Source: Comamonadaceae bacterium (GTDB lineage: Bacteria > Pseudomonadota > Gammaproteobacteria > Burkholderiales > Burkholderiaceae_C). From it: a stretch of DNA of 41,478 nt. Under the pieces are notes generated by a model. The model ran no database searches. It was not told the DNA's origin and saw nothing but the letters and a program-made list of their open reading frames with translations. The stretch lies in assembly GCA_012274225.1 (NCBI GenBank), contig JAAOZX010000117.1, positions 1 to 41,478 of the forward strand, in the 5' to 3' direction. This document shows positions 1 to 41,478 of the stretch, in pieces; the first letter of the stretch is position 1; each line of letters begins with the position of its first letter. Position numbers and translations under genes: made by a program.

Positions 1-1425
1 GCGCCGGTTCTTGCGGGCGGCGCGCGCGGCCTCGGTGATGTTGCCGTGGCTTTGCAGCAGCAGTTGCTCCAGGTAATGCCGCTCGAAGGCCTCGACCGCC
101 CGCGCCTTGGCTTCGCGGAAGGAAATCGCCGCGTCCCCCTCCTCGGACGCGGCGCTCGACACGCGTCCATCGAGCTCGATGTCGGCGGCTTGCAGCGTGC
201 TGCCCTGCGCCAGCAGCACGGCACGCTGCAACACGTGCTTGAGCTCGCGCAAGTTGCCGGGCCAGTCATACGCGAACAGGCACCGCAGCGCATCGACGGT
301 CAACCCCGAGACCTGACGGCCGCACTCGCGGTTCGCCTGCGCCAGAAAATGCCGTGCGAGCGTCACGATGTCTTCGCGTCGTTCGCGCAGCGGCGGCAAC
401 GTGAGGTTGAGCACGTTCAGGCGGAAGAAGAGGTCCTGGCGGAAGGTGCCGGCGGCCACCGCACGGCGCACGTCATGGTTGCTCGCCGCGATCACCCTGA
501 CATCGGCCGTGCGTCGCTGGTTCGAGCCCACCATGCGGTACTCCTTGTCCTGCAGGAAGCGCAGCAGCTTGGCCTGCGCCATCAGGGGCATCGAGTCGAT
601 CTCGTCGAGGAACAGCGTGCCGCACTCGGCCTCCTGCACCAGGCCTTCGCGCGCCGCGACGGCATGGGTGTAGGCCCCGCGCGTGTGGCCGAAGAGCTCG
701 CTCTCGACCAGCTCGGAGGGAATCGCGGCGCAGTTGATCGCAACCCACGGCCCCCGTGCACGCGGGGAGGTGTAGTGGATGGCCTGCGCGAAGACCTCCT
801 TGCCGGTGCCGGTTTCGCCCAGCAGCAGCACGCTCGCCATTGAGCCCGCGATCACAGGCACACGCCGCACCATCCGCAGGAACGCCGGCGCACTGCCGAC
901 CAGCCGCGAGGACAGGTCGGCCGGCAGCGCGGGCTCGATCGCCGGCTCCGAACAAGGCAACTGGCCGAAAGCGCGGCGCAGCCGCAGCCTGATTTCCGCA
1001 TCGGAGCCGGCCAGCAGGCAGAAGTCGAGCGGGCCGCACGCAAGCAGGCGGGCCAGCAGCTCTTCCGGAAGGTCTTGCGTCAGAACCACGGTCGGGACGC
1101 CCGGCCAGGCCGCGCGCAGGCTGCACAGCGACGCGCAGCAGGCGAGCACATGGGCGGCATCGGTCACCATCACGACCCCCAGCGGCGGCGGTCCGCCCTC
1201 CGAATCTTCCGGGGTGGTGCCAGATGACTGCGTCGGGACGGCGTCGTTCAAGCCGAGCGAGCTCAATAGTCGTCGCGTCCTGTCGACGACGGAAGAGTCC
1301 TCAAGAAGGGCGCGAAGCTGCAGTTGCAGCGGCGCGCAGCTGGGCGCCTGCCCCGGAGCCGCGTCGCCGCAGCCGCCCCCGATCGCCACAGCACTCCGGC
1401 ACTCACTCGACTGAGTCGCGGTCAT
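1..1425 (-). CDS. Sigma-54-dependent transcriptional regulator (AAA+ activator), 3' end beyond window
   Basis: My minus-strand translation from ATG at 1425 (good RBS GGGAGG) reads MTATQSSECRS... with Walker A GETGTGKE, LFGHTRGAYTHA, Walker B GTLFLDEID, FFRLNVLNLTLPPLRERREDI; in frame to position 1. N-terminus looks like a degenerate receiver. Confidence 0.93.
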   Translation of the reverse strand, partial: MTATQSSECRSAVAIGGGCGDAAPGQAPSCAPLQLQLRALLEDSSVVDRTRRLLSSLGLNDAVPTQSSGTTPEDSEGGPPPLGVVMVTDAAHVLACCASLCSLRAAWPGVPTVVLTQDLPEELLARLLACGPLDFCLLAGSDAEIRLRLRRAFGQLPCSEPAIEPALPADLSSRLVGSAPAFLRMVRRVPVIAGSMASVLLLGETGTGKEVFAQAIHYTSPRARGPWVAINCAAIPSELVESELFGHTRGAYTHAVAAREGLVQEAECGTLFLDEIDSMPLMAQAKLLRFLQDKEYRMVGSNQRRTADVRVIAASNHDVRRAVAAGTFRQDLFFRLNVLNLTLPPLRERREDIVTLARHFLAQANRECGRQVSGLTVDALRCLFAYDWPGNLRELKHVLQRAVLLAQGSTLQAADIELDGRVSSAASEEGDAAISFREAKARAVEAFERHYLEQLLLQSHGNITEAARAARKNRR

Positions 1426-1691
1426 GATGACCTCCCTGCTGAGAGCTCGACTTGTTTGCAGGCGATTCTAGGGGGACAGGAGTCGAAACCGCTGCACGCG
1501 GTCGGGGGCAAACCGCCGCGCAAGGTAACAGTGTGTTCCGACCGTGTTGCCCAAGATGCCCGCTCGATCGCAGCCAGGCAATCGTCCACCAGCTGGCGGC
1601 CAAGGTTGATCAGCGGCAATCCAATCCAGCAGCGGTTCAAGAGGCCAACGATGCTCACGCGCAAGATCACACGATGCGAAAGCGCAGGAGT

Positions 1692-1768
1692 TGGCCTGCC
1701 CGGAGGGAATCGAACCCCCGACAACCGGCTTAGAAGGCCGGTGCTCTATCCAACTGAGCTACGGGCAG
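1692..1768 (-). tRNA. tRNA-Arg (anticodon TCT), CCA encoded
   Basis: Minus strand CTGCCCGTAGCTCAGTTGGATAGAGCACCGGCCTTCTAAGCCGG...GGTTCGATTCC...CGGGCAGGCCA; acceptor CTGCCCG/CGGGCAG pairs; anticodon loop CTTCTAA. Confidence 0.97.
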
Positions 1769-1855
1769 TCAGCACCGGGCCAGCAAGCGCGGGCCCTGCA
1801 TCCCGAATGTACAAGGCCTGCAAACGCAGGCCTTGAAACTCGACGACTGGAATCC

Positions 1856-1932
<77 letters not shown>

Positions 1933-2077
1933 AACGCGCCATTCTAGCTGCCCGACCCCGCCTTCACAGATTCGATGGATGCGGTGTTTTTTGCGATGAA
2001 GGTGTGCGCCAGATCAACTTTGCAGTATGCTGCCTAGCGAAGTGACGTAAAGCACTTTATTGCATACGGAGATCCCG

Positions 2078-2548
2078 ATGAAGTTGATCATCCTGGTCGG
2101 CACCATGACCAGCACCGCCGACTATGTGGCCCAGGCGATCCAGATGGATTGCGCCGATCTCGTCGAGGAAATCGAGGTCAAGCTCATGGATGGGCTGGAA
2201 ATCGACATCTTCGACGAAGATGCGCTCTATCTGATTTGCAGTTCGACCTACGGTTTCGGCGACGTGCCCGACAACGCCCGCCTCCTCTACGAGTCGCTTG
2301 ACAGCAGTCCCAAGTACCTCGGCCATGTCCGATACGGCGTGATCGCGCTGGGCGACCGCACCCACCTCAACACCTTCGCCTTCGGCGGCAAGAAGTTCGA
2401 CGAGCGCCTGCAGGGCCTGGGCGCGCAACGCGTCGGCGAGGTGTGGTGCCACGACGCCAGCGCCGGCACCATGCCGGAGGAACTGGCCACGGCCTGGTGC
2501 CGCGGCTGGCTGGCCCAGGCCATGGCCCGCGCTGCCACCGCCGCCTGA
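2078..2548 (+). CDS. Flavodoxin-like protein (MioC/flavodoxin family)
   Basis: MKLIILVGTMTSTADYVAQAI... STYGFGDVPDNARLLYESL... GVIALGDRTHLNTF: FMN-binding flavodoxin pattern. Confidence 0.88.
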   Translation: MKLIILVGTMTSTADYVAQAIQMDCADLVEEIEVKLMDGLEIDIFDEDALYLICSSTYGFGDVPDNARLLYESLDSSPKYLGHVRYGVIALGDRTHLNTFAFGGKKFDERLQGLGAQRVGEVWCHDASAGTMPEELATAWCRGWLAQAMARAATAA

Positions 2549-2639
2549 ATGGCCCGCCCGGTCCTTGACCGGGGACAAGGGCTCACCCGGCCCGGGTGGC
2601 AATACTGGCGGGCCGACCCGAATAGAGCAGGAGACATCG

Positions 2640-4229
2640 ATGCACCTCAGCCGCGCCGACCACAGCAGCAGTCCGCCCGCGATCTTCATTCCCCGCGACT
2701 ACAACGCCGCGCATGACCTGCTGTCGCGCAATTCCGCGCGGTCGGGCAAGGTGGCGTTCATCGACGCCACCAGCGGCGCCAGCCTCACCTACGGCGCGCT
2801 GAACGACCAGGCCCATCGTTTCGCCAATGCCCTGCGCGCGCGCGGCTTTGAGCCCGAAACCCGGGTGATGATCGCCATGCTGGACACCCTGGAATGGCCG
2901 GTGGTGTTCCTCGGCTGCATTCTCGCCGGCGTGGTTCCGGTCGCAGCCAACACGCTGCTCACCACCAAGGACTTCGACTTCATGCTGCGCGATTCACGCT
3001 CGCAGGTGCTGTTCGTCTCCAAGCCGCTGCTGCCGACGATCGAGCCGTTGATCGGCACGGTACGCACGCTCAAGAGCCTGGTCATCGCCGGCGACACCGG
3101 CGCCAACTCGGTGGCCGGCTGGATCGAATCGGGCAACGGCGCGGCCAGCGTGGCATCCACCTGCGCCGACGAAGCCTGTTTCTGGCTCTACTCCAGCGGC
3201 TCCACTGGAACGCCCAAGGGCACCGTGCATCTGCACAGCCACCTGATCCAGACGGCCGAGCTGTATGCGGGGGCGGTGCTTGGTATCCGGGAGAGCGACG
3301 TCGTCTTTTCCGCCGCCAAATTGTTCTTCGCCTACGGCCTGGGCAACGGCCTGACGTTCCCGATGAGCGTGGGCGCGACCGCCGTGCTGCTGCCCGCGCG
3401 GCCGACGCCGGCCGACGTGTTCGGCGCCCTGCGCAAATTCCAGCCGACGATCTTCTATGGCGTGCCGACACTCTACGGCGCGATGCTGGCCGACCCGGCG
3501 CGTCCGCAGCGCCAGGAAATGAACCTGCGCGTTTGCACCAGCGCCGGCGAGGCCCTGCCGGCCGACATCGGCAAGCGCTGGACTGCCCAGTACGGCTGCG
3601 AGATCCTGGACGGCATCGGCTCGACCGAGATGCTGCACATCTTCCTGTCCAACCGTCCCGGCGAGGTGCGTTACGGCACCACCGGCAAGGCAGTGCCGGG
3701 CTATGAGTTGCGCATCGTCGGCGACGACGGCCATGAATGCGGCGTCGGCGAGATCGGCGAGCTGCAAATCAGCGGCCCGAGCGCCGCCATCATGTACTGG
3801 AACAACCGGGCCAGGACGAAATCGACATTCGCCGGCGAGTGGACCCGCAGCGGCGACAAGTACACGCGCGACGCCGACGGCTACTACACATACGGCGGTC
3901 GCAGCGACGACATGCTCAAGGTCGGCGGCATCTATGTGTCGCCGTTCGAGGTCGAGGCCTGCCTGATGACGCACGCCGCTGTCCTGGAAGTGGCTGTCAT
4001 CGGCGCGGCCGATACCGACGAACTGGTCAAGCCCAAGGCCTATGTGGTCCTCAAGCCGGGCCATGCCGCCAGCGCGGAGGAACTGCAGATGCACGTCAAG
4101 AGCCTGTTGGCGCCCTACAAGTACCCGCGCTGGATCCAGTTCGTGCCCGAATTGCCCAAGACCGCCACCGGCAAGATCCAGCGCTTCAAGCTGCGCACCG
4201 CGGCCCCGAACGCGACCGGCGCCGCCTGA
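2640..4229 (+). CDS. Benzoate-CoA ligase family protein (AMP-forming)
   Basis: YSSGSTGTPKGTVHLHSHL, SAAKLFFAYGLGNGLTFPMSVGAT, DGIGSTEMLHIFLSNRPG, GGRSDDMLKVGGIYVSPFEVE, LPKTATGKIQRFKLR; ANL superfamily with benzoate-CoA-ligase-type signatures. Confidence 0.9.
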   Translation: MHLSRADHSSSPPAIFIPRDYNAAHDLLSRNSARSGKVAFIDATSGASLTYGALNDQAHRFANALRARGFEPETRVMIAMLDTLEWPVVFLGCILAGVVPVAANTLLTTKDFDFMLRDSRSQVLFVSKPLLPTIEPLIGTVRTLKSLVIAGDTGANSVAGWIESGNGAASVASTCADEACFWLYSSGSTGTPKGTVHLHSHLIQTAELYAGAVLGIRESDVVFSAAKLFFAYGLGNGLTFPMSVGATAVLLPARPTPADVFGALRKFQPTIFYGVPTLYGAMLADPARPQRQEMNLRVCTSAGEALPADIGKRWTAQYGCEILDGIGSTEMLHIFLSNRPGEVRYGTTGKAVPGYELRIVGDDGHECGVGEIGELQISGPSAAIMYWNNRARTKSTFAGEWTRSGDKYTRDADGYYTYGGRSDDMLKVGGIYVSPFEVEACLMTHAAVLEVAVIGAADTDELVKPKAYVVLKPGHAASAEELQMHVKSLLAPYKYPRWIQFVPELPKTATGKIQRFKLRTAAPNATGAA

Positions 4230-4339
4230 GCGGACCGACCCCTGACCCGCGTAATCGCCCCGTGATCCGGGTAACCCATGGTGCGCCGCGCGCTCCACCG
4301 GGCGAGAATGACCGAAGCATCAAAAAGAGGAGATTTCCG

Positions 4340-5527
4340 ATGACCACCCGCCGACTCGTTCTCACCCGCAGCGCCGCCGTCGTCGGCGCCGCATCCACCG
4401 GGCTGCTGCTGCCCCAGATCGTACGGGCCCAGTCCGGCAAGATTCGCGTCGGTCTGATGTTGCCCTACACCGGCACCTATGCGCCGCTGGGGGTCGCCAT
4501 CGAGAACGGCTTTCGCATGGCGATCGACGAGAAGGGCGGCAAGCTGGGCGGCCGCGAGATCGAATGGTTCAAGGTCGATGACGAATCCGAGCCGCCGAAA
4601 GCCGTGGAAAACGCCAACCGGCTGGTGCAGCGCGACAAGGTCGACGTGATCATGGGAACGGTGCATTCCGGCGTGCAGATGGGCATCCAGAAGGTCGCCC
4701 GCGAAAGCGGTGTCCTGAGCATCATCCCGAACGCCGGCGTGCATGCGGCCACCCGGGCGCTGTGCGCGCCGAACGTTTTCCGCACCTCGTTCACCAACTC
4801 GCAGCCGACGCTCGCACTGGGCAAGCCGATGTGGGACAGGGGAATCAAGCGCGCTGTCTGGATCACGCACAAGTACGCTGCGGGCGACGAGGCATTCGAG
4901 GGCTTCCGCGACAGCTTCACCAAGGCCGGCGGCACGGTAGTCAAGGAGCTCGGCTTGCCCTTCCCGCAGGTGGAGTTCCAGGCGCTGCTGACCGAAATCG
5001 CCAGCCTCAAGCCCGATGCCGTCGCCTGCTTCTTCGCCGGCGGCGCGGCTGCCAAGTTCATCCGCGACTACGCCGCGGCCGGCCTCAAGGGCAAGATCCC
5101 GCTGTACGGCTCCGGCTTCCTGACCGAGGGCGTGCTCGACGCCGCGGGCCCCGCCGCCGAAGGCATCATCACGACCCTGCACTACAGCGACTCGCTCGAC
5201 ACGCCCCGCAACAAGCAGTTCCGCCTGGCGTACGCCAAGACGTTCCACCTGCAACCCGACGTCTATGCGGTCCAGGGTTACGACGCCGGCCAGCTGCTCG
5301 TGATCGGCGCTGGCGCCGTCAAGGGCGACCTGGGCAACAAGCAGGTGTTGTACAAGGCCATGGAATCCGCGGCGATCGACAGCCCGCGCGGCAAGTGGAC
5401 CATGAGCAAGTCGCACAACCCGGTGCAGGACATGTACCTGCGGGTGGTCGAAAAGGGCGAGAACAAGGTGATCGGCATCGCCGCCAAGGCGCTGGCCGAT
5501 TCGGGCGCCGGCTGCAAGATGGGTTGA
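4340..5527 (+). CDS. ABC transporter substrate-binding protein (Leu/Ile/Val-type, Tat-like/Sec signal)
   Basis: MTTRRLVLTRSAAVVGAASTGLLLPQIVRAQSGKIRVGLMLPYTGTYAPLGVAIENGFRMAIDE...: periplasmic-binding-protein type I fold signature; AGGAG upstream. Confidence 0.93.
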   Translation: MTTRRLVLTRSAAVVGAASTGLLLPQIVRAQSGKIRVGLMLPYTGTYAPLGVAIENGFRMAIDEKGGKLGGREIEWFKVDDESEPPKAVENANRLVQRDKVDVIMGTVHSGVQMGIQKVARESGVLSIIPNAGVHAATRALCAPNVFRTSFTNSQPTLALGKPMWDRGIKRAVWITHKYAAGDEAFEGFRDSFTKAGGTVVKELGLPFPQVEFQALLTEIASLKPDAVACFFAGGAAAKFIRDYAAAGLKGKIPLYGSGFLTEGVLDAAGPAAEGIITTLHYSDSLDTPRNKQFRLAYAKTFHLQPDVYAVQGYDAGQLLVIGAGAVKGDLGNKQVLYKAMESAAIDSPRGKWTMSKSHNPVQDMYLRVVEKGENKVIGIAAKALADSGAGCKMG

Positions 5528-5548
5528 GGCCCGCCCTGCCGCTGCGCT

Positions 5549-5577
5549 GGGAGGTTCTCGGACCTCCCATTTTTTTG
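5549..5577 (+). terminator. Rho-independent terminator after the substrate-binding protein gene
   Basis: GGGAGGT-TCTCGG-ACCTCCC followed by ATTTTTTT. Confidence 0.85.
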
Positions 5578-5605
5578 TCCACTCGTCCTGCTTCATACTT
5601 GCGCC

Positions 5606-6229
5606 ATGGCGCTTTCCACTTATCTCCTTTACGTCGCCGCCGTCGCCCTGCTGATCGTGACGCCCGGACCGACCATGCTGATGTGCATGACCAATTCGAT
5701 CAACCACGGCCCGCGCCGCGCCATGACATCGGTGGCCGGCTCGGTCACCGCAGTGATGGGGGTGATGCTGCTGTCCGCGATGGGGCTGGGCGCGCTGCTG
5801 GCGGCGTCGGAAGCGGCGTTCACGATCGCCAAGGTGATCGGCGCCGGCTACCTGATCTGGCTGGGCATCCGGACCTTTCGCAGCACCACGGTGCTGCACG
5901 TGGACGACCGGGCAGCCGGCCCGCCGCGCCGCTCGTTCTACCTGCAGGGCCTGATGGTGGGGGCGAGCAACCCGAAGTCAGTGCTGTTCTTCGCCGCCTT
6001 CTTTCCGCAATTCCTGGAACCGGCGGCGCCGTTCGCACCTCAGTTTGCGACTCTGGCGTTCACCTTCGTGGTCCTGGAATTCATCGTGCTCACGCCCTGC
6101 GCGCTCGGCGTGGCCCGCATGTTGCCGCTGTTGCGCTCCAGCACACTGGTGCGCTGGATCAACCGGGTCTGCGGCGGGCTGTTCACCTTGATGGGCGGCT
6201 TGCTGCTGCTCACGCGCCGCAGCGCCTAG
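5606..6229 (+). CDS. LysE/RhtB family translocator
   Basis: MALSTYLLYVAAVALLIVTPGPTMLMCMTNSINHGPRRAMTSVAGSVTAV...GASNPKSVLFFAAFFPQF: LysE family. Confidence 0.92.
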   Translation: MALSTYLLYVAAVALLIVTPGPTMLMCMTNSINHGPRRAMTSVAGSVTAVMGVMLLSAMGLGALLAASEAAFTIAKVIGAGYLIWLGIRTFRSTTVLHVDDRAAGPPRRSFYLQGLMVGASNPKSVLFFAAFFPQFLEPAAPFAPQFATLAFTFVVLEFIVLTPCALGVARMLPLLRSSTLVRWINRVCGGLFTLMGGLLLLTRRSA

Positions 6230-6242
6230 AGCGGACAGCCCG

Positions 6243-7106
6243 GTGGATCTCGCCAACTTCCTGATCCAGCTGCTCAATGGCGTGCAGTACGGTCTGCTGC
6301 TGTTCATGCTGGCAGCCGGCCTCACCCTGATCTTCGGGATCATGGGCGTGGTCAACCTCGCGCACGGCAGCTTCTACATGCTGGGCGCCTACCTGGCCTG
6401 GTCGCTGGCCGGCCTGACCGGCAGCTTCACCTTGGCCATCGTCGTCGGCGCCGCCCTTTCGGTGGTATTCGGGCTGGTGCTGGAGCGACTGCTGTTTCGC
6501 CACTTCTATCGGCGCGACCACCTGGACCAGGTGCTCCTGACCTTCGGTCTGATTTACATCTTCGAGGAAGGCCGCTCCATCCTGTGGGGTGACGATGTCC
6601 ACGCGGTGAAGATCCCGGACCTGCTGTCGGCATCGATTCCACTGACCGAGAACCTGTCCTATCCGGTGTACCGCCTGTTCATGTCGGGCGTCTGCGTCGT
6701 GCTCGCCCTCGGCCTGTACCTGCTGATCTCCAAGACCCGGCTCGGCATGAAGATCCGCGCCGGCGCCTTCAACCGCGACATGACCGAGGCGCTGGGCGTC
6801 AACATCAAATTGATCCACGCGATCGTCTTCGCGATCGGCGTGGCACTGGCCACCGTGGCGGGCATGATCGCGGCGCCGATCTCCAGTGTCTATCCCAACA
6901 TGGGCTCGCAGGTGCTGATCATGTGCTTCGTGGTGGTGGTGATCGGTGGCATCGGCTCGGTCCGCGGCGCGCTGATTTCGGCCCTGCTGGTGGGCCTGGT
7001 CGACACCTTCGGCAAGGTGCTGCTGCCGCAGATTGCCGGCATGCTGGTCTACATGCTGATGGCGGCGGTGCTGTTGTGGAAGCCCGAGGGCCTGTTCCGG
7101 CAATGA
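6243..7106 (+). CDS. Branched-chain amino acid-type ABC transporter permease (LivH family)
   Basis: FLIQLLNGVQYGLLLFMLAAGLTLIFGIMGVVNLAHGSFYMLGAY; GTG start. Confidence 0.95.
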   Translation: MDLANFLIQLLNGVQYGLLLFMLAAGLTLIFGIMGVVNLAHGSFYMLGAYLAWSLAGLTGSFTLAIVVGAALSVVFGLVLERLLFRHFYRRDHLDQVLLTFGLIYIFEEGRSILWGDDVHAVKIPDLLSASIPLTENLSYPVYRLFMSGVCVVLALGLYLLISKTRLGMKIRAGAFNRDMTEALGVNIKLIHAIVFAIGVALATVAGMIAAPISSVYPNMGSQVLIMCFVVVVIGGIGSVRGALISALLVGLVDTFGKVLLPQIAGMLVYMLMAAVLLWKPEGLFRQ

Positions 7107-8110
7107 CGACCAAAGCCAATCTCGAAACGCTGCCGCGCACGCTGCAGGTCGCGCTGGCGCTCGGCTTCGCGGCGCTCGCCGTTTTTCCCTGGGTCGGCAG
7201 CGACTTCTACGCCCAGATGGTCGCGCGGATGATGATCCTGGCGATCTTCGCCATGAGCCTGGATCTGCTGCTGGGCGTGACCGGCCTGGTGTCGCTCGGC
7301 CATGCCGCGTTTTTCGGCCTTTCCGGCTACGCATTGGCCTTCCTCACGCCGGCGGGAGAGGCGGCCAGTCTGTGGTGGACCCTGCCGGCGGCGGTCGCCG
7401 CGTCGGCCCTGGCTGCGCTGGTGATCGGCTTCTTCGTCGTGCGGACCCATGGCATCTACTTCATCATGGTGACCATGGCCTTCGCGCAGATGGTGTTCTA
7501 CCTGTTCTTCGACAACAAGGCGCTGGGCGGCTCCGACGGCATCTACGTCAATTTCAAGCCGGACGCCGGGCTGTTCGACCTGGACAACAAACGGGTCTTC
7601 TATTACTTCACGCTGGCCCTGCTGCTCGGCGTCTACGCCTTCCTGCGGCGCCTGCTGTTCAGCCCGTTCGGGCGGGTGCTGGCGGGCATCCGGGTCAACG
7701 AGCACCGCATGCGGGCCATGGGTTACGGCACCTTCGGCTACAAGCTGGCTGCATTCACCCTGGCCGGTGCCTTGGCGGGCCTGGCGGGCTACCTGCTCGC
7801 GGCGCAAAGCGGTTACGTCAATCCGGAACTCATGGGTTTCCACACCAGCGCGCATGCCATCATGATGGTGATCCTGGGCGGCATGGGCAACTTCGCCGGG
7901 GCCATCGTCGGCGCCTTCGCCTTCGAGTACCTGCTGGAGACGTTCAAGGACCTGCCCGCGCTGGGCGCCGTGCAACTGGGCAAGCACTGGCAGTTGTGGA
8001 TGGGCCTGTTCATCGTCGCTGTGGTGGTGTTCGCGCCGCGCGGACTGCTCGGCGCGATCGATCGCCTGTTGTGGCGGCGCCTGCCGCACCGGGAGCGCGA
8101 CCTTGACTGA
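7103..8110 (+). CDS. Branched-chain amino acid-type ABC transporter permease (LivM family)
   Basis: MARMMILAIFAMSLDLLLGVTGLVSLGHAAFFGLSGYA...GRVLAGIRVNEHRMRAMGYGTFGYKLAAFTLAGALAGLAGYL; overlaps preceding stop. Confidence 0.95.
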   Translation: MTTKANLETLPRTLQVALALGFAALAVFPWVGSDFYAQMVARMMILAIFAMSLDLLLGVTGLVSLGHAAFFGLSGYALAFLTPAGEAASLWWTLPAAVAASALAALVIGFFVVRTHGIYFIMVTMAFAQMVFYLFFDNKALGGSDGIYVNFKPDAGLFDLDNKRVFYYFTLALLLGVYAFLRRLLFSPFGRVLAGIRVNEHRMRAMGYGTFGYKLAAFTLAGALAGLAGYLLAAQSGYVNPELMGFHTSAHAIMMVILGGMGNFAGAIVGAFAFEYLLETFKDLPALGAVQLGKHWQLWMGLFIVAVVVFAPRGLLGAIDRLLWRRLPHRERDLD

Positions 8111-8852
8111 GGTCCTGCTCTCCGCGAGGAACCTGACCAAGCGGTTCGGCGGCCTTGCCGCGGTCAGCGAGGTGTCGCTGGACCTGTGGCTGGGCCGCAT
8201 CCACGCCGTGATCGGACCCAACGGCGCCGGCAAATCGACGCTCACCAACCTGCTGTCGGGCGACCTGGCGCCGACGGCTGGCAGCGTCACCCTCGCGGGC
8301 CAGGACGTCACCGGCTGGGCGCCCGAGAAGATTTCGCGCGCCGGGCTGGGCCGCAGCTACCAGAAGACCAACATCTTCCTGCCTTTCACCGCGCTGGAGA
8401 ACGTGCGGCTGGCGGCGCAATCGCGCCGGCCCCATGCCGCGCGCTGGCTGACCCGGGCGAAGAGCATAGTGGCGACCAACGAGGCCGCCATGAAGGCGCT
8501 GGAATGGGCTGGCCTGAAGGACCGGCGCACGCTGGTCGCCGGCGTCATGAGCCACGGCGAGCAGCGCCAACTGGAGATCGCCATGTCGCTCGCCACCGAG
8601 CCCAAGGTGCTGCTGCTCGACGAGCCGCTCGCCGGGATGGGCGTGGCCGAAGCCGAGCGCATGGTGCAGCTGCTCGTCGACTTGAAGCCCCATCACGCCA
8701 TGATGCTGGTGGAACACGACATGGACGCGGTGTTCACGCTGGCCGACCAGCTGACGGTGATGCTCGATGGCCAGGTGATCGCCAGCGGGCCGCCGGACAC
8801 GGTGCGGGCCGACCCGACGGTGCAGTCGGCCTACCTCGGGCAGGAAGATTGA
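8103..8852 (+). CDS. ABC transporter ATP-binding protein (LivG family)
   Basis: Walker A GPNGAGKSTL, signature MSHGEQRQLEIAM, Walker B KVLLLDEPLAGM; TTG start overlapping livM end. Confidence 0.95.
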   Translation: MTEVLLSARNLTKRFGGLAAVSEVSLDLWLGRIHAVIGPNGAGKSTLTNLLSGDLAPTAGSVTLAGQDVTGWAPEKISRAGLGRSYQKTNIFLPFTALENVRLAAQSRRPHAARWLTRAKSIVATNEAAMKALEWAGLKDRRTLVAGVMSHGEQRQLEIAMSLATEPKVLLLDEPLAGMGVAEAERMVQLLVDLKPHHAMMLVEHDMDAVFTLADQLTVMLDGQVIASGPPDTVRADPTVQSAYLGQED

Positions 8853-8853
8853 A

Positions 8854-9567
8854 GTGGACGCGCTGATCGTCGCCCGCGGCCTGCACACCTATTACGGCCC
8901 CAGCCACATCCTGCGCGGGATCGACTTCAACGTGGGACGCGGCGAGACCATTGGTCTGATGGGCCGCAACGGCATGGGCAAGAGCACGCTGCTCAAGACC
9001 TTGATGGGCCTCGTGCCGCCGCGCGAAGGCAGCGTCGCCATCCAGGGCCGTGACATGACGGGGCGGCCGCCCTACGAAGTGGCGCAGCTGGGCATTGCCT
9101 ATGTGCCCGAAGGCCGCGGCATCTTCGGCAACCTGAGCGTCGTCGAGAACCTGAAGATGGCCGCGCGTCCCGGACGCGGGCCGCGTGCCGATTCCTGGAC
9201 CTACGAGCGCGTGCTGGAGACCTTTCCGCGGCTGAAGGAGCGGCTGGGACACGGCGGCCAGCAGCTGTCCGGCGGCGAGCAGCAGATGCTGACCATCGGC
9301 CGCGCGCTCATGACCAATCCCGAGGTGCTGATCCTCGATGAAGCCACCGAAGGCCTGGCGCCGCTGATCGCGCGCGACATCTGGCGGATCTGCGAACTGA
9401 TTCGCGCCAGCGGCATCTCCAGCGTCATCGTCGACAAGAACTGGAAGCACCTGACCCGCATCACCGACCGCAACGTCATCCTGGTCAAGGGCCAGGTGGT
9501 GTTCGCCGGTACGTCCGATGAGTTGCGCGCCCAACCGGCCTTGCTGGAGCAGTACCTGGGCGTCTAG
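8854..9567 (+). CDS. ABC transporter ATP-binding protein (LivF family)
   Basis: GRNGMGKSTLLKTLMG, LSGGEQQMLTIGRALMTNPEVLILDEATEGLAP; GTG start. Confidence 0.95.
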   Translation: MDALIVARGLHTYYGPSHILRGIDFNVGRGETIGLMGRNGMGKSTLLKTLMGLVPPREGSVAIQGRDMTGRPPYEVAQLGIAYVPEGRGIFGNLSVVENLKMAARPGRGPRADSWTYERVLETFPRLKERLGHGGQQLSGGEQQMLTIGRALMTNPEVLILDEATEGLAPLIARDIWRICELIRASGISSVIVDKNWKHLTRITDRNVILVKGQVVFAGTSDELRAQPALLEQYLGV

Positions 9568-9574
9568 GGATTCG

Positions 9575-9605
9575 CTGCAAAAAGTCACTACGCGACTTTT
9601 TGCAG
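9575..9605. repeat. Perfect 12-bp inverted repeat, possible bidirectional terminator
   Basis: CTGCAAAAAGTC-ACTACGC-GACTTTTTGCAG between convergent livF and lysR genes. Confidence 0.85.
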
Positions 9606-9617
9606 AGGTTTGGCATG

Positions 9618-9652
9618 TGTGAGAAGGCCCGGCAAGCCGGATCCTTCTCACA
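9618..9652. repeat. Long compound inverted repeat
   Basis: TGTGAGAAGG C CCGGC AA GCCGG AT CCTTCTCACA. Confidence 0.85.
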
Positions 9653-9692
9653 GGAGGAACCGCGCTGCATGTTGTTGCGCGCGGTCCACGCG

Positions 9693-9715
9693 GGTGGGCA
9701 GTTGGGCTGCCCACC
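9693..9715. repeat. 9-bp inverted repeat
   Basis: GGTGGGCAG-TTGGG-CTGCCCACC (9693-9701 / 9707-9715). Confidence 0.8.
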
Positions 9716-9720
9716 TCGAA

Positions 9721-9750
9721 GACTGCGTGGAACTGCAGTGCAACGCAGTC
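9721..9750. repeat. 8-bp inverted repeat with internal palindrome ACTGCAGT
   Basis: GACTGCGT...ACGCAGTC (9721-9728 / 9743-9750). Confidence 0.75.
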
Positions 9751-9754
9751 TGGC

Positions 9755-10699
9755 TCATAGCGTCGCGGTCGGACCGTGCGGCAGCAACGACAGTGCCGCG
9801 GCTCCTTCATGGGTGACCTGTTCACCGAGGAAGTCGAGGAATCGCCGCACGGCGGGCACCAGTCCGCGCCGCGACGGAAACACCGCGTGCATCACCCCCG
9901 CCCGCGGTGCCCAGTCCGGCAGCACCTGTTCGAGCAGGCCTTGCTGCAATTCCCAGCCGCACATGTAGTCAGGCAATGCGCACATGCCGGTGCCCTGCAG
10001 CACGGCGAACTTGAGGGTGAGCAGGTCGTCGGCGGTGTAGCAGGGACTGTGCTGGAAGTCATGCTCGCGCCCGCCGGGCCCGAGCAGCCGCCAGCTGGCG
10101 CGGCCGTCGGCGGCCGACATCGCGACCGTGGACAGCCGCTGCAGGTCCTCGACCGAGCGCGGCCGGCCCTGGCGCTCCAGCTGGGCCGGGCTGGCAACCA
10201 GCAGGGCCTGGCTGTTGCCGAGGTTCTTCACGATCAGGCTGCCGCTGTCGTCGAGCGTGGGGCGCACCCGCAGCGCCACGTCCACGCCCTCCTGCACCAG
10301 GTCGACCACGCGATTGCTCACCTGCATGTCGATGCGCACCTGGGGGTGGCGGGCGAGGAAGACCGGGATCAGGTGGCCGATGGTCGACTGGGCCAGGGTC
10401 ACCGGACAGGTCACGCGGATGGTGCCGTGCGGCTCGCTTCGCACCAGCGCCACGTCTTCGGCTGCCGCCTCGGCCTCCTCCCGCACCGCCACGCAGTGCC
10501 GGTGGAACCGGTCGCCAGCCTCGGTCAGCGACAGCTTGCGGGTCGTGCGATGCAAGAGGCGCACCCCCAGCCGTTCTTCCAGCTCGGCGATGCGGCGCGA
10601 CAGCCGGGACTTGGGCAGGTTCAGGGCCCGCCCGGCCGCGGCAAAGCTGCCCCGGTCCACCACTTCCGCAAAGTAGAGCATGTCGTTGAGGTCCTGCAC
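9755..10699 (-). CDS. LysR family transcriptional regulator
   Basis: MQDLNDMLYFAEVVDRGSFAAAGRALNLPKSRLSRRIAELEERLGVRLLHRTTRKLSLTEAG: LysR HTH. Confidence 0.95.
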   Translation of the reverse strand: MQDLNDMLYFAEVVDRGSFAAAGRALNLPKSRLSRRIAELEERLGVRLLHRTTRKLSLTEAGDRFHRHCVAVREEAEAAAEDVALVRSEPHGTIRVTCPVTLAQSTIGHLIPVFLARHPQVRIDMQVSNRVVDLVQEGVDVALRVRPTLDDSGSLIVKNLGNSQALLVASPAQLERQGRPRSVEDLQRLSTVAMSAADGRASWRLLGPGGREHDFQHSPCYTADDLLTLKFAVLQGTGMCALPDYMCGWELQQGLLEQVLPDWAPRAGVMHAVFPSRRGLVPAVRRFLDFLGEQVTHEGAAALSLLPHGPTATL

Positions 10700-10823
10700 G
10701 GGGCTCCTTGATTGTCCTGCTGGCGAGACAATCTAACCCGTTTTTGCCGTCTTATCAATGATTGAGTCCTTCTCCACAATCTAATCTTCGGCTTAACCGC
10801 CAATCAACCTGGAGAACAAGCTC

Positions 10824-11465
10824 ATGAGACTGCTTCACATCGATTCCAGCGCCCTCGGCGTCAACTCGGTTTCGCGCCAGCTGACCGCGCGCATCGTGGC
10901 GCAGTGGCGTGCCGCCCATCCCGACCTCGTGGTCGAGTACCTCGACCTGGCCCAGGACGCCCCGTCACATCTCTCACTGGAGTCGCTGGGCTTTCGGTCT
11001 GCCCCCGGCGCCCAGGGCCAGACCGAAGTGCAGCGCCGTGAAAACGCAATCTCTGAAAAGCTGGTCAGCCAATTCGTGGCGGCCGACGTTGTCGTGCTCG
11101 GCGCGCCGATGTACAACTTCTCGGTGCCGAGCCAGCTCAAGGCGTGGATCGATCGAGTCGCCCAAGTGGGCCGCACCTTCAAGTACACCGAAACCGGCCC
11201 GCAGGGCCTGGCCGGCGGCAAAACCGTGATCGTCGCGTCCACCCGCGGCGGCGTCTATTCGACCAATCCGGCGCTGGCCGGACTGGATCACCAGGAGAGC
11301 TACCTGAAGACGGTGTTCGGCTTCTTCGGCATCACCGACGTGCAGTTCGTCCGGGCCGAGGGCGTGGCCATGGGCGACGCGGCGAAAGCCAAGGCGCTGG
11401 ACGCGGCCGTGGTGACGATCGAAGCGCTGGAGACCGAAGCGGCCGAGGCCGCGCTGGCCGCCTGA
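10824..11465 (+). CDS. azoR: FMN-dependent NADH-azoreductase
   Basis: [25 protein letters not shown]...[41 protein letters not shown]...ASTRGGVYS: AzoR family. Confidence 0.92.
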
Positions 11466-11484
11466 GGGCCCTCGCTTCGCAACC

Positions 11485-11518
11485 AAACGGCCTGCTCATG
11501 CAGGCCGTTTTCGTTTTG
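11485..11518 (+). terminator. Rho-independent terminator after azoR
   Basis: AAACGGCCTGC-TCAT-GCAGGCCGTTTTCGTTTT. Confidence 0.85.
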
Positions 11519-11649
11519 CTTGCGCGTACCCCTGGTCGCGTCGATGGCGCGGCTTCGGCGAGGCTTGCGGGAATCTTGATAAAGTCGCGTCCGATATTTC
11601 ACTTGTTCCTCCGAACAAGCCAACTTCCAAATCACCTAAGAGGCGTCTC

Positions 11650-11922
11650 ATGGCCCGTACCGTCCAATGCATCAAGCTCGGCAAGGAAGCCGAAGGGCTC
11701 GATTTCCCGCCCTACCCCGGCGAACTGGGCAAGCGCATCTACCAGCAGGTCAGCAAGCAGGCCTGGGCCGACTGGCTCAAGCACCAGACCATGCTGGTCA
11801 ATGAGAACCGGCTGAACCTGGCCGACCAGCGGGCGCGCCAGTACCTGGCGCGGCAGATGGAGAACCATTTCTTCGGCACCGGCGCCGACGCGGCGGCCGG
11901 CTATGTGCCACCCAGCGAATAG
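11650..11922 (+). CDS. yggX: Oxidative damage protection / Fe(2+)-trafficking protein YggX
   Basis: [57 protein letters not shown]: YggX hallmark. Confidence 0.96.
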
Positions 11923-11936
11923 CGCGATGCCGCCCC

Positions 11937-13766
11937 ATGCCTGAAATCGTCGAGTGGCAGCCGGATGGAACGCCGCGCAGCCCTCGCTTTCAGGACATCT
12001 ATCGCTCCATGACCGGCGGCCTCGAGCAGGCCCGCCATGTGTTCCTGCGCGGCTGCGACCTGCCGGGCGACTGGGCGCGCCAGCCGCAATGGCGCATCCT
12101 GGAGACCGGCTTCGGCCTGGGCCTGAACTTCCTGGCCACCTGGCGGGCCTGGAAGGACGACCCGCAGCGCCCCCGAATACTGCATTTCGCCTCGGTCGAA
12201 GCCTGGCCGGTCGCCGCCGCCGACCTGCTGCGAAGCGCCCAGCCTTATCCGGAGCTGCAGCCGCTGGCCGTGCAACTTGGCGCGCAATGGTTCGGGCTGA
12301 TGCCAGGGGTGCACCGCCTGGTGTTCGAAGAAGGCCGGGTGCTGCTCACCCTGTACCTGCGCGATGTGAAGCAAGCGCTGCGGGAACGCAGCTTCCACGC
12401 CGATTCGATTTTCCTGGACGGCTTCGACCCGCCGAACAACCCGGCGATGTGGGACCTGCATACCCTCAAGGCGGTAGCGCGTCATTGCCGCCGCGGCACC
12501 CGCCTGGCCACCTGGACGGTGGCCGGCGATGTGCGTCGCGAGCTGACGCAATGCGGTTTCGTCGTCGAAAAAGCCAATGGGCTGGCACCCAAGCGCCATT
12601 GCCTTCAGGCGGTGTTCGATCCAGCCTGGGAGCCCCGCGGCAGCAAGCCGATAGCCGCCATCACGCCGTGCCGCTGTGTCATTGTTGGCGCGGGACTCGC
12701 CGGAGCGGCCGTGGCGGCCAGCCTGGCGCGGCGCGGATGGCAGGTCACCGTGCTCGACGCCTGGGCTGGCGCCGCCGCCGCCGCCTCGGCGCTACCGGTG
12801 GGCTTGCTGGCACCTCACTACTCGCCCGACGACAGCCTGCTGTCGCGCCTCACCCGCAGCGGCGTGCGCGCTACCTTGCAGCAATGCCGGATGCTGTTGC
12901 CGGAGGGAGAGGAATGGCGTGGCACCGGCACACTGGAGGATCGTTCGAGCAATCCGCATAGCCTCGCAGCGGAGGTGCCCGGGAACCAGCGGCCCTGGAG
13001 CCGCGCCGCCGACCCGGAGCAGCTGGCGCAGGCCGGCTTGCCGCAGGCCACCCCCGCCATCTGGCACGAACAAGCAGCCTGGATCAAGCCGGCGGCGCTG
13101 GTGCGAGCCTGGCTGGCGCAAATCGGAATCGTCCGCCAAGGTTCGACGACAGTGGCCCGCCTGACGCGAGGGCCGGACGGCTGGGAACTTGCGAACGCGG
13201 GTGGCGACGTGGTGGCGAGCGCCGATCTGGTCGTGCTCGCCGCGGCACACGGGACCGTCAGGCTGCTTGGGGACGCCTTGCCGCTGCAGCCGGTGCGCGG
13301 CCAAGTGTCCTGGGGGCCCCACTCTCCCGAGCAGGCACTGCCGGCTTTCCCCGTGCACGGCAACGGCCACTTCATCCCGGGCGTTCCACTGCCGGACGGC
13401 CTTGCGTGGTTCTGCGGCTCGACCTACGAGCGCGGCGACACCGATCGCTCGGAACGGGCGCAGGACCACAGCGCCAACCTGGCGAGGCTCGGCGCCCTGT
13501 TGCCCGCGATCGCACAGCAGCTGGCCCCGGCGTTCGCCAACGGCGAAGTACGCGCCTGGACCGGCGTGCGCTGCGTTTCCGCTGATCGACGGCCGTTCCT
13601 GGGCGAGGTGCAACCGGGTCTGTGGGTCAGCACCGCGATGGGGTCGCGCGGGCTGACCTTCGCTGCATTGTGTGCCGAGCTGCTGGCGGCCCGGCTGCAC
13701 GGCGAGCCGCTGCCGCTGGAGCGGCGCCTGGCCCAGGCGCTCGATACCGAGCGCCACCGCAGCTAG
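11937..13766 (+). CDS. mnmC: Bifunctional tRNA (mnm5s2U) methyltransferase / FAD-dependent oxidoreductase MnmC
   Basis: FLRGCDLPGDW...LETGFGLGLNFLATW... FLDGFDPPNNPAMWD...; second domain with FAD motif CVIVGAGLAGAAVAASLARRGWQVTVLD. Confidence 0.95.
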   Translation: MPEIVEWQPDGTPRSPRFQDIYRSMTGGLEQARHVFLRGCDLPGDWARQPQWRILETGFGLGLNFLATWRAWKDDPQRPRILHFASVEAWPVAAADLLRSAQPYPELQPLAVQLGAQWFGLMPGVHRLVFEEGRVLLTLYLRDVKQALRERSFHADSIFLDGFDPPNNPAMWDLHTLKAVARHCRRGTRLATWTVAGDVRRELTQCGFVVEKANGLAPKRHCLQAVFDPAWEPRGSKPIAAITPCRCVIVGAGLAGAAVAASLARRGWQVTVLDAWAGAAAAASALPVGLLAPHYSPDDSLLSRLTRSGVRATLQQCRMLLPEGEEWRGTGTLEDRSSNPHSLAAEVPGNQRPWSRAADPEQLAQAGLPQATPAIWHEQAAWIKPAALVRAWLAQIGIVRQGSTTVARLTRGPDGWELANAGGDVVASADLVVLAAAHGTVRLLGDALPLQPVRGQVSWGPHSPEQALPAFPVHGNGHFIPGVPLPDGLAWFCGSTYERGDTDRSERAQDHSANLARLGALLPAIAQQLAPAFANGEVRAWTGVRCVSADRRPFLGEVQPGLWVSTAMGSRGLTFAALCAELLAARLHGEPLPLERRLAQALDTERHRS

Positions 13767-14566
13767 CGCGGATGTCGGGCTGGCAGCAGGCCGAAGTGGC
13801 TGGCGCGGCGGCGCCCCACCTTTTCCAGCGCGCTACGCAAGGTGGCCGGTTGCGGCGGGTTGCCGAGCATGACCGCAGCCCCGCCCCAGCGAGCCCGGAT
13901 CCGCTCGACCAGTGACGGGCTGGCCTTGGTGGCGATCAGATGGGCAATGGCCGGCCGCTCCGCATGCAGTGCCCGCAACAACGTCCAGCCATCCACGTCG
14001 GGCAGGCCGAAGTCCACCAGGGCCACGCAATACGGGTTGGCGCGGGCCATTTCGAGCGCCTCGGCACCGGTTTGCGCCTCGTCGACCTGGGTCAGTTCGG
14101 CCAGGGCCAGCCGGGCGCGCAGGTAGAGGCGCTGGTTGCGGTCTCCGCTGGCGATCAGCGCGCGCAACGGCGGTGAAGCGTCCCACCCTGGCGCTGCGGG
14201 CGGCAGGGTCAGGGGGGCGTCGTCGAAGTCCAGGTCGAGGTCGAGTGAGCCGGGCGGCATGAACAATTCGTCCATGGCCTGGATCACGTCGGGCCAGAGC
14301 AGCGGTCGTTCGAACGAGCGCCAGCTGCTGGCGGGGGCGACCGAGCCGATCCAGATCAACTTGAGGGCCTTGTCGGCAGGCCCCAGGTCGCGTTGCGCCG
14401 CTTCGCTGCGGCCGTCGACCAGTGCCAGCCGGGGCGGCTCCGGGGCCTGAGGATCCCAGAGCGAGTAGACCGTCTCGCGCTGCTCGGAGAGGCGGAACAA
14501 CGTATTCAGGGCATGGCGCTCTGCCGGGGAGAAACCCAGGACCTTGACGAAGACGCGCAGAGCCAT
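13763..14566 (-). CDS. Two-domain receiver-like response regulator protein, no recognisable output domain
   Basis: ATG at 14566; MALRVFVKVLGFSPAERHALNTLF...; C-terminal half LRALIASGDRNQRLYLRARL...CVALVDFGLPDVDGWTLLRAL...LIATKASPSL. Confidence 0.8.
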   Translation of the reverse strand: MALRVFVKVLGFSPAERHALNTLFRLSEQRETVYSLWDPQAPEPPRLALVDGRSEAAQRDLGPADKALKLIWIGSVAPASSWRSFERPLLWPDVIQAMDELFMPPGSLDLDLDFDDAPLTLPPAAPGWDASPPLRALIASGDRNQRLYLRARLALAELTQVDEAQTGAEALEMARANPYCVALVDFGLPDVDGWTLLRALHAERPAIAHLIATKASPSLVERIRARWGGAAVMLGNPPQPATLRSALEKVGRRRASHFGLLPARHPR

Positions 14567-14682
14567 GGTTGGAAAGTTGAGCTGTCGCCGGATTATGGGC
14601 CTTTGCATCGCAGGGCCCAAGCGATTCTTGTCCCGACTGCATTGGCGCGCAATCCCGTCAAATCCCGCGCCGTTGCTGGCGC

Positions 14683-14700
14683 ATAAGCTTATTCGCATAA
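14683..14700. promoter_or_regulatory. Candidate CysB-type operator upstream of cysI (overlapping dyads)
   Basis: ATAAGCTTAT (14683-14692) overlapping TTAT-TCGC-ATAA (14689-14700), about 60 bp 5' of cysI. Confidence 0.4.
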
Positions 14701-14756
14701 AGTGCGAACAAAAAAGTAGTTGGGACTGATAAGCGGCCCTTTTAGAGTGGCGCTCG

Positions 14757-16583
14757 ATGTACCAATACACCGACTTCGACAAGCAGTTCATCCGGCAGCG
14801 GGCGGCCCAGTACCGCGACCAGCTGGAGCGCAACCTGGCCGGCCAGCTCGGCGACGACGAGTTCCGTCCGCTGCGCCTCCAAAACGGCTGGTACATCCAG
14901 CGTTATGCGCCGATGCTGCGCATCGCGGTGCCCTACGGCGAGGTCTCCAGCACCCAGTTGCGGGTCCTGGCCCGCATCGCCCGCCAATACGACCAGCCCA
15001 CCGCCGAGATCTTCCGTGACGCCCAGGCCAGGCAGGCTGCGCTCGGCCCGGTGCCGGTGGCCGGCGGCGGCTTTGTCGCGTCCAGGCTGAAGGTCGGCTA
15101 CGGCCACTTCACCACCCGCCAGAACGTGCAGTTCAACTGGATTCCGCTGGTCAAGAGCGCCGACGTGATGGAGCTGCTGGCCAGCGTGAACATGCACGGC
15201 ATCCAGACCAGCGGCAACTGCATCCGCAACATCACGACCGAGGAGCGCGCCGGCATCGCCGTCGACGAGATCGCCGACCCGCGGCCCTTCTGCGAAATCC
15301 TGCGGCAATGGAGCACCCTGCATCCGGAGTTCGCCTTTCTCCCGCGCAAGTTCAAGGTCGCCGTGAACGGCTCGCGCGAAGACCGCGCCGCCATCGGCTG
15401 GTACGACGTCGGCCTGCAGCTGTTGCGCAATGAAGCCAGTGAGCTGGGCTTCAAGGTGCTGGTGGGCGGCGGCATGGGCCGCACACCGATCATCGGCACC
15501 GTCGTGCGCGAGTTCCTGCCCTGGAACCAGTTGATGAATTACCTCGAAGCGGTGATCCGTGTCTACAACCGCTACGGCCGGCGCGACAACGCCTGGAAGG
15601 CGCGCATCAAGATCCTGGTGAAGGCCGAAGGCCAGCGCTACATCGACCAGGTGGAAGCCGAATACCGGCAGATCGTCGAAATTGACGGCGCGCCGCATAC
15701 CATCAGCCAGGCCGAACTCGACCGCGTCGCCGCTTCTTTCGTTCCGCCGACGCTGGGTGAGCGCCGCGAGCGCAGGGGCGCCGACGCGAATCTGCACGAA
15801 ATCCTGCGCAGCGCGGCGCAGGCCGACCCGGAGTACAGCCGATGGCTGCGGCGCAACGTGGCGGCCCACAAGAATCCCGAGCTGCGCGCGGTGACGCTGT
15901 CGTTCAAGCGACTGGGCCAGGCGCCCGGCGACGCCACCGGCGACCAGCTCGACATCGCGGCCAATCTGGCCGAGCGCTTCTCCGCCGGCGAAGCCCGCAC
16001 CACCCACGAGCAGAACCTGCTGCTGCCCTGGGTGCACCAGGATGACCTGCCCGAGCTGTGGAACGCCGCGCGCAAGGCCGGCCTGGCCAAGCCCAACATC
16101 GGCCTGCTTACCGACCTGATTGCCTGCCCCGGCGGGGATTTCTGCTCGCTGGCCAATGCCCGTTCGCTGCCGATCGCCGAGGCCATCAGCCAGCGCTACC
16201 AGGACCTGGACGAACTGCACGACATCGGCGAGATCGACCTGCACATCAGCGGTTGTATTAATTCGTGCGGCCATCACCACAGCGGCCACATCGGCATCCT
16301 GGGCGTCGACAAGGACGGCAAGGAGTGGTACCAGGTCACGCTGGGCGGGGCCGACGGATCGAATCTCTCCGGCGTTGCAACGCCGGGCAAGGTGGTCGGC
16401 CCTTCGTTCTCGGCAGCGGAAATACCGGAAGTGGTCGAGGCCGTGCTGGAAACCTACCGGCGTGAGCGCCGGAGCGCGGGCGACCGGTCCGAGACCTTCA
16501 TCACCACGTTGCGCCGCGTCGGGATCGAGCCATTCAAGGCCGCTGCCAACGCCGCCCGTCTCACCGAGAAGCTGGAGGCGTGA
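14757..16583 (+). CDS. cysI: Sulfite reductase hemoprotein (nitrite/sulfite reductase family)
   Basis: GYGHFTTRQNVQFNWIPL, TSGNCIRNITTEE, CPGGDFCSLA, HISGCINSCGHHHSGHIGILG siroheme/4Fe-4S motifs. Confidence 0.94.
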   Translation: MYQYTDFDKQFIRQRAAQYRDQLERNLAGQLGDDEFRPLRLQNGWYIQRYAPMLRIAVPYGEVSSTQLRVLARIARQYDQPTAEIFRDAQARQAALGPVPVAGGGFVASRLKVGYGHFTTRQNVQFNWIPLVKSADVMELLASVNMHGIQTSGNCIRNITTEERAGIAVDEIADPRPFCEILRQWSTLHPEFAFLPRKFKVAVNGSREDRAAIGWYDVGLQLLRNEASELGFKVLVGGGMGRTPIIGTVVREFLPWNQLMNYLEAVIRVYNRYGRRDNAWKARIKILVKAEGQRYIDQVEAEYRQIVEIDGAPHTISQAELDRVAASFVPPTLGERRERRGADANLHEILRSAAQADPEYSRWLRRNVAAHKNPELRAVTLSFKRLGQAPGDATGDQLDIAANLAERFSAGEARTTHEQNLLLPWVHQDDLPELWNAARKAGLAKPNIGLLTDLIACPGGDFCSLANARSLPIAEAISQRYQDLDELHDIGEIDLHISGCINSCGHHHSGHIGILGVDKDGKEWYQVTLGGADGSNLSGVATPGKVVGPSFSAAEIPEVVEAVLETYRRERRSAGDRSETFITTLRRVGIEPFKAAANAARLTEKLEA

Positions 16584-16972
16584 TGAAAGAATTTGAATTG
16601 ATCACGCCGGCAGCAGCCCCGTCGCCGGCCGAACCGCTGAAAGTCCTGCAACTGGCCAACGACGCCGACCCGTTGGCCGTCGAGATCGCCGGGGTCGGGC
16701 GCATCGAGCTGCAATTTCCCAAGTTCAGCGACGGCCGCGCCTTCAGCCAGGCCATCCTGCTGCGCCGGCGGCTCGGTTTCGCCGGCGACCTGCGTGCCAC
16801 CGGCGACGTGCTGGTCGACCAGCTGGTGCAGATGCGGCGCAGCGGCTTTTCCAGCGCGGTACTGCGCGCCGACCAGGACGCGGCCCACGCCCGGCGCCAG
16901 TTCGAGCGCTATCCGGCCTTCTACCAGGGCGACGCGCTCGACGCCCGCCCGCTGTTTCGCAAGGCGGCGTGA
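16583..16972 (+). CDS. DUF934 family protein (sulfur assimilation operon)
   Basis: FPKFSDGRAFSQAILLRRRLGFAGDLRATGDVLVDQLVQMRRSGF; between cysI and cysH with overlapping TGATG. Confidence 0.9.
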   Translation: MKEFELITPAAAPSPAEPLKVLQLANDADPLAVEIAGVGRIELQFPKFSDGRAFSQAILLRRRLGFAGDLRATGDVLVDQLVQMRRSGFSSAVLRADQDAAHARRQFERYPAFYQGDALDARPLFRKAA

Positions 16973-17706
16973 TGGGCGCCGTTGAATTGCACGCGCGGGC
17001 CTCCGCGGATTTCGACGCGAGACTGGCCGAGACCAGGGCGCTGTTGCGGCGCGCCGCCACCGAGTTTTCGCCGGTGACGCAGGCCTCCAGCCTGGGCGCC
17101 GAGGACGTGGTGATCACGCACCTGATCAACAGCCTGCAACTGGATATCCCGGTGTTCGTGCTGGACACCGGCATGCTGCATCCGCAGACGCTGCAACTGC
17201 TGGCCCGCACCCGGGCCACTTCGCGCGCACCGGTCACCGTTTACCGGCCCCGCGATGAAGCCGTGATCCGGTTCGTGCAGCGCGAGGGCAAGGACCCGAT
17301 GTACAAGAGCGTGGATCTGCGCAAGGCCTGCTGCCATATCCGCAAGGTCGAACCGCTGGAGCGCGCCCTGGCCGGACAGCGCGCCTGGATCACCGGCCTT
17401 CGGCGCGAGCAGTCGAACGCGCGGGCCGAGGTGCCGCTCGCCGACGAAGGCGCCGAACGCGCCAAATTCAACCCCCTGGCCAACTGGTCCTGGGGCGACG
17501 TCTGGCACTACATCGCCGCGCACGGAGTCGACTACAACCCGCTGCACGACCAGTTCTACCCCAGCGTCGGCTGCGCGCCCTGCACCCGCGCGATATCCCT
17601 GGGAGAGGATTTCCGCGCAGGACGGTGGTGGTGGGAAAGCAGCGACCTCAAGGAGTGCGGCTTGCATGTGAAGAGCAACGATTCCAAGGAAAAGGTTTCT
17701 GCATGA
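16972..17706 (+). CDS. cysH: Phosphoadenylyl/adenylyl-sulfate reductase
   Basis: ASSLGAEDVVITHLI...VFVLDTGMLHPQT...KACCHIRKVEPL...TGLRREQS...HDQFYPSVGCAPCTRA. Confidence 0.94.
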   Translation: MGAVELHARASADFDARLAETRALLRRAATEFSPVTQASSLGAEDVVITHLINSLQLDIPVFVLDTGMLHPQTLQLLARTRATSRAPVTVYRPRDEAVIRFVQREGKDPMYKSVDLRKACCHIRKVEPLERALAGQRAWITGLRREQSNARAEVPLADEGAERAKFNPLANWSWGDVWHYIAAHGVDYNPLHDQFYPSVGCAPCTRAISLGEDFRAGRWWWESSDLKECGLHVKSNDSKEKVSA

Positions 17707-18656
17707 ACGCCCGCGCCGAACCCCATTTGCTGGGCCAACTGAGCAATCTCCACCTCGATGCGCTCGAGGAGGAAGCGATCTTCGTGCTGCGCGAAGTGGC
17801 TGCGGCCTTCGAGCGCCCCACCCTGCTGTTCTCGGGGGGCAAGGATTCGCTGGTGCTGCTCAAGCTCGCAGAAAAGGCTTTCGTGGGTGATGGACGCGGC
17901 TGCGGTGCGGGCCGCATCCCCTATCCGCTGTTGATGATCGACACCGGCCACAACTTCGACGAGGTCACCGCGTTCCGCGACTTCAGGGCGAAGGAGCTTG
18001 GCGCCGAGCTGATCGTGCGCAGCGTCGAGGATTCCATCCGGCGCGGCACGGTGCGGCTGGCGCATCCGGGTGAGTCGCGCAACGTGCACCAGTCGGTGTC
18101 CCTGCTGGAGGCGATCGAGGAATTCCGCTTCGACGCGCTGATCGGCGGCGCCCGCCGCGACGAGGAAAAGGCGCGCGCCAAGGAGCGCATCTTTTCCCAC
18201 CGCGACAGCTTCGGCCAGTGGCAGCCCAAGGCGCAGAGGCCCGAACTCTGGACTCTGTTCAACACCCGGCTGCAACCGAACGAGCACTTCCGGGTCTTCC
18301 CGATCTCCAACTGGACCGAGCTGGACGTGTGGCAGTACATCGAGCGCGAGCGCATCGCCCTGCCCTCGATCTATTACGCGCATCGCCGCCAGGTGGTGGA
18401 ACGCAAGGGGCTGCTGGTGCCGGTCACCCCGCTCACGCCGCCGCGCGGCAACGAGGAGGTGGTCACGCGCACGGTGCGCTTTCGCACCGTCGGCGACATC
18501 ACCTGCACCTGCCCGGTGGAGAGCTCGGCGGCCAACGCCGCCGAAGTCGTGGTGGAGACGCTGACGGTGGAAGTCAGCGAGCGTGGCGCCACCCGGATGG
18601 ACGACAAGACTTCGGACGCCTCGATGGAAAAGCGCAAGAAGGACGGTTATTTCTGA
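17703..18656 (+). CDS. cysD: Sulfate adenylyltransferase subunit 2
   Basis: PTLLFSGGKDSLVLLKLAEKAF...DTGHNFDEVTAFRD...GGARRDEEKARAKERIFS. Confidence 0.96.
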   Translation: MNARAEPHLLGQLSNLHLDALEEEAIFVLREVAAAFERPTLLFSGGKDSLVLLKLAEKAFVGDGRGCGAGRIPYPLLMIDTGHNFDEVTAFRDFRAKELGAELIVRSVEDSIRRGTVRLAHPGESRNVHQSVSLLEAIEEFRFDALIGGARRDEEKARAKERIFSHRDSFGQWQPKAQRPELWTLFNTRLQPNEHFRVFPISNWTELDVWQYIERERIALPSIYYAHRRQVVERKGLLVPVTPLTPPRGNEEVVTRTVRFRTVGDITCTCPVESSAANAAEVVVETLTVEVSERGATRMDDKTSDASMEKRKKDGYF

Positions 18657-19942
18657 TGACGGCCCCCGCCACCCACGACCATGTGTCCGCGCTGCGGTTC
18701 ATCACCTGCGGCAGCGTCGACGACGGCAAGAGCACGTTGATCGGCCGCCTGCTGGTGGACAGCAAGTCGGTGCTGCAGGACCAACTGGCCGGCGTGCAGC
18801 GGGCGGGCGAGACCGACCTGGCGCTGCTGACCGACGGTCTGTCGGCCGAGCGCGAACAGGGCATCACGATCGACGTCGCCTACCGCTACTTCGCCACTCC
18901 GGGGCGCAAGTTCATCATCGGCGACGCGCCCGGCCACGAGCAGTACACCCGCAACATGGTCACGGCCGCCTCCAGCGCCGACGCGGCGGTGGTGCTGGTC
19001 GACGCCACCAAGCTCGATTGGCACGATCCGGCGCTGGATCTGCTGCCGCAGACGCGCCGTCATTCGCTGCTGGTGAACCTGCTGCGGGTTCCCTCGATCG
19101 TGTTCGCGGTCAACAAGCTCGACGCGGTCGCGGATCCGTCGCTGGCGTTCGACAACATCCGCGCCGCGCTGAACCGATTCGCCGAGGCCGCGGCCATCCC
19201 GGTGCGCGCCGTCGTCCCGATCTCCGCGCTGAAGGGCCATAACGTGGTGCACGCCCATCCGGGCTGGTGCGGCTACCATGGCCTTTCGCTGTTGCAACTG
19301 CTGGAGCAGCTGGACGTCGCCGAGGCCGAAACCGACGAGGCCTTGTCCTTCCCGGTCCAGTGGGTTGAGAAATTTGCCGCATCCGCCGACACGACACAGG
19401 GGCGGCGCGTGTTCTGGGGCCGCGTCGCCACCGGCAGCGTGGCTGCGGGACAAACCATCAAGGTCATGCCAGGCGGGCAAAGCGCGACCGTGGGCCAGGT
19501 GCTCGACTATGTGCGCCGGCCCGGAATGGTGACCGCCGGCCACAGCGCCGGGATCGTGCTCGACCGTGAGGTCGACGTCTCGCGCGGCGACTGGCTGCTG
19601 GCCGCCGGCGCTCCGGCGTCTTCTCGCCAGCTCTCGGCCACTGTCGCCTGGATGGACGATGAGCCGCTGGTGGCCGGACGCACCTACTGGGCGCTGCACG
19701 GCCATCGCTGGGTCAAGGCGAAGGTGCAGCGCATCGTGCACAAGTTGGACATCAATACTCTGGTCGAAGCGCCGGCCGACCACCTGGAGCCCAATTCGAT
19801 CGGCCACGTGGATCTGGCGCTGCAGGAGCCGCTGGCCACCCTGCCCTACCTTCGCTCGCGCATCCGGGGCTCGCTGGTGCTGGTGGACACGGCCAGCCAC
19901 AAGACTTCGGGGGCAGCGTTGGTAAGGACGGTCGTGCAGTGA
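18656..19942 (+). CDS. cysN: Sulfate adenylyltransferase subunit 1 (GTPase)
   Basis: [31 protein letters not shown]...[10 protein letters not shown]...[12 protein letters not shown]; no CysC kinase domain. Confidence 0.96.
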
Positions 19943-20045
19943 AAGAAGCCAATGGCAGCGCTTGCGACCCAGGCTAAGACAGCTCGGCCGCGAGGACATG
20001 GGGCCTTGGCTAAAATCATGGGTTTCCGCCGCACCGAACCCGAAC

Positions 20046-20375
20046 ATGACCCACGTCGTCACCGAATCCTGTATCCGCTGCAAGTACACCGACTGTGTCG
20101 ACGTGTGCCCGGTGGACTGTTTCCGGGAAGGCCCGAACATGCTGGTCATCGATCCGGACGAGTGCATCGACTGCGCGGTCTGCATCCCGGAATGCCCGGT
20201 CAACGCCATCTATGCCGAAGAGGACGTTCCGGCCGACCAGATCGCGTTCGTCAAGATCAACCTCGAGCTGGCCACCGCGCCGGGCTGGAAAAGCATCACC
20301 AAACGCAAGCCGGCGCCGGAAGACGCCGACGAATGGAAGGACAAGCCGGGCAAGCTCAAGGAGCTCGTTCGCTGA
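20046..20375 (+). CDS. fdxA: 7Fe-type ferredoxin FdxA
   Basis: [58 protein letters not shown]. Confidence 0.96.
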
Positions 20376-20386
20376 AAGCCCCCTCG

Positions 20387-20409
20387 CACCGGCCCTGCCA
20401 GGGCCGGTG
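20387..20409 (+). repeat. Perfect 10-bp hairpin between fdxA and FNR gene
   Basis: CACCGGCCCT-GCC-AGGGCCGGTG; no U-tract. Confidence 0.75.
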
Positions 20410-20432
20410 TGACAATGGCATGAAGTAGTCTT

Positions 20433-21533
20433 ATGGAACCCCAACTGAACCAAGAAGTGATCAAGACCGCAGTTGCCCACGACGGGCCGATCGAGACCGA
20501 TGCCGTGATCGTGGGCGCCGGCCCGGTGGGCCTGTTCCAGGTGTTCGAGCTCGGTCTGCTGGAGATCAAGGCCCATGTGATCGATGCGCTCGGCTATCCG
20601 GGCGGCCAGTGCGTGGAGCTCTATCCGGACAAGCCGATCTATGACATTCCCGCCGTTCCGGTGTGCACCGGACAGGAGCTGACCGACAACCTGCTGCGGC
20701 AGATCGAGCCGTTCGGCGCCACCTTCCACTTCGGCCAGGAAGTCACCGCCGTGGCTCAGCAGAGCGACGGGCGCTTTTTTGTCGAAACCTCCAGGGGCAC
20801 GCGCTTTCTGACTCGCACCCTGTTCATCGCCGCCGGCGTGGGCGCCTTCCAGCCGCGCACCCTGAAGGTGGACGGCCTGGACAAGTTCGAGGGCACGCAG
20901 GTCCATTACCGCGTGAAGAATCCGACTGACTTCGCCGGCAAGAACCTGGTGGTAGTCGGCGGCGGCGACTCGGCCCTGGACTGGGCGCTGAACTTCGCCG
21001 CCGAAGGCCCCAACAAGGCCGAAAGCGTGATCCTGATCCATCGCCGCGACGGCTTCAAGGCCGCGCCCGCGTCGGTGCGCAAGATGCACGAGCTGTGCGA
21101 AGCCCTGGAAATGCAGTTCGTCATCGGCCAGGTGACCGGCTGCGAGGAAAAGGACAACCGGCTCACCGGCGTCAAGGTCACCGGCTCGGACGGCGTGACC
21201 CGGGTGGTGCCGCTGGAGATGCTGCTGGTGTTCTTCGGCCTGTCGCCCAAGCTGGGCCCCATTGCGCAGTGGGGCCTCGACATCGAGCGCAAGCAGCTCA
21301 AGGTGGACACGGAAAAGTTTTCCACCAATGTTCCGGGCATCTTCGCCGTGGGTGACATCAACACCTACCCCGGCAAGAAGAAGCTGATCCTGTCCGGCTT
21401 CCACGAATGCGCGCTGGCCGCCTTTGGCGCCGCGCCGCTGATCTTCCCGGAGAAGAAGATCCACCTGCAGTACACCACCACCAGCCCCAAGCTGCACAAG
21501 GTGCTGGGCGTGGAGTCGCCGGTGTTCGATTGA
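20433..21533 (+). CDS. Ferredoxin--NADP reductase, thioredoxin-reductase-like type
   Basis: [57 protein letters not shown] motif [12 protein letters not shown]. Confidence 0.93.
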
Positions 21534-21554
21534 CCGGCTGCCACCGTAAGCAAC

Positions 21555-21586
21555 AAGCCCGCCTCGGCGGGCTTTGCTTTTTTCTG
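21555..21586 (+). terminator. Rho-independent terminator after FNR gene
   Basis: AAGCCCGCC-TC-GGCGGGCTTTGCTTTTTT. Confidence 0.85.
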
Positions 21587-21614
21587 CCGGGCTGGCGCCG
21601 GCGACAGGGTCTGA

Positions 21615-22304
21615 CTACGGCAGGTCGATGCCCCAGGTCGCCGACGACCCGATCCAGCGCAGCTCGCGCGCTGCCGCAGCCGGATCGTCGGCCGCGCAGA
21701 TGGCGCTGACCACGGCCAGGCCATCCGCGCCAGCCCGCAGCACGTCGCCCGCATTGCCGCTGTGGATACCGCCGATGGCAACCAGCGGCAGGGCTGTCAA
21801 TGCCCGCGCCTGCCGCAGGCCGGCCAGCCCCCACGGCGCCTTGGTATCGGTCTTGGTCGGGGTCGCGAACACCGGACTCACGCCCAGGTAGTCAACCGGC
21901 ATCGACGCGCTGAGCATCACATCCGCTGCCGTCTCCACCGACCAGCCGATGAACATCTCGGGCGGCAGCAGTTGGCGCGCCTGGCCCGGTGACAGGTCGC
22001 CCTGTCCCAGGTGCAACCCCGACGCGCGACACGCCAGCGCCACCTCGACGTTGTCGTTGATGACGAGTGGAATTCCCAACGGCTCGAGCAGGCGAGCAAG
22101 CACCAAGGCTTGTTCGAGGAACTCGTTGGTGTCCAGTTCCTTCTCGCGCAGCTGCACGCAGGTCGCGCCGCCGCGCACGGCCGCCTCGACCACGCTGGCC
22201 AGCGGGCGACCCCGGGTGAGCGAGCGGTCGGTCACGAGGTACACACGCAACGCACCGCACAGTGCACGATGCCGCGCCTGCGCAGCTTCCCGCAGACTCA
22301 CCAC
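21615..22304 (-). CDS. thiE: Thiamine phosphate synthase
   Basis: [11 protein letters not shown]...[18 protein letters not shown]...[26 protein letters not shown]...[15 protein letters not shown]...IGGI. Confidence 0.95.
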
Positions 22305-23134
22305 TGGGCCACCTCCAGTCGCAGCCGTTGCTCGAAGGTGCCCTGGTCCATCAGTTGCAAGGCGTCGAGCAGCAATGCCTGCATGCTGCCGACGCCGCGG
22401 CCGGCGGCTTGCGCCTGCTCGGCAGCCATTTCACCGGCGACGCCCAGCAGCGCCATGGCCGCCGTGGTGGCGCGCCAGTGGTCGGACTGCGCGGCGCAGA
22501 ACGCGCCGATCAATGCGGTCGCGGAGCATCCGACCGCGGTGATGCGCGTCATCCAGACATGGCCGTTGGACAAGCGGCTCCAACGCCGCCCGGCGTCCAG
22601 CACGTGGTCGGTCTCGCCGCTGACGCAGACGACGCCGCCAGTGCGTTGCACCAGGGCCTTGGCCGCGCCCAGCGCGTCATTGGCGCCGGCGCTGCTGTCC
22701 ACGCCGCGGGTCTTGATGGCCGAGCCGGCGGTGCTCATGATTTCCGAACCGTTGCCGCGGATCACGCTGGGCGCCGCTGCATCCAGCAGGCGCGCGATGG
22801 TCTGGTCACGGTACGGGGTCGCGCCCGCGCCCACGGGGTCGAGAACACTCGGAATGCCGCGCACAGCCGCCGCCTTCAAGGCCAGTTCCATGCTGCTCAC
22901 CCAATAGGGATCGAGGGTGCCGATATTCACCACCAGGGCCTGCGCGATGCCCACCATGTCACGCACCTCCTCGTGCGCATGCGCCATGACCGGCGAGGCG
23001 CCCGCAGCCAGAAGCACGTTGGCATTGAGATTGATCGCGACCAGGTTGGTGATGCTGTGCACCAGCGGCGAGCGCTCGCGCACCGCGGCGATGTCGGCCC
23101 AGAGATCGGAGGAAGTCAGCGTGGCGGCGGTCAT
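22298..23134 (-). CDS. thiM: Hydroxyethylthiazole kinase
   Basis: [36 protein letters not shown]...[12 protein letters not shown]...; ATG at 23134, overlaps thiE start. Confidence 0.95.
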
Positions 23135-23189
23135 GTCGGTCCTTGTGGTGGGGACCCGGACCGCGGCGGCGGATGGAAGACCGCGATGG

Positions 23190-23274
23190 TGCTTCCCTAC
23201 GCTGGCACGACCCAGATCAGGTTCCAAGAGTGTTTCTCAGTCCGAACGAATTGCGGCGCCCGGACACCTCTAGC
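23190..23274 (-). ncRNA. TPP riboswitch (THI element) in thiM leader
   Basis: Minus strand AGAGGTGTCCGGGC...GGACTGAGAAACACTCTTGGAACCTGATCTGGGTCGTGCCAGCGTAGGGA: conserved CUGAGA and ACCUGAUCUGG...GCGUAGGGA cores. Confidence 0.95.
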
Positions 23275-23387
23275 AGTTGTGGATTATCGCTCCGGAGCTG
23301 CGCCGGTCCTGCTGAGGCCGCTCACACAGCCGCAGCCACTCCGCGATCCGGAACCCGGCAGAAAAGCCGTTATAATTTAAGGCTTGT

Positions 23388-23463
23388 TCCTCGATAGCTC
23401 AGTCGGTAGAGCGCCGGACTGTTAATCCGTAGGTCCCTGGTTCGAGCCCAGGTCGAGGAGCCA
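23388..23463 (+). tRNA. tRNA-Asn (anticodon GTT), CCA encoded
   Basis: TCCTCGATAGCTCAGTCGGTAGAGCGCCGGACTGTTAATCCGTAGGTCCCTGGTTCGAGCCCAGGTCGAGGAGCCA; TATAAT at 23371-23376 upstream. Confidence 0.97.
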
Positions 23464-23475
23464 ATGAACATGCAT

Positions 23476-23498
23476 GTGCCCGCGTAAGCGGGCACTTT
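23476..23498 (+). terminator. Terminator-like hairpin after tRNA-Asn
   Basis: GTGCCCGC-GTAA-GCGGGCAC followed by TTT. Confidence 0.65.
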
Positions 23499-23499
23499 C

Positions 23500-23990
23500 A
23501 TTTGTGGGCACATTGCGAAGGTGTGGCGCAGGTCATGCCAGCGGAAGTCCTCAATGCCAGCCCGTACGAGTGCCTTACGCCAAGCCTTGGTATTGACCTG
23601 GACGATTGAACTACCCTGGTAGGTGAAAACGTGCGTGACGTGATCCCCTGCCGTCTGAGCAGCACCTCCATTGCCAAATCATTCGGCGGCACTGCATGCG
23701 CCCACCCGTTCTTGTGCTGATCGGCGGCAACCCAAAGATGACGCCGTTCAAGGCGGATTTGCTTCCACTGGAGTCGTGTCACATTGGACTGGCGCAGTCC
23801 TGTCTCCGGTGCGGCTGGAACCAGCGCAACATCGACTCGTCCCGGGCGTGGGTGCGCTTGCGGGCCGTTTCCGGAAGCCATTTCCCTACGGCCTCATCCC
23901 AGGTCCGCCGGGGCTTGAGTCCTAGCCGGTCTTGCTCCCAACCCGCCCGGCACTTTCCTGCTGGCGATGCTGTTCCTGGCGGCATTTGTT
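23500..23990 (-). pseudogene. Decayed tyrosine recombinase/integrase remnant
   Basis: Pieces in different minus frames: EQDRLGLKPRRTWDEAVGKWLPETARKRTHARDESMLRWFQPH; ETGLRQSNVTRLQWKQIRLERRHLWVAADQHKNGWAHAVPPNDLAMEVLLRRQG; then, shifted frame, DHVTHVFTYQGSSIVQVNTKAWRKALVRAGIEDFRWHDLRHTFA, ending without the catalytic Tyr region. Confidence 0.85.
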
Positions 23991-24051
23991 CTGTACTATT
24001 TCATCAGCTCACATCGGCCAGCTCAGGGGCCCGAGCTGAGAAAGGGCCGCC

Positions 24052-24951
24052 ATGAACATCACCTCAATAGGGCGCAGCGGACAGCGCGCGGCGCAGATAG
24101 CGCGCGACGTTCTCTCGCTGTTCAAGCTGCGCATCGGCACGCTGATCATGGTCACCGCGCTGGTGGGGCTGGTGGTGACACCGGGCGCCTCGCTGGGCCT
24201 GGGCCAGGTGATCGTGCTGGCGCTGTCGGTGCTGGTCGCATCGGCTGCCGCCGGCGCATTCAACCAGTACGTGGAGCATGACGAAGACCGCCTGATGGCC
24301 CGCACCCGCCGCCGCGCCTTCGTCACCGGCGCCCTGCCGCACCACCCGGCCTGGTTGCTGCTGATGGGCGTGCTGCTGGCCGGCGCGGTGGCGGCGGCAT
24401 GGTTCGCCCTGAACGCGGCGGCGGCCGTCTACGTGTTCCTGGGCGCCTTCTTCTACGCAGTGGTCTACACCGTGTGGCTGAAGCGCCGCAGCGCCTGGAA
24501 CATCGTGGTGGGCGGCCTGGCCGGCAGCTTCGCGGTGCTGGCGGGGGGAGCCGCCGCCGACCCGGCCCTCGGCCCGCTGCCGCTCCTCCTGGCGCTGGTG
24601 CTGTTCCTGTGGACGCCGCCGCATTTCTGGAGCCTGGCGATCGCGAACTGTGCCGACTACGAAGCCGCGGGCGTACCGATGTTGCCGGTGGTGGTGGGGC
24701 CGGCACGCGCGGCCCGGATTGTCTTCGCAAGCACTGCCGCCCTGTTGGCGGCATCGCTTTTGCCGCTCGCATTCGGCGCCGGGCCAATCTACGCCGTGGG
24801 CGCGGCCGGCGGAGGCCTGCACTTCCTGCGCAAGTCCTGGCTGCTGGCACGCAACCCAAGTCGCGCGACGGCGATGGGGTCCTTCTTCGCGTCGCTGGTG
24901 CAGCTGAGCACATTGCTCGTGGCCGCCACCGTCGACGGGCTGTTGCGCTGA
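24052..24951 (+). CDS. ctaB: Protoheme IX farnesyltransferase (heme O synthase)
   Basis: LFKLRIGTLIMVTALVGLVVTPG...NQYVEHDEDRLMARTRRRAFVTG...VYTVWLKRRSAWNIVVGGLAGSFAVLAGGAA...FLWTPPHFWSLAI. Confidence 0.93.
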   Translation: MNITSIGRSGQRAAQIARDVLSLFKLRIGTLIMVTALVGLVVTPGASLGLGQVIVLALSVLVASAAAGAFNQYVEHDEDRLMARTRRRAFVTGALPHHPAWLLLMGVLLAGAVAAAWFALNAAAAVYVFLGAFFYAVVYTVWLKRRSAWNIVVGGLAGSFAVLAGGAAADPALGPLPLLLALVLFLWTPPHFWSLAIANCADYEAAGVPMLPVVVGPARAARIVFASTAALLAASLLPLAFGAGPIYAVGAAGGGLHFLRKSWLLARNPSRATAMGSFFASLVQLSTLLVAATVDGLLR

Positions 24952-25147
24952 AATTTACTTTTCGCGGACAAGCAAAAGGCCTTCGGCAAACACAGGTTCT
25001 AGCAACCGTCCAACGTCTACTGCTCCGCGGCAAAGCCGGGGCTCGCTTGATAGCTAGTGGCTTTGCGAGATCAGCGATGGCTGCCTCCTGCCGCGAGCCG
25101 AACGCAGTGCCAAGCACTAGAAACGGAGCGGCACTGCTCGCTGGACG

Positions 25148-25588
25148 TCAGCCGTGCTGCCCGGAAATGTAGTGTTCGAGTTGCTCGATGATGAACTGCT
25201 GCTCGGATATGGTGGCTTTGACCAAGTCGCCGATGGAAATAACACCGGTCAGCTGACCGCCGTCCATGACCGGCAAGTGACGCAGCCGGTTTTCGGTCAT
25301 CAGCGCCATGCACTCCTCGCCGGTCTGGCCAGGGTGCACATACATCACCGGGCTGGACATGATGTCGCGCAACAGAGTGTCCTGTGAAGCGCGGGCCATG
25401 GCCACGAGCTTGCGCGCGCAGTCGCGCTCCGAAACGATGCCGACGACTTTGCCGCGCTCTTTCACCACCAGCGCGCCGATGTTCTTCTCGGCCATGAACT
25501 TGGCGCCCTCGTACGCCGAGGCGGTCGGCTCCATGGTATGGACGGTCTGGTCGGGCTTGGATCCGAGAATCTGCGCAATAGTCTTCAT
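25148..25588 (-). CDS. CBS-domain protein (two CBS repeats)
   Basis: MEPTASAYEGAKFMAEKNIGALVVKERGKVVGIVSERDCARKL...DIMSSPVMYVHPGQTGEECMALMTENRLRHLPVMDGGQLTGVISIGDLVKA. Confidence 0.94.
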   Translation of the reverse strand: MKTIAQILGSKPDQTVHTMEPTASAYEGAKFMAEKNIGALVVKERGKVVGIVSERDCARKLVAMARASQDTLLRDIMSSPVMYVHPGQTGEECMALMTENRLRHLPVMDGGQLTGVISIGDLVKATISEQQFIIEQLEHYISGQHG

Positions 25589-25842
25589 AAACTGCCTCTC
25601 GAAAGATGAGCGGGGTCGGCGGCTTCGCTCACCCGTGCGGATTGCTCAGGTGCGCTCGATACAGGCCATCGGCCTCCGGCGTCTCCACCGCCGGGAATCT
25701 CGGGGGGCACCAATTCCTTCGGATGCGCAGGCGGGTAGCGGTCGTTGGCGTTGTTCGCTGATGGCTGAGTGCCGTCATTCCCTGTCGAGCATTTTTCCGA
25801 GACATGGGACGGGTTCGCCAAATTCGCCAAACAGCGAAGCAT
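25585..25842 (-). CDS. Small hypothetical protein (uncertain)
   Basis: 85-aa ORF overlapping the CBS gene start; RYPPAHPKELVPPEIPGGGDAGGR; no recognised family. Confidence 0.3.
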   Translation of the reverse strand: MLRCLANLANPSHVSEKCSTGNDGTQPSANNANDRYPPAHPKELVPPEIPGGGDAGGRWPVSSAPEQSARVSEAADPAHLSRGSL

Positions 25843-25865
25843 CGCTACGCGGAGTTTCAGGATGC

Positions 25866-26387
25866 TCAGGGGAAGGCTGGGATGTCCGGTTCAGTGCCCT
25901 CCAGGCGCGCCTCCGGATGCAGCGCCTGCAGGCGCGCTTCGATGGCCTCGACATCCCACATGGGCACGTCGACCATCAGCAGGATCTGCCCTTGCTCGAT
26001 CTGCGGCGCGAAGCGTTTAAGACGCTTGCTCGGCGTGGAGACGCCGATCATCGTCGACGCCCAGGTGCCAAATAGCGCGCCGGCGATGGCCAGAGCGGCG
26101 GCCAGGCCCCATTGCGGCTTGTCGCCCACGATCGGATAGAACACCGCGACGAGGGTACCCACCAAGGCCCCCATCGCAGCGCCGATGATCAGCCCCACCT
26201 CGGCCGACCGGACGACGTCCGACGTCTGCAGAACGTTGGCGGCGTGCAAGCCGGACATGTTGCAATCCTCCCGTGCGACAAAATGCATCTTGCGATACTC
26301 GATGCGCGCCAACAGGAGGTCGTCCATCGTGCGCCGAGCGCTTTCGACGTCAGGCAGGAGCCAGTAGATTCGACTGTGCATGGTCAC
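25866..26387 (-). CDS. Hypothetical membrane protein with glycine-rich TM hairpin (general-stress/DUF1269-like architecture)
   Basis: MTMHSRIYWLLPDVESARRTMDDLLLARIEYRKMHFVA...EVGLIIGAAMGALVGTLVAVFYP...LAAALAIAGALFGTWASTMIGVS. Confidence 0.75.
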   Translation of the reverse strand: MTMHSRIYWLLPDVESARRTMDDLLLARIEYRKMHFVAREDCNMSGLHAANVLQTSDVVRSAEVGLIIGAAMGALVGTLVAVFYPIVGDKPQWGLAAALAIAGALFGTWASTMIGVSTPSKRLKRFAPQIEQGQILLMVDVPMWDVEAIEARLQALHPEARLEGTEPDIPAFP

Positions 26388-26414
26388 CTCCTTGGGGCGA
26401 TACCCCTCAATCCG

Positions 26415-26804
26415 TCAATGCGCTGCCGGCTGCGCGGTCGCGGGAGCGAAGAACGCGCCTCGCGTCAGGAATGTGTAGTCGGCTTCGAGCGCTCCTATCC
26501 CCAGCAGCACGAACAGCAGCAGCGGCGGCAGCAGGATGGCGTACACCAGCGCGAGCCGCTCCCACAACATGTGCATGAAGACCGAAACGATCAGGCCTGC
26601 CTTCAACAGCATGAACACGACGATCAGCGACCATCGGAGCAAGCCCTGGAAATGGAAGTAGTCGACCAGGTAGGACGCCGTGCTGAGCACGAACAGCAGG
26701 CCCCAGATCTTGAAGTAGATGCCCAGCGGATGCTGCTGACCCGGTGCGTGTGCGCCGGGGTGATCCCCGACCGGCGCGGCATGTGGGTGTTCGGTGTTTT
26801 CCAT
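26415..26804 (-). CDS. Cytochrome c oxidase subunit IV-like (prokaryotic small subunit)
   Basis: HPLGIYFKIWGLLFVLSTASYLVDYFHFQGLLRWSLIVVFMLLKAGLIVSVFMHMLWERLALVYAILLPP. Confidence 0.85.
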   Translation of the reverse strand: MENTEHPHAAPVGDHPGAHAPGQQHPLGIYFKIWGLLFVLSTASYLVDYFHFQGLLRWSLIVVFMLLKAGLIVSVFMHMLWERLALVYAILLPPLLLFVLLGIGALEADYTFLTRGAFFAPATAQPAAH

Positions 26805-26820
26805 GTGCGGCCTCCTGCTT

Positions 26821-27543
26821 CTACCAAAGATAGAAGAACGCGAAGATGAAGACCCATACCAGGTCCACGAAGTGCCAGTACAGGCCCAGGATCTCGACGA
26901 TCTCGTAGTTGCCCCTGCGGCCGGTGAGGAACCCCGGCCGCTCCTGATCGAGATCGCCCCGCCGCACCTTCAGCGCCACGATCACGAGGAAGATCACGCC
27001 GATGGTCACGTGCGTGCCGTGAAACCCGGTGATCATGAAGAACGCTGATCCGAACTGTGGCGCGCCCCAGGGGTTTCCCCATGGGCGTACGCCTTCGTGG
27101 ATCAGCTTGGTCCACTCGAACGCCTGCATGCCGACGAAGGTGGCGCCCAGGGCCGCCGTCGCCAGCAGCAACGCAAAGGTCGTCTTGCGGTCGCGTCGAT
27201 AGCCGAAGTTCACCGCCAGGGCCATCGTGCCGCTGCTGCTGATCAGGTCGAAGGTCATGATCGCGATCAGCAGCAGCGGAACGCTTCGACCGAACAGCGT
27301 CAGCGCGAACACCTCGCTCGGATTGGGCCAGGGCTCGGTCGTGGAGACGCGCACCGTCATGTACGAGATCAGGAAGCTGCCGAAGATGAAGGTGTCACTG
27401 AGCAGGAAGATCCACATCATCGGCTTGCCCCACGGCACGCCCTTGAAGACGCGTTGATCCGAGGACACGTCCGCGACGATGCTCTGCCAGGCGCCGGCCT
27501 GGGGCAGGATTCCTGCTGAACCGGGTGCTTCGTGTGTCGTCAT
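26821..27543 (-). CDS. Cytochrome c oxidase subunit III (second copy in cluster, CoxP/CoxO-like)
   Basis: KPMMWIFLLSDTFIFGSFLISY...GMQAFEWTKLIHEG...FFMITGFHGTHVTIGVIFL...NYEIVEILGLYWHFVDLVWVFIFAFFYLW. Confidence 0.93.
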   Translation of the reverse strand: MTTHEAPGSAGILPQAGAWQSIVADVSSDQRVFKGVPWGKPMMWIFLLSDTFIFGSFLISYMTVRVSTTEPWPNPSEVFALTLFGRSVPLLLIAIMTFDLISSSGTMALAVNFGYRRDRKTTFALLLATAALGATFVGMQAFEWTKLIHEGVRPWGNPWGAPQFGSAFFMITGFHGTHVTIGVIFLVIVALKVRRGDLDQERPGFLTGRRGNYEIVEILGLYWHFVDLVWVFIFAFFYLW

Positions 27544-27578
27544 GAGGTCGGCTCCTTAATCGCTTGCGGACACGTCGG

Positions 27579-28277
27579 TCACAACGAGGCCGACGAGCAG
27601 ATTGCCAACCCGACCCCTTCCGACACGAGCAGCGCATACAGCGCCACCCAGACGGCGAGCAGGTAATGCCAGTAGGTCGCGCACAGTTCGATGCTCAGCC
27701 TGATCGTGGCCGGATCCGAACCCCGCCACACCTTCGCCGATGCGCGCGCCCATGCCACGAGGCCGCCGAGCACGTGCAGGCCATGCACCGCGGTCAGCAG
27801 GTAGAAAAAGGCAGTGGCAGCACTGTCCGCGACGAAGTACCCGGCGTCGTTGAGTTGCTTCCAGACGAACAACTGTCCGGCCAGGAAGCCGAAGGTCAGC
27901 AGGCCGCTCATCCACAAGCCGCGCCGCACCTGGTCGCGGTCGGCGCGACGGGCGGCATGCACCGTCCATTGCATGGCCAGGCTGGCGCCGACCAGCAGCG
28001 CGGTGTTCAGCATCAGCACCCTGGGCCGGGGCAGCGGGGTCCAGTCCGCCAAGCCCAGGCGCATGGCATAGGCGCTCACGAACAGCACGAACAGCGACGT
28101 GGCGACGGCCAGGAACACCCACAAGGCCATCTTGGCCGCCGACGGGGTGGGCGCGTCGCCGCCCACGTCGGCAACCGCGGCCTGCGCCTGCCACGGCTGC
28201 ACGTTGATCGTCTGCCGGAACAGCCACCACACGATGGTGGCCATCAGGACCGAGAGGAAAACCAGGCCGATGGTCAT
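27579..28277 (-). CDS. Cytochrome c oxidase subunit III-like (divergent first copy)
   Basis: MALWVFLAVATSLFVLFVSAYAMRLGLADW...FLAGQLFVWKQLNDAGYFV...TAFFYLLTAVHGLHVLGGLVAW...LCATYWHYLLAVWVALYALL. Confidence 0.88.
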   Translation of the reverse strand: MTIGLVFLSVLMATIVWWLFRQTINVQPWQAQAAVADVGGDAPTPSAAKMALWVFLAVATSLFVLFVSAYAMRLGLADWTPLPRPRVLMLNTALLVGASLAMQWTVHAARRADRDQVRRGLWMSGLLTFGFLAGQLFVWKQLNDAGYFVADSAATAFFYLLTAVHGLHVLGGLVAWARASAKVWRGSDPATIRLSIELCATYWHYLLAVWVALYALLVSEGVGLAICSSASL

Positions 28278-30076
28278 GGCGCCACCCCCGGCTGCGCGGA
28301 CCTGGCCCAGGCTTCAGCTGCGACCTCCGAAGGTGGGACGTTCTGCGGGATGTAGTCGGTCTTGAGGCCCGGGACGCCGTAGTCGTAGGCCCAGCGATAG
28401 ACGGCCGGCAATTCCTTGCCGAAATTTCCGTGCCGGGGCGGCGTGTGCGCCGTCTGCCACTCGAGCGTGGTGGCGTGCCAGGGGTTGTCGCCCGCTGGCC
28501 TGCCCCTGAAGTAGCTGGTCACCAGGTTGTACAGGAAGACCATCTGTGCGGCGCCAACCACGAAGGCGGCGATCGAGATCCACGCGTTCAGCAAGTGCGC
28601 CGAGTCGGGGATGAAGCTCGTGCCGCCGATCGCGTAGTAACGGCGCGGGATACCCATGAACCCCAGGTAGTGCATCGGATAGAAGATGGCGTAGGTGCCG
28701 ACAAACGTGATCCAGAAGTGGATCTTGCCCAGCGTGTCGTCCAGCATGCGCCCGGTGATCTTGGGGTACCAGTGGTAGATGGCCCCGAACACCGTCAGCA
28801 CCGGCGCGATCCCCATCACCATGTGGAAATGCGCCACGACGAACATCGTGTCCGACAGCGGCATATCCACCACCACGTTGCCCAGGAACAGGCCCGTGAG
28901 GCCGCCGTTGACGAAGGTGAAGATGAACGCGATGGCGAACAGCATCGGAACCGTGAGGTGGATGTTGCCGCGCCACAGCGTCAAGACCCAGTTGTAGACC
29001 TTGATGGCAGTCGGGACCGCGATGATCAGCGTGGTCGTGGCGAAGAAAAAGCCGAAGTTAGGGTCCATGCCGCTCACGAACATGTGGTGCGCCCACACCA
29101 TGAAGCTCAGGCCGCCGATCACCAGGATGGCCCAGACCATCATGCGGTAGCCGAAGATGTTCTTCCTCGCGTGGGTGCTGATCAGGTCGGACACGATGCC
29201 GAAGGCGGGCAGCGCCACGATGTAGACCTCGGGGTGGCCGAAGAACCAGAACAGGTGCTGGAACAGCAGCGGATTGCCGCCGGAGTAGGCCAGTTGCTGT
29301 CCTTTCGAGACGAGCGCGGGCATGAAGAAGCTGGTGCCCAGCGTCAGGTCCAGCGTCATCATGATGGCGCTGACGAACAGGGCGGGAAACGCCAGCAACG
29401 CCAGGATGGTGGCCATGAAGATGCCCCACACGGTGAGCGGCAGGCGCATCATCGTCATGCCGCGCGTGCGGGCCTGCAGCACGGTCACCACGTAGTTCAG
29501 GCCGCCCATGGTGAAGCCGATGACGAAGACCGCCAGCGAGACCAGCAGCAGGATGATGCCCCGGTGCGCTCCCGGCGTGCCGTCCAGGATGGCCTGCGGC
29601 GGGTACAGGGTCCAGCCGGCGCCGCTCGGCCCTCCGGGCACGAAGAAACTCGCGACGAGCAGCAGCACCGCCAGCAGGTACAGCCAGTAGCTGACCATGT
29701 TCACGTAGGGGAACACCATGTCGCGGGCCCCGACCATCAGCGGGATCAGGTAGTTGCCGAACCCGCCCAGGAACAGCGCCGTGAGCAGGTAGATGACCAT
29801 GATCATGCCGTGCATGCTGACCAGCTGGAGGTAGGTATACGGGGTGATGAAGCCGACGCGGCCCGGAAAGCCGAGCTGCAGGCGCATCAGCCACGAGAAC
29901 ACCAGCGCGACCAGTCCGATCGCGATCGCGGTGACCGCGTACTGGATCGCGATCACCTTCGCATCCTGGCTCCAGATGTACTTGCCGATGAACGTCTTCG
30001 GGTGGTAGAGCTCGGGCTCGCCAACCTCCGCAGGCGGTGCGAATTCCGATTCATCGTGCGCAACGTAAGTAGTCAT
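28274..30076 (-). CDS. ctaD: Cytochrome c oxidase subunit I
   Basis: FWFFGHPEVYIVALPAFGIVSDLIS, WAHHMFVSGMDP, VVAHFHMVMGIAPVLTVFGAIYHW: heme a3-CuB ligand motifs; ATG at 30076. Confidence 0.97.
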   Translation of the reverse strand: MTTYVAHDESEFAPPAEVGEPELYHPKTFIGKYIWSQDAKVIAIQYAVTAIAIGLVALVFSWLMRLQLGFPGRVGFITPYTYLQLVSMHGMIMVIYLLTALFLGGFGNYLIPLMVGARDMVFPYVNMVSYWLYLLAVLLLVASFFVPGGPSGAGWTLYPPQAILDGTPGAHRGIILLLVSLAVFVIGFTMGGLNYVVTVLQARTRGMTMMRLPLTVWGIFMATILALLAFPALFVSAIMMTLDLTLGTSFFMPALVSKGQQLAYSGGNPLLFQHLFWFFGHPEVYIVALPAFGIVSDLISTHARKNIFGYRMMVWAILVIGGLSFMVWAHHMFVSGMDPNFGFFFATTTLIIAVPTAIKVYNWVLTLWRGNIHLTVPMLFAIAFIFTFVNGGLTGLFLGNVVVDMPLSDTMFVVAHFHMVMGIAPVLTVFGAIYHWYPKITGRMLDDTLGKIHFWITFVGTYAIFYPMHYLGFMGIPRRYYAIGGTSFIPDSAHLLNAWISIAAFVVGAAQMVFLYNLVTSYFRGRPAGDNPWHATTLEWQTAHTPPRHGNFGKELPAVYRWAYDYGVPGLKTDYIPQNVPPSEVAAEAWARSAQPGVAP

Positions 30077-30092
30077 CGCCCCTCCACGCGGA

Positions 30093-31445
30093 TCAACGCG
30101 AGTTGATGTAGGCCAGGATGTTGCCGATCTCAGCATCGTCGGCCAACATCCCGGCGATCAGCGCCATCTGGCCGCCGTAAATGTCCTGCGGATGGGCGCC
30201 ACGGACGCCCTCCTTGAAATTCTTCAACTGCCTGGCCATGTACCAGTCGCTCATGCCCTGGAGCCTGGGCGCGTTGGTCGCCGCGATCCCCCGCCCGTTG
30301 GCGCCGTGGCAGGCGGCGCAGGTCGCGTAGCGCTCCCGGCCCTTGTCTACATCGCCCTTGATCGTTGTCGCCACCGGCGCGTCCGGCAGGCTCGCGATGT
30401 AGGCCGCGACATTGGCGACGGCGGTGTCGTCCGCAAGCGTGGCAGCCATCGGCGCCATCATCTTGCCGAACGTGTCCCTCTCGTGCGTGCCGCGGGCTCC
30501 CTCCTTGAAGTGCTTCAGCTGACGCTCCACGTACCAGGCGCCCTGTCCGTTCAGCCTCGGCGCATTCAGCGCGACATTGCCCTCGGCGTTGGCGCCATGG
30601 CAAGCAGCACACACCGCATACGAGGCCTGGCCCGCCAAGGCGTTGCCGGGAGGCCGGTCGAGCACCTGCGCAAAGGTCGACTGGCGGTCCAGCCAGGCCT
30701 GGTAAGCAGCGGGCTCGTCCACCACCAGCCTGCCACGCATTGCGAAGTGCCCGATGCCGCAAAGTTCCTCGCACAGCAGGTCGAACGATCCCGTCCGCGT
30801 GGGCGTGAACCAGATGTACGTGACCAGGCCGGGGACCATGTCCATCTTGACGCGCAGCTGCGCCACCGCGAAGTCGTGCAGCACGTCCTTGGAGCGAAGC
30901 AGCAGCTTGACCGGCTGGCCCAGGGGCACATGCAGCTCGGGACTGGCCAACAGCACGTCGTCCCGCCCGTTGGGATCGGCCGGATTCATGCCGAAGGGGT
31001 TGCTGTCGCTCACGAAGCGGGAGTGCACGGTCCCCAGCTTGCCGTCCTTGCCGGGCAGGCGATAACTCCAGTGCCACTGCTGGGCCACGACTTCCACGAT
31101 CAGGGCGTCCGGCGGCGCATGGACGACGTCCGCCCAGACCAGGAGGCCCGGGGCCAGCATGGCGGCCACACCGACACCGGTGAGGACCAGGAGCCACCCC
31201 TCGAGCTTCTTGTTCTCCGGCTGGTACGCTGCGCGTCCGTCCTTGCGATAGCGGTAGCGGATCACCGCCAATGCCATGAACAGGTTGACCGCCACGAACA
31301 CGATCCCCGTCACCCAGAAGGTGATGGCGATCGTGCTGTCGATCCTGTGCCAGTTGGAGGCAATCGGCGTGAAGTACCAGGGACTCAGGAAATGGAACAG
31401 GACCGAGCCGAGGGCCAGCAGGATCAGCGCGATTGCGATCGCCAT
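30093..31445 (-). CDS. Cytochrome c oxidase subunit II fused to two C-terminal cytochrome c domains
   Basis: VVAQQWHWSYRLPG; CuA motif CEELCGIGHFAM; two heme motifs, both CAACHGAN, in tandem similar domains. Confidence 0.96.
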   Translation of the reverse strand: MAIAIALILLALGSVLFHFLSPWYFTPIASNWHRIDSTIAITFWVTGIVFVAVNLFMALAVIRYRYRKDGRAAYQPENKKLEGWLLVLTGVGVAAMLAPGLLVWADVVHAPPDALIVEVVAQQWHWSYRLPGKDGKLGTVHSRFVSDSNPFGMNPADPNGRDDVLLASPELHVPLGQPVKLLLRSKDVLHDFAVAQLRVKMDMVPGLVTYIWFTPTRTGSFDLLCEELCGIGHFAMRGRLVVDEPAAYQAWLDRQSTFAQVLDRPPGNALAGQASYAVCAACHGANAEGNVALNAPRLNGQGAWYVERQLKHFKEGARGTHERDTFGKMMAPMAATLADDTAVANVAAYIASLPDAPVATTIKGDVDKGRERYATCAACHGANGRGIAATNAPRLQGMSDWYMARQLKNFKEGVRGAHPQDIYGGQMALIAGMLADDAEIGNILAYINSR

Positions 31446-31447
31446 GG

Positions 31448-31957
31448 CTAGGGCTCCGTGGCGGTTCTCTTGAGCCTGCAGTACAGCAAGGCCGCCACGA
31501 TGCCGAAGACCCCATGCGCGGCCACCGTTTCCGTGCCGCGCAGCGCCGCCAACCAGGGGAAGAAACCGACCAGGAACTCGAAGTTGATCAGGTAGAGCGC
31601 GACGCCCACGGTCGCACCCGCCACCAGCGCCACGCCCGGCGTCGAATCAAGCCTGAGCTGCACCAGCACCGCGGCCACGCCCAAGCCGAAGACGATGCCC
31701 AGAACGTAGTGGGTGACCAATGAGATGGCGACCACGCCGAGGTTGAACCCGTAGCCGGACGTCTGCAGGCTGCTGGTGCCCGTGAAGATCGGCGCGATCA
31801 TGTACGAAGTCCGCCATGGGCCGTCAGGGCTGAAGACGGCGGACCAGACAAGGTCCAGCACCATCAGCACGGCGCCGGCCGCGAAACCGGACACCGCCGC
31901 CGCGGTCCAGTCCATCGCGCGCCACTTCCAACCACGCGAACCCAGCAGAGTGTCCAT
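31448..31957 (-). CDS. Hypothetical integral membrane protein, first gene of the cox cluster
   Basis: ATG at 31957 with GGGAGGTCATC RBS; MDTLLGSRGWKWRAMDWTAAAVSGFAAGAVLMVLDLVWSAVFSPDG...; 4-5 hydrophobic segments; 3 bp before the subunit II start. Confidence 0.8.
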   Translation of the reverse strand: MDTLLGSRGWKWRAMDWTAAAVSGFAAGAVLMVLDLVWSAVFSPDGPWRTSYMIAPIFTGTSSLQTSGYGFNLGVVAISLVTHYVLGIVFGLGVAAVLVQLRLDSTPGVALVAGATVGVALYLINFEFLVGFFPWLAALRGTETVAAHGVFGIVAALLYCRLKRTATEP

Positions 31958-32414
31958 GATGACCTCCCTCGTGCGCGACAGCTTCGCCGCCGACACGTTT
32001 GCGTGAACCGCCACTGCCCCGGCCTGTCGAGGCAAACCGACCGCTCTTTTACACCCCGGGGACGCTCGGCGCCGCGAGTCCGTCGAAATTGACCACAACC
32101 CAATAAGGGGCGTGCAGCCAGGCGCCGCGCGCACGCTCATGAGGCAGCTGTCGAGCTAAGGTGAAACTTCACCGAAGGCGGTCAGCTTGTTCTGGGAAAC
32201 TGGCGGGGAAATTGATGCCCCAACGTGGAGGCGTCCAGGCGTGAGGCCGAACCCCACAGCGGCCGCTCCTACAATCAACCCGTAGGCGTCTTCGTCGGAA
32301 ATCAGCGATGCCAGACGAGCAAACCTCCCATGCGGCGACGATGTCGGAATTGACCCCAGACGGTCTGGGATGGCGGGGCGTGCAAGCGGCCACAAGCGCC
32401 CATAGCCGGCTTGG

Positions 32415-32822
32415 CTAGTGGATCCGCAACGACTCTGCGGGTGGGAGTGACCGCTCTTGTCTGCGAACGGAGTTGTCCTGGTGCTCCAGCAACTGCCAAT
32501 GTGCCGTGAGGGCCGACAGAGCCAGCCGAAAATGAAGTGACAAGGCCGGATGCGCAGCGAGACCTGCCAGGTTGAGTTCTACCTTTTGAGCCATAAGCCG
32601 GCGCTGAACGTTACAGGCAGCTTCCGCGTGCGCGGTCATCAGAGCCAGGGTTCCCGCCAGAATGGCCTCGACGCAGGGGAGGCGCTCTTCCTCGTCTCGC
32701 TCGGCAAGAGATTCCACGGGACTCTCCTCGGGGAAATAAGGCGCCAACCCCGCAGCTATCTCGCAATAGTGCGGGGGTTTCCAGTCGCCGGCGCAAACGC
32801 GCGGCCAGCGCTCGAGGCGCAA
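32415..32822 (-). CDS. Small hypothetical protein downstream of decaheme cytochrome
   Basis: 135-aa ORF starting 33 bp after the decaheme stop on the same strand; helical composition; no recognised family. Confidence 0.45.
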   Translation of the reverse strand: MRLERWPRVCAGDWKPPHYCEIAAGLAPYFPEESPVESLAERDEEERLPCVEAILAGTLALMTAHAEAACNVQRRLMAQKVELNLAGLAAHPALSLHFRLALSALTAHWQLLEHQDNSVRRQERSLPPAESLRIH

Positions 32823-32854
32823 CGGGGCACGGCGTACCGCGCCCCGCTGGCCGA

Positions 32855-35581
32855 CTACTTCCTGTGAACGACTGCAGGATCCTCGCTCTTGCCAGGACCG
32901 TGGCAGGTCACGCAGGATTCGGTCGCCACTGCACCGACGGTGTTGCGGTTGGCCTGCACTTGCCCACCTTGCAACTTGATGTGCGACTTGGCCGCGCTCG
33001 AGTCGTGGCAGCTCACGCAGGCCCCGGCAAACGGCGTGGTCACGTGGTCGGTGCCATTGGCCGCGGTCGTCGAGAGGGCGTTCTTGGCCAGTACCGTCGT
33101 CGCCGCGCCACCCGCGATGCCCGCGTCGTACGCAGCATCAATCGTCTCGTACGTTGACGGCAACGCACTGAGCGGCACCGAGCTGTACGTGCCGGAGATG
33201 TGGCAGGTTTCGCAGTTGTTCAACTGACCCGGGAAGTCCATCCGCGCGAAGTCCAGCAGCGTGACTTCGCCGCGCGAGGTCGAGTCTCTCGCATCGCGGA
33301 ACGGATTGACGCGGTCTCTTCCGGCATGGATGCCGTGGATCATGTCCTTGAAGTTGTTCGTCGTGACCGGCAGTGCCAGGGCGGCATTGACCTTGGTCTT
33401 GTCGAACTTCCAGAAGTCCACGATCTTCTGCAGCTCCGCAGTGAAGGTCCAGGTGTTCATCGTGGAGTCGGGAATCTGCCGGCCGCTGGTCGCCAGGCCT
33501 GGCACGTGGCACGTGACGCAAACCTGGGTCTGGTAGACCCGGTTCCCGCCGTGGCCTTCGAACCACTCGTGGCAGCTGGCGCACTTCTCGGGGTCGACGA
33601 CCTTGCGGCGCACTGCGTCGCCGGTGACCTCCTTGACGACCGAGATCGCGTGGCGCGCCACCGCGGGGCTCACTTGTGTGAAGTAGCCCTGGAGGGCCAC
33701 CGCACGCATCGTCGAACCGGCCGGGAACTTCTTGGTGCCGGTGCCCAGCAACGTCGCCGTGTAGTAGCCGCTCGCATCGGGCGCGGACAAGGAGCCGTCC
33801 GCTGTCTTGGTCGTGTCGAGCAGGTTGGCGATGGAGACACTGGTGGGCTGTGCCTGCTTGTTGCCCGAGTTGGTGTAGTCGGCGGGCGCCTTGATGCCGT
33901 CGGTCGCCGTTGCGTCCGTCGCGTAGGCGAGCAGGAAACCGGGGCTTCCGGTGAACCCGTCGAGCGGATTGGCCATGGCTGCGGCAGGGGCCTTGAACGT
34001 CGCCGGAGCGCCGTCGACCAGCACCCTGAACACCACGGTGGTCTTGTTCGTCGCCGCGTCAACGGCTGCGGACTTGATCTCGTAGCTGATGTTCTTCAGC
34101 CCGGCCTTCACGGTGGGATTGTGCTTGGTCACGTTGTCGGTCTGGTGGTATTCCACCAGCAGTGCCGGCGTATGGCAGATGGCGCAGTTGGCGTCGTCGA
34201 GTTGTTTGCCGGCGAGGTGCCCGGACGTCTTGCCCAGACCTTCGGCCTTGTCGGCCAGGGTCGTCCCGGCACCCGTCGTCCAGTTGATTCCGTCGTGGCA
34301 TGCACCGCAGGCAAGGCGGCTCGGCTTGGCCTTCCAGTTGTCAGCCTGTGCGGCCTTGGTGTTGTCGTGGCACTTGGTGCACATCTTCTGGCCGCCGCCG
34401 AGCATCGAGAAGCCCTTGTTGTTGAACGCGACGTTGGCGAAGTTGTAGTTTTGCTTGACCAGCTCCTTGCCCATGTGAATCTTGTGAACCAGGGTCGTGA
34501 AGTTGCCGGAGACCTCGCCGTCCGCGATGTTCGTGGCCGGCGAATAGCGGTAACTCGTGATCCCGGTCACGGGGTCCACGGTCGCCGTCTCCGTCAAGGC
34601 CGGGAACTTGCCTGCCGTGGACGCGACGTTGGTATTGCCGTATTTCAGCTGGTCGGTGTGGCAGACCACGCAATACCGCGTGTCCACCCGGCTGCCGTGC
34701 AATTTCAGACTGCCGTGGCATTCATTGCAGTTGGAAATGGCGACGACTTCGCGCTGATCCGTGTCGGTGGCAGCCGCAACTTTCGCGGTGGCGGGATACC
34801 AGTCGAACACGATGTTCGCCGGGGCGCCCATCGGCACGGCCGTGACACCGGAGTTCGCACCATTGGCGGTGTTCGTGCCGGTGCCACGTGCGTTCCCGCC
34901 TACCTGAATCGCGAGCCGGTGCAGCTTCGCCGGATCGTAGGTGAGGTCGCCCAGGTCTGCCGCCACATTCGGGGCCACGAGGCTTGCCGATGCGACCATG
35001 TCCTTGACCTTGGTGATGTCGCGGTAGAAAGTGTATTTGTAGGTGCCGTCGCCGTTGTCGACCAGCGTCCCGATGTTGTCCGTGGTGGGCGACCGTGGCG
35101 TTTCGCCCGCCGTGGTGGTCGGCGAGGCCGTCACCATGTAACTCACCCATTTGCTGGGGCTTCCGGGCACCAGCTTCGCCATTGCGAACGCCATATTGCT
35201 CAGGCCCGGCAGCTTCGCGGTCGCGTTCTGGCTGGTAAATCCGAGACCCTTGATGCCCCTGTTGCTGGCGTCTGTCACCTGGAAGGTCACCACCGGCGGG
35301 CTCGCGATCGAAACGCTGGTCACGGCGCCCGTGGGCGCAAGTGCGGCGAACTCGGCCGGCGTCAGTGCGGCTGCGTCGATCGGCGTGCCGCCCGGCGGCG
35401 GAACAGTCACCTTGACCGAGACGCCCGTCGACGGCGTCCCACCGCCCGAGGCGGGCGGTGGTGTGACCGCGGTATCACCGGAATCGCCGCCGCCGCCGCA
35501 ACCAGCCAGGGCGATTGCGAGCACGCTCGCCGCTCCGAAGCCGATCCAGCGGTTCCTTCTCAATAGGTCGAATAGCACCAC
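32855..35581 (-). CDS. OmcA/MtrC-like decaheme c-type cytochrome lipoprotein
   Basis: Lipobox ASVLAIALAGCGGGG; ten CXXCH: CNECH, CVVCH, CTKCH, CGACH, CAICH, CASCH, CVTCH, CETCH, CVSCH, CVTCH; Thr/Gly/Ala-rich beta-type linkers. Confidence 0.95.
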   Translation of the reverse strand: MVLFDLLRRNRWIGFGAASVLAIALAGCGGGGDSGDTAVTPPPASGGGTPSTGVSVKVTVPPPGGTPIDAAALTPAEFAALAPTGAVTSVSIASPPVVTFQVTDASNRGIKGLGFTSQNATAKLPGLSNMAFAMAKLVPGSPSKWVSYMVTASPTTTAGETPRSPTTDNIGTLVDNGDGTYKYTFYRDITKVKDMVASASLVAPNVAADLGDLTYDPAKLHRLAIQVGGNARGTGTNTANGANSGVTAVPMGAPANIVFDWYPATAKVAAATDTDQREVVAISNCNECHGSLKLHGSRVDTRYCVVCHTDQLKYGNTNVASTAGKFPALTETATVDPVTGITSYRYSPATNIADGEVSGNFTTLVHKIHMGKELVKQNYNFANVAFNNKGFSMLGGGQKMCTKCHDNTKAAQADNWKAKPSRLACGACHDGINWTTGAGTTLADKAEGLGKTSGHLAGKQLDDANCAICHTPALLVEYHQTDNVTKHNPTVKAGLKNISYEIKSAAVDAATNKTTVVFRVLVDGAPATFKAPAAAMANPLDGFTGSPGFLLAYATDATATDGIKAPADYTNSGNKQAQPTSVSIANLLDTTKTADGSLSAPDASGYYTATLLGTGTKKFPAGSTMRAVALQGYFTQVSPAVARHAISVVKEVTGDAVRRKVVDPEKCASCHEWFEGHGGNRVYQTQVCVTCHVPGLATSGRQIPDSTMNTWTFTAELQKIVDFWKFDKTKVNAALALPVTTNNFKDMIHGIHAGRDRVNPFRDARDSTSRGEVTLLDFARMDFPGQLNNCETCHISGTYSSVPLSALPSTYETIDAAYDAGIAGGAATTVLAKNALSTTAANGTDHVTTPFAGACVSCHDSSAAKSHIKLQGGQVQANRNTVGAVATESCVTCHGPGKSEDPAVVHRK

Positions 35582-35998
35582 GTGGAGCCCCCGTGAAAGA
35601 AAACGTGAGAGAGATTGGGCGCCGTCCCAGCGGTGGCGCCCTCATAGTGGAAAGTGCCTGACCACCACCTGACCCGTTGCCGGAAAAACGGGCGAAAACG
35701 GTAAGTGTTTTCGAGTATTGACCATTTCCACCACGTGGATTCTGTTCCTGAAGCTCGACCGCAGTCCATGCCAATCGGCGATCTCATATTGACTTCGCGC
35801 AAGGAATTCCCGCGAAGTGGAAGCAATCGCGACCTGGGCGGTCTGCAGTGCGGAATCTGCCGGCGTCGGAACCGACAGCTCGCAGTCTGATGGCAACAAG
35901 GGGCACCTCGCACTGGCAGGCCGTCTTCTTCGGCCATCCAAGATGGTTGCCACCGTGCCGCGTTCTCATTCGATCCGCTGCGCGGCGAGAATGCCGGC

Positions 35999-36958
35999 AT
36001 GGCGAGCCATCAGCATCAGCAACACGACCACGACGACCACCGGCACGACGACGCCGATCGCCATTCCCACAGCCACGCCCCCGCCTCCTTCGGCAGGGCG
36101 TTCGCCATCGGAGTCGCGCTCAACACGGCGTTCGTGGTGGCGGAATGGTTCTTCGGCGTCGCGGCCCACTCTTTGGCCTTGCTGGCCGACGCCGCCCACA
36201 ACCTGGGCGATGTCCTGGGGCTCCTGCTGGCCTGGGGCGCCATGCACCTCAGTCAGCGCAAACCGGATGCCCGTTACACCTACGGGTTGCGCAGCACGTC
36301 GATCCTTGCCGCGCTGATCAATGCCATCGCGCTCTTGCTGATCACCGGCGGACTGGTGTGGGAAGCCATCCATCGATTGACCGATCCGCAGCCGGTGCAG
36401 GGTTCCGTGGTGATCGCGGTCGCACTGATCGGCGTGCTGGTCAACGGCATCACCGCCTGGCTCTTCATGTCGGGCAGCAAGAGTGACCTCAACGTGCGCG
36501 GAGCCTACCTCCACATGGCCGCCGACGCTGCGGTGTCGCTCGCGGTGGCCGTGGCGGGCGGCGTTGTGATGGTGGCCGGCTGGGTCTGGCTGGATCCGCT
36601 GCTGACCCTGGTGGTCGCCCTGGTCATCATCTGGGGCACCTGGGACCTGCTGCGACAGTCGCTGCGGATGGCCTTGCAGGCCGTTCCGGCGACCATCGAC
36701 GCTGGAAAGGTCCGCGACTATCTTGGCGCCCTGCCCGGCGTGTCCCAGGTCCACGACCTGCACATCTGGGCCATGAGCACCACCGAAAACGCGCTGACGG
36801 CGCACCTGGTCATCCCGGGCGGCCATCCCGGCGATTCCTTCCTGCACGGCGCCTGCCATGAGATCGAAACCCGCTTCGCGATCCACCATGCCACGCTCCA
36901 GATCGAGCTGGCGGACACGAGCCTCTCCTGCGCCCTGGCCCCGGACCACCTGGTCTGA
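35999..36958 (+). CDS. CDF family cation efflux protein (CzcD/ZitB-like)
   Basis: His/Asp-rich N-terminus HQHQQHDHDDHRHDDADRHSHSH; SLALLADAAHNLGDVLGL; HMAADAAVSLAV. Confidence 0.95.
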   Translation: MASHQHQQHDHDDHRHDDADRHSHSHAPASFGRAFAIGVALNTAFVVAEWFFGVAAHSLALLADAAHNLGDVLGLLLAWGAMHLSQRKPDARYTYGLRSTSILAALINAIALLLITGGLVWEAIHRLTDPQPVQGSVVIAVALIGVLVNGITAWLFMSGSKSDLNVRGAYLHMAADAAVSLAVAVAGGVVMVAGWVWLDPLLTLVVALVIIWGTWDLLRQSLRMALQAVPATIDAGKVRDYLGALPGVSQVHDLHIWAMSTTENALTAHLVIPGGHPGDSFLHGACHEIETRFAIHHATLQIELADTSLSCALAPDHLV

Positions 36959-37125
36959 ACACAGGCACGACGATGGCACCCGACACCGCTGCGCTCATCC
37001 CGATGCAACCCGCCGTTATCGGGCACGGATCAATGCTGCGAATCGCCTGCCGGCAAAGTGCGGTAATTCGGCAACAACGCCCACCGCGGCGTGACCGCTA
37101 TTGCAGAGTATTGGGCGATACTTGA

Positions 37126-37156
37126 CAAGTCTCCAGGGAGGACTGGTGGAGACTTG
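37126..37156. repeat. Inverted repeat in leader of ABC substrate-binding gene
   Basis: CAAGTCTCCA-N11-TGGAGACTTG. Confidence 0.75.
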
Positions 37157-37249
37157 CAAGTGTCCACCGAGCCCAACGTCGATCGAAGCCGCTGGAGGCG
37201 CCGCTGTGGCAATGCCTGTTTCCGGTTTCGACGAAAGGGGTAGTCGTTC

Positions 37250-38371
37250 ATGCGTGGTTCTATGTTCTCCAAGACGGGCCGATTGCTCACGGTCCTTGCC
37301 TGTATCGCATCCGGCAATGCGTGGGCCGATATCCTGCTGGGGCATTCCGGCGATCTTTCCGGCAATACCGCGGCGCTGACCACCGACTATGTGCGTGGCA
37401 TGAATGCCTATTTCGACGACTTGAACAGGAAGGGCGGCATTCGCGGCGAGAAGATCAAGTTGATCAGCATGGACGACGGGTTCAACCCCGACAAGACGCT
37501 GGAGAACACCAAGGACCTGATCGACAAGCAGAACGTGGTCGCGCTGGTCGGCTATCGCGGCACCGCCAACCTGCTGAAGGTCATGCCAACCGTGCAGGCG
37601 GCAGGTATCGCGGAGATCGGCAACACCGCCGGCGCCAAGTCCCTGCGCGACCCGTACATGCCCGGCATCTTCCACGTGCGGGCCAGCACCACCGACGAGA
37701 TCGAGGCGGAAGTCAAGCATGCCTGGACCATCGGGATCAACCGGATCGCCGCCATGTACCAGGACGACGCATTCGGCAAGGAGGGACTGGAGGCATTTGT
37801 CGCCGCCCTCAAGAGCCGAAACGCCACCCCCGCTGCGGTGGCGCCGGTTCCGCGCGGAACGGCCGACGTGGCAAAGGCCATCGACGTGATCGCCGCCGCC
37901 AATCCGCAAGCGGTGATTCTGATCGGCCAGGCCAAACCCGCGGCCGCTTTCATCAAGGGCATCCGGGCCAAGGGCGTCAGCCCGCAGTTCTTCGTCCTGA
38001 GTGTGGCCTCCGGCCTGCACGCCGAGCTGAAAGAGCCGTCAGCCGGCGTGATCGTGAGCCAGGTGGTGCCATATCCGTTCACCGAGTTGGGCAACCCGGT
38101 CGTGCGCGAATACCAGACCATCATCGCGCAGGGCGCCGACAAGAAGTTCAGCTACAACAGCATGGAAGGATTCCTCAACGCCAAGCTGGTGGCTCGGGCC
38201 CTGCAGAAGACGTCCGGGCCGGTGACGCGCGCCAAGATCATCGCGGCGCTCGAGGGCATGAGCAACGAGGACCTGGGCGGGTTCGTGATCCGCTACACCA
38301 AGCAGAGCAACCTGGGCTCGCACTACGTGAACCTCACCATGATCCGCGCCGACGGGTCGTTTGCGCGATAG
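37250..38371 (+). CDS. ABC transporter substrate-binding protein (LivK-like), no adjacent permease
   Basis: Signal peptide MRGSMFSKTGRLLTVLACIASGNAWA, then DILLGHSGDLSGNTAALTTDYVRGMNAYFDDLNRKGGIRGEKIKLISMDDGFNPDKTLENTKDLI. Confidence 0.93.
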   Translation: MRGSMFSKTGRLLTVLACIASGNAWADILLGHSGDLSGNTAALTTDYVRGMNAYFDDLNRKGGIRGEKIKLISMDDGFNPDKTLENTKDLIDKQNVVALVGYRGTANLLKVMPTVQAAGIAEIGNTAGAKSLRDPYMPGIFHVRASTTDEIEAEVKHAWTIGINRIAAMYQDDAFGKEGLEAFVAALKSRNATPAAVAPVPRGTADVAKAIDVIAAANPQAVILIGQAKPAAAFIKGIRAKGVSPQFFVLSVASGLHAELKEPSAGVIVSQVVPYPFTELGNPVVREYQTIIAQGADKKFSYNSMEGFLNAKLVARALQKTSGPVTRAKIIAALEGMSNEDLGGFVIRYTKQSNLGSHYVNLTMIRADGSFAR

Positions 38372-38415
38372 CGGTCGCGTATGACCGTCGTGGAGGCCTG
38401 CCAGCGCCGTCCGCG

Positions 38416-38721
38416 TCAGGGCTGCATTGGAACCGCCCAGGTGCTCGCGAACGTGGACTCTCGATGCTCCGGCTCTGATCCCGGCTCGGGGGGCGGCTGC
38501 AGGCGCCGCGCTTCGACGGCTTCACCCGAGCGCGCCACGGTCAACTCGAACAGGTCGTCGGACATGCAGCGCAGGGTTCGGACCTGCTCGATTTCGGCCG
38601 CGGTCGGCGGCTCGCCCCGGCCGTCGAGGGCCAGGATCGACTTCACGAGAACGGCCTTGGCCGCCACCACCGCAGCCTGATTGGCGTTGCGCCAGGTCTG
38701 GAACAGGTCGATCGAGTCCAT
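38416..38721 (-). CDS. Small hypothetical protein
   Basis: MDSIDLFQTWRNANQAAVVAAKAVLVKSILALDGRGEPPTAAEIEQVRTLRCMSDDLFELTVAR...; protein-like composition, no recognised family. Confidence 0.5.
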   Translation of the reverse strand: MDSIDLFQTWRNANQAAVVAAKAVLVKSILALDGRGEPPTAAEIEQVRTLRCMSDDLFELTVARSGEAVEARRLQPPPEPGSEPEHRESTFASTWAVPMQP

Positions 38722-39018
38722 GTGTGGGTCGTGCTGTTGATACTGGCCTGATTATTCGCCCAGCTCAACCTTGCCCAACGGCCAGACCGTGCCGCCCTTG
38801 ACGCCGGTCAAGGTGGCCCTGTGGCATCCATCCGCCGGAAGTCACGAAAACAACGCGGCGTCAGGCATCGCGCAACCGGCCCTGCCCTCGCCCGGGCTTG
38901 CCCCATGCCCCCGGACGAGCCGGCGATCGCGCTGATCGTGAGATCGTGACGCCGTCGCGGTTCCTGCAGCCGAGCCGGGTCCGCCAGGACGGACCCGGTG
39001 TGGAAAACGGCCGCTTCG

Positions 39019-40413
39019 TCAGCGCTGGACGATCTTCAAGTCCCGTTCCACCGCAGCCGGCCGCCAGATGTTCCTGCGGTTCAGGAACAGCGGGATCGCA
39101 CCGATCGCGATGCCGCCCATTCCCACCACGTTGGTGACGACGTCGAACGTGGGAATGCTGTAGATGGCGATGAAGAACAGGAAGACGCCGCTGGTGGCCG
39201 GCCAGATCACATGCGTGATCGCCCGCCACATGCCGGTGGTGAGCTCGCCGCGGTAATACCAGGCGCAGGCCAGTCCGGTCAACCCGAGGTAGAAGCAGAT
39301 CTGGAAGCCGATGGCGGTGATCGAGTCCTGCAGGATGACGTTGATGGTCGGCAGGTAGGACGAGATGAACAGCAGCAACAGGCCGACGATCCAGATGAAG
39401 AAGATCGCGATGTGCGGCGTGTTCCAGCGCGGGTGCAGGCGCGAATAGCGGTGGTGCAGCGCGCCGGCGCGACCCTTGGCGAACAGCGTGCGGGTGAATT
39501 GCAACATCTGCGTCTCCACCGTTCCCACGGTGCTGAGCAGCACCGCGATGATCGCGACGTAGCCCCAGGTCGGCCCCAGCGCCTTGTTGGCGATGGCGAA
39601 GATGATGTTGGTGTTGTAGTGCTGGATCTCCGCGTCGGACAGTGCCAGCAGGGTGACGACGATGAAGACCAGGAAGAACGCCATCAGGAACACCATCGAC
39701 CAGAACGCGGCGCGGCCCGGCGTGCGGGTCGGATCCTTCGTCTCCTCGCTGAGGTTCATGGTCACGTCCCAGCCGTAGTAGAAGAAGATCGAGACCAGCG
39801 CCGCATTGGCGAACAGCTTGGGCGTGAACTCGAACGGCGAGAACCAGGCCCAGGTGAACGCGTGCTGCGGCGCGCTCGCGAACATGAGGAAGGCCGCCAC
39901 GATGATGATGAACAGGATGACCGCCTCGACGATCGTCATGGCCACCTGCACGTAGCTGGTGAGCTTGATGCCCTTGACCACGACGGCACTGACGAAGGTG
40001 AGCCAGAACGCGGCGATGATGGTTACGTAGTGCACGTTGTTCATCAGCTCCGGCTTGAAGATCAGCAGGGTCGCATTGGCGGCCGGGATCATGGCCGAGA
40101 CCATGAACACGCAGCACAGCACCAGCAGCGCCCATCCGGCGAAGAAGCCCAGCACGCGGCCGAACACCGTGCTCACCCAGGCGAACGACGTGCCGGCGTT
40201 CGCCATCGACCGATTCAGGTTGATGAAGGCGAAGGCGATGCCGAACATGATCAGGCCGCAAACCAGGATGCTGGCAGGCGACAGCGTCCCGGCCGTGCCG
40301 ATGATGGTCGAGCTGGTGATCTCGATGCTGTAGGCCGGCGCCGTCCCGGCGATCCCCATGATGATCGATTCGACGGTGCCCAGCGAGTTGGCGTTCAGGG
40401 TGGTTTTTTCCAC
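39019..40413 (-). CDS. APC superfamily amino acid/polyamine permease
   Basis: GTG start at 40413: VEKTTLNANSLGTVESIIMGIAGTAPAYSIEITSSTIIG...FFYYGWDVTMNLSEETKDPTRTPGRAAFWS; multiple TM segments. Confidence 0.92.
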   Translation of the reverse strand: MEKTTLNANSLGTVESIIMGIAGTAPAYSIEITSSTIIGTAGTLSPASILVCGLIMFGIAFAFINLNRSMANAGTSFAWVSTVFGRVLGFFAGWALLVLCCVFMVSAMIPAANATLLIFKPELMNNVHYVTIIAAFWLTFVSAVVVKGIKLTSYVQVAMTIVEAVILFIIIVAAFLMFASAPQHAFTWAWFSPFEFTPKLFANAALVSIFFYYGWDVTMNLSEETKDPTRTPGRAAFWSMVFLMAFFLVFIVVTLLALSDAEIQHYNTNIIFAIANKALGPTWGYVAIIAVLLSTVGTVETQMLQFTRTLFAKGRAGALHHRYSRLHPRWNTPHIAIFFIWIVGLLLLFISSYLPTINVILQDSITAIGFQICFYLGLTGLACAWYYRGELTTGMWRAITHVIWPATSGVFLFFIAIYSIPTFDVVTNVVGMGGIAIGAIPLFLNRRNIWRPAAVERDLKIVQR

Positions 40414-40650
40414 GGTGATGCGTCCTTGATGAATGAGAAAGCCCGGGCGGGGGTCCGCCGGCGGTGCGAAAGCATACGACAGGAAGGCGCCCCGCTCCAG
40501 CTGAGGCCACCCACAGGCGCACCTGCGGGGGCCGGATCGACCGGCCCCGGGCTCACCTCGGTACAGTGGCGCCGGTCCAATGCTGATGCAGGTCAAGTCA
40601 GCGGATGCACCCCCTCGTCGAACTCGACGGTTGCCTGCTAGGCTGCCGGG

Positions 40651-41478
40651 GTGAGTCCACTTCACCGGCTTTATGAACGGGTGTTGCTCGCGGTCCTCGC
40701 GGCCGTCGTCGGCATGGCCGCCGCCATGACCTGGTGGGACGTCACGGAGGACTACGAAAGTACCCGGCTGGCGAGCAGTAACCTCTCGCTCGCGCTGACC
40801 GAAAGCATGGAGGGCCACTTCGCGGCAACGCTGAGGGATGCCGCGAACGCCGCCGTCGCCGCCGCCGCGCTGATCGAAAACGCCGGCGGACTGGCGAAAT
40901 CTGGAAGTGAAGAGCGCCTGCACGACCAGCTGCGGCGCGAGCTGCAGGACCGGGCATCCACGGCACGCCTGCTGATCGCCGACGCCCGCGGCCATGTCGT
41001 CGCTTCCTCGGCGGAATACCCGGTTGCAGCGGTCTCGATCACCGACGCGCCCGTCAGCCAATGGCGGATTCCGCAGTCGGGCCGGACGCTGAGCCTGGGC
41101 GCCCCGCAGCGCAGCCTGATCGACGGCGAGTACATCCTGCCCTATGTTTGCGCGATCCGCGATCGCAGCGGCGCGACGGTCGGGGCGGTGCGCGCCGAAA
41201 TGCGGATCAAGCCGTTCCTGGAAACCTACCGGTCGATCCCCAGCATGGCCAATGGCGCCGTGCTGGTCCTGAGCTACGACGGCGTGACCCTGATGCGCGC
41301 GCCCTTCGTCGAGGATTTCCTGGGCAAGCGCGGGCCGGGCGTCTCGCAGTTCCTGCAGGATGCGGTTGCGACCAGCAGTGGCACCTACGAATACACCCAG
41401 CCGCGCGACGGCGTGGTGCGCTACATCTCCTGGCTGAGGATGAAGCAGCAGCCGCTGATCCTGATGGTCGGGCTCAGC
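40651..41478 (+). CDS. N-terminal part of a membrane-anchored sensor protein (Cache-like periplasmic domain), truncated by window end
   Basis: GTG at 40651 opens a frame to the window end: VSPLHRLYERVLLAVLAAVVGMAAAMTWWDVTEDYESTRLASSNLSLALTESMEGHFAATLRDAANAAVAAAALIE...LLIADARGHVVASS...; TM helix plus extracytoplasmic sensor pattern. Confidence 0.75.
   Translation, partial: MSPLHRLYERVLLAVLAAVVGMAAAMTWWDVTEDYESTRLASSNLSLALTESMEGHFAATLRDAANAAVAAAALIENAGGLAKSGSEERLHDQLRRELQDRASTARLLIADARGHVVASSAEYPVAAVSITDAPVSQWRIPQSGRTLSLGAPQRSLIDGEYILPYVCAIRDRSGATVGAVRAEMRIKPFLETYRSIPSMANGAVLVLSYDGVTLMRAPFVEDFLGKRGPGVSQFLQDAVATSSGTYEYTQPRDGVVRYISWLRMKQQPLILMVGLS

Follow-up and report, generated by a model that had tools for sequence, protein, structure and literature searches.

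The window analysed here, a 41,478-nucleotide stretch of one contig (C113) of a draft Ramlibacter genome, encodes a 908-residue decaheme lipoprotein that is near certain to be a member of the OmcA/MtrC family. The same genome carries a complete mtrCAB cluster on another contig, and the protein is probably an accessory OmcA-like surface cytochrome that works with MtrCAB. Most likely, it passes electrons between the Ramlibacter cell and minerals or other partners outside it.

Gene, heme motifs and predicted structure

The gene occupies positions 32855..35581 on the minus strand, from a GTG start codon at 35581 to a stop codon at 32855–32857 (included in the coordinates), and its frame is intact. 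The initial annotation gave the same coordinates with no strand; the strand is minus. Translation and motif counting confirm its description of a 908-residue product with exactly ten CXXCH motifs and an LAGC lipobox. The motifs start at residues 285, 304, 401, 425, and 466, and at residues 667, 688, 790, 855, and 890, giving a 5+5 layout. In 20,000 shuffled versions of the protein, the mean number of CXXCH motifs is 0.013 and the maximum is two. The signal peptide and lipobox, with the predicted lipidated residue Cys28, are encoded at 35498..35581 (-), and Cys28 is invariant among 38 aligned homologues. The protein contains 21 cysteines, namely the 20 heme cysteines and Cys28. A plus-strand ORF of 788 codons that overlaps the gene is interpreted as a shadow ORF that reflects high GC content.

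The protein is composed of four domains, all encoded on the minus strand. Domain I (approximately residues 52–275; 34757..35428) is beta-rich, with approximate limits taken from the secondary structure of an AlphaFold2 model. Domain II (34142..34738), a pentaheme domain, holds the first five motifs, and its limits, from the motifs and the model, are approximate as well. Domain III (33602..34141; limits approximate) is beta-rich and has no cysteine. Domain IV (32858..33601) holds the last five motifs and corresponds to a match to PF22113 at residues 659–906.

The family assignment made in the initial annotation is borne out by profiles and by the predicted fold. In the HMMER search that it had proposed, the protein matches TIGR03507 (NCBIfam OmcA/MtrC) at 436.6 bits against a cut-off of 209.3, with residues 92–906 covering positions 4–672 of the 672-position model. 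PF22113 (Pfam MtrC/MtrF domain II/IV) scores 164.7 bits for the whole protein, and PF22112 (OmcA-like N-terminal domain) scores 16.4 bits, below its cut-off of 27. By sequence alone, MtrF is the best phmmer match and the sole convincing relative of solved structure. The AlphaFold2 model, heme-free and built from an alignment of 38 homologues, has a mean pLDDT of 86.9 and a pTM of 0.84, and it shows the four-domain fold of two beta and two pentaheme domains, in uncertain orientation. A Foldseek comparison of the model with the PDB, also suggested at the outset, gives 12 matches at E ≤ 1e-3, every one of them a structure of OmcA or MtrC (best E 1.9e-25). The TM-scores by target length for full-length OmcA and MtrC structures are moderate (0.58–0.66) and the rmsd is ~10 Å, which leaves the arrangement of the domains uncertain; such values might be expected for a model that lacks hemes and has movable domains. 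The 26 closest sequences share twelve conserved histidines outside the motifs, a number that, judging from the alignment, would be enough to provide ten distal heme ligands.

In a FastTree phylogeny of the family, which has local support values only, the protein falls outside the core MtrC clade and groups with accessory proteins encoded next to mtrCAB. Its nearest named relatives are from Ramlibacter. The three closest proteins, from the window, Ramlibacter sp. BP03 (82% identical), and R. lithotrophicus RBP-1 (77% identical), form one Ramlibacter clade.

Absence of the domain III disulfide

A CX8-15C disulfide in domain III is conserved in all clades of Shewanella outer-membrane decaheme cytochromes, MtrC, OmcA, UndA, and MtrF (PMC4486940), and, when oxygen is present, the disulfide of MtrC limits the reduction of flavins (PMC9973256). 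The mature 908-residue protein has no cysteine other than the heme and lipobox cysteines, so an intramolecular disulfide is impossible. Domain III of the core MtrC encoded in the same genome contains such a pair, as CX7C. Among the family members collected, at least two domain III cysteines are present in 19 of the 21 core MtrC sequences, and the pair is absent from 74 of the 79 non-core sequences that are closer to the 908-residue protein; a Fisher test on these rows ignores shared ancestry. On the aligned sequences, the cysteine pair thus separates core MtrC from the accessory proteins almost cleanly. The comparison with Shewanella rests on the cited papers, Shewanella sequences being outside the alignment.

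Mtr partners elsewhere in the genome

The draft genome (4.17 Mb, 518 contigs, 82% complete) contains the conduit that the window lacks. The initial annotation reported neither MtrA nor MtrB in the window, and genome-wide profile searches agree, with above-cut-off matches on contig C425 only: one MtrB/PioB-family porin (431.8 bits) and one DmsE/MtrA-type decaheme protein (295.8 bits). A core MtrC is encoded on the same contig (C425:10088-12742; 586.8 bits). The mtrC, mtrA, and mtrB genes are mutually adjacent, and a monoheme cytochrome c gene lies downstream. A missing conduit is therefore ruled out. The term "orphan" used in the initial annotation holds for the location of the gene but not for its partners; of the two alternatives then offered, that the partners lie elsewhere is what the whole-genome search found, and a different conduit is superfluous for this genome, though relatives in Geothrix, described below, have no MtrB-family match.

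At least four OmcA/MtrC-family genes are present in the genome. Two of them are cut by contig ends, on C500 (locus L011, 4855-6432) and on C453 (locus L012, 2-1099). Comparison with the decaheme protein of another genome (G005) rules out that these are halves of one gene: the C500 product is 88% identical to its N-terminal 525 residues, and its C-terminal part is 26% identical to the C453 product. The C453 fragment retains two cysteines in the domain III region.

Contig C303 encodes a tetraheme protein of the NapC/NirT family. Of the type II secretion system, which would export the decaheme protein, the secretin is seen only in part, as a GspD-like match that scores 349.7 bits against a cut-off of 351.35 and starts at a contig edge. 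Two paralogous gene pairs, on C412 (locus L013, 9222-11260) and C311 (locus L014, 1644-3670), each encode a nine-heme protein (~454 residues) and a 221-residue membrane protein, and lie beside response-regulator-like genes; similar pairs are found near mtrCAB in Rhodoferax-type loci (L021-L023). A RuBisCO large subunit is encoded at C181:3120-4040, which suggests a capacity for autotrophy.

Co-occurrence with MtrB and gene neighbourhood

The OmcA/MtrC family scores above cut-off in 10 of 59 Ramlibacter genomes. MtrB is present in all ten of these and in 6 of the remaining 49 (Fisher p = 1.3e-7, an optimistic value given shared ancestry), indicating that the family and the conduit travel together in Ramlibacter. 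MtrB is also present in 7/7 betaproteobacterial genomes tested. Among 19 betaproteobacterial orthologue loci, the window included, the fetched stretch contains MtrA in 13 and also MtrB in 11. The three Ramlibacter loci, however, share no gene neighbours and have neither MtrA nor MtrB in their flanks (for BP03, one flank only, up to the contig end). In R. lithotrophicus, the orthologue and mtrB are on different contigs (C3 and C5, respectively) and are more than 200 kb apart. The position of the gene outside the mtr cluster here, in BP03, and in R. lithotrophicus counts against the accessory reading, as the gene may not be co-regulated with mtrCAB. Most simply, we infer, an accessory gene that normally resides in the mtr cluster has been displaced.

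Upstream of the gene, some 165 bp (35582..35748 (-) in the window) resemble the DNA that precedes the other two Ramlibacter orthologues, so the decaheme gene seems to come with a leader of its own. Within it, a CGAAAAC/GTTTTCG hairpin at 35693-35713 was considered as a shared regulatory motif and rejected, as it is not kept at the two orthologous loci (L016/L017) and is absent from the other fetched loci. A sigma-70 promoter scan found no promoter and was uninformative.

Downstream, 138 bp from the decaheme gene, is a small gene at 32415-32717 (-) with a GTG start and a good Shine-Dalgarno sequence; its 100-residue product has no family match. Another Ramlibacter genome has a copy (locus L099, 5412-5714; identity ~82% for the protein and ~87% for the DNA) that follows another orphan decaheme gene, even though the decaheme proteins at the two loci share only ~33% identity. 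Two further genomes have weaker homologues, which are away from cytochromes. Farther downstream is a terminal oxidase cassette (26415-31957 (-)) that encodes a caa3-like oxidase, including a CoxB with two extra cytochrome c domains, as well as further oxidase-subunit-like membrane proteins and a 169-residue membrane protein.

Relatives in other phyla

Relatives in Geothrix isolates belong to the same clade and are 51–54% identical to the 908-residue protein. No match to the MtrB family (TIGR03509) occurs in two Geothrix isolate genomes or in one Holophagaceae bin; another Holophagaceae bin has a match that barely exceeds the cut-off. Most of the more distant holders tested (Desulfobacterota, Myxococcota, Planctomycetota) have no MtrB match, and one gammaproteobacterium has one; a divergent porin could lie below the reach of the profile. 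The pattern in Geothrix and in most distant holders indicates that members of the clade need not be partnered with MtrCAB, and the clade may serve other conduits too.

At two Geothrix loci (L026, 556-3109; L027, 215-2301), a gene for a protein of 464–537 residues and then genes for pentaheme cytochromes precede three OmcA/MtrC-family genes; neither MtrA nor MtrB is encoded there. This protein and the pentaheme cytochromes are a candidate alternative conduit.

Discussion

We infer the surface location of the 908-residue protein, its contact with MtrC, its substrate, and any direction of electron flow. After export and lipidation at Cys28, the protein would be held at the outer membrane by a flexible linker rich in glycine, proline, and threonine. 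The ten hemes, in two pentaheme domains with a beta domain between them, could act as a wire linking the core MtrC–MtrA–MtrB complex with extracellular electron donors or acceptors, as in Shewanella OmcA; candidates are metal oxides, Fe(II), humics, and electrodes. Because RuBisCO is encoded in the genome, electron uptake is plausible. Without a domain III disulfide, the oxygen-responsive flavin gate of the Shewanella cytochromes would not be usable, and flavin/electron exchange by the protein should not be switched by the redox state of a disulfide. A literature search found no experiments on the protein or its orthologues; expression of mtrCAB has been reported for R. lithotrophicus growing on Mn(II) in coculture (PMC8805035).

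A role that bypasses MtrCAB is rather unlikely. The protein would then be a surface cytochrome served by another conduit, such as a Geobacter-type porin-cytochrome complex or a Cyc2-like fusion, or a stand-alone relay between cells or to filaments. The Geothrix isolates, with members of the same clade, no TIGR03509 porin, and the pentaheme and 464–539-residue proteins encoded upstream, are in line with such a role, as is the lack of linkage to mtrCAB in Ramlibacter. However, mtrCAB is complete in this genome, none of the 59 Ramlibacter genomes searched has the family without MtrB, and the betaproteobacterial orthologues mostly lie beside mtrA. It is very improbable that the protein instead serves the adjacent oxidase and links extracellular electrons directly to reduction of O2. 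The decaheme gene is directly upstream of the caa3-like oxidase on the same strand, but a gap of about 900 bp separates them, and none of 8 other genomes examined has a decaheme gene adjoining the cassette. In addition, the cassette is found in 24 of the 59 Ramlibacter genomes, in varying neighbourhoods and mostly where no decaheme protein is encoded, and in R. lithotrophicus the decaheme gene and the cassette are on different contigs. An operon of the decaheme gene with the downstream oxidase was rejected, since the pairing is not conserved. That the gene is a redundant or decaying paralogue with no current role is highly unlikely. The number of OmcA/MtrC paralogues in the genome and the variable location of the gene would be compatible with decay, but the frame is intact, all heme ligands are kept, and the orthologues in two other species are 77–84% identical, with a similar leader upstream. 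An accessory cytochrome working with MtrCAB thus remains the preferred reading.

These findings add a further Ramlibacter, related to R. lithotrophicus, that encodes a complete extracellular electron transfer system of the Mtr type, with at least four genes for surface cytochromes and with RuBisCO. The split between core and accessory proteins in the cysteine pair makes the proposed oxygen-switch role of the disulfide testable in natural variants. Worth following up are the absence of the disulfide across the whole accessory clade and the possible use of the clade with different conduits. A broader proposal, which we advance tentatively as a possibility, is that this clade is widespread and horizontally shared, lost the disulfide or never had it, and provides an interchangeable, ungated surface terminal. 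It would be paired with a gated core MtrC in one cell, plugged into conduits that differ by phylum (MtrCAB in Betaproteobacteria, a non-MtrB conduit in Geothrix), and might act under oxic or oxidative conditions, where gating of the Shewanella type would shut the path.

Comparison with known systems

The orthologues of BP03 and R. lithotrophicus RBP-1 resemble the 908-residue protein in length, in their ten hemes and lipobox, and in the absence of extra cysteines from the mature protein; they are likewise encoded outside the mtr cluster, with MtrB elsewhere in the genome, but the gene neighbours differ at each locus. The accessory MtrC-family proteins of Rhodoferax and other Comamonadaceae (PMC8805035) belong to the same clade, are ~45–65% identical, and have ten hemes, but their genes adjoin mtrCAB. 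Extra MtrC copies adjoin mtrCAB in 44% of clusters in that survey, which counted only adjoining copies, so displaced ones are outside its scope. In Desulfuromonas acetexigens, mtrC is encoded away from mtrAB (PMC12133095). This organism is of another phylum and its mtrC itself is reported to be displaced, whereas here the core mtrC stays with mtrAB; together with the common extra copies, this precedent for displaced members means that a gene in such an orphan location is nothing new in kind.

The core MtrC of the same genome is a member of the same family and ~27–28% identical, and differs in adjoining mtrA and mtrB and in carrying the CX7C pair; the 908-residue protein is neither encoded with mtrA and mtrB nor grouped with core MtrCs. 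Shewanella MtrC and MtrF (PDB 4LM8, 6QYC, 3PMQ) share its fold and heme layout, but are core conduit subunits, are encoded with mtrAB, and have the domain III switch (PMC4486940, PMC9973256). Shewanella OmcA (PDB 4LMH), the top Foldseek match with 16% identity in the structural alignment, is like the 908-residue protein a lipoprotein with the four-domain fold and 5+5 hemes, separate from the core conduit. The 908-residue protein differs from OmcA in having no domain III disulfide and in matching the OmcA-like N-terminal profile below its cut-off.
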